From a virus: a stretch of 62,216 nucleotides of DNA. The stretch lies in IMG/VR virus record IMGVR_UViG_3300046357_000001, positions 1 to 62,216 of that record, one strand, 5' to 3'. The position numbers and the translations under genes are program-made. Of the stretch, positions 1 to 62,216 are shown one piece after another (positions within the stretch are counted from its first letter, which is position 1; the number at the start of each line of letters is the position of its first letter). Under the pieces are notes generated by a model that saw only the letters and a program-made list of their open reading frames with translations, had not been told where the DNA came from and ran no database searches.

Positions 1-309
1 ATCCAAGAGTTGCGCAACATGGGCATACCGGTGCAGGAGTTCAGCCCGTCCCGTGGCAACGACAAAGTTGTCCGTGTAAACGCCATTGCGGACCTGTTTG
101 CGTCTGGGACTGTGTGGGCACCGGACACGCGCTGGGCACGGGAAGTGATTGAAGAAGTGGCGTCGTTCCCGAACGGCGACCACGACGACTATGTGGACAC
201 GACCAGTCAGGCCCTCCTAAGATTTAGACAAGGGGGCTTCATTTCACTAGAATCGGACGAACGCGATGAACCGAAGATGTTCCGCCGCCGCACCAACGCC
301 TACTATTAA
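1..309 (+). CDS. Large terminase subunit, C-terminal fragment (contig-end copy)
   Basis: This is the last 102 codons of the large terminase, cut by the start of the window; the reading frame is open from base 1 and ends with TAA at 307-309. It matches the C-terminus of the full gene at 60404-61942 except for one residue near the end (RRTNAYY here, RRTHAYY there) and several silent changes. It carries the last acidic nuclease motif (GDHDDYVD). It is not a separate gene: the window runs past one genome unit, so the same locus appears at both ends. Confidence 0.95.
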   Translation: MQELRNMGIPVQEFSPSRGNDKVVRVNAIADLFASGTVWAPDTRWAREVIEEVASFPNGDHDDYVDTTSQALLRFRQGGFISLESDERDEPKMFRRRTNAYY

Positions 310-587
310 GGACACTTCATGGCATTCGACAAAGCACTTACCCAAGCCCCTATGGGCATCGACGCACTCGCACAAGACGAGGAGCCAATCGAGATCGAAA
401 TTGTTGATCCCGAAGAAGTCAACATTCACGCAGGCGACTTGGAGATCAGCATTGGCAAAGAAGAAGAAGACGGCGACGAAGGCTTCAATGACAACCTCGC
501 CGAGTACATGGACGAAGGCGCCATGCAGTCACTGGCTGGTGAGCTGTCCGGTTCAATCGACCAAGACAAGGCCAGCCGCAAAGACTG
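1..587. repeat. Contig-end overlap, left copy (diverged from 61634-62216)
   Basis: Bases 1-587 correspond to 61634-62216, covering the end of the terminase gene and the start of the portal gene. The copies are not identical: there are scattered substitutions, a one-base length difference just before the portal start, and one codon more in the left portal copy (three Glu versus two after GK). A packaged terminal repeat would normally be identical, so this looks like assembly through a circular or permuted genome from a population with two alleles. Subtracting the overlap gives a genome of about 61.63 kb. Confidence 0.85.
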
Positions 588-2766
588 GGAGAAAGCGTAC
601 ACCGAGGGTTTAAAGCTGCTGGGGCTTCAGTACGAGGAACGCACAGAACCTTGGAATGGTGCCTCCGGTGTGTTCCACCCCATGATTACCGAGGCTGTGG
701 TGCGCTTTCAGAGCGAGACCATCACGGAGATGTTCCCAGCCGCGGGGCCAGTGCGTACCAAGATCGTCGGGAAAGAGACCACCGAGAAGAAAGAAGCCGC
801 CAAGCGCGTTCAGGAAGACTTGAACTATGAGCTGACAGAAGTCATGCGCGAGTTCCGCCCAGAACAAGAACGTATGTTGTGGTCGCTGCCAGCTACGGGT
901 TCAGCGTTCAAGAAGGTGTACTACGACCCCAGCCTCGGCCGCCAAGTGTCGATGTTTGTGCCGGCCGAGGACATCATCCTGCCTTACGGCACGACCGACA
1001 TGGACACTTGCTACCGCCTGACGCACGTCATGCGCAAAACAGCGAACGAGATCAAGAAGCTCCAGCAAGCGGAGTTCTACATTGACATCGAGCTTGGCGA
1101 AGCTACCAAGGAACAGACGGACATCCAGAAAGCCAAGGACAAAGAGACTGGCTTCAGCGACATCGACGACGATCGCTACACGCTCTTGGAGATTCACGTT
1201 GACTTGGACCTCGAAGGTTACGAGGACGTGGACGGTGACGGCGAAGAGACAGGCATTGCCTTGCCTTACGTTGTGACCATGATTAAAGGCACAAACGAGA
1301 TTCTGGCCATTCGCCGTAACTGGAAGGAAGAAGATGACCTCCGCCTCAAGCGACAACACTTCGTCCACTATCAGTACATCCCGGGTTTTGGGGCCTATGG
1401 CTTCGGTCTGTTCCATCTCATCGGAGGCTTCGCCAAGTCAGCGACGTCAATCATGCGTCAATTGGTGGACGCTGGAACGTTGTCTAACTTGCCCGGCGGT
1501 CTCAAGTCACGGGGACTTCGCATCAAAGGTGATGACACTCCGATTGCACCGGGTGAATGGCGCGACGTAGACGTTGGTTCGGGCAACATGCGCGACAGCA
1601 TCTTACCGCTGCCTTACAAAGAACCAAGTTTGGTGTTGTCTGGCTTGCTGGACAAGATTGTGGAGGAAGGCCGTCGCTTCGCTGCATCCGCAGACATGAA
1701 GGTGTCGGACATGTCCGCCCAAGCCCCCGTGGGTACAACCCTTGCCATCCTTGAGCGCCAGCTGAAGATCATGACGGCTGTGCAGGCCCGTTTGCACTAC
1801 GCGTTCAAGCAAGAATTGCGCCTGTTGTCGACAATCATTCGCGATTACACAGACCCTGACTACGATTTCGAGCCAGAAGAAGGTAAACGTACGGCCAAAC
1901 AGTCCGACTACGCGTGCTGCGACATCATTCCGGTCAGTGATCCCAATGCTGCAACCATGTCACAACGTGTTGTGCAGTACCAAGCGGTCATTCAAATGGC
2001 CCAGATGGCGCCTGACATATATGACTTGCCTCAGCTGCACCGCAACATGTTGGAGGTGTTGGGCATCAAGAACGCCGAGAAGCTGATCCCATTGGCCGAA
2101 GACATGAAGCCGAAAGACCCGGTGTCCGAGAACCAAGAGCTGCTTAAGTGCGAGCCAGCCAAGGCATTCTTCCACCAAGACCATAAGTCCCACATTGCTG
2201 TGCACCAAGCAATGATGCAAGACCCAACGGTTATGGCGATCATTGGCCAGAACCCCAAAGCCCAGCAGATCATGGCTGCGGTGTCGGCACATTTGGCCGA
2301 ACACGTTGGCTTCCAGTACCGTCAACAAATCGAAATGCAGTTGGGTATGCCTTTGCCAGCAGACGACCAGCAGTTGCCACCACAAGTTGAAATCTCCTTG
2401 TCAGGCATGTTGGCACAAGCCGCACAGCAAGCCTTGGCACAAAACCAAGCGCAAGCCGCTCAACAGCAGGCACAGCAACAAGCTCAAGACCCGCTCGTGC
2501 AGATGCAGCAGCAAGAGTTGGCTATCAAGCAGCAAGAAGCCCAGACAAATGCTCAGAAAGTTCAGGGCGATTTGCAGCTCAAGCAAGCCGATTTACAGAT
2601 CAAGTCACAGGCTCTGACGGCCAAGACATCGTTGGAAGCGGCCAAGATCAAAATTTCTCAAGAACAACTGTCTTCCAAGACAAAACTTGACGGCATCAAA
2701 GCCGCGTCCGAAATCTATGCTTCCGATCGTCAACTAAACCAACCACGAGGTAATAACACCAAATGA
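319..2766 (+). CDS. Portal protein
   Basis: An 815-residue protein directly downstream of the large terminase, the classical portal position, and of the length seen for podovirus-type portals. The dodecameric portal forms the DNA entry vertex of the capsid and docks the terminase. The first ~75 residues are very acidic. The middle contains portal-like mixed alpha/beta sequence, and the last ~120 residues are a Gln/Ala-rich region that probably forms coiled coil or the barrel helix. The ATG at 319 is preceded by AAGGA (308-312). The stop overlaps the next start by 4 bases (ATGA). A second, partial copy with a different N-terminus lies at 61951. Identification rests on position, size and general sequence character. 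Confidence 0.9.
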   Translation: MAFDKALTQAPMGIDALAQDEEPIEIEIVDPEEVNIHAGDLEISIGKEEEDGDEGFNDNLAEYMDEGAMQSLAGELSGSIDQDKASRKDWEKAYTEGLKLLGLQYEERTEPWNGASGVFHPMITEAVVRFQSETITEMFPAAGPVRTKIVGKETTEKKEAAKRVQEDLNYELTEVMREFRPEQERMLWSLPATGSAFKKVYYDPSLGRQVSMFVPAEDIILPYGTTDMDTCYRLTHVMRKTANEIKKLQQAEFYIDIELGEATKEQTDIQKAKDKETGFSDIDDDRYTLLEIHVDLDLEGYEDVDGDGEETGIALPYVVTMIKGTNEILAIRRNWKEEDDLRLKRQHFVHYQYIPGFGAYGFGLFHLIGGFAKSATSIMRQLVDAGTLSNLPGGLKSRGLRIKGDDTPIAPGEWRDVDVGSGNMRDSILPLPYKEPSLVLSGLLDKIVEEGRRFAASADMKVSDMSAQAPVGTTLAILERQLKIMTAVQARLHYAFKQELRLLSTIIRDYTDPDYDFEPEEGKRTAKQSDYACCDIIPVSDPNAATMSQRVVQYQAVIQMAQMAPDIYDLPQLHRNMLEVLGIKNAEKLIPLAEDMKPKDPVSENQELLKCEPAKAFFHQDHKSHIAVHQAMMQDPTVMAIIGQNPKAQQIMAAVSAHLAEHVGFQYRQQIEMQLGMPLPADDQQLPPQVEISLSGMLAQAAQQALAQNQAQAAQQQAQQQAQDPLVQMQQQELAIKQQEAQTNAQKVQGDLQLKQADLQIKSQALTAKTSLEAAKIKISQEQLSSKTKLDGIKAASEIYASDRQLNQPRGNNTK

Positions 2767-2960
2767 TCCAAGACTTCGCACGCGTACTGCGCGAACAAGT
2801 ACGCACCGATATGAACAATTATGCTGACGACCTCGCAGGCGGGGTGTGTCAGGACTTTAGCCAGTATCAAAAACTCTGTGGGATTATTCAGGGTCTAGCC
2901 CTTGCAGAGCGTTACATCATCGACCTTGCAACGAAAGCGGAGAAAGCAAATGACAACTGA
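2763..2960 (+). CDS. Small conserved-type protein after portal
   Basis: A 65-residue, helix-rich protein (IQGLALAERYIIDLATKAEK near its end), with the start overlapping the portal stop as ATGA and its own stop overlapping the next gene by 11 bases. The tight translational coupling in the packaging/head module argues that it is real. It contains no motif I can name. It may assist portal or head assembly, but that is only inferred from location. Confidence 0.75.
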   Translation: MIQDFARVLREQVRTDMNNYADDLAGGVCQDFSQYQKLCGIIQGLALAERYIIDLATKAEKANDN

Positions 2961-3399
2961 AACCCTGTCAGGATTAATCCTGCCCCCGGGCATCGCCCTA
3001 CCAACCCACATTCAACCTATGGAAACACCGGAAGAAAGTGCTGACGACGAAACCAAAGCTGGAGCACTACCAACACCAACAGGTTGGAAGATTCTCTGCG
3101 TGGTCCCCGAAGTGGATGCGAAACTCGCGGGCACAACCCTCGACTTAGTTCGTGACACGGCCTCAATGCGTGGTGAAGAGCACGGCACAACCGTGTTGTT
3201 TGTCTTGCGCACAGGACCAGACGTGTACAAAGACACTACCAAGTTCCCCACAGGCGCTTGGTGTAAAGACGGTGACTTCGTGCTCGTGCGTACATATACC
3301 GGTACGCGTTTCAAGATTTTCGGTAAAGAATTCCGCCTGATTAACGACGATCAAGTGGAAGCTGTTGTTATGGACCCCCGCGGATTAACCCGCGCATAA
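2950..3399 (+). CDS. GroES-like co-chaperonin (Cpn10 fold)
   Basis: A 149-residue protein. After a ~40-residue Pro-rich leader, residues ~42-145 follow the GroES plan: GWKILCVV (strand 1), a loop region with RDTASMRGEEHG where GroES has its mobile loop, a middle segment with GDFVLVRTYTG (compare GD-VIFNDG), then FRLINDDQVEAVV, matching the GroES ending VLIMSESDILAIV. Phage GroES homologues (such as T4 gp31) partner with the host GroEL to fold the capsid protein, and this gene lies just before scaffold and capsid genes, which fits. ATG at 2950 is chosen over an upstream in-frame start because it follows the previous gene's end closely. The family call is by motif order only. Confidence 0.6.
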   Translation: MTTETLSGLILPPGIALPTHIQPMETPEESADDETKAGALPTPTGWKILCVVPEVDAKLAGTTLDLVRDTASMRGEEHGTTVLFVLRTGPDVYKDTTKFPTGAWCKDGDFVLVRTYTGTRFKIFGKEFRLINDDQVEAVVMDPRGLTRA

Positions 3400-3408
3400 G
3401 GAGCAAAG

Positions 3409-4344
3409 ATGTCTGAATACAAGTTCCCAGACGAACTCGAAGACACGTCTGTTCAGGTAACAGTGGATGATGGCGACATCGAAGTCGAGATCATTGACGA
3501 CACCCCTGAAAAAGACCGTGGTCGTAAACCGCTTGAAAAAGCAGTGGAAGACCCCTCGGAAGAGGAGATCGAGTCGTACTCATCCAACGTGCAAAAGCGC
3601 ATTAAGGATTTGACACATGCCCGCCACGACGAGCGCCGTGTCAAAGAAGCCACCATGCGTGAGAAGCTCGAGCTTGAGAACCTCACCAAACAACTGATCG
3701 CAGAGAACCGTTCTTTGCGTCAAAACGTCAACACAGGTGCTGAGCACTATGTGGCCCAATCGAAGGCTATGGCCGAGACTGAGCTTGACAAAGCCCGCCG
3801 TGAATACAAGATCGCACAGGAGTCATTTGACTCTGACGCCATCCTTGCAGCACAAGAAGCCTTGTTGGATGCCAAAATAAAAGTGGAAGATGCGAAAAAG
3901 TTTCGTCATACCCCTTTACAAGTGGAATCTGATGAGGTACAAACGACTCATCGCGAACCCGAACGCGTACAACCAGACGAAAAAACCTTGCGCTGGCAAG
4001 CTAAAAACCAGTGGTTTGGAAGCAATGGGTTCGAAGAAGTTACCAGCTTTGCACTAGGGCTGCATCAAAAACTAGTGAACTCCGGGACTGACCCAAGGTC
4101 AGACGAGTATTTCGAGCAGATCAATGCTCGCGTGAAGTCCAAGTTCCCCGAAGTTTTTGGGGACACTGAAGACACGTCATCTAACGGTGCGTCCTCCAGA
4201 AAACCTGCTTCCGTCGTAGCCCCTGCCACAAGATCGTCGGGGGCTAAAAAAGTCCAACTGACGACAACCCAGCTCGCGCTGGCTAAGAAATTTGGATTGA
4301 CCCCTCAGCAATACGCTGTACAAGTAGCAAAACTGGAGAACTAA
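3409..4344 (+). CDS. Capsid scaffolding protein
   Basis: A 311-residue, highly charged protein with an acidic N-terminus (~60 residues), a long predicted coiled coil (residues ~60-170, many Glu/Lys/Arg/Ala heptads) and a basic C-terminal tail after residue ~255 that could bind the capsid protein. The last residues (LTPQQYAVQVAKLEN) are helical. Position between the portal-side genes and the major capsid gene, and the elongated helical composition, are typical of head scaffolds, which template procapsid assembly and are then removed. The start has a good Shine-Dalgarno sequence (AAGGAGCAAAG before ATG). Confidence 0.8.
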   Translation: MSEYKFPDELEDTSVQVTVDDGDIEVEIIDDTPEKDRGRKPLEKAVEDPSEEEIESYSSNVQKRIKDLTHARHDERRVKEATMREKLELENLTKQLIAENRSLRQNVNTGAEHYVAQSKAMAETELDKARREYKIAQESFDSDAILAAQEALLDAKIKVEDAKKFRHTPLQVESDEVQTTHREPERVQPDEKTLRWQAKNQWFGSNGFEEVTSFALGLHQKLVNSGTDPRSDEYFEQINARVKSKFPEVFGDTEDTSSNGASSRKPASVVAPATRSSGAKKVQLTTTQLALAKKFGLTPQQYAVQVAKLEN

Positions 4345-4345
4345 G

Positions 4346-4798
4346 ATGACTGCAAACCGTACCCCTCGTGATCTCGTGTCACGCGATAAAAATGCTCGTG
4401 CTGTATACGTACCGCCGACATCTCTGCCCGACCCAACACCAGAGCCCGGTTACGCGTATCGCTGGATTGCGACACACGTAGTTGGAAAAGCTGACCACCC
4501 GAACGTGTCCCGTAAGATGCGCGAAGGTTGGGTGCCGGTAAAGGCAGAGGACCATCCAGAACTGCAATTGTTCGGTGATGCCGGAACAGGCAATGTGGAA
4601 ATTGGCGGACTCATGCTTTGCAAGATGTCTGTCGAACAAGCGAAAGCCCGTGACGACTATTACGCCAATCAAGCGCAGAACCAGATGGATTCAGTGGACA
4701 ACCACTTCATGCGAAACAATGATCCACGTATGCCTCTTTTTGCGGAACGCAAGTCCACATCAAGTCGCGGCAGTGGTTTTGGTTCAGGTTCTAAGTAA
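4346..4798 (+). CDS. Head-module structural protein, unknown role
   Basis: A 150-residue protein starting one base after the scaffold stop. The N-terminus is Pro-rich, the middle has YRWIATHVVG, and the C-terminus ends in a Ser/Gly-rich tail (SSRGSGFGSGSK). Genes in this position of related aquatic phages are usually labelled virion or head proteins; nothing in the sequence identifies an enzymatic role. The location between scaffold and decoration protein suggests a head component. Confidence 0.75.
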   Translation: MTANRTPRDLVSRDKNARAVYVPPTSLPDPTPEPGYAYRWIATHVVGKADHPNVSRKMREGWVPVKAEDHPELQLFGDAGTGNVEIGGLMLCKMSVEQAKARDDYYANQAQNQMDSVDNHFMRNNDPRMPLFAERKSTSSRGSGFGSGSK

Positions 4799-4813
4799 AC
4801 AAGGAGTCCTTAA

Positions 4814-5437
4814 ATGGCATCTACCGCTTCTCCCTACGGCCTTCGTGCCGTCAATGAGTTGGGTGGCCTACCTTATGCAGGTAGCACTCGCTCTTTCCCC
4901 ATCACGCCTGCCGGTTACGGCACTAACATTTTCAACGGCAGCGTTGTTTATGTGGGCACTGATGGTTATTTGCAACTGGTGACTGGCACTGGCGCTGATG
5001 GTACGACTAACTCGTTCCCCGGCTCAGGTACTTTGACTGGCGCTGTTGGCGTTTTCGTCGGCTGCTCTTATGTCAACGCACAAGGTCAGACACTGTTTTC
5101 GCAGTACTACCCAGCTAACGCTTTGAATGCCGTGGCCCTCGTTATTGATGACGACCGTACCGTGTTCCAAGTGCAAGCTAACGGCGCTGTGGCTCAAGCC
5201 AAACTGGGCGAGAACACTTTCTTTGCTGCTGCTCAAAGCACTAGCACTGGTTCTACAACCACTGGTAACTCCACTTCTGCTGTGACAGCTACCACCATCG
5301 CTACAACTGCTGCTTTCCGCGTGGTTGGTTTCGTGAACATGCAAGGTTTCTCTGTTGTTGGCGACAACTTCACAGACATCTTGGTTAAGTTCAACCCCGG
5401 CTACCACAGCTATAGCAACGCCGTCGGCGTGGCATAA
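4814..5437 (+). CDS. Capsid decoration-type protein
   Basis: A 207-residue beta-rich protein, low in charge and rich in Ser, Thr, Gly, Ala and Val, with a Ser/Thr linker near residues 135-165 (STSTGSTTTGN). It lies directly upstream of the major capsid gene, a common position for head decoration or stabilisation proteins, and has a strong ribosome-binding site (AAGGAGTCCTTAA before ATG at 4814). The codon pattern resembles the capsid gene, consistent with high expression. Role assigned from position and composition. Confidence 0.65.
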   Translation: MASTASPYGLRAVNELGGLPYAGSTRSFPITPAGYGTNIFNGSVVYVGTDGYLQLVTGTGADGTTNSFPGSGTLTGAVGVFVGCSYVNAQGQTLFSQYYPANALNAVALVIDDDRTVFQVQANGAVAQAKLGENTFFAAAQSTSTGSTTTGNSTSAVTATTIATTAAFRVVGFVNMQGFSVVGDNFTDILVKFNPGYHSYSNAVGVA

Positions 5438-5450
5438 GGAGTAATTACAA

Positions 5451-6383
5451 ATGGCTATTTCACGCGCACAACTGCTCAAAGAATTGCTTCCCGGCCTGAA
5501 CGCTTTGTTCGGCATGGAGTACGCACGCTACGGCGAAGAGCACAAAGAAATCTACGAAACAGAGAAATCTGAGCGTAGCTTCGAAGAAGAGACTAAGTTG
5601 GCCGGCTTCGGCGCTGCTCCTGTTAAAAACGAAGGTTCTGCCATCGCTTTTGACAACGCACAAGAAGCCTTCACAGCTCGTTACAACCACGAGACCATCG
5701 CTCTCGGCTTCTCCATCACTGAAGAAGCAGTTGAAGACAACTTGTACGACAGCCTGTCTGCTCGCTACACCAAGTCTTTGGCTCGCGCTATGTCTTACAC
5801 CAAGCAAGTTAAAGCTGCCTCCGTTATCAACAACGGTTTCAGCGGTAGCTACTTGGGTGGTGACGGCGTGTCGTTGTTCGGTGTTAGCTCTGGCGGTAGC
5901 CGCGTGGGTCACCCACTGGTTAACGGCGGCGTCAACTACAACAGCCCATCTACTGCTGCTGACTTGAACGAAACTTCGTTGGAAAACGCTGTTATTCAAA
6001 TCGCTCAGTGGACCGACGAACGTGGTCTCTTGATCGCTGCGATGCCTAAGAAGTTGATTATTCCATCGGCCCTGCAATTCGTTGCAACCCGCTTGTTGGA
6101 AACCAGCCTCCGCGTTGGTACAACCGACAACGACATCAACGCTATCAAGAACAACGGTTCTATCCCTGAAGGTTACGCAATTAACCACTTCTTTACCGAT
6201 ACAAACGCTTGGTTCTTGACCACAGACGTGCCTAACGGTTTGAAGCATTTCGAGCGCTCGCCATTGACTAACTCAATGGATGGAGACTTCGATACCGGGA
6301 ACGTGCGTTACAAGGCCCGCGAACGATACAGCTTCGGCTGGTCGGATCCGCTCGGAATGTTCGGTTCTGCTGGTTCTAACTAA
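5451..6383 (+). CDS. Major capsid protein
   Basis: A 310-residue protein with HK97-fold-like organisation: an N-terminal helical arm (LLKELLPGLNALFG), a segment rich in Glu/Lys that could be the E-loop (residues ~25-60), then the GFSITEEAVEDNLYD helix, typical of the spine-helix region in capsid proteins, and a C-terminal beta-rich domain ending in the ERYSFGWSDPLG motif. A strong Shine-Dalgarno sequence (AAGGAGTAATTAC) precedes the start, and an intrinsic terminator follows at 6410, marking the end of the head operon. No N-terminal protease-cleaved delta domain is evident, so a separate scaffold is expected and is present. Confidence 0.9.
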   Translation: MAISRAQLLKELLPGLNALFGMEYARYGEEHKEIYETEKSERSFEEETKLAGFGAAPVKNEGSAIAFDNAQEAFTARYNHETIALGFSITEEAVEDNLYDSLSARYTKSLARAMSYTKQVKAASVINNGFSGSYLGGDGVSLFGVSSGGSRVGHPLVNGGVNYNSPSTAADLNETSLENAVIQIAQWTDERGLLIAAMPKKLIIPSALQFVATRLLETSLRVGTTDNDINAIKNNGSIPEGYAINHFFTDTNAWFLTTDVPNGLKHFERSPLTNSMDGDFDTGNVRYKARERYSFGWSDPLGMFGSAGSN

Positions 6384-6409
6384 GCAAACCCACTAACCAT
6401 GCGGTTTAA

Positions 6410-6433
6410 GGGCTCCTTCGGGAGCCCTTTTTA
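6410..6433 (+). terminator. Intrinsic terminator after major capsid gene
   Basis: A perfect 7-bp stem GGGCTCC / GGAGCCC with a TTCG tetraloop (6417-6420), followed by TTTTTA. It is a textbook Rho-independent terminator placed 26 bases after the capsid stop. It would reduce read-through into the GIY-YIG gene. Confidence 0.9.
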
Positions 6434-6436
6434 CTT

Positions 6437-6467
6437 TTGTTACTTTGTATCGCACATCATGTATACT
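6437..6467 (+). promoter_or_regulatory. Possible promoter for the GIY-YIG gene
   Basis: TTGTTA (6437-6442), 19 bases, then TATACT (6462-6467) preceded by TG. The spacing is slightly long, but the element lies between the capsid terminator and the start at 6500, where a mobile gene would need its own promoter. Weak evidence. Confidence 0.3.
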
Positions 6468-6499
6468 ACGTATTCCCTAGCTTTATACCGGAGATACAA

Positions 6500-7315
6500 A
6501 TGGCCGTCATATATCAAATCACCAACATGGCAAACGGCAAGTACTACATCGGTAGTGCAGAGTCTTTTGCACGTCGTGAGTGGCAGCACAAATACGACCT
6601 TAAACGCAATGCACATAAGAACCCTCGCCTACAAGCTGCGTGGAATAAGTACGGCGCTGACGCGTTTGTTTTTGAAGTGCTTGAGGAAGTTCAAGAAGGT
6701 GTTTCGCAGTTACAGGTCGAAGATATGTACCTTGTGCAGCACGTAGGAAAGCAGGAGTGCTACAACATTAATGCAAGTGCCGAACTGTCGCGGCTAGGTA
6801 TAAAACATACGCAAGCGTCAAAGGACAAAACAAGCGCCAGTCGCAAAGGAAAAGCCGCAGGCGCAGAGCACTACCGCTATGGTCAAACTGTCTCACCCGA
6901 GGTCCGTGAAAAGATAGGTGACACACAGCGCGGCGTACCCAAAGGACCACGTACCTTCACCCCAGAGGGCTTAGAACGAGCTAGGGAGAACATGAAGCGT
7001 AATGCCAAGGAGCAGCTACCCGCAGACTTCCAAGTGGTACACGCTAAGTTTCCTGTTGAAGTTCAAAACAAATACGACTTCAGCAACGCCCAGTACCTTG
7101 GGGCGTTGGTACGTATTGAGGGGGTATTTTGTGAGCAGCATGGCATATTCTCTCAGTACGCAGCACGGTTCCGAAAAGGGGCCGGTTGTCCAGAATGCGG
7201 AGCTGTTCTTCGCGCCGGATCAAAGAAGGCTCAAATGAAAGAAGCATGGGCTGATCCGTCGGAGCGAGAGAAAATGCTTGCGGCCCGCAAAAAGAAGATT
7301 GCCCCCGCTGTTTGA
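6500..7315 (+). CDS. Freestanding GIY-YIG homing endonuclease
   Basis: A 271-residue protein with an N-terminal GIY-YIG nuclease domain: VIYQI (residues 3-7) and YYIGS (15-19) form the signature, with Arg25 and Glu74 (VEDMYL) as the likely catalytic pair. Residues ~100-165 hold repeated DNA-binding modules of the NUMOD3 type (short Ser/Lys/Gly-rich segments). The C-terminal region (~208-242) has CEQHG and GCPECG, a zinc-binding module of the kind seen at the end of homing endonucleases (DUF723-like). ATG at 6500 has GGAG just upstream; an in-frame start at 6437 overlaps the promoter region and is less likely. It sits between the capsid terminator and the next structural gene, as expected for an invading element that cuts capsid-region DNA of relatives lacking it. 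Confidence 0.92.
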   Translation: MAVIYQITNMANGKYYIGSAESFARREWQHKYDLKRNAHKNPRLQAAWNKYGADAFVFEVLEEVQEGVSQLQVEDMYLVQHVGKQECYNINASAELSRLGIKHTQASKDKTSASRKGKAAGAEHYRYGQTVSPEVREKIGDTQRGVPKGPRTFTPEGLERARENMKRNAKEQLPADFQVVHAKFPVEVQNKYDFSNAQYLGALVRIEGVFCEQHGIFSQYAARFRKGAGCPECGAVLRAGSKKAQMKEAWADPSEREKMLAARKKKIAPAV

Positions 7316-7327
7316 TTAGTGTATATT
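7299..7327 (+). promoter_or_regulatory. Promoter-like element before structural operon
   Basis: TTGCCC (7299-7304), 17 bases, then TATATT (7322-7327) preceded by TTAGTG. It overlaps the end of the GIY-YIG gene and points to the structural genes from 7415. The same TTGCSC box and TTAGTG-TAYAYT box occur before the small terminase gene (59725-59754). Confidence 0.5.
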
Positions 7328-7349
7328 CAATGCACTCCGGAAACCCCCG

Positions 7350-7392
7350 GCGTATCAAACAGGTCCGGCTGACTTCATGCAGATTGATACGC
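7350..7392 (+). repeat. Inverted repeat / RNA hairpin in leader
   Basis: Nine-base arms GCGTATCAA (7350-7358) and TTGATACGC (7384-7392) enclose a 25-base loop containing CCGGCTGACTTCATGC. There is no T-tract, so it is not a standard terminator. It lies in the 5' leader of the 7415 gene, between the promoter-like element and the ribosome-binding site, and could stabilise the transcript or act in translation control. Confidence 0.6.
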
Positions 7393-7414
7393 TTTAAGCA
7401 TGTAAGGAAAAATC

Positions 7415-7903
7415 ATGGCTACTTCGACTACCCAATCAGTCTGGCGTTCAGGCGGCGGCGACACAACTAAAACAGCTTACGCTGGCTCTATGTTGATGGT
7501 TGCTGACTTCTATTTCAGTGGCGCAGCCGTTGCTAGTACCGCAGTTCAAAAGTCCAGCACGGACACCGCAGCAGTGGTCTTGCCTATGGGCGCAATCGTT
7601 ACTTCGATCCAGACCAACGCAGCTATCACTGGCGGAACAACTCCTACGTTCGATATGGGTTTTAACCTGTACACCGCAGGCACAGCCAGCCCCGCCACTC
7701 TGATTAACGAAGGTCTGGGCACCACTGCCAAAGCTAACGTTACTTGGGAAACTTCTACAGCTGGTACAAGCCTTGGTGTTGTCATGTCTGCTGTAGACAT
7801 GGTTAAGATTACTGGCAGCGTGGGCGCTTCTGCGGGCACCGGCGGCACCGTTGCCGGCCGTATCGTTTACTACGTTCCAACAAACGGCGCGTACACAGCT
7901 TAA
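7415..7903 (+). CDS. Virion structural protein, beta-rich
   Basis: A 162-residue protein rich in Ala, Thr, Gly, Val and Ser with few charges, reading like a stack of beta strands (for example GGTVAGRIVYYVP near the end). AAGGAAAAATC precedes the start. It follows the capsid module and precedes other low-charge proteins, so a particle component is likely, but no family can be named. Confidence 0.7.
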   Translation: MATSTTQSVWRSGGGDTTKTAYAGSMLMVADFYFSGAAVASTAVQKSSTDTAAVVLPMGAIVTSIQTNAAITGGTTPTFDMGFNLYTAGTASPATLINEGLGTTAKANVTWETSTAGTSLGVVMSAVDMVKITGSVGASAGTGGTVAGRIVYYVPTNGAYTA

Positions 7904-7910
7904 TTGATCT

Positions 7911-7928
7911 CGGGGGCTTCGGCCCCCG
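7911..7928 (+). terminator. TTCG hairpin between structural genes
   Basis: A 7-bp stem CGGGGGC / GCCCCCG with a TTCG loop, just after the 7415-7903 stop. No T-run follows, so it may be a processing or stability hairpin or an attenuating, incomplete terminator. Confidence 0.6.
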
Positions 7929-7946
7929 CAATACAGGAGAGACAAG

Positions 7947-8696
7947 ATGGCGAATTTAGGCGTAATACGTTCAATAACGCAAGTAGGTACATACGAACCC
8001 TTTGAGCTTCAAGTAGCTCGTGGCCAGATTACGGGCCATGAAGTGGTCAACGTCTTTGGTTACGCATCTGCGGTCAGTACCAGCTTTGTGTCTATGTGGG
8101 AAAACAACGCTGCGTATGTGTTTCCTACTGTTGCTTCGACTATGGTTGTGTCTAGTAGCTCGGCTTCTGACACGGCAGTCAGCGTTCAAATCTTTGGCCT
8201 AGATGCAGACTACAACCGCATTACGGAAGTAGTTGCGTTGAACGGCACAAGTGATGTGGCGACAACAAAAGTGTATTGGCGCATCAACAACGTGATAACT
8301 ACTGTTGGAGCTGCTGTTGGAACCGTGTACGTTAAGAACGCAGGCGGCACGACCTATGCGCAAATTGCTATCGGCAGCGGTAAAACAAACATGTCTGTTT
8401 ACACTGTCCCTGCGGGCTACACAGCGTACATGACTCAGTTCGATGCATTCTCATCTACCTCGGTAACTTCTGGCGTATTTGCGACCATCAGAGCACTTAT
8501 TACAAGCTCCACAAACATCAGTAACGTCGTTATTGCCGCTCCGTTTTTAAACACTTTTGCGGTCACACGACCATACCCAAATGCAATTGTTGAAAAATCA
8601 GACTTTCAGTTGCAATGTAAATCTAGTGGCGCAGGCTTAGGCATCGGCGTTTTAGGCATCGGCGTCTTGATTAAAAATGCTTTGACGAGTTCTTAA
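7947..8696 (+). CDS. Virion structural protein
   Basis: A 249-residue beta-rich protein. The opening (GVIRSITQVGTYEPFELQVA) and internal segments such as MSVYTVPAGYTAYMTQF resemble phage particle proteins found between capsid and neck genes in aquatic podovirus-like phages. It has no catalytic motif. A Gly/Ile repeat (LGIGVLGIGVLI) is near the C-terminus. It has a good ribosome-binding site (AGGAGAGACAAG) and ends directly against the next start. Confidence 0.7.
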   Translation: MANLGVIRSITQVGTYEPFELQVARGQITGHEVVNVFGYASAVSTSFVSMWENNAAYVFPTVASTMVVSSSSASDTAVSVQIFGLDADYNRITEVVALNGTSDVATTKVYWRINNVITTVGAAVGTVYVKNAGGTTYAQIAIGSGKTNMSVYTVPAGYTAYMTQFDAFSSTSVTSGVFATIRALITSSTNISNVVIAAPFLNTFAVTRPYPNAIVEKSDFQLQCKSSGAGLGIGVLGIGVLIKNALTSS

Positions 8697-8945
8697 ATGG
8701 ACTTGATGATCTGGAACATCGTATTGTCTGCCGGTATGGGCCTTACTACATGGGTGCTCAAGGAGAAGTCTGATGAAATCAAACGTATCGGAATCCTCCT
8801 TAGCAAAACCCGCGAAGAAGGCGCTGAAAAGTACATCACCAAAACGGAAGTCCACGCGGACATTAACCGGGTCTTGGACAGGCTTGATCGCTTGGATGAG
8901 AAACTGGACCGACTTATGGAGAAGCACCATGCCCAGCAGCAGTAA
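8697..8945 (+). CDS. Small membrane-anchored coiled-coil protein
   Basis: An 82-residue protein with an N-terminal hydrophobic segment (residues ~4-20, IWNIVLSAGMGLTTWVL) followed by a charged helix that is probably coiled coil (RVLDRLDRLDEKLDRLMEK). Its start abuts the stop of the preceding gene and its end overlaps the next start by 17 bases. Function unknown. Confidence 0.7.
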   Translation: MDLMIWNIVLSAGMGLTTWVLKEKSDEIKRIGILLSKTREEGAEKYITKTEVHADINRVLDRLDRLDEKLDRLMEKHHAQQQ

Positions 8946-9318
8946 AAAGCAACACAATTTCATGGCCGCGATTGCACACTCGCCATCGTTTGCCAAGAAA
9001 GTAGGCGTCCCACAGTCCGTGGGGCAAGACTTCAGCAAAGCCGATAAAGGCAAGAAATTTTCAAAAGGTGGTGACACTATGGCTAAATTCGATCCAAAGT
9101 CCTTGTTCAAAGGCAAAGAGTCAATGAGTGAAGAACTCAAAGAAGCTAAAGCAATCAAGTCTGGCAAGATCAGCCCTATGCAGTATGCCAAGGGTGAGAA
9201 GTCTGAGCCTGTGAAAAAGATGGCTAAGGGCGGTTTTGTGCGTTCAGCTGACGGTGTTGCTTCTAAGGGTAAAACCAAGGGCACACAGGTCACCATGAAG
9301 CGCGGCGGCAAGTGCTAA
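8929..9318 (+). CDS. Lys/Gly-rich basic virion-associated protein
   Basis: A 129-residue, strongly basic protein (many KGK, KKM and KGG segments). ATG at 8929, inside the previous gene's end, is chosen because the sequence from MPSSSKKQHNF onward looks protein-like, whereas upstream in-frame residues are a shadow of the overlapping gene. Such basic proteins could bind packaged DNA or the capsid interior. The end (MKRGGKC) is followed by another basic protein. Confidence 0.7.
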   Translation: MPSSSKKQHNFMAAIAHSPSFAKKVGVPQSVGQDFSKADKGKKFSKGGDTMAKFDPKSLFKGKESMSEELKEAKAIKSGKISPMQYAKGEKSEPVKKMAKGGFVRSADGVASKGKTKGTQVTMKRGGKC

Positions 9319-9330
9319 GCTGAGACGATC

Positions 9331-9696
9331 ATGTTGGCCAGCCGCGGTATGGGGGCCGTCTCCCCCTCTAAAATGCCCAAGGGCAAAAAGGTTACCCGCA
9401 AGGATAACCCCAACGAGGTTGAGATGTACGCCGACGGCGGTAAGGTCAAGTCTCCAGCGTGGACACGCAAAGAAGGCAAGGCTGAAGCCGGCGGTTTGAA
9501 TGCCAAGGGGCGTGCCTCCTACAACAAAGCAAACCCCGGCAAGCCCGGTCTGAAGGCCCCACAGCCTGAAGGCGGCAGCCGCAAGGATTCGTTTTGCGCG
9601 AGGATGTCGGGGATGAAAGCTAAATTGACCGGAGAGAAGGCCAAGAAAGACCCGAACTCTCGGATCAATAAATCTTTGAGGGCTTGGAAGTGTTGA
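9331..9696 (+). CDS. DUF6321-like basic protein
   Basis: A 121-residue basic protein. Residues ~45-120 contain the pattern PAWTRKEGK...GGLNAKGRASYNKANPGKPGL and a closing RKDSFCARMSGMK...DPNSRINKSLRAWKC, which I recognise as the DUF6321 domain common in phages of aquatic bacteria. The biochemical role of this domain is not established; the setting suggests a virion component. The endonuclease gene that follows starts inside its 3' end. Confidence 0.75.
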   Translation: MLASRGMGAVSPSKMPKGKKVTRKDNPNEVEMYADGGKVKSPAWTRKEGKAEAGGLNAKGRASYNKANPGKPGLKAPQPEGGSRKDSFCARMSGMKAKLTGEKAKKDPNSRINKSLRAWKC

Positions 9697-10130
9697 GCGC
9701 TAAACGCACTTGGGGGCGAATCCCAAAATCGGCAGACGAGCACGGTAGATACCGTTGCAGTAAGTGCCACGAGTGGAAGCCGCCAGAGTTGTTTAATAAA
9801 AACAAAAACCAAGTGTCTGGGCTGAACTACGCATGTAAGGTCTGTGCAAAAGAAACCACGCGAAAGTACAATCTTCCGGCAAAATACGGCATTTCTTCGG
9901 CGCAGTTTGCGGAAAAGTTACTGGCCCAAGGTGGAAAGTGTGCTTGCTGCAATGTGTCTTTTGAATTTGATGGCAACCGTAACACACGTCCTTGTGTTGA
10001 CCACAACCACACAACCAACGAAGTGCGGGACTTGCTTTGTGGTAAATGCAATTTAGCTGCGGGTAATGTTGCGGACAGCTCGCTTAAAGCCAAGCAGCTC
10101 GCGGCGTATTTAAAAAAATGGAAATGCTAA
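9690..10130 (+). CDS. Endonuclease VII-like HNH homing endonuclease
   Basis: A 146-residue protein of the recombination endonuclease VII type: paired zinc-binding cysteines (RCSKC near the N-terminus and ACKVC about 30 residues later), then CVDHNHTTNEVRDLLCGKCN, the His-His-Asn nuclease core. In phage genomes such small genes lodged between structural genes are usually freestanding homing endonucleases rather than the true resolvase. GTG at 9690 is preferred (GAGGG 7 bases upstream); TTG at 9693 or 9684 are alternatives. Its last residues (WKC) echo those of the preceding gene, and it abuts the next start exactly. Confidence 0.82.
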   Translation: MLSAKRTWGRIPKSADEHGRYRCSKCHEWKPPELFNKNKNQVSGLNYACKVCAKETTRKYNLPAKYGISSAQFAEKLLAQGGKCACCNVSFEFDGNRNTRPCVDHNHTTNEVRDLLCGKCNLAAGNVADSSLKAKQLAAYLKKWKC

Positions 10131-11051
10131 ATGGCAAACACCTCTGGAACCGCTGGATTTAACCTAGACCTCACCGAACTGGTTGAGGAGGCGTTTGAAC
10201 GCGTCGGTTCAGAGCTGCGCACTGGTTACGACCTGAAGACCGCTCGACGGTCTCTGAACCTTTTGTTCGCCGACTGGGCGAACCGTGGCGTGAATATGTG
10301 GACGTTTGAGCAGGGCACGATTAACCTCGTGCAAGGCCAGAACACATACGCGCTACCCAACGACACCGTGGACCTGCTCGAACACGTGATTCGTACGCAG
10401 GCCAATAGCATTAGCAACCAAGCCGACCTGACCATCACGCGTATCAGTGTTTCTACCTATGCTACGCTCCCAAACAAACTGCAACAAGCCCGTCCAATTC
10501 AGGTATGGGTACAGCGTTTGGACGGCCAACAGTCAGACATAGGAGCTACGCTTGCATCAACAATCACCTCGACAGATTCCACGATTGTTCTTACCGACGC
10601 AACTGGACTACCGTCAACCGGTTTCATCAAACTTGATTCCGAGTTCATTCAGTACGGCTACATCACGGGCAACACTTTATACAACTGCTTCCGTGGCCAG
10701 AACAACACAACCGCAGCAGCTCACACCGCTGGTGCGGCCACATACTGGGCTCGCCTCCCTGCTGTAACCGTTTGGCCGACACCTGACAATGCTCAGCAGT
10801 ATCAGTTCGTGTACTGGCGTATGCGCCGCGTGCAAGATGCCGGTGGTGGTGTGAACGTCATGGACGTGCCTTTCCGTTTCGTGCCCTGCATGACCGCTGG
10901 CTTGGCCTACTACTTGGCGCTTAAAGTGCCCGGTGGTCTGGAGCGCTTGCAGGTCTTGAAGGCCCAGTACGATGAGGCTTGGGAGATTGCCGCAGGTGAA
11001 GACCAAGAGAAGGCAGCGATCCGGTTCGTGCCGCGTCAGATGTTCATCTAA
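10131..11051 (+). CDS. Head-tail adaptor / neck protein with inserted beta module
   Basis: A 306-residue protein. Its N-terminal region (residues ~12-60, LTELVEEAFERVGSELRTGY then LNLLFADWANRG) is helical and resembles the gp4/SU10-type adaptor proteins that dock beneath the portal. After residue ~138 comes a ~68-residue module (TSTDSTIVLTDATG...NCFRGQNNTTAAAHTAGAAT) that recurs in the 20640-22817 protein. The C-terminal ~95 residues return to adaptor-like sequence (YWRMRRVQDAGG...). Start follows directly on the endonuclease stop; the stop overlaps the next start (TAATG). Confidence 0.7.
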   Translation: MANTSGTAGFNLDLTELVEEAFERVGSELRTGYDLKTARRSLNLLFADWANRGVNMWTFEQGTINLVQGQNTYALPNDTVDLLEHVIRTQANSISNQADLTITRISVSTYATLPNKLQQARPIQVWVQRLDGQQSDIGATLASTITSTDSTIVLTDATGLPSTGFIKLDSEFIQYGYITGNTLYNCFRGQNNTTAAAHTAGAATYWARLPAVTVWPTPDNAQQYQFVYWRMRRVQDAGGGVNVMDVPFRFVPCMTAGLAYYLALKVPGGLERLQVLKAQYDEAWEIAAGEDQEKAAIRFVPRQMFI

Positions 11052-11440
11052 TGGGTAATCGTTTCTCCTCCGGCAAAAACAGCATCGCTGAGTGCGATCG
11101 CTGTGGCTTTCGCTTTAAGCTGACGCAGCTCAAGCGTGAGGTGGTGAAAACGAAGAACTACGAGCTCATGGTGTGCGGCCCTTGTTGGGACCCTGACCAC
11201 CCACAGTTGCAACTAGGTATGTACCCGGTTGATGACCCACAGGCCGTACGTAACCCACGTCCTGACCGCAGTTATGTGGCATCAGGGCTGCTGACCGATG
11301 GCTATCAAGGCCAAGGCAGTCGCATCATACAATGGGGCTGGAACCCTATTGGCGGCTCAAGCAGCTTTGATGCGCCATTAACACCAAATGACTTGATTGG
11401 TGTTGGCCAACTTGGTACACTTACTATATCAACGACGTAA
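11051..11440 (+). CDS. Small zinc-binding structural-module protein
   Basis: A 129-residue protein with a treble-clef-like set of cysteines: CDRC near residues 15-18 and CGPC near 42-45, a likely zinc site. The C-terminal half is Gly/Ser-rich (IGGSSSFDAP). The start overlaps the adaptor stop (TAATG). Likely a neck or tail accessory protein on the basis of location; exact role unknown. Confidence 0.75.
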   Translation: MGNRFSSGKNSIAECDRCGFRFKLTQLKREVVKTKNYELMVCGPCWDPDHPQLQLGMYPVDDPQAVRNPRPDRSYVASGLLTDGYQGQGSRIIQWGWNPIGGSSSFDAPLTPNDLIGVGQLGTLTISTT

Positions 11441-11450
11441 GGAGTCGAAC

Positions 11451-11639
11451 ATGACATTTAGAAAAGCAGCAGACGGTGTTACCAAATCAGGTAAGACTGA
11501 AGGTAAAAATCTTGGCGATAGCGGCCCAACCGTTTCCATCAAAGATGGCGGCAAGAGTTCCAAAGGTGGCAAAACTGATGCAGACATGCTCAAACTGGGC
11601 CGAGGTCTGGCTAAGATTGCAAATCAAAAGCGAGGTTAA
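11451..11639 (+). CDS. Small Lys/Gly-rich protein
   Basis: A 62-residue, basic, Gly- and Lys-rich protein (KSGKTEGKNLG, KSSKGGK). ATG at 11451 has a good Shine-Dalgarno sequence (AAGGAGTCGAAC), so the longer in-frame form starting at 11397 is rejected. It resembles the basic proteins at 8929-9696 in composition. Confidence 0.7.
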   Translation: MTFRKAADGVTKSGKTEGKNLGDSGPTVSIKDGGKSSKGGKTDADMLKLGRGLAKIANQKRG

Positions 11640-11640
11640 T

Positions 11641-11880
11641 ATGGCCAAAATCAACAATTTACCAGCAGCAACTTATGCTAAGCCTCACGGCCCCAATGCC
11701 AAAGCGACAAAGATGACAGACCCAAACACTTTGGCTGCCAATCAAATGACGCTTAAAACAGCTTGCCCACGCGTAAGCGCTGGCGATCCCGCACGTGATG
11801 ACGTCAAGACTTCGGGCATCAAAATCCGCGGTACAGGCGCAGCTACCAAGGGCGTAATGGCTCGCGGTCCAATGGCATAA
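11641..11880 (+). CDS. Small basic hypothetical protein
   Basis: A 79-residue protein beginning one base after the previous stop (ATG at 11641; GAGG at 11630-11633). Low complexity, rich in Ala, Lys, Thr and Gly, ending in RGTGAATKGVMARGPMA. Unknown; probably a particle component given its neighbours. Confidence 0.65.
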   Translation: MAKINNLPAATYAKPHGPNAKATKMTDPNTLAANQMTLKTACPRVSAGDPARDDVKTSGIKIRGTGAATKGVMARGPMA

Positions 11881-11883
11881 GAC

Positions 11884-12615
11884 ATGAACTACACCGAGTT
11901 GTTTAACACGATCAAGTCGTACTGCGAAAACGATTTCGCGGAATCGACGTTTACTAACCCCACAGGGGGCGTAACAGTCGTTGCAAGTTCGGAGCAAGTA
12001 AACCTGTTCATCCGTCAGGCCGAGCAACGCATTTACAACACGGTGCAGCCTCCAGTGCTGCGTAAGAACTTATACGGTTCGTTGTCCGCAGGTGAGAAAT
12101 ACTTGAACTTGCCTGATGATTTTTTAGCGGTGTACTCGTTGGCGGTGTTGACTGACCCAACGGCTGGTGTGCTTGATAGCCCGCAAGAGTTCTTGCTGAA
12201 CAAAGACGTTAGTTTCGTTCGCCAAGCATACCCAACACCGACAGATACAGGCTTGCCCAAGTATTACGCGTTGTTCGGTATGACTGTGGGCGACAACGTC
12301 CCCACCCCGTATAAGCAGTACTCTTTGATTGTTGGACCAACGCCAGACCTTGCGTACAGCGTTGAGCTGCACTACTACCACTACCCGCAATCTATTGTGG
12401 ACGTTGGCACATCATGGTTAGGCGATAATTTCGACTCCGTGCTGTTGTATGGTGCGCTGCTTGAGGCAATCGTGTTCATGAAGGGCGAAACGGACATTGC
12501 AACAATGTACAAAGCTAGGTACGATGACGCAATGGGTTTATACAAACAAATGGGTGACGGTAAAGAGCGTCAAGACGCGTACCGTTCTGGTCAAGTTCGA
12601 GTACCCGTGCAATAA
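11884..12615 (+). CDS. Phage adaptor protein (SU10-type head-tail connector)
   Basis: A 243-residue protein opening with YTELFNTIKSYCENDF and then VNLFIRQAEQRIYNTVQPPV, LPDDFLAVYSLAV and a helical C-terminus (LLYGALLEAIVFMKGETD). This arrangement matches the adaptor family of podoviruses such as SU10, which forms a ring between portal and tail. The tyrosine-rich YSVELHYYHYPQ strand lies in the middle. Together with the 10131 protein it makes up the neck. The family is assigned from recalled motif order. Confidence 0.75.
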   Translation: MNYTELFNTIKSYCENDFAESTFTNPTGGVTVVASSEQVNLFIRQAEQRIYNTVQPPVLRKNLYGSLSAGEKYLNLPDDFLAVYSLAVLTDPTAGVLDSPQEFLLNKDVSFVRQAYPTPTDTGLPKYYALFGMTVGDNVPTPYKQYSLIVGPTPDLAYSVELHYYHYPQSIVDVGTSWLGDNFDSVLLYGALLEAIVFMKGETDIATMYKARYDDAMGLYKQMGDGKERQDAYRSGQVRVPVQ

Positions 12616-12636
12616 CGGAATTTTTGGAGCATCACA

Positions 12637-13059
12637 ATGGCTATTACACAATCCCTTGCAACGAGCTTCAAAGTTCAGCTTTTGCAAGGCTCGCAAAACT
12701 TTTCAAGCGACACGTTTAAAGTTGCGCTGTTCACTTCTTCTGTAGTACTCGGCCCCACCACAACCGCGTACAGCACAGCAAATGAGATTTCCGGCGCTGG
12801 GTACACCGCTGGCGGTAACACACTGACGGTCTCTACCCCGCCCACATCTGGCGGCACTACGGCGTTTATCTCCTTTGCTAACACCTCATGGACAAACGCT
12901 TCGTTTACTGCTCGTGGGGCGCTGCTCTACAACGCCACAAATGGCAATGCCTGTGTGGCAGTGTTCGACTTCGGCGCAGACAAAACGGTAGTGGCCGGTA
13001 CGTTCACCATCACTTTCCCTGCTGCTGACGCAACAAGCGCCATCATCCGTATTGCTTAA
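12637..13059 (+). CDS. Small beta-rich tail/virion protein
   Basis: A 140-residue protein with FKVALFTSS near residue 30, ISGAGYTAGGNTLTV, then ISFANTSWTNASFTARGALLYN. This pattern recurs in phage structural proteins lying before tail fibre genes. It is uncharged and beta-rich, with a good ribosome-binding site (TTTTTGGAGC). A tail-tip or fibre-base role is inferred. Confidence 0.7.
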   Translation: MAITQSLATSFKVQLLQGSQNFSSDTFKVALFTSSVVLGPTTTAYSTANEISGAGYTAGGNTLTVSTPPTSGGTTAFISFANTSWTNASFTARGALLYNATNGNACVAVFDFGADKTVVAGTFTITFPAADATSAIIRIA

Positions 13060-13071
13060 TCGGGAGTCAAC

Positions 13072-14697
13072 ATGGCACTTGTTCTTAATGATCGCGTTTT
13101 AGAGACCTCTACCTCAACAGGTACAGGTACTTTTACGCTGGCTGGAGCCCCAAGCGGATTCCAGTCTTTCTCTGCCGGTATCGGTAGCAGCAACACGACG
13201 TACTACTGTATCGTCAATAGCAGCGCGGATGAGTGGGAAGTGGGTCTCGGTACTCTGGATTCGGGTGCCACCGTGCTTACGCGCACCACTGTCTACCAAT
13301 CGTCTAACAGCAACAACGCTGTGACCTTTACGGCGGGCGTGAAGAACGTCTTCTGTACATACCCATCCAGCAAGTCTGTGAACTTGGACCCGGGCGGTTT
13401 CCTGACTTTGGGTACGCCAAGCGGTACGACGTTCACAAACTCCCTTGCTCAGTTTTACGCAAACGTTAACAGCTATGCGCAGTTGCTCTTACAAAACACC
13501 AATGCGGGAAACGCGGCATCTACTGACCTAGTGCTGACTGCAGACACTGGCACAGACACTAGCAACTACTTTGATTTTGGTATCAACAGCTCTACGTACG
13601 CAGACCCGGCATACACTGCTGTTGGGCCTGTAGATAGCTACGCAATTGCTTCGGGTGGAAACTTAGCCATCCTTGCTAGCACCTCCGGCAAGTCGATTAA
13701 GTTCTTCCAAGGCGGCACGCTGGCGGCAAATGAAGTTGCTCGTTTTGCTCCAACTACGAACAACGTGCTGATTGGCACTACCGCTGACACTGCGGGTGTT
13801 CGGTTGAAAATTGTTGGTGGTTCAGCACAAGTGGCGGGTGTGATTGAGTCGACTTCTGGCGGATTCAAGTTCCCCAACGGCCAAATACAGACTGCGTCCG
13901 TGCAGCCTACCCAAGTCACTGTTGGCTTGGGCGGTGTAGGCGCGGTTGTGCAGTCATACAACTACTCGTTCCGTGACGCCAGTGCAAACACATCGAGCAT
14001 TATCAACATGGCCCCTACAGCAAAAGCCGCTAATACGGTGATTGCGCTTGGTACGACCGCTGGGGGTTCTTCCTACACAACGGGCACGTACTACAACGTG
14101 CCGTTGACTGGTGGCACAGGTTCCGGCTTGGTCGCATCGTCCATCACTGTGGCAGTAGGTGCTGTGACTTCGGTCAACCTATACAACGTGGTCGGTGCTT
14201 TTGCTAACGGCACAATTGTTGGCGGTTCTGGATATACCAACGGTACGTACTTCAACGTGCTTTTGACCGGCGGTTCTGGTACAAGCGCTACCGCTACTTC
14301 CGTTACCGTATCCGGCGGCGTCGTGACTTCGGTGGTTATTGCCGCCACAGGTACAGGTTTTAACTACCTTGCTGGCGATGTGCTGACAGCCTCTACGGCA
14401 ATTCTCGGCGCAGGTTCTGCGTTTACATACACCTTAGCCGCAGTTGCAGGCGCTACGGCATCAGGCTCTGGGTATTCTTACGGCGATACGCTGTCTGCTG
14501 CGGCAGCTTCTATCGGCGGTACTGGTTCTGGTTTTTCTAGCCCTGTCGCTTTGCTGTCGGGTGGCGGGGATGAACTGGAAATGGACGGACTGAAGGTAGC
14601 GGCGTCTTGCACGACAGCCGGTATCATCAACATCTACATCGACGCAAGCCCCGGATACATTGCCGGCGGTCGCACTTTTGCTTACACTCTCGGTTAA
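13072..14697 (+). CDS. Tail fibre-like protein with repeated beta modules
   Basis: A 541-residue protein. The N-terminal ~110 residues (VGLGTLDSGATVLTRTTVY... then GVKNVFCTYPSSK) look like the particle-binding head domain of phage fibres. Residues ~330-520 contain three related modules of the form GGS-YTTGTYYNVPLTGGTG...VTSV, each with Gly/Thr-rich strands, typical of receptor-binding or fibre shafts. No chaperone-cleaved peptidase or lyase motif is visible. Start has GGGAGTCAAC upstream. A receptor-binding role is inferred. Confidence 0.75.
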   Translation: MALVLNDRVLETSTSTGTGTFTLAGAPSGFQSFSAGIGSSNTTYYCIVNSSADEWEVGLGTLDSGATVLTRTTVYQSSNSNNAVTFTAGVKNVFCTYPSSKSVNLDPGGFLTLGTPSGTTFTNSLAQFYANVNSYAQLLLQNTNAGNAASTDLVLTADTGTDTSNYFDFGINSSTYADPAYTAVGPVDSYAIASGGNLAILASTSGKSIKFFQGGTLAANEVARFAPTTNNVLIGTTADTAGVRLKIVGGSAQVAGVIESTSGGFKFPNGQIQTASVQPTQVTVGLGGVGAVVQSYNYSFRDASANTSSIINMAPTAKAANTVIALGTTAGGSSYTTGTYYNVPLTGGTGSGLVASSITVAVGAVTSVNLYNVVGAFANGTIVGGSGYTNGTYFNVLLTGGSGTSATATSVTVSGGVVTSVVIAATGTGFNYLAGDVLTASTAILGAGSAFTYTLAAVAGATASGSGYSYGDTLSAAAASIGGTGSGFSSPVALLSGGGDELEMDGLKVAASCTTAGIINIYIDASPGYIAGGRTFAYTLG

Positions 14698-14711
14698 CTA
14701 AGGAGCTTCAA

Positions 14712-15392
14712 ATGGCTATCATTCAATCAGGTGCTAACAGCACAGTTCTTCAAACAGTGGACCCAACAATGACAGCGGCGCACATTTCTGTGCGTCCTTC
14801 AGAGTGTTTGGGTGCATACGAGATGGGCGTTACGTCTGGCGTGTACACTCTCGCCGCCGCAGGGTCTACCGCCTTCTCGTTCCGCTGGGCTCCCGCTACA
14901 AGTACAAACCTATGCTTGATCCGCCGGATTGAGATTGGCTTCTCCACAATCACAGCGTTTACCACTGCGCAGTCTTTGCAGTTCTCTTTGCAGGCTGCGC
15001 GTCAATGGACAGCTAACGATACGGGCGGTTTAACTGCTGCGTTTACGCAGACCAACACTGGTAAATTGCGCACTACGATGCCTACATCGGCTTTTGCTGG
15101 TGGTGGTCAAATCATGATCGCTAACACCGGCGCTAACACTGCGGGTACACGTACCTTGGACACTCAAGCCATGGCATTTGTAAACGGCACATCGACAACC
15201 GTTGGTACTACTATGCCAGCCACACCGATTTACCAGCACCAGACTGGCGACTACCCGATGATTCTTGCAGCTAACGAAGGCTTCATTATCAACAACGTGC
15301 AGACTATGGCCGTTGCGGGCGCTATCAACTTGTACGTAAACGTCGAGTGGTTTGAGCTGGCGGCTACTACCGGCAACGCAATCGCTTACTAA
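14712..15392 (+). CDS. Beta-rich virion/tail protein
   Basis: A 226-residue protein of low charge (FSFRWAPATSTNLCLIRRIEIGF, then LYVNVEWFEL near the C-terminus). ATG at 14712 follows AAGGAGCTTCAA, so the longer in-frame form from 14607 is rejected. It follows a fibre-like protein in the same operon and ends before a TTCG hairpin. Probably part of the tail or capsid surface. Confidence 0.7.
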   Translation: MAIIQSGANSTVLQTVDPTMTAAHISVRPSECLGAYEMGVTSGVYTLAAAGSTAFSFRWAPATSTNLCLIRRIEIGFSTITAFTTAQSLQFSLQAARQWTANDTGGLTAAFTQTNTGKLRTTMPTSAFAGGGQIMIANTGANTAGTRTLDTQAMAFVNGTSTTVGTTMPATPIYQHQTGDYPMILAANEGFIINNVQTMAVAGAINLYVNVEWFELAATTGNAIAY

Positions 15393-15396
15393 AAAC

Positions 15397-15412
15397 GGGG
15401 GCTTCGGCCCCT
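15397..15412 (+). terminator. TTCG hairpin
   Basis: Stem GGGGC / GCCCC with a TTCG loop immediately after the 15392 stop. A T-run is absent (CTCTCG follows), so termination would be partial. It is the third TTCG hairpin placed after a structural gene in this phage. Confidence 0.55.
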
Positions 15413-15429
15413 CTCGTTGAAAGGCACTC

Positions 15430-15654
15430 ATGTTTGGTTTAGCTCCATTTGCCGGCGCTCCGTTTTCGAGTGCCTTACAGTTCACATCCACAGTACCTGT
15501 GACGGGTTTCGCCGCCACTGCGCAGTTGGGTGCTTTGGGCCTACAAAGCGGTATCAGCTTAACTCTAGCGGGTGTTGGGGCGACTGCCTCTTTAGGTACC
15601 TTAAATGCCAACAAGGGCCCAGTGACATGGACATCGGTAATCACGGCGCAATAA
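15430..15654 (+). CDS. Small structural-module protein
   Basis: A 74-residue protein (MFGLAPFAGAPFSS...), rich in Ala, Thr, Gly and Leu, with GTLNANKGPVTWTS near its end. Its start lies 18 bases after the hairpin with GAAAGG upstream. An overlapping frame starting at 15417 is judged a shadow because of its Arg/Cys/His-rich composition. Unknown function. Confidence 0.65.
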   Translation: MFGLAPFAGAPFSSALQFTSTVPVTGFAATAQLGALGLQSGISLTLAGVGATASLGTLNANKGPVTWTSVITAQ

Positions 15655-15655
15655 G

Positions 15656-15877
15656 ATGAAACAGACAACCCCTACACGTATTCTTGAAGACGGAACCATC
15701 GAACCTGCGCACGAGGTGGAGGTCGTCTGTTCGCATTGTCAAGACCCAGTGAGCCAAGAAGAATCGCAGACTGGTGTTTGCACGTCTTGTGGACAGCCGT
15801 GGGCTCCTTCGCAGAGCGTCAATGTGTTTGCCTCCTCGCTCCCTTCGCTCACAGTAGACGTATTCAAATTCACATAA
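15656..15877 (+). CDS. Small zinc-ribbon protein
   Basis: A 73-residue protein with CSHC (residues ~25-28) and CTSCG (~43-47), a zinc-ribbon-like pair of knuckles, followed by a hydrophobic C-terminus. It starts one base after the previous stop. The role is unknown; similar small zinc proteins accompany fibre genes in related phages. Confidence 0.7.
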   Translation: MKQTTPTRILEDGTIEPAHEVEVVCSHCQDPVSQEESQTGVCTSCGQPWAPSQSVNVFASSLPSLTVDVFKFT

Positions 15878-15886
15878 AGGGGCGAC

Positions 15887-16705
15887 ATGTCTTCAGGATT
15901 TTCACCCGACTTACGTATCGAACTCATCGGCACCGGCGACCAAGCCGGTGTATGGGGCGCTACGACCAACACAAACCTAGGCACCGTTCTTGAGAGCGCG
16001 ATTGCAGGTTACCTCTCTGTCAGCGTTGTTGCAGCCGCACAAGCGCTTGTTGCGGAGTACGGTACGGCCGATCAGGCGCGGTATGCGGTCATTGCATTTA
16101 CCACCCTTACCGGTGCAAACTTTGCGGTGTACGCCCCACCAAGCCCTAAGATGTATGTTATTTACAACACAACGGCGTATACGGCGACGGTCTACAACTC
16201 GACCCTGCTAGGCGACACTACTGCGGCAGGTACAGGCGTAGCCGTCCCCGCAGGTAAGGTAATGACAATTTGGAGCGACGGCACAAACTTCGCCCCCCAA
16301 AACACCCACCTAAACGCCCCGACGTTTACATCCCTCGCTTTAGGCACACCGGTCTCAGGTACGCTGACAAATGCCACAGGCTTGCCTATTTCTTCCGGTG
16401 TTGTCGGTCTTGGTACTGGAGTTTCTACTGCATTGGGTTTGAACGTCGGTAGTGCTGGCGCTCCAGTGGTAAACGGCGGGAGTTTGGGCACACCATCCTC
16501 CGGCGCATTGACAAACTGCACGTTCCCTATCCTGAACCAAAGCACAACTGGCACTGCTGCAGGGCTTTCCGGCAGTAACTGGACTGTGACACTCTCGGGT
16601 ACAAAAATTTACTTTGCTTTTGGTGGGGTAAACAAAGCATCCATCGACAGTTCAGGTAACTTGGTTGTGGTTGGCAACGTGACTGCCTTTGGCGCTATTA
16701 CGTAA
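15887..16705 (+). CDS. Tail fibre-type protein
   Basis: A 272-residue protein that opens with LRIELIGTGDQAGVWGATT, a signature I associate with the N-terminal domain of phage fibre or baseplate-distal proteins. A beta-rich region with YVIYNTTAYTATVYN follows, then a Gly/Thr/Ser shaft ending in DSSGNLVVVGNVTAFG, a common fibre C-terminal pattern. AAAGGGGCGAC precedes the start. A host-recognition role is inferred. Confidence 0.75.
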   Translation: MSSGFSPDLRIELIGTGDQAGVWGATTNTNLGTVLESAIAGYLSVSVVAAAQALVAEYGTADQARYAVIAFTTLTGANFAVYAPPSPKMYVIYNTTAYTATVYNSTLLGDTTAAGTGVAVPAGKVMTIWSDGTNFAPQNTHLNAPTFTSLALGTPVSGTLTNATGLPISSGVVGLGTGVSTALGLNVGSAGAPVVNGGSLGTPSSGALTNCTFPILNQSTTGTAAGLSGSNWTVTLSGTKIYFAFGGVNKASIDSSGNLVVVGNVTAFGAIT

Positions 16706-16713
16706 GGTGCGCT

Positions 16714-17706
16714 ATGACACTTCCTGTTTTCGGTAACCCTTTATCGCTGGCTCAGATTCAGACGGAATTTGGCGGCGTAACCCCTGCTAGCCTCGACGCA
16801 TACTACGCAGGCGGCGTTAATGTTGTGGCGGGCACGGTCGGCTATCCGAACGGTGGCGGAGCGGTGAACATCCCTTCTGCGGGAACCATTTCAATCAATT
16901 CCTTTTTCGGCGCACGTAAAGCTATTTCCGCGACAGGCGGAACCATCACGACTATCGGCGGCTACCGCTATCACGTGTTCACCGCGAGTGATACGTTCGC
17001 CGTCACTGCTGCATCTACAGGTGCGACTATCGAGGTCTTGGCTGTCGGTGGTGGCGGCTCAGGAGGCAACAAACGTGGCGGCGGTGCCGGTGCGGGGGGT
17101 GTGATCTATAACAGCAGTGTGGGTATTGCTGTAACGGCCTATCCTGTGGTGGTTGGCGCTGGTGGTGGCGTGAACGGCGGTGAATCGGCCAACGGCAGCA
17201 ACGGTAACCCCTCAACTTTTAACACTAGCTCTGTGATTGCGGGCTTTGGCGGCAACGGCTCTGGTTGGGGCGGTTCTGGCGGCGCAGGCGGAGTAAATAA
17301 TGGTAACGGCGGCGGCGGCTGTAACGTGGGTTCGGGCGGTGCAGGGACGCGCCCCGCTGGTGCGGGTAGCGGCGCAGGCTTTGCGGGCGGTTCAGTTGTT
17401 TCCTTGTACGGGTGCGCAGGCTCTGCCACTTGCGGCGGTGGTGGTGCAGCGGCGGCGGGTACAAACGGTGGTGATGCGGCTGCTGGTGGCGCTGGTACTA
17501 CTGCATATAACGCATGGGGCACTGCTGCTGGATTTGCTACAACGCTGTCTACGGGCGGTCGCGGCGGTGCTACTTGCGGCGGCTCAAACGGCGTAGCTGG
17601 AGGCGCTAACACTGGCGAAGGCGGATGGGGCGGCGATGGTTCTTCCGCAAACACCGGCGGTCAAGGCGGTTCTGGTATCGTCGTAGTCCGTTACGCATAC
17701 CCATAA
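16714..17706 (+). CDS. Glycine-rich tail fibre/adhesin protein
   Basis: A 330-residue protein. The N-terminal ~60 residues (LSLAQIQTEFGG...INSFFGAR) are typical of glycine-rich phage tail proteins, residues ~70-110 lead into VLAVGGGGSGGNK, and the rest is a glycine-rich domain with many GG and GSG repeats ending in GGSGIVVVRYAYP. This C-terminal strand is the hallmark of the glycine-rich adhesin type found at fibre tips, where variable loops contact the host surface. The base composition is locally G-rich, giving long antisense Pro/Ala-rich frames that are not genes. Confidence 0.82.
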   Translation: MTLPVFGNPLSLAQIQTEFGGVTPASLDAYYAGGVNVVAGTVGYPNGGGAVNIPSAGTISINSFFGARKAISATGGTITTIGGYRYHVFTASDTFAVTAASTGATIEVLAVGGGGSGGNKRGGGAGAGGVIYNSSVGIAVTAYPVVVGAGGGVNGGESANGSNGNPSTFNTSSVIAGFGGNGSGWGGSGGAGGVNNGNGGGGCNVGSGGAGTRPAGAGSGAGFAGGSVVSLYGCAGSATCGGGGAAAAGTNGGDAAAGGAGTTAYNAWGTAAGFATTLSTGGRGGATCGGSNGVAGGANTGEGGWGGDGSSANTGGQGGSGIVVVRYAYP

Positions 17707-17714
17707 GGATAGAC

Positions 17715-18137
17715 ATGGCGCACTTTGCAAAAGTTGAAAATGGCGTTGTTACGCAAGTCATTGTCTCTGGACAAGGTTTCATCGACGCGGGCTTTGTGGG
17801 CGACCCTAAAGATTGGGTACAAACAAGTTTTAACACGCGTGGTGGTTTGCACTACGGGGCCGACGGACTGCCCGACGGCGGGGACGCATTGCGCAAGAAC
17901 TTCGCATGTGTGGGGTACACCTACGATGCAGGCTTAGACGCGTTCTACGCCCCGTCTCCGTACCCTAGCTGGGTGCTGAACGAAGACGCCTGCTTGTGGG
18001 AACCGCCTATTCCAAAACCCGCTGATTTCAACGACTACCCAGAAATTGAAAAGTACCCTTCATGCCCCCTGCCCGGCGACTACAAAGACTACATTTGGGA
18101 TGAGCCTACCTTGTCATGGGTAGAGTTGGGCTGGTGA
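17715..18137 (+). CDS. Conserved fibre-associated small protein
   Basis: A 140-residue protein starting MAHFAKVENGVVTQVI, then YTYDAGLDAFYAP and PSWVLNEDACLWEPP, and ending YIWDEPTLSWVELGW. This Trp/Tyr-rich pattern occurs in many phages directly behind fibre genes; it could be a minor tail protein or fibre chaperone, but the function is unproven. ATG at 17715 has AAGGATAGAC upstream. Confidence 0.7.
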   Translation: MAHFAKVENGVVTQVIVSGQGFIDAGFVGDPKDWVQTSFNTRGGLHYGADGLPDGGDALRKNFACVGYTYDAGLDAFYAPSPYPSWVLNEDACLWEPPIPKPADFNDYPEIEKYPSCPLPGDYKDYIWDEPTLSWVELGW

Positions 18138-18138
18138 T

Positions 18139-18825
18139 GTGCCGATAGGAACCGCTCTCTTCGCCGCGACTACGGCGTTTCAGCTTGTAAAGGAAGGCTG
18201 TGCGCTGTACAAAGAAGTGAAGGGGGTAGCTGGTAACGTCAAGCAGATTTACGACGAGATCAACGGGCAGTTTGCAGGTAAGAAGGTTTCAAAGGCGCAG
18301 GCTGCTGAGATCACGAAAGAGAAGAAGCGAGTCGAGGAAGTTGCGAAAGCCGACCCCACTGATGTGGTGTTTAAGATCGGCGATAACCTTGGCTTGATGT
18401 TTGATGCGTTTGATACGCTTGAGGCCATATTCTGGCAGCAGGAGCGTGACGCAAAGAAAGTGCAGAGTAAGGATGTTTCGTTAAAGCGGATGGCACTCAA
18501 ACGGATACTGATTCGGAACAAGTTGCAGTCAATGCATTCCGAGATTAAGCACCAGATGATTTACGAATCACCGCCTGAGTTGGGGTCGTTGTGGTCTGAC
18601 TTTGAGGCGATGCGAGACAAGATTGAAGCCGAGCAGAAGACGGCACGGGAGATTCAGGAACACGAAGACGAACTTGAGTTAAAGCGCAAAGATGCGCTGA
18701 TGCGTGAGGCTCGGGATATGTCAATTGATGCAGGTGTGGCGTTTGCTGCTTTACTTTTTCTTGGATGGATAATGTGGCAAATAAAAGTTCAAACGGCAGC
18801 ACGGGCGTCTTTCTGGGTCACTTGA
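18139..18825 (+). CDS. Coiled-coil protein with C-terminal membrane segment
   Basis: A 228-residue protein from a GTG start two bases after the preceding stop. Residues ~45-200 are charged and helical with long coiled-coil stretches. Residues ~202-220 (VAFAALLFLGWIMWQIKV) form a transmembrane segment. It lies at the head of the lysis region and overlaps the next gene by 61 bases. It might be a membrane-associated accessory of lysis, but no known family is recognised. Confidence 0.65.
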   Translation: MPIGTALFAATTAFQLVKEGCALYKEVKGVAGNVKQIYDEINGQFAGKKVSKAQAAEITKEKKRVEEVAKADPTDVVFKIGDNLGLMFDAFDTLEAIFWQQERDAKKVQSKDVSLKRMALKRILIRNKLQSMHSEIKHQMIYESPPELGSLWSDFEAMRDKIEAEQKTAREIQEHEDELELKRKDALMREARDMSIDAGVAFAALLFLGWIMWQIKVQTAARASFWVT

Positions 18826-18965
18826 TGGTGCTTGTTGTGTTGGTTGTCGTCCTTGCCTTTTCGTTTATCTCATACGTAGAAACCCTATGGATGAAAGAAG
18901 AGATCAAGAAAGAAGCTCGTGAGCTACGTCGGCTCAAGGAAGAATTGAAGAAGGGACTGAAATGA
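18765..18965 (+). CDS. Small single-TM protein with charged tail
   Basis: A 66-residue protein: a hydrophobic segment at residues ~17-38 (LGHLMVLVVLVVVLAFSFIS) followed by a highly charged helix (EEIKKEARELRRLKEELKKG). It lies in the lysis gene cluster and its stop overlaps the next start as ATGA. A regulator of the holin or an extra membrane component is possible; that is an inference. Confidence 0.65.
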   Translation: MDNVANKSSNGSTGVFLGHLMVLVVLVVVLAFSFISYVETLWMKEEIKKEARELRRLKEELKKGLK

Positions 18966-19180
18966 AATGGTTGCTACTGTTCGCTGCCTTTGTAGCATTC
19001 ATCCTGATGGCTGGGTGTGAAGACCGGTATCGGTACACTTGCCAGAATCCTGACCACTTCGGCGATGCTGAGTGCCAGAAGCCGCGTTGCCAGTTCACAC
19101 AGACTTGCCCCGAATATCTTGTAGCCCCAGTCTTGGAGAGAAAACTTGAACCACAACCCGCTGCCTCGGCTGACCGCTGA
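18962..19180 (+). CDS. Small lipoprotein in lysis cassette
   Basis: A 72-residue protein with a signal sequence (MKWLLLFAAFVAFILMAGC) ending in a lipobox-like LMAGC, so Cys19 would be lipidated. The mature part holds five further cysteines (including CQNPDHFGDAEC and CQFTQTC) suited to disulfides in the periplasm. It may be an outer-membrane lysis accessory, separate from the Rz1-type gene at 19752. The start overlaps the previous stop (ATGA). Confidence 0.7.
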   Translation: MKWLLLFAAFVAFILMAGCEDRYRYTCQNPDHFGDAECQKPRCQFTQTCPEYLVAPVLERKLEPQPAASADR

Positions 19181-19607
19181 AGAATTTGAGTCCCGCATCT
19201 GGGGCTTTGTCGTTGTCCTTGTCTCGCTGATCTTGGCGGGCATTGTGTTTGCCCTGCTCTATTCTGTGACGTTCGTGGTGCAGCCGATCAAGTCAATGGC
19301 CCCCATCGACATTGCTTACACAAAAATGCTCAATGACATCGTGCTCTTGATCGTTGGCGGTATCGGTGGTGTGATGAGCAAGAAGGGCGTGCAAGCCGTA
19401 GCCCACGCGATGTCAACTCCTGCGGTAAACCCCTGCCCCCCGACTACATACACTCCCCCCGTTTCTTCTGGCGCTTTACCTGTATGGGTGAATCCTGCTT
19501 TGGATGAAACATGGGTGCCCGGCCCTCCACCTACTACAGCCCCTGAACACTTGGAGTCCGACGATGTCCGATCTGAAATCGCAGCAGCACGGGCTGAGCC
19601 AAAATGA
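19146..19607 (+). CDS. Holin candidate (two TM segments)
   Basis: A 153-residue protein from a TTG start (GGAGAG lies just upstream at 19135). Two hydrophobic segments are visible, residues ~19-45 (FVVVLVSLILAGIVFALLYS) and ~66-78 (IVLLIVGGIGGV), separated by a short loop, followed by a Pro-rich cytoplasmic tail. It lies immediately upstream of the spanins and endolysin. Holins form the inner-membrane lesions that release endolysin. The assignment is from topology and position only. Confidence 0.6.
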   Translation: MNHNPLPRLTAEEFESRIWGFVVVLVSLILAGIVFALLYSVTFVVQPIKSMAPIDIAYTKMLNDIVLLIVGGIGGVMSKKGVQAVAHAMSTPAVNPCPPTTYTPPVSSGALPVWVNPALDETWVPGPPPTTAPEHLESDDVRSEIAAARAEPK

Positions 19608-20029
19608 TTCCAAGCCCTTGGATGATTCTGGGGTCTATCGCTGTCGCAATCAGTGCATATTTCTACGGCCACCATGCAGGCTATGCACAAAAGACGACGG
19701 AGGACGCCTTGGAAATTGCCCGTCTAAACGGGTTGATGGCACAAGCCAAGAATGAACAGGATGCCAAAGATGCTGAAACCAAACAAACTTTTGAAACTAA
19801 GCTGTCTGGCATTCTTGCTAGCCGCCCAAGGTTGTTCGTCCCCATCAGCCCCTCGGCTGGATGTTCCCCCGCTACCGCCAACGCTGGTCAAGCGAGAGCC
19901 GAACTTGACGGACAGACTGCTGAAGACCTTATCCGGATCGTCGCCGACGGCGATCGTGCCATCATCGACCTCAACTCCTGCGTCGACCGCTACAACCAAG
20001 TAAGGGACATTGCAAATGGTCAGCGTTGA
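19604..20029 (+). CDS. Rz: Rz-like inner-membrane spanin (i-spanin)
   Basis: A 141-residue protein with an N-terminal membrane anchor (residues ~6-22, WMILGSIAVAISAYFYG) and a periplasmic helical region, finishing with EDLIRIVADGDRAIIDLNSC and VDRYNQVRD, the ending typical of Rz-like proteins. Spanins fuse inner and outer membranes in the last step of Gram-negative lysis. Its start overlaps the holin candidate's stop (ATGA). The matching outer-membrane partner is encoded inside it in another frame (19752-20003). Confidence 0.85.
   Translation: MIPSPWMILGSIAVAISAYFYGHHAGYAQKTTEDALEIARLNGLMAQAKNEQDAKDAETKQTFETKLSGILASRPRLFVPISPSAGCSPATANAGQARAELDGQTAEDLIRIVADGDRAIIDLNSCVDRYNQVRDIANGQR
19752..20003 (+). 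CDS. Rz1: Rz1-like outer-membrane spanin embedded in Rz gene
   Basis: An 83-residue lipoprotein lying entirely inside the Rz gene, in the +1 frame. It has a basic N-terminus, a hydrophobic signal core (LSCLAFLLAAQGC) with a lipobox ending at Cys, and a Pro-rich mature part (SSPSAPRLDVPPLPPTL) followed by a polar helix. This is the classical embedded Rz/Rz1 layout. Alternative starts in the same frame are ATG at 19761 and 19770; either keeps the signal peptide. Confidence 0.82.
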   Translation: MNRMPKMLKPNKLLKLSCLAFLLAAQGCSSPSAPRLDVPPLPPTLVKREPNLTDRLLKTLSGSSPTAIVPSSTSTPASTATTK

Positions 20030-20612
20030 ACAACTCAAAAAACTAGGCATCGGCCCTCAATGGGTAGATGCACTGAACGAAACCTTTAACCGTTTCCATA
20101 TTGACACACCACGTCAGCAAGCTGCTTTCATCGGGCAGTGCGGGCACGAGTGCGGCAACTTCCGTATCTTGGAAGAGAACCTGAACTACAAAGCCGCCAC
20201 GCTGATGAAGCTGTGGGCTAAGCGTTTTCCGTCACTAGAGATTGCGAGTCAATATGCCGGAAACCCAAAGAAGATTGCCAATATGGTTTATGCCAGTCGC
20301 ATGGGCAACCGCGATGAACAATCAGGCGATGGATACCGCTTTCGAGGCCGTGGATGCATACAGCTTACAGGCTCTGCAAACTACTTTTACGCTGGCCAAG
20401 CGCTTGGCATTGACTTCATGTCCGATCCAGAACAAGTAGCTACCCCAAAGTTCGCTGCGCTGACTGCTGGCTGGTTCTGGTCTACGCATAACTGCAACGC
20501 TTTGGCTGAAGCTGCCGACTGGACTGGCCTTACAAAGAAGATCAACGGCGGGACTATTGGGCTAGACGACCGTATCTCCCACACCCACTTGGCGCTTAAC
20601 GTGCTTGCCTGA
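20016..20612 (+). CDS. Endolysin, GH19 chitinase-like lysozyme
   Basis: A 198-residue enzyme of the glycoside hydrolase 19 type that cleaves peptidoglycan. Visible motifs are FIGQCGHECGNF (the Glu in GHE corresponds to the GH19 acid/base), LNYKAATLMKLW, and YRFRGRGCIQLTG (GRG-IQLTG is a family signature), then AGWFWSTHNCN. No signal peptide is present, so export needs the holin. ATG at 20016 is used (AAGGGA at 20003), overlapping the spanin gene by 14 bases; a TTG at 20010 would add two residues. Confidence 0.9.
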   Translation: MVSVEQLKKLGIGPQWVDALNETFNRFHIDTPRQQAAFIGQCGHECGNFRILEENLNYKAATLMKLWAKRFPSLEIASQYAGNPKKIANMVYASRMGNRDEQSGDGYRFRGRGCIQLTGSANYFYAGQALGIDFMSDPEQVATPKFAALTAGWFWSTHNCNALAEAADWTGLTKKINGGTIGLDDRISHTHLALNVLA

Positions 20613-20639
20613 CACCACGCTTAGTGAGAAAATCCAGCC

Positions 20640-22817
20640 ATGCCTCTACAGAAACTCCAATTCCGCCCCGGTGTTAACCGAGAAGGCACAACCCTCGCCA
20701 ACGAGGGAGGCTGGTTCGACTGCGACAAGGTCCGGTTTCGTTCAGGGTTCCCTGAAAAGATTGGTGGGTGGGCGCTTGACACTGGCGGTTCTGCGGCTAG
20801 TTTGCAACCCCCTGCCGGCGCGTATTGGGGGGTTGCTCGTTCGATGACCAACTGGGATACCCTTGCTAGACAAAACTTGCTGGCCGTAGGCACCAATCTG
20901 AAATACTACATTCAAAACGGCCCTAATGGTCCGCTCTACGATGTCACGCCAATCCGAGACACTAACGTAAGTGTGCCCAACGTTTTCAGCACGACCAACG
21001 GTTCGACAACAGTACGGGTAACTGACCCCGGCCACGGCGCGGAGAACCATGACTTCGTTACGGTTTCTGGTGTCTCTGGTGCGGTCAACGGCATTCCTGC
21101 TGCGAGTCTCAACCAAGAGTTCCAGATTACGTACCTGAACTCGAACCAGTACAACATCATCGTTGGGGCTCCTGCAACATCTTCGGGCACTACGGGGACC
21201 GCCACCCTGACATACCAGATAAATGTAGGGTTGGACGTGTACACCTTCGCTACAGGTTGGGGTGCAGGTAGTTGGGGCGGCGTTGCTTCTGGGTCCGTGA
21301 CGGATACGCTAAACGGCTCCATCAACAGTAGCGCAACTTCTATTGCGCTGGCTTCCCCTGCCGGTTTTATATCCGCAGGCACTGTCGTTATTGACGCCGA
21401 GGCCGTCACATACTCAGGTATCGCAGGAAGTACCTTGACTGGTTGTGTTCGCGGCGTAAACGGTTCTATGGCCACAGCACATGCTTCTGGGGCTACTGTT
21501 ACGCAGGTTACGAGCTCGTTCTCTGGGTGGGGCACCTCGGCTAACTCTGGCGCCGTTGGACAGCAGCTGCGTCTTTGGAGCCAAGCTAACTACGGCGAGA
21601 ATTTAATCTTCAACCCCCGTAACGGGGCAATGTATTACTGGGACGTAAACGCCAACGTCAACACATTCGACCGAGCGGTTGAAATGAAGGCTGGAAATAT
21701 GGTAGGCGGGGCAGTGATGGATGCCACAACGCCGTCGCTTGCTTCTTTTGTTATGGTGTCGGATGCCTCGCGCTTCGTGATCTGTTTTGGGTGTAATGAC
21801 CCGACAGGCATGTATGCCACGACCGCGCAAGACCCCTTACAGATTCGTTGGTCTCAGCAAGAACAGTACTACACGTGGACCCCGGCGGCGACCAACCAAG
21901 CGGGCGATTACCGTTTGAGTAACGGCTCTCAAATTATTTCTGCGGTACAGACCCGCCAAGAGATTTTGGTGTTCACTGACGCGGCCGTGTACTCTATGCA
22001 GTACCTTGGCCCACCCTACGTCTGGGGCTTCCAGATCCTTGGCAGCAACATTTCTATCATGGGGCCTAATGCTGCTCAGACTGTCAACAACGTGACCTAT
22101 TGGATGGGTACGGACAAGTTCTACATGTACTCAGGCCGTGTCGAAACGCTCCCTTGCGCACTGCGCCAATACGTTTTTGACGACATCAATATGGACCAAG
22201 CGTTCCAGTTCTTCGCTGGTACGAACGAAGGGTACAACGAAATCTGGTGGTTCTACTGCTCACTCAACAGCACCGTGATTGACAAGTACGTAGTCTTCAA
22301 CCATCTTGAGCGCACTTGGTATCCCGGTACCATGAGCCGTAGCGCTTGGCTTGACAGCCCTCTCCGCACTCAACCTATGGCCACCCCCTACAACGGGCAG
22401 TTGGTGTACCACGAAACAGGTAATGATGACGGCACGACAACACCGCCAAGCGCGATCGTTTCCTACTGCCAGTCGTCCGACTTCGATATTGGTGATGGCC
22501 ACAATTTTGGCTTTGTGAGCCGCATCATCCCTGACGTCACATTTGATGGCTCGACTTCGGAGGCGCCATCACTCACATTCGGGGTACGCCCACGCCAGAA
22601 CCCCGGCGCTAACTACGGTATTGCAGACTACCCAGTGGTGACCAGCGGCAACAACTACTCCAATATCCGTGCATACAACGTACAACGCTTTACCGAGTAT
22701 GTTTACGTACGGGTTCGTGGTCGCCAAATGGCGTTCAAAATCAGCTCAAGTGACTTAGGCGTGTCGTGGCAGCTTGGCGCTCCCCGCCTCGATGTCCGTC
22801 CTGACGGCCGGAGATAA
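20640..22817 (+). CDS. Large neck/tail structural protein with inserted beta module
   Basis: A 725-residue protein starting LQKLQFRPGVNREGTTLANE, a pattern familiar from neck or tail-hub (stopper/needle-region) proteins of aquatic podovirus-like phages. It is beta-rich throughout (for example LVFTDAAVYSMQYLGPPYVW). Residues ~222-290 (INSSATSIALASPAG...CVRGVNGSMATAHASGATV) repeat the module found in the 10131 adaptor. The C-terminal 60 residues (FKISSSDLGVSWQLGAPRLD) resemble fold-closing strands. It may be the tail nozzle or a stopper; confirmation would need structural comparison. Confidence 0.65.
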   Translation: MPLQKLQFRPGVNREGTTLANEGGWFDCDKVRFRSGFPEKIGGWALDTGGSAASLQPPAGAYWGVARSMTNWDTLARQNLLAVGTNLKYYIQNGPNGPLYDVTPIRDTNVSVPNVFSTTNGSTTVRVTDPGHGAENHDFVTVSGVSGAVNGIPAASLNQEFQITYLNSNQYNIIVGAPATSSGTTGTATLTYQINVGLDVYTFATGWGAGSWGGVASGSVTDTLNGSINSSATSIALASPAGFISAGTVVIDAEAVTYSGIAGSTLTGCVRGVNGSMATAHASGATVTQVTSSFSGWGTSANSGAVGQQLRLWSQANYGENLIFNPRNGAMYYWDVNANVNTFDRAVEMKAGNMVGGAVMDATTPSLASFVMVSDASRFVICFGCNDPTGMYATTAQDPLQIRWSQQEQYYTWTPAATNQAGDYRLSNGSQIISAVQTRQEILVFTDAAVYSMQYLGPPYVWGFQILGSNISIMGPNAAQTVNNVTYWMGTDKFYMYSGRVETLPCALRQYVFDDINMDQAFQFFAGTNEGYNEIWWFYCSLNSTVIDKYVVFNHLERTWYPGTMSRSAWLDSPLRTQPMATPYNGQLVYHETGNDDGTTTPPSAIVSYCQSSDFDIGDGHNFGFVSRIIPDVTFDGSTSEAPSLTFGVRPRQNPGANYGIADYPVVTSGNNYSNIRAYNVQRFTEYVYVRVRGRQMAFKISSSDLGVSWQLGAPRLDVRPDGRR

Positions 22818-22819
22818 GC

Positions 22820-23152
22820 ATGGCCAGCAAAACATTCGTTGCCCCGCGCCTACCTGCTGCACCGGTTGAGTACAACCAGCAGTTCATGGACCAGCTGACA
22901 AACATCTTACGTCTGTACTTCACTCAGCTGGACAACCCGTCCCCTATGTTGGCGGCTTCTCAGAACGTTGGCTCCACAACACAGCCTGTAATTTCTGGTT
23001 TGACGTTTGCGCAACCAGACCCCGCTAACCCCGGGCAATCAAAGATCAGTTTGCCCACCCAAGCGGACCTTGCCAATCTTCGTTCAGGCGATGTTTACCA
23101 CGACACTTCCGGCGGCGTAGCTACTAGCTATCCCCTCCGCATCAAGGCATAA
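22820..23152 (+). CDS. Small structural-module protein
   Basis: A 110-residue protein, two bases after the previous stop. It begins with a helical part (YNQQFMDQLTNILRLYFTQLD) and ends with GDVYHDTSGGVATSYPLRIK. Small proteins with this LRLYF...Q.D pattern follow the large neck protein in related phages; role unknown. Confidence 0.65.
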   Translation: MASKTFVAPRLPAAPVEYNQQFMDQLTNILRLYFTQLDNPSPMLAASQNVGSTTQPVISGLTFAQPDPANPGQSKISLPTQADLANLRSGDVYHDTSGGVATSYPLRIKA

Positions 23153-23182
23153 TGTGCCCAACCCTAAATATACGAGGCAAAT

Positions 23183-24697
23183 ATGAGCCTGCACCACGCT
23201 GCACAACACTTAGCTGAACAAGGCCGCAACGGCGACTCCATGCTCGTTCACATGACACCTCATGAAGTGTCAGGACTGCAAACACTGCTGCAATCCAAAG
23301 GGCGTGATCTGACGGTCAACCCCCACACAGGACTGCCTGAAGCATGGTTTGGTAGCGATCTGGGCGGTTCGTTGTACGATTCTGCTAAAGGTATTACGAG
23401 CGGTATTGGCGGTGCGATACAAGACATGACCAGCTCCCCAATCGGTTCTATGCTTGTCGGTGCCGCGTTGGTAGCTTGCGGTGTCCCGCCTCAGTTTGCG
23501 GGTTTGGCTACCGGCGCAATGTCTTACGGGTCTGGTAACAGCTTCAAGCAAAGCGTTGGTAGTGGCCTAGCCGGTCAAGGCGGCGGTAGTATGGTTAACT
23601 CGGCAGGCTATGCCGGAGCACTGAACCCTTCGGATGCAGTGGCTGCTACTTCCCCGGGCGGAGCCGTCCCTGCCGCAGTGCCCGGCACACCTACCGTAAC
23701 TTCAGCCGACGTTTTAAACACAGCCCCAGTTACAGCCCCAGTTGACGTTTCGGGCGCAGCCCCAGTTACAGCCCCAGTTACAGCCCCAGTTACGGCCACA
23801 GCCGCCGCTCCTGTTTCTCAACTAACAGACAGACAGCTCATGAACAGCGCCGCAGGTTACGGCGAAGGCATGACAGGCGCTTCTACATATGACGCAGGTT
23901 TAGCCGCAGGTTCCGGCAGCGGTGCCGCAACACAAGCTGCTTCCAGTGGGTTTATGGATACTGCCAAAGGCTACTACGATGCCGCCGGTAAATGGGTTGC
24001 TGCAAATCCCGGTTACGCCATGATGGGTGCAGCGGGCGTTGGTGCTTTGGCAGGAGGCGCTGGAAAACAACCTACTGTAGACCCGGGGAATCCATACGAA
24101 GGCGCGTACATTCGTCCGTACACCTACGATCAAAAAACGGGCAAACTAACACAAATCACTCCTGTAAAAGCCCCCGTCAAAATAGCTCAAGGCGGCTTGC
24201 TGTCAATTGCTGGTGGCGGCCCCGTTGAACAAATGTCGAACCAGAATGCTGTTGGGGCTAATCAAAACTACCCAATGGCCGGCATCAACCAAGCAGCGTA
24301 CGCCACACCGTACCAGACCCCAATGAGCCAGAACGTGCTGACGGGTTCCAGTGATGTCGCGGTCGATCCATACACAGGTGAGCAGAAGTTCGCGGCTGGT
24401 GGCGGTATCTCTTCTTTGGGCGGCTACTCTGATGGGGGTCATCTGCTAAAAGGCCCCGGCGACGGAGTTTCGGATTCAATCCCTGCGACCATTGGCGACC
24501 GCCAGCCTGCACGTTTGGCTGACGGTGAGTTCGTCGTCCCTGCCCGTATCGTATCGGAACTGGGCAACGGCTCCACGGATGCTGGCGCACGTCAGCTCTA
24601 CAAAATGATGGAGCGCATCCAAACCGCACGCGGCAATACGGTAGGCAAAAATAAAGTAGCCACCAACACCCGTGCAGCAAAACATCTTCCAGCGTAA
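23183..24697 (+). CDS. Internal virion (ejection-type) protein
   Basis: A 504-residue, Gly/Ala-rich, low-charge protein with a helix-prone hydrophobic region near residues 75-115 (SMLVGAALVACGVPPQFAGL), a tandem Ala-Pro-Val-Thr repeat (residues ~180-206) and a C-terminal segment (DSIPATIGDRQPARLADGEF) that occurs at the ends of phage internal proteins. Position before two further long proteins and the giant 2905-residue one is like the internal core/ejection cassette of podoviruses such as T7 gp14-gp16. Exact role not proven. Confidence 0.7.
   Translation: MSLHHAAQHLAEQGRNGDSMLVHMTPHEVSGLQTLLQSKGRDLTVNPHTGLPEAWFGSDLGGSLYDSAKGITSGIGGAIQDMTSSPIGSMLVGAALVACGVPPQFAGLATGAMSYGSGNSFKQSVGSGLAGQGGGSMVNSAGYAGALNPSDAVAATSPGGAVPAAVPGTPTVTSADVLNTAPVTAPVDVSGAAPVTAPVTAPVTATAAAPVSQLTDRQLMNSAAGYGEGMTGASTYDAGLAAGSGSGAATQAASSGFMDTAKGYYDAAGKWVAANPGYAMMGAAGVGALAGGAGKQPTVDPGNPYEGAYIRPYTYDQKTGKLTQITPVKAPVKIAQGGLLSIAGGGPVEQMSNQNAVGANQNYPMAGINQAAYATPYQTPMSQNVLTGSSDVAVDPYTGEQKFAAGGGISSLGGYSDGGHLLKGPGDGVSDSIPATIGDRQPARLADGEFVVPARIVSELGNGSTDAGARQLYKMMERIQTARGNTVGKNKVATNTRAAKHLPA
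23721..23799 (+). repeat. Short tandem repeat encoding Ala-Pro-Val-Thr
   Basis: The unit CAGCCCCAGTTA (12 bases) occurs five times in two clusters separated by GACGTTTCGGG-type spacer, the last copies slightly changed. Translation gives the APVT repeats of the 23183 protein. Slippage-prone, likely to vary in number between strains. Confidence 0.8.
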
Positions 24698-24706
24698 GGA
24701 ACCGAC

Positions 24707-25789
24707 ATGGCAACCCCAACCACAGTAACGCAGTACCAAACGGCCGTAGCGCCGGAACTAGCGCCGTACGTACAACAGTCCCTTGGGTCACAAGCGGCAC
24801 GTACCTACAAATACGAAACCGACGCGAACGGTCAAACTGTTCTTGACGAAAGCGGCTTACCCAAAATTGCGGGTTTTCAAACAGCTCCGGTGTATACAGG
24901 GGAGCGCAACGCTGCTTTCCAAGACTTACAAAACCAGTCCTTTCAAGGTGCAAAAGACCTCGGTGTAAGCGGTACGTCGGTAAACGCCGCGCAGGGATTG
25001 CAGGGCTTGGCTCAACAAGCAGGCACCCTCAACTACCAAGGTACGCAGTACAACCCGCAAGACTTCCAAAGTCAAATGGGTGGGTACATGAACCCCTACT
25101 TGCAACAGTCGTTGGCTCCTCAGCTGGCTGAAGCAAACCGCCAATATGACATCTCGGGTCAAAAATCAAATGCTCAAGCGGTAGGTGCCGGTGCGTTTGG
25201 CGGTAGTCGCCAAGGTTTGATGGCTGCTGAAAACGAGCGCAACCGCAACATGGGCTTGAATAGCATCATTGGGCAGGGCTACAACACCGCGTTCAACAAT
25301 GCGCAGCAGCAGTACAACCAGACCAATGCGCTGAACACCAACCAACAACAGTTCGGTGCTAACTACCAGTTGCAAGGTTTGCAGGCCGGGCTGTCAGGTT
25401 ATGGAGCGTTGGGTTCACAAGGCCAAAACTTGTACAACCAGAACGTTGGCAACATCACGATGCAAAACCAGATGGGTACGCAGCAGCAGCAAAATGTGCA
25501 GAACATTGCGAACACTGACTACCAGACGTGGTTAGATAGCCAAAACTATGCGCAAAAGAACATGGACACGATGCAGAGCTACATTCGTGGCACCCCTATG
25601 AACACCGTGGGCAGCAGCACCACAGCCGCCGCCCCTTCAACCGCGTCTCAGATCGCAGGACTTGGCACCGCAGCTGCTGGTGCGTACGGTATGTACAAAA
25701 GCATGGGCAAGGCAAAGGGTGGAGCAATCAAAGCGAAAAAACCAGCGGCGGGTGGTCTAGAAGCCTTGGCCTTGTCCCAACTTGCTTGA
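24707..25789 (+). CDS. Internal virion / ejection protein
   Basis: A 360-residue, Gln/Asn/Gly-rich protein with long helical stretches (many QQ, NQ and YN pairs). It opens PTTVTQYQTAVAPELAPYVQ and ends with a Lys-rich tail (GGAIKAKKPAAGG). The N-terminal proline/tyrosine pattern and Gln-rich coiled coils are typical of ejection proteins that pass through the portal with DNA. The start follows AAGGAACCGAC. Lies in a run of four such genes. Confidence 0.7.
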   Translation: MATPTTVTQYQTAVAPELAPYVQQSLGSQAARTYKYETDANGQTVLDESGLPKIAGFQTAPVYTGERNAAFQDLQNQSFQGAKDLGVSGTSVNAAQGLQGLAQQAGTLNYQGTQYNPQDFQSQMGGYMNPYLQQSLAPQLAEANRQYDISGQKSNAQAVGAGAFGGSRQGLMAAENERNRNMGLNSIIGQGYNTAFNNAQQQYNQTNALNTNQQQFGANYQLQGLQAGLSGYGALGSQGQNLYNQNVGNITMQNQMGTQQQQNVQNIANTDYQTWLDSQNYAQKNMDTMQSYIRGTPMNTVGSSTTAAAPSTASQIAGLGTAAAGAYGMYKSMGKAKGGAIKAKKPAAGGLEALALSQLA

Positions 25790-25796
25790 GGAAAAT

Positions 25797-27278
25797 ATGC
25801 AGAATTCAATGACACCTTACCAGCCCGGTCCTAACGTAGACAGCACAACCGCGCTGTTGATCGGCATGAAACAAAAGGGCACGTTGCAGAGCTACGTTGC
25901 CTCACACCGAGGTACTCCCGAGTACCCTTCGTTGCTAGCGCTGGCTTCCAGCATCAACAATATCAGTGCTGCTAACCAAGCCGCCAAATACCAACAGCCG
26001 ACACAAACGGTGGCGGAGCAACGCTTGGCAGGTCTCGCGCCACAGCAACAACAAGCACTTCCTGAAAACAGCGGTATCGGCCAACTCCCCGCTGACAACC
26101 TCAAAGGTATGGCAGGCGGCGGCATCGTTGCGTTTGACGAAGGTGGTGAAATTCCTCGCTACTATGACGGCGTGCTGGTTAAAGACACAGATGTCAGATC
26201 TGCTTACGATAAGTGGATGGCTGCAAAACCCTCTTACTTTCAACAAGTAACCCCCACATCCGGCCCACGCGAAGCCGACGCTAAAGCCGAGTACGAGCGA
26301 GTGTTAAACGCTTACCATACTAGACCAAACGTAAGTCAACCGGGCGCTGCTATGGCCGTGGCACAAACGGCTGCGCCTATTTCAGATACAAAAGTTGCCG
26401 ATACGAAGGTTGTCGATAAAGGCAAAAAAGAAAAAGCAAGTGCCGACGTTCCTAGCGTTGTCTCAGCGGACAAAGGTCGCCCTGCGGTTAGCACTCCATC
26501 CGCTCCAGTAGCCGGATTAGACGCGTTGGCTACGGCCTACAAACAATCGACTCCAGAAGAGTTAATGAAGACCTCACGCACACTGGCCGCGGATGCCAAC
26601 AAAGAGTCCGAGGCGGCGTACAACCCCTACGCTGAGATGCTTCAAAAAGAACGCGCAGACTTAACTGCGCGTTCCAGTGACAACAAAAACATGGCTTTGC
26701 TCCGTGCCGGCCTTGGCATGATGGGTGGAACTTCTCAACACGCACTACAGAACATCAGCAAGGGCGGGCTTGAAGGCATGAATGCCTATCAAGAATCACA
26801 ACGTCTGGACGATGCATCCAAAAAAGCCTTGATGGGTTCCGAAATTGCCATGATGCAAGCCCAACGCGCAGAGCGTAGCGGCAACCACAAAGACGCCGTG
26901 GCAATCTTGGGTCAAGCGGAGCACAGCAAAGAGTTTGGTATTACCGCGGGTATGAAAGCACAAGAACTCAAGCAGACCGGCGCGTATCAACAAGGTATGG
27001 TGGATGTTTACAAAGGGCGTAACGAACTTCTTGGCTCAGGTAGCAAGCACGAAGAAAAAAAGATGGCGGAATACACCAAGATCCAAAACGCTGTTACAAA
27101 GCAGTTGGCCGGGGACACGGCTTATGGTATGTTGCCTGAAGCAAAGAAGGCTGCGTATGCGTCAAAAATGCTGCAAGAAGCTATTGCACGCAACCCTTTC
27201 TTGGCTTCAACAAATACAGGGTTTGTACCAAGTTCCGCAGCAGGATCCGTTAAAGGGGACTACGACATACAGCCGTAG
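25797..27278 (+). CDS. Internal virion protein (ejection module)
   Basis: A 493-residue protein (ATG at 25797 preceded by TTGAGGAAAAT; an in-frame TTG at 25782 would add five residues). Helical and Ala/Lys/Gln-rich, with a Gly-rich loop (MAGGGIVAFDEGGEIPRYYD) that often appears in the same kind of proteins, and a long coiled-coil segment near residues 250-420. It abuts the giant gene after a 97-base gap with no clear promoter. Role inferred from position. Confidence 0.7.
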   Translation: MQNSMTPYQPGPNVDSTTALLIGMKQKGTLQSYVASHRGTPEYPSLLALASSINNISAANQAAKYQQPTQTVAEQRLAGLAPQQQQALPENSGIGQLPADNLKGMAGGGIVAFDEGGEIPRYYDGVLVKDTDVRSAYDKWMAAKPSYFQQVTPTSGPREADAKAEYERVLNAYHTRPNVSQPGAAMAVAQTAAPISDTKVADTKVVDKGKKEKASADVPSVVSADKGRPAVSTPSAPVAGLDALATAYKQSTPEELMKTSRTLAADANKESEAAYNPYAEMLQKERADLTARSSDNKNMALLRAGLGMMGGTSQHALQNISKGGLEGMNAYQESQRLDDASKKALMGSEIAMMQAQRAERSGNHKDAVAILGQAEHSKEFGITAGMKAQELKQTGAYQQGMVDVYKGRNELLGSGSKHEEKKMAEYTKIQNAVTKQLAGDTAYGMLPEAKKAAYASKMLQEAIARNPFLASTNTGFVPSSAAGSVKGDYDIQP

Positions 27279-27375
27279 ACTTCGCTAGGTAGTTATGCCA
27301 AAATAAGCACACAGCGCCTCGGCCTGACCAGCTGGGGCGTTCCCACATCCAAGGTCCACACAATTTAAGATACAT

Positions 27376-30300
27376 ATGGCCAAGTACTTCCCTCTGCCCG
27401 ACGGTAACTCTATCAAAGTCCCAGATAGCATGACTTACCAAGAGGCAAGTGCATTAGCGCAGCAGGACTTTCCGGAACTTTTCAACGAAAAACCGAAAGC
27501 CAAAAAAGGGTTGATGGCGGACTTGGCGGGTAGTGCGCAGAACTTGATAAACATTGGGCGCACAGGTATTGGCGCTCTGACAGGCAACACAACTGCTGCC
27601 GCAGAAGCAGGCGCAGAACGTGCAAAAACCCTTGGTGAAAAGTACGAGTCTGGGTTCCAACCGCAAAACATTGCCGACAAGTGGAACCAAGGGGAGTATC
27701 TAGGCGCGGCAGGGGAGGCGTTGAGCCAAATCCCGTCAGCCGTAGCATCCATCGCTCCTTCTGTTGGTCAAGAAATGGGTTTAGCGGCCACTGGCCGTAT
27801 TGCGGGCGGTGCATTAGGTTCCTTAGCTGGCCCCGGCGGTACATTGATTGGTCAACAAGTTGGTCAGTACGCACTTCCCTTAGCGGTTAACTTTGTGCAA
27901 GCCTTGGGTAGCCAAGCGCAAGAAAAGATTGCAGCTCAAAAAGCAGCAGGCGAAAAACCAGACGTGGACGCCATGCAGCTCGCTCCTTATGCTGCGGGTA
28001 ATGCTGCCCTGAACTTGGTAGGCACCAAGATTGCTATGCCGAGCATCTTTAAAAAGGCAATTGGCCAAAAAGTTGCTGGCGAAGCCGCGGATGAAACCCG
28101 TAAAGCGTTGGTGGCCAACGCACTTAAAGTAGCAAATCGGGGTACATGGAACACAATCGGGCGCGGCGTTGGTGGGTTTGCTTTTGGTGAACTGCCTACC
28201 GAAGTCTTGCAAGATGTCCTAGACCGTGCTGCTGTTGGCAAACCTCTTGCAGATGACGACGCGCTTAAACAATACCGTGACACCACTTTCAATATGCTGC
28301 TGGCTTCCCCCTTGGGAGCTGGCTTCGGTGTACATCAACGCGCACAAGCACGAGATACTGTTGTCCAAGATGATGCGCTAAAACAACGTCAAGCAGATGC
28401 ACAGAACCGTCAACTTGCCAAGCAAGAAGCCGAACAAAAAGCCGCTGCCGAAGCACAGGCTGAAGCCGATCGCAAAGCTGACCCTGCCTATGCTGAGCAG
28501 TTCTTGCAGGATTACGAAGCTCGCCTTGCTGAGTTCCAAGGCATCAACACCAAAAAGTTGGGCAAGGACGCTACGTTTGAAGAACGTGAAATCCTCAACG
28601 AAAACAAAGCCAAAAAAGCAGAGCTTGGCGCACAGCTTTCTGCTGACACACAAGAGTACCGCCAGCTTAAAGGGCTCCACGAAGCAGCACAGAACGCCCC
28701 TGCCCAAGCAGAAATGTTCCCAGAGACCCGTGGTGGTCAAACCCCCGGGGCGCAGCAAGTTGCACAAGATGAACAGCAACGGGCACTGTACGGCCAACAG
28801 TCTGCTATACAAGTACCCGCAGCCCCCGCAGGCATGACGTCGCAACCCGCATTGCCAGAAACAGTGCCTGATTACCTACAGCAAGCACGTGCGCTAAAGA
28901 CCCAGATTGAACCGTTGCAAACTCAAATGCAACAGACGTCTGACTTGAACCGAAAACTTGCGTTGGGTAAACAACTCACAGACATCAACAGCGCCATAGT
29001 GGAAGCCGAGAAAGCTGCCAAGAAACAAGGCAAGTCTCCCCAAGACCAGATTAAAGCGTTGGCGTATCAAATGTCCGCCGCTGAGATCAACGGAGATCAC
29101 GAAGCACAGATAACCATTGCGCAAAAACTGCTGGCATTGGGCGTTACAGACCTGTCCAAGTTACCTCAAGCGTTTGACCTCAAAGCTACTAAAAAGCAAT
29201 TCTCTGAAACACAAGCTGAGTTTGATACGCGAGCAGGCGAAGCCATTGCTTCGGGTCGCGAAGGGAACCGCGCACAACAAAACAAGATTACGGCCGAAGC
29301 CGCCAAGCTCGGCAAGATTGGTGAGAACTATCAGCCTACCGGCGAAGAATACTCTCGTGATGCTCGTCAAGAACGCCAGACTCAGAACGAAATTTTGAAG
29401 ATGGAAGACCAAGCGGCCATGAACAAGGGCCAAACCGCACAATACACGTTGTTTGGTGAAGACACAGGCTCTCGTCCACAAGTTCGCACGGATGCTCAAG
29501 GCAACGTGAAAGAACTGCCCGGCAAAGATTTAACTTTCGGCACACCTCTGACAAGTAGCCAACGCTCAGGCACTGGCGCTTTGTCTACGAACACTCGCGC
29601 CCGCCTACAAGCCGCGTTGCAAATTGCCCAAGCTACAGGTAACCGCCAAGCCGTGTCTGATGCCGTTGCTGCCTTGAAGGATTTGAAAGCACGGGAAGAA
29701 GCCCAAGCTGGTGCTGGAGACCAAACGTACAACTTTGCTGAGTTAGAAAAAGCATCCGGCCAAAAGATGCCTGCTAACGTGGCGGCTCAGCAGAATGCTG
29801 CTGATGCCCGTGATACGGCTTACGCCAACGTTGTGGATCTTGTGTCCAAATACAACCAAGGCAAGGCTAAAAAAGAAGCTCTGGATAGAGCACGTGACTT
29901 CCTGATTGAGAATTTGGCCAAAGACATTGAGACTTCACGTGGCAAACCGCTGACTACTGCGGAACAGTTGCAAGTCCAAGACCAAGCCAACAAACTGTTG
30001 GACGAACTAATCGGGCGTTTTGGAGATACGCGCAACGTATCCAGTGTCGGTACTGGCTACTTCACTGCTGAGTCCAAAGGCCCCGGCTACCGTACATTTG
30101 CCAACCCCTACGCTGCCGCCATGTCGATTCAAGAAGGTCTGGACAACATCCGCAACAAGGGTGTTGAAGGTCGTTTAGGTTCGACCACGGTCGAGGCAAA
30201 GACTACCCCAACGGAAACCACACCAGCTATGGTGATGGATCAACTGCATCGCGTACTCAACGCGGACATCACGGATGCCGACCGTCAAACAGCTATCCAG

Positions 30301-33300
30301 ATCGCTGACAACTTGAAGGCACTTGCCAACAACAAAGAGTCTTTGGCGCTTGCATCTGACTGGTTGTACCAACTCAATACAGGCAAAGCACAACCAACAA
30401 CAGGTGCCGGTACTGGTAACCGCCGTACATACACGCCTGCGGAACAAAGCGCTCTGACAAAAGATGTTAAAGCATTGTTGGCTACGGCCGAGTTGGGTAA
30501 GCGCTCTGAGACCGAAGGCGGTAAGACTGCTATCCAAGAAGAACTGCCCGGCGTCGAAGCTGCCGGTACTGTGTTTGGTTCTCAGAAAGAGTTTGACGAC
30601 TACTTGGCCAGCGATGCGCTGGTTCAAATCCGTAAAGACCAAGGTCTCGTCACGCAAACCGTGTCGCGCCTGAAAGCTGTTGCTGCACCCTTTGCTAAGA
30701 AGGCTGAAGGTTTACGCGTTCAGTTGGCCTCTTTGCAAGCAAAGTATGCGGCCGCACAACAGGTGTCTGCGGATGAAGTTGATTTGGCCAAAGCCATGTC
30801 CGCCGAAGCTAAGGCAAACTTGAAAGCCGTGATCGATCGCCTTGATGCAGAACTGTGGCAACACCAAGAAGCCTATATTCAGGCAAGCATAACCTTTGGT
30901 TTCTCAGTTAAAACGGCTGAAGAACTTTCAGCCAACATTGAAGCAAATGCCCGCGACTATACGGAACCACAACGCAAAGCCTTGTCAGACTACCGTAAGG
31001 CAAAACGTGCATTGGCAAAAGAAGTAGCTAAAGACCCGCAGTCTTTGGTATGGCCAAGCGCGACGTTCAAAGAACGCGACGATTGGGTAAACGCCACTTT
31101 TGGCCAGCACCAGATCAACGTAATCAAGGCCCAAGCTGAAGTAGTACACGCAACGCAGACGTATCGTATGGCGATGGCTCGTAGCCAAACACAACAGTCC
31201 GTAGTTAAATTCCTTGATACTGACCTGAACTTGCAGATGCAGCTTCAAGGTGAGCTGGCCGAAATGGACCGCGCTGGAGAAAGTTTGTTAAACGCCGGTG
31301 TTGCCCTCGAGCTGGCCAAACAAAAACAAGATCGCAGTCACAAAAGCAAAAAGTCTTTGCAGTTGGCAACATCTGACATCAGTGCTGCTATGCAGATTGA
31401 ACAAGAAGCGTTGGCCGCTGCTCAAGGAAAACAAAACTTGGAGCTGGCCCAAATCAACGCAACTGCCACTGAGCTGGCCGCAGCAGAAGCCGAAGCCAAC
31501 AAAGCAGACACCCTTATTGAACGCCAGCGTAAGCAACGTGAGCGTGACCAAGAGACCTTGTATGCTGAAAACATTTACGACCGCGAAAAACGTGATCGTG
31601 AAGAGCGTCGTCTTGATAATGAGTCCCGTGCCCGCTTGGAGGGTATTCCCGGCCAGCGTTTGGACTTCTCTAAGCGTCGTGAGATGCTCAATGTTGTTGA
31701 CTCTTCGCGTGACGCTGAAGACCAGATCACTTTCAATATTGAAGACTCCAACCGTGCTTTGGATCAAATCAACAAGAACATCGAGCTGCAACAAACTGCT
31801 ATCGACAATGTGCAGGTCATCATCGGCGTACTCAAACCAAAGAAACGCTTAGGCACAAAACAAACTGTTGACCTTGAACACGCTGAGCGAAAGCTCCAAG
31901 ACGCAACCGCAGCTTTGGAGAAGAGCAAGCAGAGCAAGCAAGTTTTTGAACGTGCCATTGCTCGCAGCGAAAGCGCTCTTACTCGCCTGAACAAACGCGT
32001 GGAAGAAATTAGCAAGGCGTTCAGCAATGATGCAGAAGTGCAGAAAAAAATAAAGGCGTCTGCTACACGTCGTATTGCCAGCCGTGAAAACCAGCTGGAT
32101 ACGTTGTCTCAAAAGCTCAACAATATCCGTGACGATGAGGCCAACCGCCCAGAGCGCACAAAGATTCGCCACGAGATTGCCAAGAAGAAGCGTGAAATTC
32201 GTGACATTCGAGGCCAGATTGAGGGTGAACGTGGCTTGACGCGCACCGTGTTGCATATGCCTCAGGCCACTGTGGACCGTCTACAAACAATCGCGGACAA
32301 CACGGCTCTGCCTGAGACGGTGCGTAATGCCGCGGAAGCCAAGCTGAATTTACAAGCAGATTTGGACGAAGAAGCTAGCCTGACTCCAGTTGCTAAACCT
32401 ACCAAGGAAGACGAGTCTCAAGAAGCCGTAGCCGCACGCAAAGCACTTGGTAAACGCAAGCTCGGCCCCGTTGTAAAAGACGTTTACACAGGCAAGACTT
32501 CTCAAGCAGGAACAGTCAAAGGTCTTACAGGTAACCAAGCACTCAAGCAAACCATCAAAGGCGATGCGCTTCGTCAAGCGTTTGCTCGTATTGAGTACCT
32601 TGATGACTTGTATGAGCGTACTCAGGCAGCACTTGACCGTGCTACAGATCCAGAAAAGATCGCCAAGTTTAAGAGTAACCTGAGCACCATCGAAGCGGAC
32701 CGCAATAAAGCCGAAGCACACACAGACGGGTTTACCCCAATCGGTGTGGGCACTGACGCAACACAAGCAACCAGCTCTGTACAGACGCTTTTGAATAACG
32801 AAGGTAAGGATGCTTTGGCCGATGGCCGCACGCTTGACGTTTTGCGTAACATCATTGCTACTACTGACGTGCCCTTTATTCGTGAGAATGCCGAGAAACT
32901 ATTGGCGTTTGTGTCCCGTACGCGCATCATGTACTCGCCTGACATAACCGTCAACGGTGAGGCTGTGCCTGCTGCCTACAACGCCCAAGAAAATGCTGTT
33001 GGTGTGCGCCCGGGCTTCGAGTCTGAGTCCAACGTAGTCCACGAGCTGACCCACGCTGCAACCATGCGTGCGCTGGAAGGCCCAGAAGAAAAGCTCAACG
33101 CGGACCAGCTTGCAGCTAAGCGCGAGATTACCGGCATCTACAACCGCCTAACTGCTGATGGAACGCTCAAAGGGCAGTACGCGGCTAAAAACGTCAAAGA
33201 GTTTGTGTCTGAAGTGCAGTCCAACGCAGACCTGCGTAAGAAACTAGGTAGCGTCAAAATGTTTGGCTCTACCGCTCTGCGTAAAATCTTTGACGCAATC

Positions 33301-36093
33301 ATGCGCTTCGTTGGTATGAACCCTTCCTATGTGAAAACTGAAGAAGCCCAAGCCGTCATTGAGCGCCTGTACATGCAGTCTGGCAAGCTCGAAGGTGTGG
33401 CGGACTCTGCCAACATCTTTGCTCCTACTAAACCCAAGTACGGTTCAGAAAATGCTTTAACCGAGTTTGCTAAAAAAACCGTGTCTCAGCCAAAAGGTCT
33501 TAAAGAACGCTTAGGTAAGAACATAGCACTTGAAGCGGAAATGGAAATTGCTGACATGCGCGCTGCGGCTCGTGAAGTTCTCAATATTGGTTCCAAGTCT
33601 TTTAACAACGACCAGCAATTCACGCAGGCTATGGCCTCAATCCTCAAGGCCGACCAGTACATGCCGATGGTTAGCGCGTCGTTGGAGAGTGGGCCTCCTG
33701 AAATTTACGAAGATGCCAAGGGGTTGCGCCAAGTTCAAAGCTCGGGCAAAGATACTGCTATTGACGTGTTTAAAGCTGTTGAAAATGTCCCTGCTGGAAA
33801 TTCAGAAGGCAAGTTTGGTCTTTCGTCGGCGTACATGATTGCGCAACGTGCGACTAACAAAGGCCTGACAAAACTTGACTTGGGCAACCTTGGTGTTAAA
33901 GAGGGTGATCTCGAAGCTGCAATGGATGCGGCCAATGCAGACCCCAAGATGAAAGATGCGCTGGAAAGTGTCCGCGAAAAGTACAACTCTTACAACGCTG
34001 GACTCATTAAGTTCTTGGCCTCAACAGGCAAAATAACTAAAGCAACGGCTGAAAAGTGGTTGCAAGAGGGCGACTACGTGCCTTACTACCGCGTCCGTGA
34101 CGACGGTACTGCGGAGCTAGTGTTCGGTGGTGAAAAAACAATCACTATTGGCGACATCCGCCACCAACCGTACCTTGCTGAACTTGTAGGCGGAGAAACA
34201 AAAATCTTGCCGTTGAACGAGTCCATCATGCGTAACACCATGCTGATTGTTAAATCTGGTATGTCTAACCTTGCGGCCAAAGAAATGGGCTACGCAATGC
34301 AGATGCTTGGTAAAGGCGCTGGCCCTATTGACGCTAAGACGGGTTTAGCTACCAACAAAATGGCGATTAAAAAGGGTAAAAATCCCGGCGGCCCTAACAT
34401 TATTGTATTTGACCAAGAGCCAGACCCCAAAGACTCCAAGGACGACGGTCAACGCTACGTGCGTGTGGAAACTGAAGGAACCGTGGCAGAGGGTATCCCC
34501 ACCGCTTTGTTGGTGCGTAGCTTAGAAGGCGCACACTTGACGTTGCCTGCTTTCTTAAAGATTGGTGGTATTGCCGGTGACTTGCTACGCAAAGGCATTA
34601 CCCGTATGCCGCCGTACATCTTGCGCCAGCTCTACCGTGACCCAATGGCTGCATCGTTTACGGCTGGTTTGAACTACGGTCCATTCACGGCTGTGGTTAA
34701 GGCGGGTAAAGAGTTTATTGCGTCTAGCCGTGGCGAGAGCAAGACCAATGCGGAACTGATTAAAAAAGGTTTGGTGCAAAGTGGTATCTACACTGGCGAC
34801 CCAGACGATGTGTCAGCGTTTGCTTTGCAGTTGGCCAGCGGTAAAGGGCAAGGCACTGTCGATAGTTTCTTGGCTATGCTGGACCGCGCAGCCATCCGCG
34901 CTGACTCTGCAACACGTTCTTTGGTATACGACAACGCGCTTGCCAACGGTTTGTCCGAAGTCGAAGCCGACATGATGGTCATGGAGTCCATGAACTTCTA
35001 CAAACGTGGGCTGTCTCCAACCGTGCAGTACGCCAACCGTTTGATCCCGTTCATGAACGCACAGATTCAAGGTTTGAACGTGCTGTACAAAGCAGCCACT
35101 GGCAAGATGCCGTTCAACGAGCAACAGCAAATTAAGCGTAAGTTTTACAACAACGCACTTGTGCTGTTTGCTACGGGCTTTGCCTATGCAATGGCGATGG
35201 ACGACGATGAAACGTTCAAGAACGCCAAGCCTCGCGACAAGTACAGCAACTTCTTCGTGAACTTGCCCGGCGTTGATGAGCCTTTGAAGATTGCAATTCC
35301 ATACGAAGCTGGGTGGTTCTTCTCTGCGGCAGTAGCGGCAGTAGATGCGGTTAAAGCCGAGACCGATAATAAGCAACAGTTTGAAGCCATCCGCGATATG
35401 TTCTTAGGCGCTGTGCCCGGCTATAGCTCAAAGTTTGTGCCGCAAGCCGTCAAACCTTTGTTCGAAGTGTTCTTCAACAAGAGCTTCTTCTCAGGCAACA
35501 ACATCGAGTCAATGGGTATGCAGGGTAAGACTGCTGACCAACGCTACAACACCAGCACCACCGAAGGCGCGAAAATGTTGGCCAACGTATTGCCCGGCCT
35601 GTCACCCATTCAGGTTGACTACTTGGCCAAGGCGTACTTGGGCGCAGCGCCAATTCTGGCGTTGCAAGCTGCCGGTAGTTTGTTCGAGAAAGAAGGTGCG
35701 GTTGAAAAACCCGAAGCGCGGTTGTCACAGAACCCTGTGTTCGGTTCTATGTTCCAACGCACACATGGCGGGGCGGATGCGGACGTGGTGTTCAAGTTGG
35801 CGAACGAAGCTAAGCAAGCCAAGTCTTCGTTTGATAGCCTGAAGAAAAGCGGTGACCTTGGAGAAATGCAAGAGTTTGGGGAAACCCACCGCGAGGAGTT
35901 GGCAGCAGCTCCCGCAGCGGCAAGGTTCATATCCAATATGGGCAAGCTCAGAACTCAAGAAGAGCTAATTACCAACCGCGCTAACCTTACCGCCGCCGAG
36001 AAGCGCACGCGTATTGATGGTCTTGATGAAGCACGTCAGACTATCTCGAAGCAGTATATGCAAGCGATCAAGAAGATTGAGAGCCAGTTCTAA
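27376..36093 (+). CDS. Giant polyvalent internal protein with metallopeptidase motif
   Basis: A 2905-residue protein, the largest gene. Layout: an N-terminal YFPLPDGNSIKVPDSMTYQE segment; an Ala/Gly-rich helical region to ~residue 330; a very long, charged, coiled-coil region (~340-1750); a zinc-metallopeptidase motif HELTH at residues 1889-1893 followed by a Glu/Ala helix; then a C-terminal part (~2440-2750, with NRLIPFMNAQIQGLNVLYK) that matches the LPD38-type domain ending phage large polyvalent proteins. Such proteins are thought to be packaged and ejected with the DNA. The peptidase could process a virion or host protein. The final 26 bases overlap the leftward gene at 36068. Confidence 0.8.
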   Translation: MAKYFPLPDGNSIKVPDSMTYQEASALAQQDFPELFNEKPKAKKGLMADLAGSAQNLINIGRTGIGALTGNTTAAAEAGAERAKTLGEKYESGFQPQNIADKWNQGEYLGAAGEALSQIPSAVASIAPSVGQEMGLAATGRIAGGALGSLAGPGGTLIGQQVGQYALPLAVNFVQALGSQAQEKIAAQKAAGEKPDVDAMQLAPYAAGNAALNLVGTKIAMPSIFKKAIGQKVAGEAADETRKALVANALKVANRGTWNTIGRGVGGFAFGELPTEVLQDVLDRAAVGKPLADDDALKQYRDTTFNMLLASPLGAGFGVHQRAQARDTVVQDDALKQRQADAQNRQLAKQEAEQKAAAEAQAEADRKADPAYAEQFLQDYEARLAEFQGINTKKLGKDATFEEREILNENKAKKAELGAQLSADTQEYRQLKGLHEAAQNAPAQAEMFPETRGGQTPGAQQVAQDEQQRALYGQQSAIQVPAAPAGMTSQPALPETVPDYLQQARALKTQIEPLQTQMQQTSDLNRKLALGKQLTDINSAIVEAEKAAKKQGKSPQDQIKALAYQMSAAEINGDHEAQITIAQKLLALGVTDLSKLPQAFDLKATKKQFSETQAEFDTRAGEAIASGREGNRAQQNKITAEAAKLGKIGENYQPTGEEYSRDARQERQTQNEILKMEDQAAMNKGQTAQYTLFGEDTGSRPQVRTDAQGNVKELPGKDLTFGTPLTSSQRSGTGALSTNTRARLQAALQIAQATGNRQAVSDAVAALKDLKAREEAQAGAGDQTYNFAELEKASGQKMPANVAAQQNAADARDTAYANVVDLVSKYNQGKAKKEALDRARDFLIENLAKDIETSRGKPLTTAEQLQVQDQANKLLDELIGRFGDTRNVSSVGTGYFTAESKGPGYRTFANPYAAAMSIQEGLDNIRNKGVEGRLGSTTVEAKTTPTETTPAMVMDQLHRVLNADITDADRQTAIQIADNLKALANNKESLALASDWLYQLNTGKAQPTTGAGTGNRRTYTPAEQSALTKDVKALLATAELGKRSETEGGKTAIQEELPGVEAAGTVFGSQKEFDDYLASDALVQIRKDQGLVTQTVSRLKAVAAPFAKKAEGLRVQLASLQAKYAAAQQVSADEVDLAKAMSAEAKANLKAVIDRLDAELWQHQEAYIQASITFGFSVKTAEELSANIEANARDYTEPQRKALSDYRKAKRALAKEVAKDPQSLVWPSATFKERDDWVNATFGQHQINVIKAQAEVVHATQTYRMAMARSQTQQSVVKFLDTDLNLQMQLQGELAEMDRAGESLLNAGVALELAKQKQDRSHKSKKSLQLATSDISAAMQIEQEALAAAQGKQNLELAQINATATELAAAEAEANKADTLIERQRKQRERDQETLYAENIYDREKRDREERRLDNESRARLEGIPGQRLDFSKRREMLNVVDSSRDAEDQITFNIEDSNRALDQINKNIELQQTAIDNVQVIIGVLKPKKRLGTKQTVDLEHAERKLQDATAALEKSKQSKQVFERAIARSESALTRLNKRVEEISKAFSNDAEVQKKIKASATRRIASRENQLDTLSQKLNNIRDDEANRPERTKIRHEIAKKKREIRDIRGQIEGERGLTRTVLHMPQATVDRLQTIADNTALPETVRNAAEAKLNLQADLDEEASLTPVAKPTKEDESQEAVAARKALGKRKLGPVVKDVYTGKTSQAGTVKGLTGNQALKQTIKGDALRQAFARIEYLDDLYERTQAALDRATDPEKIAKFKSNLSTIEADRNKAEAHTDGFTPIGVGTDATQATSSVQTLLNNEGKDALADGRTLDVLRNIIATTDVPFIRENAEKLLAFVSRTRIMYSPDITVNGEAVPAAYNAQENAVGVRPGFESESNVVHELTHAATMRALEGPEEKLNADQLAAKREITGIYNRLTADGTLKGQYAAKNVKEFVSEVQSNADLRKKLGSVKMFGSTALRKIFDAIMRFVGMNPSYVKTEEAQAVIERLYMQSGKLEGVADSANIFAPTKPKYGSENALTEFAKKTVSQPKGLKERLGKNIALEAEMEIADMRAAAREVLNIGSKSFNNDQQFTQAMASILKADQYMPMVSASLESGPPEIYEDAKGLRQVQSSGKDTAIDVFKAVENVPAGNSEGKFGLSSAYMIAQRATNKGLTKLDLGNLGVKEGDLEAAMDAANADPKMKDALESVREKYNSYNAGLIKFLASTGKITKATAEKWLQEGDYVPYYRVRDDGTAELVFGGEKTITIGDIRHQPYLAELVGGETKILPLNESIMRNTMLIVKSGMSNLAAKEMGYAMQMLGKGAGPIDAKTGLATNKMAIKKGKNPGGPNIIVFDQEPDPKDSKDDGQRYVRVETEGTVAEGIPTALLVRSLEGAHLTLPAFLKIGGIAGDLLRKGITRMPPYILRQLYRDPMAASFTAGLNYGPFTAVVKAGKEFIASSRGESKTNAELIKKGLVQSGIYTGDPDDVSAFALQLASGKGQGTVDSFLAMLDRAAIRADSATRSLVYDNALANGLSEVEADMMVMESMNFYKRGLSPTVQYANRLIPFMNAQIQGLNVLYKAATGKMPFNEQQQIKRKFYNNALVLFATGFAYAMAMDDDETFKNAKPRDKYSNFFVNLPGVDEPLKIAIPYEAGWFFSAAVAAVDAVKAETDNKQQFEAIRDMFLGAVPGYSSKFVPQAVKPLFEVFFNKSFFSGNNIESMGMQGKTADQRYNTSTTEGAKMLANVLPGLSPIQVDYLAKAYLGAAPILALQAAGSLFEKEGAVEKPEARLSQNPVFGSMFQRTHGGADADVVFKLANEAKQAKSSFDSLKKSGDLGEMQEFGETHREELAAAPAAARFISNMGKLRTQEELITNRANLTAAEKRTRIDGLDEARQTISKQYMQAIKKIESQF

Positions 36094-36271
36094 AGAACCA
36101 GACTCCGATGAGGCCGTTGCGGATGCCGGGCGTAGCCCGAGCATCCAGCATCCTTAGTTTGATGGCTTCCTTTAGGCCAGCTTCACGGATGGCGGTGGTA
36201 TCAAGGCAGGGGATGAAAAACCCCTGCCCCTTCTCAGTCTGCTCCCAAGGATAGTGAATCGCGAGTTTCAT
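36068..36271 (-). CDS. Small conserved protein after primase gene
   Basis: A 67-residue protein translated leftward, overlapping the end of the primase-helicase gene by 38 bases and, tail to tail, the giant structural gene by 26. The central part (CLDTTAIREAGLKEAIKLRM) and the ending (IRNGLIGVWFFRTG) are conserved-looking; basic residues could bind DNA. It is the last gene of the leftward module. No function known. Confidence 0.75.
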   Translation of the reverse strand: MKLAIHYPWEQTEKGQGFFIPCLDTTAIREAGLKEAIKLRMLDARATPGIRNGLIGVWFFRTGSQSS

Positions 36272-39125
36272 CGTCCATGTCCGAGATACGACAGCTAACT
36301 TTCAATACCGAGACACGCATCTGCGGGCCTTGTGTACGCGCTGTCATGTTCTTCTTAGGCATATGGGACACCGCATACGTGCCAGCCAACTGCCGCTTGA
36401 AGTCAGAATACCCGAAACTCATGGAAGAGCAATACGCTTTGAGCAGTTGTTCCTCAATATAGAAGTCAACGTGGTCTGGCGTAAAGCCGTGCTCTACACG
36501 CCCCATGATCTGTGAACGCGTTGTGGACTTGTCCACTTCCCCGCCACGGCCCAGCTCCGCCAAGATGCTGCCAGCGTTCTCACGCACAACAATGAAGTGG
36601 CCGTAGTTCTCGCGGGTAAACGAGTTCAACACATCTTCCGCGCTACGAGCGTTCGACTTGATGCTGCCGCGCATACTAGCCAAGGCTTTCTTCAAGCACG
36701 CAATGATGGGCTTGCTCGGTACATGCACGATACCCAGTTCTTTGGCAATGATGCGCCCAGTCACGATGGTGGAGATGCCGGCCATCCAGAAACGCTCGTC
36801 GTTGGTAGCCCCGAACTCTTTGTACATTGCTTCGCCAGCTTCGCGCACCATGCTCTGCAAGCTGTCTGCGTGGTCAACCATGTACTGTGCAAAAAGGTAG
36901 CCAGCCACAGCGTAGTTCTGCTGCAACGATTTCAGGAGTTCGATCTCGTACGGTTCCCACTCAAGGACGCGTGTTGGGAGAAACTCGATCAAGCGGCGCA
37001 GCTCACCTTCGGATGAGTGCTTACGCCCCCCTGTCAGGCCATCGACCACATGCGTGTTGGAAGACATGATCGCGCAGGTCATCCACGTACTGTTGTTGAT
37101 ACGCTCTTTGTTGGCGCCAGACTCCATACGCTCCTTGCCGCGGCCCTCGGTCATATCCAGCAGGAACTCAGGCAACCACTCAAAGTTAGCGCGGTTCTTA
37201 CTTGTCAGCTCGTCAGTGATGAGTGGGTGGCTGTTTAGCAAACCAAGGCGCTGTTGCATGGCAACAGGCGAAGTGCTCTTACCTGTACGGTAATGAACTG
37301 GGTGGCCCCACACAGATGCGGCGGCTTCCAAAGCCAGTGACTTACCCGTACCTGACTCGGTGGAGCCCACGTGGTACGTCATGCCGTAGATGCCGGTGAA
37401 GCGCATAAGTGGAGCGCCCATACCCGCCAACATGATCGTCAAGTGCTCCCACATTTCTTTGCGTACGTACATCTGCATGACGTCGCGCCACGCTTCGATT
37501 GAGCCCGTTGGTTTGGTGTTGTTGACGATGTTCTCAAGGCCGGGCATAGGCACAGCCAGTGGGGGTTTACCCTTAGAGAATATCTTGCCAGCGAACACAT
37601 AAGTGTTGTCTGGTTGCCAGCCGTAGTTGGCGGGGACTTTGGTTGGTGCTTTACTTGTGCTTGCTTGCTCCACAGCTGCTCTCACATAATCAAATAGGTT
37701 TTTATCGTTACCGGAACCAAACGCCGCAATGATGTTTTGGTTAGCCAATGCCTTGACCGTTTCGTCTTTACTGACGATGGCCTTTTGGGACATGGTGATC
37801 GTCTCCGCGCCTTCAGGACGGATGCTCAACATGTGTACGGTGTGTTCACCGTTGTGCTTCAGGATGTCCACCACGAACAAGTCGTGAGGAACCACCATGA
37901 TTTGGCGCTTGCTCTTGTTGCCTTCGGTGTCTTCGTCTTCCTTCTCCATGAAAACACCACCACGCGCACCGTAGGCATAGCCTTTGGGTGGGGTAGGGCG
38001 AATAACCTTGTACACGTCTTCGTGGGCGGCATCAGGAATATGCACTTCAATCTCTTTGGCTTCGGTCTCGACCAAGACTTCGCGACCTAACGCGAGGGGG
38101 TTGGTGATCTTGCCGAAGTGTGAACACCCGTCACATACGCCGGGATTCTCGCTGTCAAACTTGACGCAACCGTACGGCCCTTTGATCTCATTCAGCTTCT
38201 GGTGCATACGCTCGTGCGTGTATGGGTGCAACTCCGTCAACCAGATCGCAGCCTTCTCACCGTCCGCGCAGGGCTTGGCAATACTCAACCAGCCGCGCCA
38301 CAGGGGTTCCATGCCGTCATCACTGGCGTTGTCCACGAAGTGCTTGAGCTGGGCGCACCCCTTGCCTGCATTGGTCACCTTCAAGATGCTCTTGAACATG
38401 GTCGTGCTGTTCTCCATGAGCTTCACGCCAGTAGCGGTAACAGGCGCGTTTGACGGACGCTGGCCGGGCAAGCTCAACGCGGAGGGTGTCGCTACTGCCG
38501 CAGGCGCAATACTCGTCAACTGGCTCACCACATGAGCCTTGAGAGTTTCGAAGTCGAATATGTCGCCCTCCACCTTTAGCTTTACAGGGCGTGGGGTTTC
38601 GTACTTCTCTTTGAAGTTCACGGTGTCAGGTATGCGTAAGACGCGAGCTGCGTCAGCAGTCACGGTCATGTCGATGCTCAGCTTCTGTTGCTTACACAGG
38701 CGCTTGAAGTTCTCGGCCAAGGGTTTCCACTCAGCGATCTCAACCGCTTCCGTGAAAGGCCAGTAGCAGTGCAAGCCACCACCAGACACAACGATCCACG
38801 GCGTGCCTAGCAAGTCCAACCCTGTCTCAGCAGTGAACGTCTTGAGCGCGAACGCAGCCTTCTTCATGGACTCGTAGCCGTCCATATCAATGAACAACGC
38901 CTTGATGTAGCGTGCGTTCTCGGCCTTACGCTTCTTGGCATTGTCGAATGTAGCCAATGCAAAAAACACATCGGTCTTCTGCTCCACCCAAGTGTCTACC
39001 TTGGGGTAAAAATCCTCCAAGTTCTCAACGAACAGGTGTTCTTTTTTCTTAGTTAGCTCTGCCGTACAGTACGTCCCGTGGCCCGGAGACGGCAAAACCA
39101 CCGCTAGGAATTCAAGCGGGTTCAT
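36234..39125 (-). CDS. Primase-polymerase / DNA helicase fusion
   Basis: A 963-residue replication protein. The N-terminus (residues ~60-200) has an archaeo-eukaryotic-primase-like core: FIDMDG (Asp80/Asp82), SGGGLHCYWPF (114-124) and RVLRIPDTVNFKEK. Residues ~320-336 hold a Cys/His cluster (C320, C331, C334, H336), probably a zinc site next to a PriCT-like linker. The C-terminal part (~370-963) is a DUF927-type superfamily 3-like ATPase with a Walker A GSTESGTGKS (587-596), a Walker B PLITDE (634-639) and an RRLIEF arginine motif. It would prime and unwind phage DNA ahead of the phage polymerase. It leads a block of replication genes. Confidence 0.88.
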   Translation of the reverse strand: MNPLEFLAVVLPSPGHGTYCTAELTKKKEHLFVENLEDFYPKVDTWVEQKTDVFFALATFDNAKKRKAENARYIKALFIDMDGYESMKKAAFALKTFTAETGLDLLGTPWIVVSGGGLHCYWPFTEAVEIAEWKPLAENFKRLCKQQKLSIDMTVTADAARVLRIPDTVNFKEKYETPRPVKLKVEGDIFDFETLKAHVVSQLTSIAPAAVATPSALSLPGQRPSNAPVTATGVKLMENSTTMFKSILKVTNAGKGCAQLKHFVDNASDDGMEPLWRGWLSIAKPCADGEKAAIWLTELHPYTHERMHQKLNEIKGPYGCVKFDSENPGVCDGCSHFGKITNPLALGREVLVETEAKEIEVHIPDAAHEDVYKVIRPTPPKGYAYGARGGVFMEKEDEDTEGNKSKRQIMVVPHDLFVVDILKHNGEHTVHMLSIRPEGAETITMSQKAIVSKDETVKALANQNIIAAFGSGNDKNLFDYVRAAVEQASTSKAPTKVPANYGWQPDNTYVFAGKIFSKGKPPLAVPMPGLENIVNNTKPTGSIEAWRDVMQMYVRKEMWEHLTIMLAGMGAPLMRFTGIYGMTYHVGSTESGTGKSLALEAAASVWGHPVHYRTGKSTSPVAMQQRLGLLNSHPLITDELTSKNRANFEWLPEFLLDMTEGRGKERMESGANKERINNSTWMTCAIMSSNTHVVDGLTGGRKHSSEGELRRLIEFLPTRVLEWEPYEIELLKSLQQNYAVAGYLFAQYMVDHADSLQSMVREAGEAMYKEFGATNDERFWMAGISTIVTGRIIAKELGIVHVPSKPIIACLKKALASMRGSIKSNARSAEDVLNSFTRENYGHFIVVRENAGSILAELGRGGEVDKSTTRSQIMGRVEHGFTPDHVDFYIEEQLLKAYCSSMSFGYSDFKRQLAGTYAVSHMPKKNMTARTQGPQMRVSVLKVSCRISDMDDETRDSLSLGAD

Positions 39126-39140
39126 AGTCGTCCTTGATTT

Positions 39141-39338
39141 TTATTTGAAGAGGTCGAGCTGGGCAGGGTCGATCGGGGGGAACTCGTCGTGTGGGGCCAG
39201 TGCCGTGAAGCGGCGCAGCAACTCGTACTGCCAATCCAAAGGCATACCGTTCACCTTGGCTATCTGGTGTGCGGCCATGTTGATGAGCTCGGTGTTGCTC
39301 AGGGTGCGAGGTTGTATATCTTGCATATTTTTCTCCAT
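39141..39338 (-). CDS. Small conserved protein upstream of primase
   Basis: A 65-residue protein ending PHDEFPPIDPAQLDLFK, with a helix-forming middle (LDWQYELLRRFTAL). This frame is chosen over an overlapping frame (39112-39354) that is Arg/His/Pro-rich and shadow-like. It overlaps the HTH gene by 40 bases. Function unknown. Confidence 0.7.
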   Translation of the reverse strand: MEKNMQDIQPRTLSNTELINMAAHQIAKVNGMPLDWQYELLRRFTALAPHDEFPPIDPAQLDLFK

Positions 39339-39577
39339 GCGTCGTCCGCATCACGGGCGCTCTGTAGTATTTTTAAAAGCAATTCGGCGCGTTCTTGATA
39401 GGCAGGGAAGATGTCCTTGCCCAAGAACCAGTTGTAGACAGTCTGTCGTGTCACGCCCAAGGATTTGGATACGCGCACAACAGAAAAGTCATGGTAGATG
39501 CACCAGCGGCCGAGTTGGTTGCCCAACGACTTCTGTGCGTCACCTACTTCGTTGATGAGTTTTTGTGAGTATGCCAT
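39299..39577 (-). CDS. HTH DNA-binding regulator
   Basis: A 92-residue protein with a helix-turn-helix: VVRVSKSLGVTRQTVYNWFLG fits the recognition pattern of Cro/CI or resolvase-like HTH domains (S-x-LGVTRQTVYNW). No metal or cofactor sites are seen. As the only clear small DNA-binding regulator in the early module, it is a good candidate to bind the operator-like repeats at 41315, 53634 and 59461. The link is an inference. Confidence 0.8.
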   Translation of the reverse strand: MAYSQKLINEVGDAQKSLGNQLGRWCIYHDFSVVRVSKSLGVTRQTVYNWFLGKDIFPAYQERAELLLKILQSARDADDAWRKICKIYNLAP

Positions 39578-39586
39578 TGGTTAGGT

Positions 39587-39658
39587 GGGGTACTCAGTGC
39601 ATCAGGGGGGCAGGTTCCCATAGGGATGACAATCCATTCCGTCAACAGTGAGTACCCC
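39587..39658. repeat. Long inverted repeat between SSB and HTH genes
   Basis: Ten-base arms GGGGTACTCA (39587-39596) and TGAGTACCCC (39649-39658) enclose 52 bases. The RNA from the leftward strand would form a stem-loop with a structured interior (short internal GGATTGTCATCCC element). There is no terminal T-run, so it is more likely a processing, stability or translation-control element between the SSB gene and the HTH gene than a terminator. Confidence 0.6.
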
Positions 39659-39667
39659 GAACTCTAG

Positions 39668-40642
39668 TTAGTCTTCGTCGTCCCAACCACCAACCACATC
39701 GGCCAGTGATTTCTTAGCTGGCACAGCGCTTGGGGCTTTCTCGGTCTTACGCACAGCTGGCTCGGCTTCGTCTTCCTCGGCTTCAGCCACTGGTGCTGGC
39801 TTGGCCTTGGCTTTTGCTTTCGGTGCAGGAGCCGGTGCGTCTTCCGCGTCTTCCTCAACCACAGGAGCAACGGCTGGCTTGGCTTTAGGAGCTGCGCCTT
39901 GCAATGCGTCTGCTGGCTTAGCGCCGTCAGTTGCGCCGACGTTCATCACGATGGCCTTGGCAGCATCAGGAGTCTTACCCTGCTCTTGGGCTTGGGTGTA
40001 CTCGTCGTCAGTCAACCAGCGCATAGCCTTGAAGTGAATCTTGGGAGCCTCGGCCTTGGTGTCGAACTTCATGCGGGTCACGACCATGCTGGGGTCAACA
40101 GACTGGGCGACCAACCAACGAGCGTAGGCTTGCAGGGGGCGGTTGTCGCCTTCTTCTTTGCCAAAGATCGATGTAGCTGGCAAGGCCAGTTGCATCACGT
40201 CGCCTTCGATGTCGTTAGCCAGAGCCACAGCCAAACGCTGTTGGTAACGGCAAGCACGGCTATTGCCAGTGCCTGAACCAGCGATGTTTTGCTCACAGCT
40301 CTCGCAAGTCTTAGACTGAGTGGCCTTGGCTTGTGGGCTAGGCTTGTCGCCGTCTTGTGACCAGCAGTCGGGTTGTGCGGCTGTCTCACCATCGTACTTG
40401 GCGGCGTAGAAGATACGCGACACTTTAGGTGCGGCCTTCACGATCACCACGTCAAGGAAGCGCTCGTCAATAGCGGCGATCTCTTTGCCCGAAGACATCA
40501 AGCGGAACACACCGCCCTTGATAGAGATGCGCTTGCCACCAGCTGCGCCACCACCGGCCAGAGCCTTAGCGATGTCAGACAGCTCGCCAGTACGGGCGAA
40601 TGAAGGGAGTTGTGCGGGGTTGAAAAGGGCTACGTTGCTCAT
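39668..40642 (-). CDS. Single-stranded DNA-binding protein
   Basis: A 324-residue protein. The core (residues ~40-215) has a KRISIKGGVFRLMSSGKE start and a four-cysteine cluster (C103, C123, C126, C140 region, CESCEQNIAG), likely zinc-bound. The C-terminal ~110 residues are a disordered Ala/Pro/Glu/Lys tail ending in GGWDDED, an acidic tip typical of SSBs that recruit replication partners. Located with replication genes. It coats ssDNA during phage replication. Family match is by architecture. Confidence 0.72.
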   Translation of the reverse strand: MSNVALFNPAQLPSFARTGELSDIAKALAGGGAAGGKRISIKGGVFRLMSSGKEIAAIDERFLDVVIVKAAPKVSRIFYAAKYDGETAAQPDCWSQDGDKPSPQAKATQSKTCESCEQNIAGSGTGNSRACRYQQRLAVALANDIEGDVMQLALPATSIFGKEEGDNRPLQAYARWLVAQSVDPSMVVTRMKFDTKAEAPKIHFKAMRWLTDDEYTQAQEQGKTPDAAKAIVMNVGATDGAKPADALQGAAPKAKPAVAPVVEEDAEDAPAPAPKAKAKAKPAPVAEAEEDEAEPAVRKTEKAPSAVPAKKSLADVVGGWDDED

Positions 40643-40872
40643 TTGGTTTCTCCTGTGATGAAAGCGTGGAATTGTTTTGCGTGGTCGATCAACTGTGCTG
40701 GCGTCAACATGCCGCCGTTGATCTTGTGATGGGCGAGGGCTTTCTCAAGTGCAGACTCGCGTCCCCACTGTGCCGCACGGATGGTGTCTACTTCTTGCGC
40801 TGTGGAAAACGCTTCGACTTGTTCCGCCGTTGGCTCAAGAATCTCTACGGTTGGTTGTTTCTTCGTTGTCAT
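40639..40872 (-). CDS. Small early protein coupled to SSB
   Basis: A 77-residue protein whose stop overlaps the SSB start (ATGA). Helical, with ATAEQVEAF-type N-terminus and a DHAKQFHAFI segment. No identifiable motif; position suggests an SSB accessory role. Confidence 0.7.
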   Translation of the reverse strand: MTTKKQPTVEILEPTAEQVEAFSTAQEVDTIRAAQWGRESALEKALAHHKINGGMLTPAQLIDHAKQFHAFITGETK

Positions 40873-40875
40873 AGT

Positions 40876-41286
40876 TTACTTAGCTGAAGGTTTGCGTACC
40901 GAAATGTCATACTCCGCATTGGAGTTCAGGCCGGGCGGTACGACCCCGGGGTTTTCTTCGAGGAACTGCTTCATGTTGGTCTGCGCGATGCGCTTCTCAA
41001 ACAAGTCCAGTGCATCATGTTCAGTGACGAAAGACTTGAAGCTGTCCCAGTCGGATGTGGAGTAGCGCGTCTTCACAGACAGCACCACGGTTCCTTGGTC
41101 CGTGCGCACAGATGTCACGCCGAGCGCTTGCATCTGTTCTTTCATTGCGGTCACGACTTCTGCTTGCTGTGCCTTGATGAGTTCGACTTGGGTGTCGTAC
41201 TCGCGGGTCAGTTCAGAAACGCGGTCGCGCATCTTACGGTAGATTTTGGCCAGCTTATCCAGCGGCACTAAAGTATCTTGGCTCAT
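40876..41286 (-). CDS. Conserved early protein, coiled-coil
   Basis: A 136-residue protein with an N-terminal helical region (IYRKMRDRVSELTREYDTQ), a short beta segment (TVVLSVKTRYSTSDWDSF) and a conserved-looking end (FLEENPGVVPPGLNSN). It is the first gene of the SSB operon, about 30 bases downstream of an operator-like site, with AGGAGAAGTAA before ATG at 41286. Function unknown; recombination or replication accessory is possible. Confidence 0.7.
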   Translation of the reverse strand: MSQDTLVPLDKLAKIYRKMRDRVSELTREYDTQVELIKAQQAEVVTAMKEQMQALGVTSVRTDQGTVVLSVKTRYSTSDWDSFKSFVTEHDALDLFEKRIAQTNMKQFLEENPGVVPPGLNSNAEYDISVRKPSAK

Positions 41287-41314
41287 TTACTTCTCCTATG
41301 AATTTGTTTTGTTG

Positions 41315-41330
41315 TGTCTAAGGTTGGACA
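41315..41330 (-). promoter_or_regulatory. Operator-like site A
   Basis: TGTCTAAGGTTGGACA, an imperfect 16-bp palindrome (arms TGTC/GACA). The same 16-mer pattern (TGTCTAANGNTGKACA) recurs at 53634-53649 and 59461-59476. It lies just after the -10 of the promoter at 41330-41357, a position suited to repression of the SSB operon. Confidence 0.6.
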
Positions 41331-41357
41331 GTGTACATGTTTTTATATGTTGGGCAA
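41330..41357 (-). promoter_or_regulatory. Promoter-like element for SSB operon
   Basis: On the leftward strand TTGCCC (41357-41352), 16 bases, then TACACT (41335-41330), preceded by TG. It reads into the 41286 gene start. The -10 overlaps operator-like site A. The TTGCCC and TGTACACT boxes match those before the small terminase and the 7415 gene. Confidence 0.5.
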
Positions 41358-41363
41358 CTCCTT

Positions 41364-43793
41364 TTAAGATTTAATTTCTGTGTCAAACAATTGGGTTAGT
41401 AGTGAGTGGTCACTAACCTTTGTTTCTAATGCTTTAAACATCTTTTTCTCAATCGGTGAGCCTTGGATGTGGATGACAGTCACTTTGTCGGACGTCTGTC
41501 CCTTGCGGTCAGCACGCGCACAACACTGCACATATTGCTCCACAGACATCAACGGACCGTAGAACACAACCGTGTCGGCAGCAGTCAAGGTAATACCGTG
41601 AGCAGATGCTTGGGGCTGCATCACAAGGACGCGTGGGTCTGGGTCAGTCTGGAACCTACGGATGATGTCACCACGCTTGGAGGCAGGCACGTCACCACGA
41701 ATCATCTCTGCGCTGATACCTTTCTTCAATAGGTAGTTGTGGATGTTGTCGATACTACTGGTGAACAACGCGAAGACCAATACCTTGCGAGTCGTCTCTT
41801 CCAAGATTTCCTCCAGTACCGCCAAGCGAGGCGCCGCATCAAACTCAACCACTTCACCGTTGTCGGTGTAGGCAGCGCCACAACTGATCTGCAACAACTT
41901 CGATACACCCGCCGCCGCATTGACTGCACTGATAGTCTCGCCGCCAGTTTGAATCAGCATACGGTCTTTCAAATGCTCGTAGTACTTCTTCTGTTGCGGC
42001 GTCATCGGCACTTCACGCGTCATCGTCACCACAGGTGGCAGGTCCAAGCATTCAGCCTTAGTGAAACGAATGGCGGGTTGTAACGCCTCGAACACTGTGT
42101 CTCCTGCGTTAGCCTTCGGAGCCCACTTGAACATAGTGATCTTGTTCAGTACTTTGTCGCGCCATGCTGTGTAGAACTTAGGTACGTTGGTAGGGTTGAC
42201 CAGCTTGGCCAGCCCATATGCGTCAGCAGGCGACTGTGATGCAGGTGTACCAGTCATCATCCACAACAACGTCTCAGGCTTGATGATGGATGCCAGCGCC
42301 TTCCAGCGCCGAGTAGTAACGGTCTTGTATGCGTTGCAGTTGTGTACTAACCAGTGATCCCCAACAAAGTAGTTAGGTGTTCCCGCAACTTCGAGGTTGT
42401 AGACAGCTTCACCGTCTGGGCATTCGATATGCGAAACACTTTCCACCCAAGCGTTTCCAGCTTGGTCTCCTTCTTCCGGTCTTGCGCTTGGCGTGCTGTC
42501 GCTGTATGACTCCCCCCGTCCACCTCCAGCCCTATCTTGAGGTGCGGCAATGCGAAGTCGAGCTTGTAGTTCGTAGGAAAGCCTTGCTGCCTCTTTCCCA
42601 ACGCTACGGGGTAGTTCCATACCCAACCCACAGGCAAGACCTTGGAAATCAAACACTCTGTTGGAGTCATCCCCGTGCCATTGCCGCCCCGCACCTTGGG
42701 TTTGAGCCCCAGCGCCTTTGCTGCCGCTGACAGTTTCGCTCGGTGTTCCGCAGTCTTTGGCCCCGAAGGTTTCCCCCGCTGCTCGTGTGGCATTTCGCAA
42801 AAGTAGCTCTTGCTGGGGTTCAGTAAGTGCCATCTCTTCCGTGCGCAGGATTTGGAGCAGGTCTGTCCAAGCGCCTTTTGGTACTTTTGCGCCCATGTGT
42901 ACCGGGATTGTGGAAAGTGGTACTCCTGCCCGCAAACAGGACAGTTCAAGACCAGATATAAGCCGTCTACCCGTAAGATTTTTGGCACACATCCATCCAG
43001 CGTCTGTGAAGAATGGGTGCTCTGGGGTGCACCGAATTGTTTTTCCGTTTCCAAGTTTGACCTCGACAATCTGTTTAGTGGTATTGCGTACAAGCCTGTT
43101 TATACCCATTACTCCGTCAGATGTCAAGACCTTATCCCCCATTTGCAGTTGTTCTATGGGCCGTCTACCTTGTGGGGTAGCCACCAAAGTCCCTGCTACA
43201 AAGCACTCATCAACGATAACCAGATCGAACTTGCCGTTGGCGTTTATCTCATCAGCAATTAAGTTCAAGCCTTCGTAGTTGGTAATGACGAACTCATAGT
43301 TCTGTTGCACCATCTCGATACGACGCGATGCTTGTGGGTGGTGGGCGATGATCGCGCTACGGTGAATGACGCTTGCGTTCAAGTCCTGCATCCAAGCTGA
43401 CTGCATGATCGACAACGGACACAGCACAAGGACTCGTCTCACTTCACCACGTGTCATCAAGTAGTCCGCGGCCCACAATGCTGAGAGCGTCTTGCCTGTG
43501 CCGGGCTCGCTAAACACGAATGCCTTGCGGTTGAGCGTTAGGAAAGATGCTGTATCAATCTGGTGTGCCATTGGCTTGTGACGGCCGGGCCAGTTATAGC
43601 GGCGTGTGATTGGTGAAGGTACGTCCTTCACCCCTAAGTTTTTAAGCACTCGACATTCGTCTAGTCCCCAGAAAACAGCTACCTCCGCAGACCCGTCTTC
43701 GTATTGCTCGACGACTTTGCTGCGGGGAATGACTGTGTACTTTTCTGGGTTTCTAGTTCGAAGGAGCAGCGCCTTGTCTTCGATGATTTCCAT
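41364..43793 (-). CDS. SNF2/DEAD-type helicase containing an intein
   Basis: An 809-residue precursor. Extein N-part: Walker A SEPGTGKT (95-102), VLVLCPLSIM motif Ia, NYE and FDLVIVDE at 190-196. The intein follows at Cys197 and ends at Asn485; the extein resumes as CNAYKTVTTRRWKAL, so splicing gives IVDECNAYK, the DEAH-box-like Walker B of SNF2-type helicases. Motif III MMTGTPASQSP and motifs V/VI (QPQASAHGITLT, QCCARADRKGQ) follow. The spliced enzyme would be 520 residues. Likely role: unwinding or remodelling in replication or recombination, next to RecB-like and HNH nucleases. GAGAGAAGCA precedes the ATG. Confidence 0.9.
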   Translation of the reverse strand: MEIIEDKALLLRTRNPEKYTVIPRSKVVEQYEDGSAEVAVFWGLDECRVLKNLGVKDVPSPITRRYNWPGRHKPMAHQIDTASFLTLNRKAFVFSEPGTGKTLSALWAADYLMTRGEVRRVLVLCPLSIMQSAWMQDLNASVIHRSAIIAHHPQASRRIEMVQQNYEFVITNYEGLNLIADEINANGKFDLVIVDECFVAGTLVATPQGRRPIEQLQMGDKVLTSDGVMGINRLVRNTTKQIVEVKLGNGKTIRCTPEHPFFTDAGWMCAKNLTGRRLISGLELSCLRAGVPLSTIPVHMGAKVPKGAWTDLLQILRTEEMALTEPQQELLLRNATRAAGETFGAKDCGTPSETVSGSKGAGAQTQGAGRQWHGDDSNRVFDFQGLACGLGMELPRSVGKEAARLSYELQARLRIAAPQDRAGGGRGESYSDSTPSARPEEGDQAGNAWVESVSHIECPDGEAVYNLEVAGTPNYFVGDHWLVHNCNAYKTVTTRRWKALASIIKPETLLWMMTGTPASQSPADAYGLAKLVNPTNVPKFYTAWRDKVLNKITMFKWAPKANAGDTVFEALQPAIRFTKAECLDLPPVVTMTREVPMTPQQKKYYEHLKDRMLIQTGGETISAVNAAAGVSKLLQISCGAAYTDNGEVVEFDAAPRLAVLEEILEETTRKVLVFALFTSSIDNIHNYLLKKGISAEMIRGDVPASKRGDIIRRFQTDPDPRVLVMQPQASAHGITLTAADTVVFYGPLMSVEQYVQCCARADRKGQTSDKVTVIHIQGSPIEKKMFKALETKVSDHSLLTQLFDTEIKS
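42339..43205 (-). mobile_element. Intein in helicase Walker B
   Basis: An 867-base, 289-residue intein (helicase residues 197-485). Block A is CFVAGTLVATPQGRRPIEQL (Cys1), block B has IRCTPEHPFFTDAGW (the TPEH motif with its His), block F/G is VYNLEVAGTPNYFVGDHW then VHN with terminal Asn, and the next extein residue is Cys. These are the residues needed for protein splicing. There is no in-frame LAGLIDADG or HNH domain. The ~150-residue middle (Gly/Arg/Asp/Ser/Gln-rich) is unlike normal folded sequence, because a nuclease gene occupies the DNA in another frame. Confidence 0.93.
42347..43054 (-). CDS. Homing endonuclease (Vsr/DUF559-like) overprinted in helicase intein
   Basis: A same-strand gene wholly inside the intein, in the +1 frame. 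A zinc-finger module is visible (CPVCGQEYHF, then CSKSC about 24 residues later), then a Lys/Arg-rich linker and a Vsr/PD-(D/E)XK-like nuclease: NYKLDFALPHLKIGLEVDGG (active Asp and Glu), QDRKKETKLETLGWKVFRI (Gln, Lys). The frame opens after a TAA at ~43106. TTG at 43054 is preferred (GAGG then 6 bases); TTG at 43093 is also possible. The stop (42347-42349) is 6 bases from the intein end, so blocks F and G are doubly coded. It would promote intein homing into helicase alleles that lack it. Confidence 0.85.
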   Translation of the reverse strand: METEKQFGAPQSTHSSQTLDGCVPKILRVDGLYLVLNCPVCGQEYHFPQSRYTWAQKYQKALGQTCSKSCARKRWHLLNPSKSYFCEMPHEQRGKPSGPKTAEHRAKLSAAAKALGLKPKVRGGNGTGMTPTECLISKVLPVGWVWNYPVALGKRQQGFPTNYKLDFALPHLKIGLEVDGGSHTATARQAQDRKKETKLETLGWKVFRISNAQTVKLSTTSKLREHLTTLLGITG

Positions 43794-43808
43794 TGCTTCT
43801 CTCTATCT

Positions 43809-44048
43809 TTATTTGTTATCGCCTTCGTTTGCTTTCTTGGCACGCAAACGCAAATTGCCCGGAGTTGTCTTACCACCCTTGCGCAGTGGCTTGATGTGGT
43901 CGATGTCCTTACCTGCGCGGTCGATACCCTTCTTGTCAAACAACTGGCGTGCGCGTTGGCGCTCGGATTGGTCAGACCCCGGACCGGACTTGCCGGTCTC
44001 TAGGTCACGTTTGTATTCTTTTGCGTAGTCGCGTTTGCGTGTTGCCAT
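43809..44048 (-). CDS. Small HNH-like endonuclease
   Basis: A 79-residue basic protein with IDHIKPLRKGG then TPGNLRLR, an HNH-like core (first His, then Asn) of the small phage HNH group, although the last His is not obvious. The Lys/Arg-rich N-terminus could grip DNA. Located between the helicase and the RecB-like nuclease. It may aid packaging or be a mobile gene. Start has a SD-like TAATGAAA; call is by motif. Confidence 0.65.
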   Translation of the reverse strand: MATRKRDYAKEYKRDLETGKSGPGSDQSERQRARQLFDKKGIDRAGKDIDHIKPLRKGGKTTPGNLRLRAKKANEGDNK

Positions 44049-44057
44049 GATTTACTT

Positions 44058-44720
44058 TCAGTGTTTTTTGTGGAACTCACAGCCAGTGCAAGGACACCAG
44101 CCGCAGAGCGGGGTACGTGTTGGATTCCATACATCGTTGTCGATGCACGAAGCGATACGGCTAACGCGTTCACGATACTTCCACCATTCGGAGTCCATCT
44201 CGTCAACGTTCATGCTGTGCTTAACCATATCATTCTTGACCACGAAGAGCAACGCTGAGTTGACCTTGCGGATGTGCGGGAAGTGCTTGAATACCATCAC
44301 TGACATGAGGCGTAGCTGGTCACGGTCTGGGTACTTGTTGTTACCCGTCTTGTAGTCCACCACCCATGCAGTCAGGTTCTCGTCATCAATGATGAGCAAG
44401 TCGGCTACGCCCCTCACCCATGCATCTTTGGCAAACCATTCAGTCGGTGTCAGGTCTTCCTTCAGTGTCATCTTGTACTCAGCCAACTTGCGGCCGGGCT
44501 TGTTGATGAGCGCATCGAGCGTGTCCTTAACAAACTCAAACTGCTTGGGCAGCGGTGTGCCCTCACCTACGTAGAGTTCGGCTGCCTTGTGCAGCTCGTT
44601 ACCGTAGCGCGTAGCCTCGGTCTCCACGAATGGGTGCATCTTCAGAATACGTGTGGCGTGATACTTCCGCGCACACTGCTCAAACTCCTTGAGCGATGAA
44701 TGTGACCATGATATTTTCAT
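44058..44720 (-). CDS. RecB-like PD-(D/E)XK nuclease
   Basis: A 220-residue protein. Motifs: WSHSSLKEFEQCARKYH at the start (helix with Cys), GNELHKAAE (conserved His), GVADLLIIDDENLTAWVVDY (catalytic Asp) followed by KTGNNKY (Lys), and a C-terminal cluster CGWCPCTGCEFH, like the Cys-rich iron-sulfur region of Cas4/AddB-type exonucleases. It probably acts in phage recombination or DNA end processing. Its start overlaps the stop of a truncated HNH gene (ATGA). Confidence 0.87.
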   Translation of the reverse strand: MKISWSHSSLKEFEQCARKYHATRILKMHPFVETEATRYGNELHKAAELYVGEGTPLPKQFEFVKDTLDALINKPGRKLAEYKMTLKEDLTPTEWFAKDAWVRGVADLLIIDDENLTAWVVDYKTGNNKYPDRDQLRLMSVMVFKHFPHIRKVNSALLFVVKNDMVKHSMNVDEMDSEWWKYRERVSRIASCIDNDVWNPTRTPLCGWCPCTGCEFHKKH

Positions 44721-45025
44721 AAGTTTCCTGCTGGGTGAAGAATTCGTTTTGCGGTTATGTAGGCAGCATGGGCTTCTTCGGCGGTATCAAAATATCCCAA
44801 GTGCTTTCGCTTCCCATCAACCTTGATGAAAGAAATAAAACGCTTGTGTCGTTTGTGCCAACTAGCGCCTAGTAGTTGCGTTGACTTGTTCTTCGGGCGG
44901 TACGCTTTTTGATTCTGTCCGTTCAACTTGTGGTTGGAAAGGCGTAGGTTCTTAAAGCGGTTATCAAGTGGGTTTCCGTTGATATGGTCAATCATTTCTG
45001 TAGGCCACACCCCCGTCTCAAACAA
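44717..45025 (-). pseudogene. Truncated HNH-AP2 homing endonuclease
   Basis: A 102-residue open frame from a TTG at 45025. It has IDHINGNPLDNRFKNLRL, the second half of an HNH nuclease, then an AP2-like DNA-binding domain (WHKRHKRFISFIKVDGKRKH, LGYFDTAEEAHAAY). The first half of the nuclease, including the HRL-type histidine strand that precedes WLFETGVWP, is missing; upstream in frame there is only KIVWLFETG after a TAA. It is probably a remnant of an invading HNH gene, unlikely to cut DNA. The AP2 part might still bind DNA. Confidence 0.75.
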
Positions 45026-45041
45026 CCAAACAATCTTTTAT

Positions 45042-45344
45042 TCAAAACCTCGCAGTCTGGATTGCTTTGGTCAGTCGGTTGGCAAAGCCAGTGACGAACC
45101 GTTCGTTTTTGTTTAAGGTATCCATCCCCATGTCCTCAAGGATGGCGTGTGTCAGCTCATGCCAGAACGTGTCCGCAATCGCTTCGGGCTTGTACACCCT
45201 GCCGGTCACGTTGCTACGTTGGCCTATCGTGATGCACTTGGTAGGGTAGTTGACATCCCCCATGCGCCCACGCTGGGCCATAGCCTCAACGATCTCAACC
45301 GAGTAGTGCTTATTGCCCACTCGAACTTTTCTTGGTAGCTTCAT
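45042..45344 (-). CDS. SprT-like zinc metalloprotein
   Basis: A 100-residue protein with an HELTHAIL zinc-peptidase motif (His, Glu, His), preceded by GRVYKPEAIADTFW and an N-terminal beta part (VRVGNKHYSVEIVEA). Small single-domain proteins of this kind occur in many phages and resemble SprT/minigluzincin families. It lies just downstream of DNA polymerase in the leftward operon. Substrate is unknown. Confidence 0.8.
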   Translation of the reverse strand: MKLPRKVRVGNKHYSVEIVEAMAQRGRMGDVNYPTKCITIGQRSNVTGRVYKPEAIADTFWHELTHAILEDMGMDTLNKNERFVTGFANRLTKAIQTARF

Positions 45345-45355
45345 TTGCTTTCTCC

Positions 45356-48217
45356 TTATTTCTTTGCTAACCCGTATCGTCTGTGTGCGCCACCGTCAGC
45401 GTCGAGCGGAATGCCCTTCAAATACTTTGGCTCCATAGTCATCTGCGCCAAGACCCAAGTCTTAGCGTCATCCACCTCTGCATCAGGCACAACCACGATC
45501 TGTTCATCATGCACTGTTCCCGCCACGAAGTACTTCTTCGAGGTTCTCAACATACCATCCGTCATCACGCATCTCGCTACGCCCTGCGTGACGTTGTTGG
45601 TAATCTTTCCAGCGTACAGTTTAGTCTCATCTGCGCCGTATGTCCACTGCACCCTACCTTTTTCATCCTTGCCACGCTTCAAGTCCGGATACAGCAAGCT
45701 CATGCCAGAGGGCAGCACGATCTCGCCCTTCTTAAACGTCAGGCATTTGTATGTGTATTCCTTGCCACCGAACAAGCTAGTCTCGATGAGCTGGCCGCAC
45801 ATGCCCCAGAAGTCCACAACAGGCTGCGCAGTCTTACGGTACTTGTCGATAATCTTCTTGGCCGCTAGGCAGTGGATGAGCAACTCTGCCTTGGTACAGA
45901 TGTGCGGTATCTCATTCATCTTTTCAACGAAGTCTTCATTGTCCAAGAACTTCTCAACGTCTTCCGCCGTGACGCCCAGTGCCTTGGCGAACTTTCGCTC
46001 GTACCGTACAGGTGGCGCACCCAAGAAGCCCACGAGGAGTTGAGACGCAAATGATGCCCAACCTAACCCATACCCGCAGTTGTGCACAATCAATGGCCCT
46101 GCGTCCGTCCGAATGGTGTATCTGTTACGCGGCCCTGCATAAGCGATGTCGTAGGTCTGCATTCTCTGCTTCAAGGGTTGCGATGCGGGTGCGTAGTTCG
46201 ACAACTTCTCGTGCGGTGATTTTGCGCTTGTTGGACATATTGACGCTGCGGTTGACGAAGCGAAGGTTGCTTGGTTCATAACCTCGGTTGTTGTCTGTCC
46301 TATCCAGTTGAAGTTCTGGTTTGTCCCACCCCTCAAGCCCAACGAGGTAACGTAAGAATTCAACACGGTTCGCAACCCATTCTGGGTAAACCGTAATTCC
46401 ACGCCCCCCATAGTCGGGGTACACGGAACTGTTCGGGTTTGTGCATCTGACGATGATGGCGCTGATTCTGTCCAAAAGTCGAGCACGATGCTTTCGATCA
46501 GGGCAAACAGCGAAATATCCTTTTCGTTCCCATCGAGTTTCAACAGCCTTTCTTTTAGCGCAGGCATCGCAGCGCGTAGTACGCCCTGCAACAATGTTAT
46601 ATCTATCGACAAACCCCGACCACCCGCAGGAGCACTGCACAACAGGATGGAATCCACCAGTTGTCTTGCGATCCCAGCGGAGGCAGGTAAGCTCGCCGAT
46701 GACAGCGCCGATTTCAAAAGGGAACGGTTTGCTAGGGCCTCTGACCACTCCACCCACCCCCGTTCCGTCAGAATTTCGTGGCCCGAAGTCGCGCTTACCC
46801 CCAGTGCTGTCAGCACTTCCTTTTCGCCTTGCGGCACTAACCCCTGATGACATACCCACTCCTCTCCATCCCATACCATATCCGTAGCCTGTACCCGTGT
46901 TATAGGTATCCAACCGCGTCTAGTCAACACAGGCGTGTCGGGGCCGAAGCACCCAAGTAAAGCGGACTTCGCTGACTGCCGAAGGTCGGGGTGTGACTCT
47001 TTTGACAGGCCCGGGATGTTGAACATCTGAGCGCCGAACTGTGCGTAGGGGTCACCGCCCGCGACGAAGATGCGTAGGAGTTCGTCGTATTCTGCCAGCC
47101 ATGCGAGAACCCGAGGCTCGATCTGCGATAAGTCGCCGACGACCAACTGATAGCCTTTCGGAGCCATGATAGCTTTGCGGAGAAACGAACCACGTTTGAG
47201 GTTTTGCATGTTGATGGCCGAACCTTTGCTTGCAGTCCACCGTCCCGTCGCAGCACCATAGTACGAGAGTGGTACAGGAAGCGTGCCCCGTCCGGCGATG
47301 TCGAGGAACCGTTGTGCACGAGTCCTCTCCGTGGTGGATTTAACTGAGAGCCTTGCTTGGCATAGTGCTTGAACATCTTCGTTGTCTCCGTTCAACATGG
47401 CTTGGAACATCGCATCGGTTTTGGCAAACGCGAAGTTAACACCCGTCGGATGCGGTGTCTTGGCCGTGGGTTTCTTTTTCTTGGTAGGTGGCTCGATGCC
47501 CACTAAGCGCAACGTCTCAGCGAAGCGCACGTTACTGGCCAAGTCCCCACCCATCACCTCAAGGCGGGCAAGCAAGGCTTCACGCTTCTCCTTCTCATCA
47601 TGCAAGGCATCGACCAACATGTTTTGATCCAGTACCAGCACGGGACGCGTGTACATCTTCAACGTCATGTCGATGAGTCTCAGCTCCTTTGCTGGATAGG
47701 ATGCAGCCAGCCTTTTGAATATTTCTTCGCACAGAAACACATCATGTTGGCAGTACTCAGCGAGTTCTCTTTCGAGCGTGGCGTCCAACTCGTGAACTCC
47801 ATTAGTTGAATATACGGCCGTGCCTTTAGCCGGGAGGCCGAAGTCGGTTGCCAGTTTCGCGAGGGAATTACCAACTTCCACGCCTCGTAAAGCTCGGCCC
47901 ATTGATAAGGTGTCGAAGATGAAGCAGGGGTGGATCTTGTACTTCCATTCGAGGATGGCCACATCGAACTGTGCGTTATGCGCGAGGATGGCCGTGTTGT
48001 CCCAGTCGAATGTCTGAAGGACTCGAGGTAGTTCATCTCCTCGATACCACTGCACAATTCCGTCGCTTCCGTATACATGGAGGCAAGCTCCGAATACTTT
48101 GAATCTATCATGGCGTATGTACTCCTCGGTTGTCATCTTCGATAGGGTGTAACCGCTAGCGGTGTCCCAGTAGGTTTCGTAGTCGATTGTTACGATCTGT
48201 TTAAAAGGTGCACTCAT
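45356..48217 (-). CDS. DNA polymerase I-type (family A) with an intein
   Basis: A 953-residue precursor. Residues 12-159 hold a DnaQ-like 3'-5' exonuclease: DYETY (12-16), NAQFD (81-85) and YCQHD (155-159). Polymerase motif A is DLSQIEPRVLAWL (from 362), motif B is RQSAKSALLG (413-422), then the intein, then CGYGLGWASF, motif C is VHDEQI near the C-terminus. The intein (423-713) is inserted inside motif B/the O-helix, a common site for polymerase inteins. The spliced enzyme would be 662 residues. It copies the phage genome. AGAGGAAGAAT precedes the ATG. Its 3' end adjoins the SprT-like gene. Confidence 0.93.
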   Translation of the reverse strand: MSAPFKQIVTIDYETYWDTASGYTLSKMTTEEYIRHDRFKVFGACLHVYGSDGIVQWYRGDELPRVLQTFDWDNTAILAHNAQFDVAILEWKYKIHPCFIFDTLSMGRALRGVEVGNSLAKLATDFGLPAKGTAVYSTNGVHELDATLERELAEYCQHDVFLCEEIFKRLAASYPAKELRLIDMTLKMYTRPVLVLDQNMLVDALHDEKEKREALLARLEVMGGDLASNVRFAETLRLVGIEPPTKKKKPTAKTPHPTGVNFAFAKTDAMFQAMLNGDNEDVQALCQARLSVKSTTERTRAQRFLDIAGRGTLPVPLSYYGAATGRWTASKGSAINMQNLKRGSFLRKAIMAPKGYQLVVGDLSQIEPRVLAWLAEYDELLRIFVAGGDPYAQFGAQMFNIPGLSKESHPDLRQSAKSALLGCFGPDTPVLTRRGWIPITRVQATDMVWDGEEWVCHQGLVPQGEKEVLTALGVSATSGHEILTERGWVEWSEALANRSLLKSALSSASLPASAGIARQLVDSILLCSAPAGGRGLSIDITLLQGVLRAAMPALKERLLKLDGNEKDISLFALIESIVLDFWTESAPSSSDAQTRTVPCTPTMGGVELRFTQNGLRTVLNSYVTSLGLRGGTNQNFNWIGQTTTEVMNQATFASSTAASICPTSAKSPHEKLSNYAPASQPLKQRMQTYDIAYAGPRNRYTIRTDAGPLIVHNCGYGLGWASFASQLLVGFLGAPPVRYERKFAKALGVTAEDVEKFLDNEDFVEKMNEIPHICTKAELLIHCLAAKKIIDKYRKTAQPVVDFWGMCGQLIETSLFGGKEYTYKCLTFKKGEIVLPSGMSLLYPDLKRGKDEKGRVQWTYGADETKLYAGKITNNVTQGVARCVMTDGMLRTSKKYFVAGTVHDEQIVVVPDAEVDDAKTWVLAQMTMEPKYLKGIPLDADGGAHRRYGLAKK
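46079..46951 (-). mobile_element. Intein in DNA polymerase A motif B
   Basis: An 873-base, 291-residue intein (residues 423-713). Block A is CFGPDTPVLTRRGWIPI (Cys1), block B has ATSGHEILTERGW (conserved His), and the C-terminal block has YDIAYAGPRNRYTIRT then GPLIVHN with terminal Asn, followed by Cys of the extein. No in-frame endonuclease motif is present. The central ~190 residues are Ser/Ala/Leu/Thr-rich and look unstructured, because the DNA encodes a nuclease in another frame. Confidence 0.92.
46125..46853 (-). CDS. HNH homing endonuclease overprinted in polymerase intein
   Basis: A same-strand gene wholly inside the polymerase intein, in the +2 frame. After a ~50-residue basic N-terminus come CSCGW and CDACAKRK (zinc knuckles), then the HNH domain: ISAIIVRCTNPNSSVYPDYG, YGGRGITVYPEWVANRVEF, then LQLDRTDNNRGYEPSNLRFV with the NRSVNMSNKRK ending of this HNH group, and a leucine-zipper-like tail. 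ATG at 46853 has a very strong Shine-Dalgarno sequence (GGAGAGGAG then 5 bases), though a TTG at 46913 is open too. It ends 46 bases before the intein end. A second, independent case of a nuclease nested out of frame in an intein. Confidence 0.88.
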   Translation of the reverse strand: MSSGVSAARRKGSADSTGGKRDFGPRNSDGTGVGGVVRGPSKPFPFEIGAVIGELTCLRWDRKTTGGFHPVVQCSCGWSGFVDRYNIVAGRTTRCDACAKRKAVETRWERKGYFAVCPDRKHRARLLDRISAIIVRCTNPNSSVYPDYGGRGITVYPEWVANRVEFLRYLVGLEGWDKPELQLDRTDNNRGYEPSNLRFVNRSVNMSNKRKITAREVVELRTRIATLEAENADLRHRLCRAA

Positions 48218-48249
48218 ATTCTTCCTCTAATACTGTCAAATGTTTTGGT

Positions 48250-48417
48250 TCATACCAGCTGCAAGTCTTTTCTTTTTTCTTTGAACACCCACAACTCAAG
48301 ACAAACTGGTGGGTACTTTGGGTCGGTGTTGTGCTTGATGCGCATGATGGTGCCGAACAAATCCTTGGGCAGGGGGCCAAAGGACTCGTGGGTGTAAACC
48401 AAGACGCCAACTTTCAA
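48250..48417 (-). CDS. Small early protein
   Basis: A 55-residue frame starting at TTG 48417, overlapping the stop of the next upstream gene (TTGA). The sequence (MKVGVLVYTHESFGPLPK..., then FGTIMRIKHNTDPKYP) looks like a short beta-barrel protein. An overlapping frame at 48201-48410 is Pro/Cys-rich and rejected. Ends 33 bases before the polymerase start. Confidence 0.5.
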   Translation of the reverse strand: MKVGVLVYTHESFGPLPKDLFGTIMRIKHNTDPKYPPVCLELWVFKEKRKDLQLV

Positions 48418-48707
48418 TTCATCATCTCCTTGGGCGGTGCGTCCAGTGTGTTCATGTCCATGAAGAAGGCTTGCAACTTCCCCAGCGTAAGGGCGGCTTC
48501 CAGTTCGCTACAGTTAACCGTAACAAGCGTTGTCCCTTCTTCTTCGTCTTTACTCATCACGATCACAGCACGGCGGTCTGGTTCTACGTAGCAGTCAATG
48601 ATCTTGCCTACTAGCATACGCATGTGGTCTCGTTGCTCTTGGCTGAGCTTGTCAATCTTGAGCATGAACTCAAGTGACTCTTTTGTTTTGCCTAGTGTGT
48701 CGCGCAT
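48414..48707 (-). CDS. Small early protein
   Basis: A 97-residue, helical, charged protein (KTKESLEFMLKIDKLSQEQR), ending DAPPKEMMN. ATG at 48707 follows ATGGAGAAGAACAA, inside the end of the VRR-NUC gene, and is preferred over the longer in-frame form from 48776. No known motif. Confidence 0.65.
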   Translation of the reverse strand: MRDTLGKTKESLEFMLKIDKLSQEQRDHMRMLVGKIIDCYVEPDRRAVIVMSKDEEEGTTLVTVNCSELEAALTLGKLQAFFMDMNTLDAPPKEMMN

Positions 48708-49003
48708 TTGTTCTTCTCCATAGTTAATAGTTCTTTGATGCTGTCCATGTTGTCTTCGTTGATAACGAACGCCCACCCATATGCCGCTTGGATACGCAAC
48801 AGCTCCCGCTCTTGCAGTGCTGTCGTCTTACCCTTGCCTGCCTTGCACTCGAACGCAACGAACTGCCCGTGGTAGCAACCAATGATGTCTGGTATACCTG
48901 CACGACCGAATCCGTTAGCAGGTGGCATGAAATGATAGACGCCCAAAGCATCAAGATGCTTACGCAGTCGGGCCTTAACTTTTGATTCAGGTGTTGCTGC
49001 CAT
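48692..49003 (-). CDS. VRR-NUC family nuclease
   Basis: A 103-residue protein containing GIPDIIGCYHGQFVAFECKA: Asp, Glu, Cys and Lys in the arrangement of VRR-NUC (the G-x-PD...E-x-K core), plus GKGKTTALQERELLRIQAAY. It belongs to the standalone phage VRR-NUC group, which cuts DNA structures such as junctions. Overlaps neighbours on both sides (16 bases at each end). Confidence 0.88.
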   Translation of the reverse strand: MAATPESKVKARLRKHLDALGVYHFMPPANGFGRAGIPDIIGCYHGQFVAFECKAGKGKTTALQERELLRIQAAYGWAFVINEDNMDSIKELLTMEKNKCATH

Positions 49004-49391
49004 TTGTTTTCTCCAGTGCTATTAAGAACAACAGGCAACAGCCTGCATGTGCAAGGTGAGACAAGCCGGTCTCGGAATCGTTGAGCTCCCCCTTGCTATG
49101 TGCAACAAGGTGACGAAAGGCTGCGGCCATGTATCGTGTCTCAGCGTTCTCAACCTTCTTCCAGTTGTCACGCGCATATTTCTTAGCGCCGAACTCTAGC
49201 ACTTTGACGACTTCCTCTACGCCGTCCCACGGTAGCAATGTGTAGTCGAGCTTGCCGCTGTCGAACTTCATGCCTTTGGTTTCAATCGGATCGGCCAGTT
49301 CAATAACCGCTTTGGATGCGAGCGCCAACAGGTCACGATCTCTGCTGGTCATTTCAGGGAACATATGTATTTGATTTGATGTCGGTATCAT
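48987..49391 (-). CDS. dATP/dGTP diphosphohydrolase-like protein (DUF5664)
   Basis: A 134-residue protein with KFDSGKLDYTLLPWDGVEEV, GAKKYARDNWKK and AAAFRHLVAHSKGELND, matching the DUF5664 group of MazG-like nucleotide pyrophosphohydrolases (EE.xxx and His/Asp metal ligands). It hydrolyses nucleoside triphosphates to monophosphates and could balance dNTP pools during replication. MazZ of phages with 2-aminoadenine DNA is a relative, but no PurZ gene is present here. AAGGAGTAGAAAA precedes the ATG. Confidence 0.82.
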   Translation of the reverse strand: MIPTSNQIHMFPEMTSRDRDLLALASKAVIELADPIETKGMKFDSGKLDYTLLPWDGVEEVVKVLEFGAKKYARDNWKKVENAETRYMAAAFRHLVAHSKGELNDSETGLSHLAHAGCCLLFLIALEKTNGSNT

Positions 49392-49395
49392 TTTT

Positions 49396-49560
49396 CTACT
49401 CCTTTGGTTGAATGGTTACTGTAACTTTCACTACGCCGTGGTCGGGGCTGTACCCCATAGCGTCTTTCTTCTTAGAGAGCAGCATGTACATCCCTGACGA
49501 AGTTCTTGCCAGTCTGCCTTTGTAGGTCACGGCATACATCTCTGTGCGTATGCGTTTCAT
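49396..49560 (-). CDS. Small early protein
   Basis: A 54-residue protein (MKRIRTEMYAVTYKGRLART...) with an AAGGAGACGGC site 5 bases before ATG 49560, overlapping the previous gene's stop (ATGA), and its own stop just before the next SD. The sequence is beta-rich with several aromatic residues. Unknown. Confidence 0.6.
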   Translation of the reverse strand: MKRIRTEMYAVTYKGRLARTSSGMYMLLSKKKDAMGYSPDHGVVKVTVTIQPKE

Positions 49561-50030
49561 GCCGTCTCCTTTCTTACGATAGGGCGCATACGTTTAGCTC
49601 GGTACTCGTGCGTCACGATGTCCATCGCTTTCTCCATGTCGATGACGGTGGTGTTGTCGAGTTGGGCTTCATGAATTTCCATGACTAAGTTCATAGCCGT
49701 GAGTTCCGTTGCCTTCAACACGAAGCGTTTGCTAGTCACGCCCCGCTTACCTACGTCATGCAGTGCGTCAAGCCCTGCCCGAATCTCGTCGGCCCAATCC
49801 GCACCTAGCTCTGGACGCAAGCGCATATACGCCTCGGCCATGTTGAATGCCCCGATGAGCACGTCAATATCTGCAATGGTAGCGTCCCCCTTGCGCAACG
49901 TTTCCATCGCGCTGTGGTTTCGTATGCGTAGTGTGGTGCTGTATGGCACAGAGTTAAACGCCTTGATACCGGACAGTACCCAGTTGAGGGCATCAACCCG
50001 CACGCCCTTCGGCTTATACTTTTTTCTCAT
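49557..50030 (-). CDS. Conserved early hypothetical protein
   Basis: A 157-residue helical protein (GVRVDALNWVLSGIKAFNSV at the N-terminus; GAFNMAEAYMRLRPELGADW in the middle). It recurs in early operons of related phages to my recollection, but its role is unknown. It overlaps the next gene as ATGA. Confidence 0.7.
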   Translation of the reverse strand: MRKKYKPKGVRVDALNWVLSGIKAFNSVPYSTTLRIRNHSAMETLRKGDATIADIDVLIGAFNMAEAYMRLRPELGADWADEIRAGLDALHDVGKRGVTSKRFVLKATELTAMNLVMEIHEAQLDNTTVIDMEKAMDIVTHEYRAKRMRPIVRKETA

Positions 50031-50097
50031 TTGATTTACTCATTGCTGTTATCTTTCGGTATGTAGAAGCCATTGCTCGTATGCCTGTTGTTGCTCA

Positions 50098-50793
50098 TCA
50101 TCCGTCAACCCATGTGCGTTGTTGTGGTGCGGTGTAGAGAGGAATCCAACCGTTTGTCATGTAAGTAGTGACAGGTGCTTGAAACCCGCTATAACCGTCA
50201 GGCCAATCAGGGTGCAACCACGCCACAGGCTTGTCGCACGTAGTGCTCCCCTGCTCTTGCTTTGGTTGATGGGCTTTTGTGTAGAGCACAGTCAAGTTTT
50301 TGGCTTTTGGATTGCTGTCAAAAAAGTGATAGACGTCTACGATCTTGTTTGTCCATGCGTCATTGGGAGTGCGTCCAAAATTTTCAGCAGTTAGTTTGTC
50401 TAATTCTTGTTCTGCAAGTTTCAAACAAACTTCGTGAATTTTTGCAGATGGCGGCGTGTTGAATGTGTTTTTGTATGTGCAGTCACACGCCCCTGCTGGA
50501 TACGCAGGCATATTGTGTACGGCGCAATCAGAGTCATGTGGGCAGCAACGCTTCACAGGCCCACCCAGTTGTTCGTTATCACTGCGCTGCTCATACAAAC
50601 CCAATCGCACATTCTCATCATGCAAGTCTTGTAGGTGTTGTTCTGCTAGTGCTTCTTCTAGGGCTTCGATGGCGTCGCGACATTGAACCACCTCATACAA
50701 CCCGCCTGAAATAGACGCCTCCATCACTTTTGGAGAATCATCTAAAACACCTTTCAACGCCTCAAGCGCCATCTTTAATGCTTCGTTGCTCAT
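50098..50793 (-). CDS. Early hypothetical protein, apparent C-terminal frameshift
   Basis: A 231-residue protein: ALKMALEALKGVLDDS and RDAIEALEEALAEQ helices at the N-terminus, then a Cys/His-rich part (RCCPHDSDCAVHN) and WLHPDWPDGYSGFQAPV toward the end. The annotated end, RTWVDG-stop, is unlikely to be the true terminus: the neighbouring frame continues GLTDDEQQQAYEQWLLHTER to a stop at 50049-50051, giving the common ending RTWVGLTDDE. A 1- or 2-base slip at about 50100 is the simplest reading. AAAAATG start follows a GGGAGACAG site. Confidence 0.7.
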   Translation of the reverse strand: MSNEALKMALEALKGVLDDSPKVMEASISGGLYEVVQCRDAIEALEEALAEQHLQDLHDENVRLGLYEQRSDNEQLGGPVKRCCPHDSDCAVHNMPAYPAGACDCTYKNTFNTPPSAKIHEVCLKLAEQELDKLTAENFGRTPNDAWTNKIVDVYHFFDSNPKAKNLTVLYTKAHQPKQEQGSTTCDKPVAWLHPDWPDGYSGFQAPVTTYMTNGWIPLYTAPQQRTWVDG

Positions 50794-50885
50794 TTTTCTG
50801 TCTCCCTCTGTGGAATGGTTGTTGTAATAAAGCGCACAGCAGTGTCGCCATCTTTGAGCAACACAGTTACTGTTGCGGCTTGCAA
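50790..50885 (-). CDS. Very small early ORF
   Basis: A 31-residue frame from TTG 50885 (MQAATVTVLLKDGDTAVRFI then TTTIPQRETEK), overlapping the next gene's start by ATGA. The beta-strand-like sequence is plausible as a small protein, but the start is uncertain and the start codon is weak. It overlaps the preceding gene in another frame. Confidence 0.35.
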   Translation of the reverse strand: MQAATVTVLLKDGDTAVRFITTTIPQRETEK

Positions 50886-51085
50886 GTCACTGCCGTATAT
50901 CTGTCTTCTCCATCAAAGTTTTCAATGTGTTCTTGCAGTTCTACGATGCGGGCTGTTTGACGCTCCAGCATTGCGTCTTGGTTGGCAATTTCTTTTTTTA
51001 ACCGTTCATTTTCTTCACGCAATTGGCGCAACTGAAAAAGCAAATCATTTTCTCGGCTCCATGCGGCAATGGTCGGGTCAGTCAT
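50867..51085 (-). CDS. Small coiled-coil early protein
   Basis: A 72-residue protein, mostly one coiled coil (QLRQLREENERLKKEIANQD, then LERQTARIVELQEHIENF). Overlaps the previous gene's stop by ATGA. Similar short coiled-coil proteins are widespread in early operons of phages; role unknown. Confidence 0.7.
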   Translation of the reverse strand: MTDPTIAAWSRENDLLFQLRQLREENERLKKEIANQDAMLERQTARIVELQEHIENFDGEDRYTAVTCKPQQ

Positions 51086-51390
51086 GTTTTATCTCCTATG
51101 CCGTGGGCGGCTTCGATGGCTCTGGCAAATGCTAAATCAAACTCATAGGTGGGCGGTGACTTGTTCCACTTCATGCGCTCACGGTCAAGAATCTGTGCAA
51201 TCTCATGGTATCTCAGAGGCTTGCGCTGTGTGTCATGCGATGTCTGGTCTAGCATCACAGTGCGTGCCAGTGCTTCGCACGTTGGGCATGGCTGTGCCAA
51301 AGCCAACATCTCTTGCACTTGGGTAGTAGAGGGCCACCAATCTGCATGGTATCCACAAAAGTCTCTTATTGCTTTTTCAGTTGGTGTCAT
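51082..51390 (-). CDS. Early hypothetical protein
   Basis: A 102-residue protein (MTPTEKAIRDFCGYHADWWP at the start; CPTCE in the middle; AFARAIEAAHGIG at the end). The CPTC pair may bind metal. Starts inside the stop of the preceding gene (ATGA). Function unknown. Confidence 0.68.
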   Translation of the reverse strand: MTPTEKAIRDFCGYHADWWPSTTQVQEMLALAQPCPTCEALARTVMLDQTSHDTQRKPLRYHEIAQILDRERMKWNKSPPTYEFDLAFARAIEAAHGIGDKT

Positions 51391-51524
51391 TTACGCCACC
51401 CACCTTTCTTAACGCCAACAGCCACACCAAACCAAGCAATTTCAGCCCATAGCTTATCGCCACGGCCAATAGCAACTGTTGGTAGTAGAAACCAAACGTC
51501 TGCGTGAAATCTTGTGTAAATCAT
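51387..51524 (-). CDS. Small membrane-type early protein
   Basis: A 45-residue protein (MIYTRFHADVWFLLPTVAI..., then AEIAWFGVAVGVKKGGW) with hydrophobic, aromatic segments suitable for membrane association. ATGA overlap with the upstream stop (51521-51524), and its TGA overlaps the next ATG (51388-51390). Too short to appear in ordinary gene calls. Confidence 0.6.
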   Translation of the reverse strand: MIYTRFHADVWFLLPTVAIGRGDKLWAEIAWFGVAVGVKKGGWRK

Positions 51525-51889
51525 TTCTTTTTCCCCTTTGGTGTTACGTTAGCTACCCCTGCCTTGCTGAACATGTGGAACTCAGTCACGGCCAATAGCT
51601 TTTTCTTCTTGGCTTCGAGGTCAGCACGCTTCTGCTCCACTGACGGCTCAGTTGGTGGGAATGTCGACATAGCCTTGATACCTTTTACGGTTGCGCGTGT
51701 CGCCGCTTTGATTCGCTTAGCGTTCTTCTCCCCGTTGACTCGTTGCACAGACTTGAGTCGCAGGTCGGTCATGAACTCGGGCATGTACGTTTTAATGTAG
51801 TCAGGGTGAAACGCGTTGATGGTTGGTGTTGGCATAAAGGCTTTCAGTACAAAACAATTTTGGATGGGGTCATAGGTAGACAGGCTCAT
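51521..51889 (-). CDS. Early hypothetical protein, basic C-terminus
   Basis: A 122-residue protein; residues ~45-105 are Lys/Arg-rich (KNAKRIKAATRATVKGIKAM), and it ends in PKGKKK, so it may bind nucleic acid. Starts with the usual ATGA overlap. No family recognised. Confidence 0.68.
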   Translation of the reverse strand: MSLSTYDPIQNCFVLKAFMPTPTINAFHPDYIKTYMPEFMTDLRLKSVQRVNGEKNAKRIKAATRATVKGIKAMSTFPPTEPSVEQKRADLEAKKKKLLAVTEFHMFSKAGVANVTPKGKKK

Positions 51890-52098
51890 ACGATGTCTCC
51901 TAGCGTTTCGTACAAGTCCCAGAACTCGTACTCGTCGGGGTGAATCAACGGGCGAGCAATCTCCACGAGTTTCGTTAACTGCGCAGCAGCTAACCCGCCT
52001 TGGTCGAAGCCTATCTCGTAGGCGTTGCTCATCACAGTGACCGTGTTCTCATCGCAGTTCGCACTGCGCAGTAGCCATACCATTTCGTTTTTAGTCAT
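51886..52098 (-). CDS. Small early protein
   Basis: A 70-residue acidic protein (MVWLLRSANCDENTVTVMSN..., then EYEFWDLYETLGDIV). Overlaps neighbours at both ends as ATGA or by 8 bases. Unknown. Confidence 0.68.
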   Translation of the reverse strand: MTKNEMVWLLRSANCDENTVTVMSNAYEIGFDQGGLAAAQLTKLVEIARPLIHPDEYEFWDLYETLGDIV

Positions 52099-52219
52099 TC
52101 AAAATCTCCAACGCGCATAGAAACGCAAACAAAATACCCACGAGGGCGACAACACCCGTACAAAGTACGAGCACCAGTAGTGCAATGTTATGCACGCTCT
52201 CAGTTGTTACAAGCTCCAT
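52091..52219 (-). CDS. Small membrane protein
   Basis: A 42-residue protein (from MELVTTESVHNIALLVLVLC) with one long hydrophobic stretch (IALLVLVLCTGVVALVGILF), hence a single-pass membrane peptide. Starts inside the end of the previous gene. A longer frame from 52309 has an upstream part that reads like a shadow. Possibly an inhibitor or anchor. Confidence 0.6.
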   Translation of the reverse strand: MELVTTESVHNIALLVLVLCTGVVALVGILFAFLCALEILND

Positions 52220-52404
52220 GCCGCACCCCCGCGATTGATACGTAGCTGAAACGACCACCCCCACACCAGCCCCCATGCAATGCAGATGCACCTGTCGATG
52301 TATCCCCAAGCCTCTGGGTCTTTGTTCCAGTTAGCTAGGCCGAACAATACGTACACAACAAGCATCATGATGGGGTACGCGATCAAGTCAATATAGTTTT
52401 TCAT
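52207..52404 (-). CDS. Two-TM small membrane protein
   Basis: A 65-residue protein with two hydrophobic segments (MMLVVYVLFGLANW, and CICIAWGLVWGWSF). Tight overlaps both sides. It could influence the host membrane early in infection. No family name. Confidence 0.65.
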   Translation of the reverse strand: MKNYIDLIAYPIMMLVVYVLFGLANWNKDPEAWGYIDRCICIAWGLVWGWSFQLRINRGGAAWSL

Positions 52405-52586
52405 GACGTCTCCTTAAAATTATCTACGGCGATACAGCCGCGCTCACGACAACCTTCGTCAAGGTCGGGCAAGAACGCATCTAGCGCGGTGTATAGCTTG
52501 TCCCGCAACATAGACGGCGCACCGTGATACAGCACGGCAATATTCATCAAGGTTTCCACCAGTGGTTTTGCTTGTTCGTATCTCAT
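52401..52586 (-). CDS. Small early protein
   Basis: A 61-residue protein (MRYEQAKPLVETLMNIAVLY...) with a helical N-terminus and C-terminal Cys residues. TTGGAGAACAGC precedes the ATG at 52586; the longer in-frame form from 52685 is rejected. Ends with an ATGA overlap. Confidence 0.65.
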   Translation of the reverse strand: MRYEQAKPLVETLMNIAVLYHGAPSMLRDKLYTALDAFLPDLDEGCRERGCIAVDNFKETS

Positions 52587-52777
52587 GCTGTTCTCCAAAA
52601 GTAAATTGCCAGTGCAACCCAACCGAACACGCCGATAGCAAAGAACACCTTGTCCTGCCAGCGTTGCTCGGGTGGATACCACCACTGTGCGTTTGCCACA
52701 TCATTGGGGAATGCTTCGTTCGTCGTGCGCGGGAAGCACCGTGCCGTAGGCCAGCCGTAGTTTTTATTTTGCATCAC
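52583..52777 (-). CDS. Small membrane-anchored protein
   Basis: A 64-residue protein, soluble N-terminus then a C-terminal hydrophobic helix (VFFAIGVFGWVALAIYFW). ATGA overlaps on both sides. Tail-anchored topology inferred. Confidence 0.65.
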   Translation of the reverse strand: MMQNKNYGWPTARCFPRTTNEAFPNDVANAQWWYPPEQRWQDKVFFAIGVFGWVALAIYFWRTA

Positions 52778-53604
52778 AGTGCTCCAAAAAGTTTTTGTAG
52801 GTATGCGTGTACAGCCTTGGCTTGCATCAGCGTGAGTAGATCAACCGTATCTTCTGGCTTCCATACTTGGTGTTGTTTGAACGTACCCATGCTTGCCTTA
52901 TGCCCGTCCACATTCGTAGCCAGCGAACCAATGCCTGCCGTCGCTTGTGCCTTGGCTACATCCTCTTCGGTGCGGCGCTTGACGACAACGAACTTATGTG
53001 CGGCCAATCGTTCCTGTGCTTCTTTGTTTTTCGCAATTTGCGCAAGCTCCTTATCCCTGCGTACCTTAGCGATGTTGTACGGGACGAACTCTGGGGCCGT
53101 GGCCACCACCCCCATGCCGTTGCTATCCTTCGCAAGCAAACCCACCACGATCATCTGATACACGAGCGAGGACACTGTGCTTTCTTTGAACCCGTGTTTA
53201 GCTAGTGCCTTAACGATCTCTATCACTTTCAAATGCGGGTTGTCGCGCACATAGTTGAATGTTTCGCGTGTGGCATTGTTTGATATGCCGAATAAATGTT
53301 TCTTAGTTGTTTCCATTACTTCACCTTTGATTTGTTTTTGTTCATCTACATCCCACGCATTGAGCGTGCTTTCTAACTGTGCCTTCTTCTCGATGGCCGC
53401 GCGTAGTTGTTCACCTAGTGCTGCTTGCATTTGCTGCTCCTGTTGTACATGTGGGTTATATAAAGGTTTTTTGTTTAAAAGTTTGTCAACTTGCTCTGGC
53501 TTGAGGATGTCCGCTCGCCCTACCTGTTGAACATGCTGCTTCTTGCTTGCCTTCAATCGGGCTTTTTTGTTTGCCTTGCGTAGTGCTTGGCTAGTTCTTT
53601 CCAT
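52774..53604 (-). CDS. Basic winged-helix-like early protein
   Basis: A 276-residue protein. The N-terminal ~90 residues are Lys/Gln-rich and probably coiled coil. Residues ~110-165 (TRETFNYVRDNPHLKVIEIV, then GFKESTVSSLVYQMIVVGLL) fit a winged-helix DNA-binding domain; a charged C-terminal part follows. As the first gene of a long operon downstream of operator-like site B it may be a transcription or DNA-binding factor. AGGAGAAGCAC precedes its ATG. Confidence 0.65.
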   Translation of the reverse strand: MERTSQALRKANKKARLKASKKQHVQQVGRADILKPEQVDKLLNKKPLYNPHVQQEQQMQAALGEQLRAAIEKKAQLESTLNAWDVDEQKQIKGEVMETTKKHLFGISNNATRETFNYVRDNPHLKVIEIVKALAKHGFKESTVSSLVYQMIVVGLLAKDSNGMGVVATAPEFVPYNIAKVRRDKELAQIAKNKEAQERLAAHKFVVVKRRTEEDVAKAQATAGIGSLATNVDGHKASMGTFKQHQVWKPEDTVDLLTLMQAKAVHAYLQKLFGAL

Positions 53605-53633
53605 GTGCTTCTCCTATCTTTAGTTTATTACAT

Positions 53634-53649
53634 TGTCCACCATTAGACA
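53634..53649 (-). promoter_or_regulatory. Operator-like site B
   Basis: On the leftward strand TGTCTAATGGTGGACA, matching TGTCTAANGNTGKACA. It is the second of three copies, and lies 30-45 bases before the 53604 start. It is preceded by an AACACT (-10-like) box, the same arrangement as in site A. Confidence 0.55.
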
Positions 53650-53665
53650 GTGTTAGTGATTACTC

Positions 53666-53932
53666 TCATTGCACCTCCCCTTTTGTATAGACCTTGTTCA
53701 ATGTATTCGCAGGGTCGTACACCAGCTTAATCTCTCGGCGCTCCACCATGTAGTCGAGCGCGGCCATCATCGTCCATGAGTCCCCTGTGATAGTTCGCGT
53801 TACCTTCTCGAACGTATACGCCCCGCCTGTGAACAGCAGACGCGCTGAGTTGTCGCGTAGTTTCATCAACAGCTCAACACCGTCCTCGCTGAACAGTTCA
53901 GGCCGCACATCTTCATACTTGTAATTACTCAT
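53666..53932 (-). CDS. Early hypothetical protein, winged-helix-like
   Basis: An 88-residue protein with RLLFTGGAYTFEKVTRTITG and WTMMAALDYMVERREIKLV, consistent with a small wHTH fold, i.e. DNA binding. AAGGAATGGT precedes the ATG at 53932. The upstream in-frame GTG adds eight residues with little sense. Confidence 0.6.
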   Translation of the reverse strand: MSNYKYEDVRPELFSEDGVELLMKLRDNSARLLFTGGAYTFEKVTRTITGDSWTMMAALDYMVERREIKLVYDPANTLNKVYTKGEVQ

Positions 53933-53959
53933 ACCATTCCTTTTTAAATTAAACACCCG

Positions 53960-55048
53960 TCACTCTTTGTACAACGTATCGAACACAGTGCATAGCAAAG
54001 TGGTGGCATCGTACGTCTTGGCCAAGTCCATCATCTTATCAATCACACCATCCGTCAGACGCCGCGCATCAAGAAACTTTACGGCTTGCTCAGGATCATC
54101 TGGGTACACCGACTCACCGACCATATAGAACAACTCATCCGTATACCCATCACGCGCATCCATCAGGGCGTAGCGTATGTCGTCCATCTCGAAGTCTTGG
54201 TCGCCATGCAACGCATCGTTGTACGTATAGGCGCCGTAGTCATACACCCCCGTACCCCACGACTTAACCTCGGACACCTTGGGGTCACGCTCAACAGGCA
54301 ACGTGTCCCAGTCGAACATCAGTATCGCCAAAGATAACGCTTGGAAGTGCGCCACATCAAGATACTCACGGTCTCCGTGCTCGTTGTAGTACCCCGTAGA
54401 GATGTTCGTACACTCAGGGATGTTGTCCACAAACTCGGCCGTATCCGTATAGACACCGCTGTCGTCAGTCGTGTACATCATGTAGTAGTCATCGCCATTG
54501 ATCGCACCTGCTAACGCTTGGCCGAACGTATCCGAACAGCACCGACCATATCCTTGATGTGTGATGACACTATCCGTACCCCTGCGGTCAAACGCAATCG
54601 CCCTATCGAACTGATCTAACAACTCGGGGTTGTACTTGGCTATGTGCTTAGCCCCAATGCCGCCACACTCCTCGCCCTGCGTGAACACATAGTAGCCAGC
54701 CACACCCTCGTGCATCATGTGCATGAGCAGAGCAACACCAGCACCATCATCCGCACCAAGGCATGAGTTGGGCGCGGCACGCCAGCTATGCGTCTTCTTG
54801 TTCTTCTCCTTGATGATAGGGTTCGCACCCTCGACACGATGCACAGTGTCCACATGCGCCACGAACAGCGTCTTGTGTAGTGCAGTGGTACGCGCATCCA
54901 CGTGCAGGTTGCCGCACGTATCCACCCACGTCTTCTCTTGCAAGTACTCAGGCACAGCAGTAGCTAGCCACTCTGTGAAGTCTGCGACACCTGCCCCACC
55001 ATGAGGGCGTTTAACGGACAGGGCGCGTTGTAATGTAGTCATCAACAT
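53960..55048 (-). CDS. M20/M28-type zinc peptidase or amidohydrolase
   Basis: A 362-residue protein with the two-metal peptidase signature: FVAHVDT (His65, Asp67), LGADDGAG (Asp100/Asp101), GEECGG (Glu126/Glu127), FDRRG and a C-terminal HGDREYLD segment. This is the M20/M28/M42 peptidase layout, in which the EE pair is catalytic. It probably hydrolyses peptide or amide bonds in the infected cell. Such an enzyme in a phage early operon is uncommon. The C-terminal 100 residues are acidic. The start is near a 3-base gap from the next gene. Confidence 0.8.
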   Translation of the reverse strand: MLMTTLQRALSVKRPHGGAGVADFTEWLATAVPEYLQEKTWVDTCGNLHVDARTTALHKTLFVAHVDTVHRVEGANPIIKEKNKKTHSWRAAPNSCLGADDGAGVALLMHMMHEGVAGYYVFTQGEECGGIGAKHIAKYNPELLDQFDRAIAFDRRGTDSVITHQGYGRCCSDTFGQALAGAINGDDYYMMYTTDDSGVYTDTAEFVDNIPECTNISTGYYNEHGDREYLDVAHFQALSLAILMFDWDTLPVERDPKVSEVKSWGTGVYDYGAYTYNDALHGDQDFEMDDIRYALMDARDGYTDELFYMVGESVYPDDPEQAVKFLDARRLTDGVIDKMMDLAKTYDATTLLCTVFDTLYKE

Positions 55049-55050
55049 AA

Positions 55051-56541
55051 TTATTCTCCAGTAGTTTCGTTTGTTGTTTCTTCTTCGTCATCAGTCTCAG
55101 GCTCAGGCGCGTGGTCGGGGTGATACTTCTTGCCGTCTACCTCGACAAACTCAACGTCATCGCTGTAATAGTTACCCGACCCCTCGCACAACCACGCGTT
55201 GTCCTCGTGGCACATCTCCCCATCGGCTAACTGCACAAGGTTGTCCCGCAACGCATACTCGTTGTTGTAGTCGTCGTAGCACACGCGCACATCATCGCAG
55301 TGGTAGTACTCCCCAGCGGACTCAACGTGAACCGCGTTATCCATCGTGCAGTAATCTCCGTCCTCTAACTGCACGATGTCGTTGTCACTAAGGTAGTCCT
55401 CGTCATAGGACTCATAACCAACCGACACCACTTGGTTATTATGTAGGTGGTAGTTGTTACCTCGACGACCCATCACATACGTATAGTTGTCGTCGCAACA
55501 GGGCTGACACACCATGTATTCGCCGTCCCTGCCTATCCAGCACTCATCCCCATTATCTACTCGAGCACCGCAGTCCTCACATGTCGAACAATTGTCATAA
55601 GCACACGTACCGTCTGTGCTCTCGCACCGATACTCACCACCATCGGTAACAACCAAGACCTTCTTGGAGTCCCGCGTGGTGATGTTCACGTTCTTGACGT
55701 TGCCGTCCAGATACGGAGCTACGGGTACGTCATGGCGACCACTGTAGTACGCCATCTCACAATCCTCCCAACTCCCCGCATGTGAGTAGCCCTGCTCTTT
55801 CAGCCACGCATTGAGCTGGTCGTCTGCCTGTGAGTAGCTAGAACTCCGCGAGGGGCGCAGGTATGTACGCACAAACAATTTCATATCGCCCCTGTCGTAC
55901 ACCAAGGCACGGCCAACAACCTCACCACCTTCCTCACGCATAGCCATACCCCAACCGAGAAGCGGGTCGTAGCATTTGTAAGGGTGGCTGTCGAGGTCAA
56001 CCTCGCCGCCGTCATTCCATCGCATACATGAGTGAGGGCCACGTTGCAACACATCCACCATCTCGGCCAGCGTCCACACTATCTTGCACCCCGTCACGCT
56101 GTACGCGGCCACTACGTTGCGCACCTCATGGTCAGGCAGTTGCGGGAAGTGGCGCGTTAAGTACTTACCAAGGCTAGTCACTGTCTGCAAGTCAACCTCA
56201 CCCTTCTTCTCGTTCTGGGTATACGCTACACGGTTGCGGTCTGACTCGGCCTGATGCGGGTACTCCATGACCAACTGTTGCCAGTCAAGCGGACGATAGT
56301 CACCGAGCAACTTATCCACCGCAGGGTGTAAGCGAAAGCGGTTCTGCAAGTTACTGTGCCACCGGTTCATAGGCGGTGTGTGTTGCACGAAGCCGTCGTT
56401 GTACGAGGACATAGTTCCATCGACATCCATGTATGCACGGAAGCGGTCAACGATCCGACTCACGCCCACACGCATTAGTTGCAGTGCGACATGCACATTG
56501 GTCTGCACATTCAAGGCTTCAAGTTTGTTTGTATTTTCCAT
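55051..56541 (-). CDS. Acidic Cys/Tyr-rich early protein with repeats
   Basis: A 496-residue protein. The N-terminal ~290 residues look globular (MNRWHSNLQNRFRLHPAV..., LPDHEVRNVVAAYSVTGCKI). The C-terminal ~190 residues hold repeated short cysteine and Asp/Tyr units (CSTCEDCG, then CCDDNYTYV, YHCDDVRVCYDDYN, CHEDNAWLCEGSG), suggestive of zinc or calcium binding, and an acidic tail. No known family. It starts 3 bases before the peptidase gene's 5' side and shares the operon. Confidence 0.75.
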   Translation of the reverse strand: MENTNKLEALNVQTNVHVALQLMRVGVSRIVDRFRAYMDVDGTMSSYNDGFVQHTPPMNRWHSNLQNRFRLHPAVDKLLGDYRPLDWQQLVMEYPHQAESDRNRVAYTQNEKKGEVDLQTVTSLGKYLTRHFPQLPDHEVRNVVAAYSVTGCKIVWTLAEMVDVLQRGPHSCMRWNDGGEVDLDSHPYKCYDPLLGWGMAMREEGGEVVGRALVYDRGDMKLFVRTYLRPSRSSSYSQADDQLNAWLKEQGYSHAGSWEDCEMAYYSGRHDVPVAPYLDGNVKNVNITTRDSKKVLVVTDGGEYRCESTDGTCAYDNCSTCEDCGARVDNGDECWIGRDGEYMVCQPCCDDNYTYVMGRRGNNYHLHNNQVVSVGYESYDEDYLSDNDIVQLEDGDYCTMDNAVHVESAGEYYHCDDVRVCYDDYNNEYALRDNLVQLADGEMCHEDNAWLCEGSGNYYSDDVEFVEVDGKKYHPDHAPEPETDDEEETTNETTGE

Positions 56542-56567
56542 TTGATTCTTTCATTTACATTTAAAAA

Positions 56568-56584
56568 CGGGTCACTGTGACCCG
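56568..56584. repeat. Palindrome CGGGTCACNGTGACCCG, copy 1
   Basis: Perfect 17-bp palindrome CGGGTCACTGTGACCCG between genes. Reading leftward it is followed by five Ts, so here it could also end transcripts. See copies at 57020, 58301, 58787 and 59268. Confidence 0.8.
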
Positions 56585-56612
56585 ACAGATGGGGACATAT
56601 GCCCCCACTACC

Positions 56613-56780
56613 TCAACCTGCTACCACCTCCTTCATCAACTGCAACCCTGTCTGGTTGGCTAGTGTCAGGATGAGCGCCATCGTCAGCTCATCGAACTCT
56701 ACGTCTGTCTGCACCTCTGGCTGTTGCACGAGCATGGCCACAACCTTGCCGTCTGCTGTCTTTATGATTACTGTTTTCAT
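56613..56780 (-). CDS. Small early protein
   Basis: A 55-residue protein (MKTVIIKTADGKVVAMLVQQ...), ending LMKEVVAG. The initial beta hairpin and following helix look protein-like. Its start overlaps the preceding stop by ATGA (56777-56780). A palindrome lies 29 bases past the stop. Confidence 0.6.
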   Translation of the reverse strand: MKTVIIKTADGKVVAMLVQQPEVQTDVEFDELTMALILTLANQTGLQLMKEVVAG

Positions 56781-56935
56781 GCTGTCTCTCCTTGTGTTGA
56801 TTCTTCGATTACCCTGAACTCAAGCTGTTCCCATTCCCCCCACCTGTACTCAGCGTCATAGTACGCGCCGTTGTAGCAACGTGGGTCGTTCAAGTGCAGT
56901 TGTTTACTGCGTGTCATCATTCCGTATGTCTGCAT
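56777..56935 (-). CDS. Small early protein, Tyr/Trp-rich
   Basis: A ~52-residue protein from ATG at 56935 (GGAGATAGAG upstream); the sequence LNDPRCYNGAYYDAEYRWGEW is rich in aromatic residues. Earlier in-frame starts (56947, 57010) are possible. Unknown function. Confidence 0.5.
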   Translation of the reverse strand: MQTYGMMTRSKQLHLNDPRCYNGAYYDAEYRWGEWEQLEFRVIEESTQGETA

Positions 56936-57019
56936 CTCTATCTCCATCGGCCAGTACAGGGAAGGTATGCGGCTTGGCCAGCTCCGCACACCCTTGGTGC
57001 TATGTAGCACCGAAAATCT

Positions 57020-57036
57020 CGGGTCACAGTGACCCG
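57020..57036. repeat. Palindrome CGGGTCACNGTGACCCG, copy 2
   Basis: CGGGTCACAGTGACCCG, downstream (leftward) of the 57043 stop. Perfect 17-bp palindrome. Confidence 0.8.
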
Positions 57037-57042
57037 TTATCG

Positions 57043-57207
57043 CTAAACACCCGTCACCCTTTGAAGAACCCCGCCAGCTTTCGCCCGCATTTGTGCTCGT
57101 CTATGACGCGATGCGCCCAGTAGTTGTGGGTTGCCCGACCTATCTCCATGCCGCGCCAGTGACCACACTTGGTAGTCGCATTCGGTATACCCGCATTGTC
57201 GTTTCAT
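57043..57207 (-). CDS. Small Arg/Cys-rich ORF, frame ambiguous
   Basis: A 54-codon frame from ATG 57207, overlapping the previous stop (ATGA). The neighbouring frame in the same stretch reads KCGHWRGMEIGRATHNYWAH and VIDEHKCGRKLAGFFKG to a stop, which is more protein-like. Either a frameshift or the wrong frame is annotated; the real product is uncertain. Confidence 0.4.
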   Translation of the reverse strand: MKRQCGYTECDYQVWSLARHGDRSGNPQLLGASRHRRAQMRAKAGGVLQRVTGV

Positions 57208-57935
57208 GATTCCTCCACGTTGTTGAAAAACCCATGCCACGTCACCGGCACGGCATCGCCTGCCTTCATGTCTGATATCCACACGATAGCCTGTTTGATG
57301 TTAGACACGGCGGTATTCGCTTGGTCTATCTTGTCGTAGATACCCGCCATTTCAGCGGCTTGCACCTTGCGTATGGCTACATCCAGCTCCTTATTGGTAC
57401 GCAAGGTCAGGCGTTCATGCAACCCCGCCCATAACGGCTTAGGTATAACCCGTTCGAAGGGTAGTTTCTTCTTGGCCTTGAGCTTGTAGGGTATGGCATC
57501 GAACATCTGCGCTATCGTTAGCTTCTTGGATGGGCTAAGCCAGTCCGTCCAGTGCGCCCCATTGTTTGGGCGATTGTTTGCCTTGGCTATTTGATAGGGC
57601 GTGAACGCTTGCTTGTGTTGTTCGAGGGTCATTTTGCCCACCAAATTGTCGAGGCACGCTATGTACGCACTCAGTGCAAGGTGTCTCTCTTTCGAGGCTT
57701 GGTACTTGAGCAACCCATAAACAACCTTGCGCTCGTACTTCAACGGCGACATCAACTCATCCCACATACGGCTGTGCTGATGATTCTTCCCGCGCTCAAC
57801 ACGCAACTCCGCTTTCTGCTCAGCAATGATGCGGATTATTTCCCCGCTTGCCATTGGTGGGAGCTTGCGTTTGAGCAGGTGGTTTCTTAGTTCATTTTCG
57901 GTGAGCTTCATGTAATGACGGTAGCGCAACTTCAT
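57204..57935 (-). CDS. Early hypothetical protein, helical
   Basis: A 243-residue protein with charged helices throughout (ENELRNHLLKRKLPPMASGE..., RTNKELDVAIRKVQAAEMAG) and VTWHGFFNNVEES at the end. An upstream ATG (57935) or the internal one at 57911 could be the start. It is preceded by an extended -10-like promoter at 57966. No family recognised. Confidence 0.65.
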   Translation of the reverse strand: MKLRYRHYMKLTENELRNHLLKRKLPPMASGEIIRIIAEQKAELRVERGKNHQHSRMWDELMSPLKYERKVVYGLLKYQASKERHLALSAYIACLDNLVGKMTLEQHKQAFTPYQIAKANNRPNNGAHWTDWLSPSKKLTIAQMFDAIPYKLKAKKKLPFERVIPKPLWAGLHERLTLRTNKELDVAIRKVQAAEMAGIYDKIDQANTAVSNIKQAIVWISDMKAGDAVPVTWHGFFNNVEES

Positions 57936-57965
57936 GATTAATCTTTCGCAGTGACAGGATGAGAC

Positions 57966-57974
57966 ATTTTAGCA
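57966..57974 (-). promoter_or_regulatory. Extended -10 promoter candidate
   Basis: On the leftward strand TGCTAAAAT (57974-57966), an extended -10 (TGnTAnAAT). A -35-like sequence is weak. It lies 31 bases before the 57935 start. Confidence 0.4.
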
Positions 57975-58300
57975 TGTAAAGTGTCCAGAGTATTCTTAGT
58001 GGCTACCAACCTAGACAGGCTGTGTGCCGCATAAACGCTTGGTTGTGTGGGTATACCGTCCTAGGTATCTATCGTTTTGAGAATGAGCCATTACCCAAAG
58101 ACAAAAAGAGCAAGGCTTACGGGAAAAGGCGGGCTTGTCCAGATATGAACATCCCCCTATATATAAATAGATTTAAAAAGATATATATATAGGACGCTTT
58201 TCGACGCTCGCCAGTGTTCATGCGGGGTGTGGCTTGTCTAGGTTGGTAGCCAGTTGGAATAATGACGGATACCCTCGGACAACCATCATTATTCCCGATT

Positions 58301-58317
58301 CGGGTCACGGTGACCCG
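58301..58317. repeat. Palindrome CGGGTCACNGTGACCCG, copy 3
   Basis: CGGGTCACGGTGACCCG, two bases past the stop (leftward) of the 58320 gene. Perfect palindrome. Confidence 0.8.
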
Positions 58318-58319
58318 AT

Positions 58320-58538
58320 TTACCACAAGGGTAGCTGTGCTGGCACAGCCTTCGACCAGCGCACGTAGTCAGGTTGGTCTTTGAACACGACGCCCATACG
58401 CTCGGGCGAGTGCCGCTTGAAGACGTATACGAGGCACTGTGTGCCGCCGTTGGGGTAGTAGTGTTGCACCCAGTAGTGGTGCGTGCCGATGGTGACTGCG
58501 CCTATGTCTTCAATGCGTGGGGCGTGTAGAGTTCGCAT
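58320..58538 (-). CDS. Small early protein
   Basis: A 72-residue protein, MRTLHAPRIEDIGAVTIGTH..., with VFKRHSPERMGVVFKDQPDY near the end. ATG at 58538 has AGGAGAATAACC upstream, so the longer His/Arg-rich in-frame extension from 58775 is rejected. Unknown. Confidence 0.65.
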   Translation of the reverse strand: MRTLHAPRIEDIGAVTIGTHHYWVQHYYPNGGTQCLVYVFKRHSPERMGVVFKDQPDYVRWSKAVPAQLPLW

Positions 58539-58540
58539 GG

Positions 58541-58714
58541 TTATTCTCCTGTGAATGTGAAAGCGGCGCAGAGGTTGACGCCTGCAGCTACGAGCATGGC
58601 TTGGTTTAGGTAGCCGTCCCCTTCGACGCCAATGATGATGAGGGTTGCGCCTAATAGCGCGGTGATGATTGATTGGATGCGGGTCATGGTGTAGGTTTGA
58701 GTGTGGTATGACAT
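58541..58714 (-). CDS. Small two-segment membrane protein
   Basis: A 57-residue protein (MSYHTQTYTMTRIQSIITAL..., LIIIGV, then GYLNQAMLVAAGVNLCAAF) with two hydrophobic stretches. GAAAG lies before the ATG at 58714. The half-site TTGGACA of the operator motif is at 58729-58736, just upstream. Role unknown. Confidence 0.55.
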   Translation of the reverse strand: MSYHTQTYTMTRIQSIITALLGATLIIIGVEGDGYLNQAMLVAAGVNLCAAFTFTGE

Positions 58715-58786
58715 AGGTTTCTTTCAGAGTTGGACAATATTTGAAACACCGCGAGACCCTCGCATTCAGAGCCACGCGGAGAATTT

Positions 58787-58803
58787 CGGGTCACAGTGAC
58801 CCG
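58787..58803. repeat. Palindrome CGGGTCACNGTGACCCG, copy 4
   Basis: CGGGTCACAGTGACCCG, one base past the stop (leftward) of the 58805 gene. Perfect palindrome. Confidence 0.8.
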
Positions 58804-58804
58804 A

Positions 58805-59176
58805 TTAGAGAGCTTTGATGACGGCGCGCTGCTGCGCGGCAGTCAGCTTGCCCATAGCCTTAATCATGGCTGCAACGGGGTCGTGTTCTTTCTTGGCACT
58901 GACGGCGCGGCGTGTAGTTCCAGCCATCATGTGCATCACGTCACGCACGACGGTCTTGGTTGTCTCGTATTTCTTGTGGCTAGAGTCGAGCGTAACCTTG
59001 CCATTGGCCTTCACATTGAATGATGCGCCGGTCTTGGCACATGCCCATTCGATCGTGACGTCACGGGCCGTCTCAAGCGTGTATCCTGCCTTATGCATAC
59101 CGTCTATAAGCGTGACGCGGCTATCCGCGAAGGTGTCGAGTACTTTGAATGCTTGGGTCTTGTTTGCGTTTGTCAT
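58805..59176 (-). CDS. Early hypothetical protein (first of leftward module)
   Basis: A 123-residue basic protein (FKVLDTFADSRVTLIDGMHK..., then KKYETTKTVVRDVMHMMAGT), ending KLTAAQQRAVIKAL. It is the most promoter-proximal leftward gene, so is probably expressed first; no family recognised. Confidence 0.68.
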   Translation of the reverse strand: MTNANKTQAFKVLDTFADSRVTLIDGMHKAGYTLETARDVTIEWACAKTGASFNVKANGKVTLDSSHKKYETTKTVVRDVMHMMAGTTRRAVSAKKEHDPVAAMIKAMGKLTAAQQRAVIKAL

Positions 59177-59267
59177 GGTGTTACCTATTGAGTTAAGTTA
59201 ATGCGGCAAGAGCTATCCCCTACCGCTAACTCTATTGTGTGGAAGGGGGAACTATGGCGTTATGAAT

Positions 59268-59284
59268 CGGGTCACTGTGACCTC
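59268..59284. repeat. Palindrome copy 5 (degenerate)
   Basis: CGGGTCACTGTGACCTC; the right arm has lost two matching bases. Lies upstream of the 59176 gene. Confidence 0.65.
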
Positions 59285-59460
59285 CACCACGGGGGTACAA
59301 CCCCTTTTAGAGGACGTAGGGCATTGCCGCCATAAACACTGTTTTGCAACCATCCTGAGTATTTCTGTAGTTCTTTATAACTAAGCCAATCCAGGACACC
59401 ACCCCCTATCAAAACTTTGCCCCTACCCAAAAAATTTCTAGAAAATTTAGAAAAACCTCG

Positions 59461-59476
59461 TGTCTAACGATGTACA
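59461..59476. promoter_or_regulatory. Operator-like site C
   Basis: TGTCTAACGATGTACA, third copy of the TGTCTAANGNTGKACA pattern. It overlaps TGTACACT (59471-59478), a box also found at promoters before 41286 and 59794. Located in the early control gap. Confidence 0.55.
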
Positions 59477-59574
59477 CTGTGGATGTCGGTGGCCAATGGA
59501 GAGGCTTGGCTTAAATGAGGAGCTGTTGGCAGCACGCGAAAGCGGAAAAGAGGAACTACCAGCCGACAACACCT

Positions 59575-59650
59575 TGGCATATAGCTCAGTTGGTAGAGCG
59601 CCGGACTGTTAATCCGTAGGTCCTTGGTTCGAGCCCAAGTTTGCCAGCCA
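59575..59650 (+). tRNA. tRNA-Asn (GTT)
   Basis: A 76-base cloverleaf: acceptor TGGCATA (59575-59581) pairs with TTTGCCA (59140 offset region, 59640-59646) with one mismatch; D-arm GCTC...GAGC; anticodon loop CTGTTAA with GTT at 59608-59610; T-arm CTTGG-TTCGAGC-CCAAG; the 3' GCCA is encoded (59647-59650). It lies just upstream of the small terminase gene. Phage tRNAs can supplement the host pool. Confidence 0.93.
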
Positions 59651-59660
59651 AACAAAAAAA

Positions 59661-59688
59661 AACCCCCGGCCATTTCTGACTGGGGGTT
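59661..59688 (-). terminator. Leftward intrinsic terminator
   Basis: On the leftward strand AACCCCC...GGGGGTT (arms 59688-59682 and 59667-59661) is followed by a run of Ts (complement of the A-tract at 59652-59660). It would stop leftward read-through toward the tRNA; rightward it lacks a T-run. Confidence 0.75.
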
Positions 59689-59724
59689 GAAGAGTCCGGA
59701 AAGACCCGTAGGAGAAGCAACAGC

Positions 59725-59754
59725 TTGCGCCGCCACCGGAAGTTAGTGTACACT
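59725..59754 (+). promoter_or_regulatory. Promoter-like element before terminase genes
   Basis: TTGCGC (59725-59730), 18 bases, then TACACT (59749-59754) preceded by TTAGTG. It is 40 bases from the small terminase start and shares boxes with the 7299-7327 element. Candidate late promoter. Confidence 0.5.
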
Positions 59755-59793
59755 CCGGCATCGGGTAACGCAACCCGCCCCCATTAGGAAAAA

Positions 59794-60435
59794 ATGCTGG
59801 ACCACTTGTTAGATTTTGAGCCCCCAGTGCACGAGCACTCGGCGAAGGCGGTTAAACCTTTGGAGAAGATTTCTCCCGAGGCGACACTCAATGCTCAAGT
59901 TAACACAACCGCTTGGCTCGAAAAGCTAGGCGTAGACGACGATGACAAGGCGCTCAAAGAAGCCAACGCCAAGGCTGCACAAAAAGTTTTTACTGCGTTG
60001 TCTACCAACGCATCCGTGACTGACACGAAAAATCAGCTCACCCAGATCAAGACGCCAGAGGCCGTGCGCCACTTGGTGGCTATGCTGTCAGCATACGATT
60101 GGGAGTTTGTAGAGCAAGCCAAGAACTTGCGCGGCATGGCCGTGGCAAAGATTCTTGAAGAGACGAACCATCCTGACGCCCGCATCCGGCTTAAAGCTCT
60201 GGACATGCTGGGACGCATCACGGAGGTGGCACTGTTCACGGAACGCATCGAGGTCAAGAAGACCGACATGGCCGACCACGAGATCGACGCTAGGATCAAA
60301 GAGAAACTCAACCGTTTCATGGGCGTAGTGGATGTCGAGGACGTGTACGAAAATCGCCCAGAAATCGACACGTCGGCGGAACATGTTGATAAGAACGACA
60401 CAAATGAACCTGAACAAGCTCAACCTGACGCCTAA
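59794..60435 (+). CDS. Small terminase subunit
   Basis: A 213-residue protein directly upstream of the large terminase, overlapping its start by 32 bases. Residues ~55-165 are helical and carry conserved-looking segments (AVRHLVAMLSAYDWEFVEQA, RLKALDMLGRITEVALF); the ends are acidic. Small terminases recognise the pac or cos DNA and regulate the motor. AGGAAAAA precedes the ATG at 59794. Identified by position and helical character. Confidence 0.8.
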   Translation: MLDHLLDFEPPVHEHSAKAVKPLEKISPEATLNAQVNTTAWLEKLGVDDDDKALKEANAKAAQKVFTALSTNASVTDTKNQLTQIKTPEAVRHLVAMLSAYDWEFVEQAKNLRGMAVAKILEETNHPDARIRLKALDMLGRITEVALFTERIEVKKTDMADHEIDARIKEKLNRFMGVVDVEDVYENRPEIDTSAEHVDKNDTNEPEQAQPDA

Positions 60436-61942
60436 AGAAGCGCAGGCTCTCCAGCTTGCACTGCCGTCGATGACGGTAGCGGAGAAAATCGAGCTGATGG
60501 ATATGCTGGAGGAACGCGAACGCCGCGCCTCGATGTACGGTGCCCGTGGGAACATGTTGGACTTTGCCAAGCACGTCTATCCCGGCTTCAAAGTTGGGCC
60601 ACAGCACAGAAAACTGGCCAAAATATTCCAAGATGTGATCGACGGCAAGAAAAAGCGCGTCATCATCAACATCGCGCCACGTATGGGTAAGTCTGAGTTC
60701 AGCTCATACCTGTTTCCTGCCTACTTTTTAGGCAATTTCCCCAACAAGAAGATCATCATGGGCACCCACACTGCGGGCTTGTCCGAGGATTTTGGCCGTC
60801 GGGTCCGTAACTTGCTGGGCACCGAGGACTACCGTGAAGTCTTTAAGAACACTGAGATTGCGTCCGACCAGAGCGCTGCTGGCAAGTGGTCTACAAGCGC
60901 TGGCGGTCAGTACTATGCTGCTGGTGTTGGGGGCGCTCTTGCTGGCCGTGGTGCTGACTTGTTCGTTATTGATGATCCACACTCGGAGCAGGACGTCAAA
61001 ATCAACTCGCGTCTAGCGTTTGACACTGCGTGGTCTTGGTTCCAGACTGGCCCGTTGCAGCGTCTGATGCCGGGCGGGGCGATCATCGTCATCATGACTC
61101 GTTGGTCGAAGCTAGACTTGACCGGCCGGTTGATCGAGTACCAGACCAAGAACCCCGAGTCTATACCTTGGGAGATCGTGGAGCTGCCGGCCATCCTGAA
61201 TGAAGGCACGGAGAATGAGAAGTCCCTCTGGCCGGAGCAGTGGCCGTTGGCCACATTGAAGGCAACCAAGGCCTCGATCGACCCGCAGTACTGGAACGCC
61301 CAGTACATGCAGCAGCCCACGTCTAATAATGCAGCGATCATCTCCCGTAAGAGCTGGCGCATCTGGGAGAGTGACGAACCGCCACGTTGCGACTACATCA
61401 TCCAGTCGTGGGATACCGCGTTCGAGACCAAGACCACATCTGACTACTCAGCCTGCACCACGTGGGGGGTCTTCTACAACGAGGAAGAGAACAACACGCC
61501 CCAAGTAATACTGCTGGATGCCTTCAAAGACCGCATGACGTTCCCCGACTTGAAAATATCGGCGCTTAAGCACTACAAAGAGTGGGAACCAGACGCGTTC
61601 ATTATTGAGAAGAAGGCATCCGGTGGCCCTTTGATCCAAGAGTTGCGCAACATGGGCATACCGGTGCAGGAGTTCAGCCCGTCCCGTGGCAACGACAAAG
61701 TTGTCCGTGTAAACGCCATTGCGGACCTGTTTGCATCTGGGACTGTGTGGGCACCGGACACCCGCTGGGCACGGGAAGTGATTGAAGAAGTGGCGTCGTT
61801 CCCGAACGGCGACCACGACGACTACGTTGATACCACCAGTCAAGCCCTATTAAGGTTTAGACAAGGGGGCTTCATTTCTTTAGAATCGGACGAACGCGAT
61901 GAACCGAAGATGTTCCGCCGCCGTACCCACGCATACTATTAA
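60404..61942 (+). CDS. Large terminase subunit (packaging ATPase/nuclease)
   Basis: A 512-residue motor protein from ATG 60404, overlapping the small subunit. Walker A APRMGKS (91-97), Walker B LFVIDDP (186-192, Asp190/Asp191) and coupling motif IVIMTRW (228-234) make up the ATPase. The C-terminal nuclease has SWDTAF (Asp337), FIIEKK (Glu402) and GDHDDYVD (470-476), an RNase H-like fold. It pumps DNA into the procapsid and cuts it. A second, partial copy with one amino-acid difference lies at 1-309. An upstream in-frame start (60332) is deeper in the small terminase gene and lacks support. Confidence 0.95.
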   Translation: MNLNKLNLTPKEAQALQLALPSMTVAEKIELMDMLEERERRASMYGARGNMLDFAKHVYPGFKVGPQHRKLAKIFQDVIDGKKKRVIINIAPRMGKSEFSSYLFPAYFLGNFPNKKIIMGTHTAGLSEDFGRRVRNLLGTEDYREVFKNTEIASDQSAAGKWSTSAGGQYYAAGVGGALAGRGADLFVIDDPHSEQDVKINSRLAFDTAWSWFQTGPLQRLMPGGAIIVIMTRWSKLDLTGRLIEYQTKNPESIPWEIVELPAILNEGTENEKSLWPEQWPLATLKATKASIDPQYWNAQYMQQPTSNNAAIISRKSWRIWESDEPPRCDYIIQSWDTAFETKTTSDYSACTTWGVFYNEEENNTPQVILLDAFKDRMTFPDLKISALKHYKEWEPDAFIIEKKASGGPLIQELRNMGIPVQEFSPSRGNDKVVRVNAIADLFASGTVWAPDTRWAREVIEEVASFPNGDHDDYVDTTSQALLRFRQGGFISLESDERDEPKMFRRRTHAYY

Positions 61943-62216
61943 GGACCACCATGGCCATCGACAAATCCCTGTACCAAGCCCCTGCGGGCATTGACTCTCT
62001 ATCGCAAGATGAGGAGCCGATCGAAATCGAAATTGTTGATCCCGAAGAAGTCAACATTCACGCGGGTGACTTGGAGATCAGCATTGGCAAAGAAGAAGAC
62101 GGCGACGAAGGCTTCAATGACAACCTCGCCGAGTACATGGACGAAGGCGCCATGCAGTCACTGGCTGGTGAGCTGTCCGGTTCAATCGACCAAGACAAGG
62201 CCAGCCGCAAAGACTG
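61634..62216. repeat. Contig-end overlap, right copy
   Basis: Matches bases 1-587, but with differences in the portal start and some silent changes. Together they show that the window runs around the genome once. Confidence 0.85.
61951..62216 (+). CDS. Portal protein, N-terminal fragment (contig-end copy)
   Basis: First 88 codons of a portal gene cut by the window end. Starts MAIDKSLYQAPAGIDSLSQD, versus MAFDKALTQAPMGIDALAQD in the left copy; then identical apart from one missing Glu. The change cluster at the extreme N-terminus marks an allele difference rather than a separate gene. Confidence 0.9.
   Translation, partial: MAIDKSLYQAPAGIDSLSQDEEPIEIEIVDPEEVNIHAGDLEISIGKEEDGDEGFNDNLAEYMDEGAMQSLAGELSGSIDQDKASRKD

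Follow-up and report, generated by a model that had tools for sequence, protein, structure and literature searches.

Large inteins of the canonical kind contain an in-frame LAGLIDADG or HNH endonuclease domain, which forms one polypeptide with the splicing domain. Another arrangement, the fractured gene, was reportedly described by Dassa et al. in 2009; it is said to combine a split intein with a free-standing nuclease between the two halves.

A hidden HNH is known from actinophage DNA methylases, where it was described with the ShiLan domain, or Pacc40 (PMC11855218, 2025). For the brucellaphage terminase, an HNH that lies outside the host frame and is putatively encoded by an intein was noted in a passing remark (PMC4422536, 2015). 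HNH-bearing group I introns are found in phage DNA polymerase genes, as exemplified by PMC3428280. Overlapping DNA polymerase and HNH coding sequences are present in the records of APSE-1 (P45/P46) and Sodalis phage SO-1 (gp38/gp39), both members of the family studied here. The SO-1 record interprets the overlap as a group I intron, which was unsupported by Rfam, and the APSE-1 record gives no interpretation. No description or test of the polymerase intein/HNH family was found in the open-access literature searched.

In this study, a locus in a viral stretch of 62,216 nucleotides (the window; IMG/VR record IMGVR_UViG_3300046357_000001) was analyzed. As judged from sequence comparison, it is very probably a mobile intein in which the gene for the homing endonuclease occupies a different reading frame instead of being fused in frame. 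As with the canonical large inteins, a conserved site in a replication gene would hold both an intein and a homing endonuclease; the canonical form is a fused polypeptide, whereas two products from two frames are predicted here. As in the fractured genes, the nuclease gene lies between the N- and C-intein and would be translated separately, but the host gene is split into two parts there and continuous here. The ShiLan insertion likewise has a nested out-of-frame HNH, an open host frame, and a patchy, homing-like distribution (PMC11855218). It differs in having no intein splicing domain and no ribosome-binding site seen (PMC11855218), whereas the polymerase insertion is a recognizable intein. 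The start ATG inside an intein motif is a feature of the polymerase intein, unlike ShiLan. Stop placement looks similar: ShiLan ends in TAAC, and some HNH genes of polymerase inteins stop across the terminal His-Asn (CA-TAA-C). The brucellaphage case is similar in that an essential phage gene has a putative intein with an out-of-frame HNH; its host gene is a terminase, and the remark gives the layout without a start-codon or selection test (PMC4422536).

Structure of the Polymerase Intein

All features described below are on the minus strand. The family A DNA polymerase gene is located at 48217–45356 and encodes 953 aa (Pfam DNA_pol_A, 4e-16; phrog_17, 5e-65), with an ORF unbroken across the intein. 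The polymerase ORF is divided into an N-extein (48217–46952) and a C-extein (46078–45356). The intein (46951–46079, 291 codons) extends from Cys1 to the terminal His-Asn and is followed by Cys+1. It is inserted in polymerase motif B, RQSAKSALLG^CGYG, and has T..H in block B (T55..H58) and GPRN in block F. The N-terminal splicing half with blocks A and B (46951–46712) and the C-terminal half with blocks F and G (46177–46079) are constrained in the polymerase frame according to the alignment. The linker of about 180 aa between them (46711–46178) is open in the polymerase frame, has few amino-acid constraints, and is absent by deletion from mini-intein relatives.

The 291-aa in-frame product had no nuclease match in Pfam and PHROG profile searches. 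The initial annotation had placed an intein without an in-frame nuclease in motif B of this polymerase, and its coordinates were right. No Pfam intein model matched the intein of the window. A profile of the two splicing halves matched solved inteins in the PDB, the best being the NEQ068 intein at E = 2.6e-4; matches to the inteins of DnaX, RecA, and DnaB came next, with weak E values.

Relatives were sought in viral contigs with the polymerase and nuclease sequences and with alignments of the nuclease and of the splicing domain; bacterial genomes and named phages were also searched. A total of 85 distinct loci, partly found through the HNH itself, had the N-intein in frame HNH+1, and in all of them the polymerase frame was open across the whole nuclease. 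The splicing residues were near-invariant among relatives (Cys1 in 83/85, TxxH in 84/85, and HN followed by C or S in 83/84). Blocks A, B, F, and G with Cys1 and HN|C were kept in 81–84 of the 85 loci. By these conserved residues the insertion is a true intein, and it probably undergoes protein splicing.

Identification of the Nested Nuclease Gene

The HNH-family nuclease gene runs from an ATG at 46853 to a stop at 46125 (242 codons) in frame pol+2, equal to −1. The ORF counted from an upstream TTG spans 46913–46125 (262 aa), and the frame stays open upstream as far as 46919. All full relatives conserve the gene. The initial annotation had read an HNH-family nuclease in the +2 frame and proposed a profile search of it; coordinates, frame, and motifs were all correct, and the search matched phrog_374 ‘HNH endonuclease’ (E = 1.4e-31), phrog_3377 (1.6e-20), and phrog_2081 (4.6e-20). 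Pfam and NCBIfam searches of the nuclease gave no HNH match, and a PDB sequence search found no relative.

The nuclease contains a zinc-ribbon-like CxCx(18)CxxC at 46634–46560, of which C74, C76, C95, and C98 were invariant in 54 sequences. The HNH-family core lies at 46412–46224 and comprises YGGRGI...W, LDRxDN..GYEP.NLRF, and N..N.R. The invariant core residues are Y148, G149, R151, G152, W159, D184, R185, Y192, N196, R198, and F199, and Asn205 and Asn208 are kept in more than 90% of sequences. The C-terminal segment resembles coiled coils. The first catalytic His of the classical HNH is replaced by Arg (D-R, in LDR) in 108/108 matched intein members and in 10/10 matched free-standing members. 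Since this Arg is found both inside and outside inteins, it is a subfamily trait. By its motifs, the nuclease belongs to a YGGRGI/LDRxDN subfamily that PHROGs label HNH and is not a canonical HNH. Because D-R replaces the classical catalytic His, it is from the family only that we infer nuclease activity. The gene itself is very probably translated.

Distribution and Mobility of the Element

When genes were sampled by their intein, 60 were continuous and had the HNH out of frame, and 9 carried short-linker forms of the intein, of which 6 were mini-inteins lacking HNH and 3 retained remnants of it. An in-frame nuclease of this HNH family was found in 0 of 73 intein-selected cases. APSE-1, Caulobacter KcrB, Streptococcus and Gardnerella phages, and Allobaculum belong to a second group, in which the HNH uses the alternative frame that the first group does not; in APSE-1 and KcrB the intein is also at a different polymerase site. 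The inteins of four loci (L096, L098, L100, and L101) use this +1 frame. Two such inteins were present within one polymerase in L170 and L173. Inteins that look like the fractured form were seen in the same polymerase family, in L069/L070 and at the first site of L137 and L176.

The full 741-bp gene was found in 163 records of cultured phages, most of which annotate the locus only as DNA polymerase or intein. Jerseyvirus, Kagunavirus, and Dhillonvirus were among the records listed. Phages of E. coli, Shigella, and Salmonella carry the layout, including fPoEco01, EP23, SETP3, and Ent1.

The four polymerases nearest to that of the window (L003–L006, 86–89% extein identity) have no intein and have Ala at +1 instead of Cys. 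Empty sites in relatives fall exactly at a codon boundary. Among intein carriers, the exteins are 28–74% alike and the HNH proteins 54–86%. Since the nearest polymerases are intein-free and the HNH is more alike than the exteins, the element is considered to move between polymerases. The sequences thus have both the patchy distribution and the history unlike that of the host gene by which a homing endonuclease is recognized.

Three loci (L223, L237, and L245) are in-frame deletion derivatives that keep the out-of-frame HNH ends with the polymerase frame open, and L176 has a stop within the HNH frame. Eight others (L099, L102, L236, L243, L253, L280, L284, and L285) are without HNH, so the HNH is not needed for splicing. 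The initial annotation had held that its reading would be refuted by relatives in which this frame has decayed while the rest of the intein is intact. A minority of relatives are of this kind; they are taken here to show the decay that homing genes usually undergo, which is no refutation.

A translated and selected HNH with a role other than homing, such as a resolvase, packaging, or exclusion nuclease, was considered improbable, although it is the best surviving alternative. HNH proteins with other functions do exist in phages. However, this gene lies within a mobile intein and has the same patchy distribution, some relatives delete it and keep the intein, and the history of the intein is unlike that of the host gene. 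A homing function, together with its cleavage site, is therefore preferred as a prediction.

Proposed Start Codon of the Nuclease Gene

The proposed start ATG (46853–46851) lies within the V-C codons of the intein motif WDGEEWVC. It is preceded by the Shine-Dalgarno-like GGAGAGGAG at 46867–46859, within the codons for D-G-E-E-W, and the string GGAGAGGAG-TGGGT-ATG was found at 46867–46851. An HNH-frame ATG within the N-intein, downstream of the last HNH-frame stop, was present in 83 of the 85 loci. Synonymous recoding with the codon usage of each polymerase itself predicted 32.7 loci, with a maximum of 47 in 500 simulations. With one representative per 65% identity cluster, a partial remedy for the incomplete modeling of phylogeny in the start-codon and stop tests, the ATG was present in 32/32, whereas the simulated mean was 10.9 and the simulated maximum 18.

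The commonest start site in relatives is the A-TGG junction ahead of the second Trp in WDGxxWV. In the clade of the window, the start mostly lies 6 nt downstream, at the V-C codons; this shift accompanies loss of the first ATG. In L058, L129, and L163, an HNH-frame stop blocks the upstream start and a later ATG is present, preceded by AAGGAG in L058 and L163.

The initial annotation had taken the near-ideal ribosome-binding site before the ATG at 46853 to imply translation. The sequence is present as described, but its strength carries no such weight. Across the 32 clusters, the mean percentile of Shine-Dalgarno strength was 0.54 relative to synonymous recodings, no better than the recoded level. 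For L001, the representative of the window clade with the same Shine-Dalgarno sequence as the window, P was 0.13, recodings equaling it 13% of the time. The Shine-Dalgarno sequence is weak in most relatives. It was rejected as decisive evidence and regarded as a by-product of the conserved WDGxxW codons. As judged from the recoding tests, the ATG and not the Shine-Dalgarno sequence is the selected feature.

Another route to the nuclease would be −1 ribosomal frameshifting, by which an N-extein/N-intein/HNH fusion is made with no internal initiation. The pol−1 position of the HNH frame in the 85-locus group and the upstream opening of the ORF to 46919 in the window are consistent with this route. 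It would not need an ATG selected in nearly all loci, however; in many relatives an HNH-frame stop lies a few bases upstream of the start ATG, and the other intein group uses the +1 frame. Frameshifting is disfavored and regarded as quite unlikely, and internal initiation at the ATG remains the preferred reading.

Selection on the Two Reading Frames

Substitutions were classed by their effect in both frames over 13 disjoint pairs, with the first letter for the HNH frame and the second for the polymerase frame (N, nonsynonymous; S, synonymous). The counts per site were 106/3285 for NN, 85.5/1573 for NS, 410/1438 for SN, and 25.5/57 for SS. The dN/dS-like ratio was 0.11 for the HNH frame (NN/SN) and 0.59 for the polymerase frame (NN/NS). 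Purifying selection is therefore strong on the nuclease protein and slight on the polymerase-frame linker. In cultured Salmonella and E. coli phages, the HNH-frame ratio was 0.07–0.23. In the overlap, differences concentrate at the third position of HNH codons, equal to the second of polymerase codons (23:13:55 for the window versus L081).

When synonymous HNH codons were shuffled, 1.4–5.5 polymerase-frame stops per gene were expected given the HNH protein, and none was observed in 19/19 genes (P per gene 0.16 to 1e-4). The polymerase frame is thus protected against stops, though the linker residues are nearly unconstrained. In none of five clearly free-standing relatives of the nuclease (L066, L083, L118, L122, and L188) was an alternative frame open along the matched region. 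In L107 and L192, which are further HNH matches outside inteins, an alternative frame is open by chance.

The initial annotation had described the HNH as overprinted on the intein. The direction is reversed by these results: since the HNH is conserved (NN/SN as above) and has free-standing relatives, the nuclease is the older, constrained frame, and the intein linker is a filler printed over it as a new reading.

The HNH frame could alternatively be a chance ORF or a dead relic in the intein linker, as the relatives with a deleted or interrupted HNH might suggest. The phrog_374 match and the low HNH-frame ratio over independent pairs argue against this. In addition, the HNH is full-length in nearly all 85 loci, where polymerase-synonymous shuffling predicts about 5 stops; weight was placed on full-length coverage because the retained cores are stop-free by construction. 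For the family as a whole, a chance ORF or relic was rejected by the substitution pattern, the stop test, and the start-codon test, and it is very unlikely. Another reading, a group I intron that encodes the HNH, is suggested by the annotation ‘type I self-splicing intron’ of SO-1 gp38/gp39 and by the known introns of this type in phage polymerase genes (PMC3428280). It is the least likely of all and was rejected: Rfam gave no group I ribozyme core at 45900–47100 (E ≤ 1) and no match at gathering score at the insertion site in relatives, the polymerase frame is open with intein blocks, Cys1, and HN|C kept, and the empty sites are exact to the codon boundary.

Proposed Mechanism and Significance of Dual-Frame Inteins

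For the preferred reading, a mobile intein with a nested homing gene, the following mechanism is proposed. Ribosomes in the polymerase frame would pass across the nuclease gene, which in this frame amounts to an inert linker of about 180 aa; splicing by the two intein halves would remove the linker and give an active polymerase. Ribosomes in frame pol+2 would initiate internally at the ATG in the conserved WDGxxWV motif and make the HNH-family nuclease as a separate protein. Its most likely target is motif B in the intein-free polymerase genes of co-infecting phages, and after cleavage there the intein and the nested gene would be copied in together.

The same window contains a helicase intein (43205–42339) with an out-of-frame DUF559-type nuclease at 43093–42347 (DUF559, 6e-8). 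Both frames were kept in 13/13 of its relatives. The polymerase intein with its HNH and the helicase intein with its DUF559-type nuclease thus have the same layout, although neither the nucleases nor the inteins are related. It is likely, though less certain than the reading of the polymerase locus itself, that dual-frame inteins are a general and overlooked class. The class would comprise unrelated nucleases and inteins, use both alternative frames, and have starts inside intein motifs; in tailed phages its members would probably rank among the most frequent homing inteins, and many database ‘endonuclease-less’ inteins would belong to it. Annotation pipelines retain the long ORF, so that the nuclease goes unseen, and the number of inteins taken to be ‘HEN-less’ is probably wrong for this reason. 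Since phages of E. coli, Shigella, and Salmonella carry the layout, translation and homing can be tested in laboratory strains.

The arrangement would be a second mode of cohabitation of an intein and a homing gene, by overlapping frames instead of a fused domain. The host frame would mostly need only to stay readable, giving a long, nearly unconstrained de novo peptide that can be removed by splicing. With a selected nuclease over a near-free linker, dual-frame inteins would therefore provide a natural experiment on overlapping genes.

Related Inteins and Inserts

The SNF2-type helicase intein of the window (42339-43205, minus strand) contained an out-of-frame ORF for a DUF559-type nuclease at 42347-43093 on the same strand, in the helicase+1 frame. 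Both frames were open in all 13 relatives compared (L191-L203).

Two inteins were present within a single polymerase gene in each of the related loci L170 and L173, each with an out-of-frame HNH; the two nested HNHs occupied different alternative frames. At another polymerase site, the polymerase frame was closed across the HNH in L069/L070 (6988-8017), L137 (around 1966-2920), and L176 (2578-3512). Within the same family, these inserts appear to represent split inteins (fractured genes). The mini-inteins of L223, L237, and L245 are what in-frame deletions left of the nested nuclease, and portions of the HNH frame were still recognizable in them.

The public record of Sodalis phage SO-1 (L205) ascribes the overlapping HNH at 2486-3244 to a self-splicing intron of type I. 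Comparison of this site with Rfam gave the intron assignment no support, and the features of the insert match an intein.

Other Features of the Window

An intergenic HNH_3 + AP2 ORF of 102 aa with a TTG start (44717-45025, minus strand) looks like a free-standing homing endonuclease, and its start is possibly truncated. The sole match in the Rfam search of the window was a tRNA gene (59575-59647, plus strand).

HNH Stop Codon

Among the 85 distinct loci of the same polymerase intein type with both frames open, the HNH stop TAA lay across His-Asn codons (CA-TAA-C) in 17; these codons are apparently the intein's last ones. The ShiLan insertions, out-of-frame HNH insertions in actinophage DNA methylases, end in TAAC with Asn as the last residue (PMC11855218). 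Because this ending resembles the CA-TAA-C of the 17 relatives, one possible reading is that ShiLan derives from an out-of-frame-HNH intein that has decayed.
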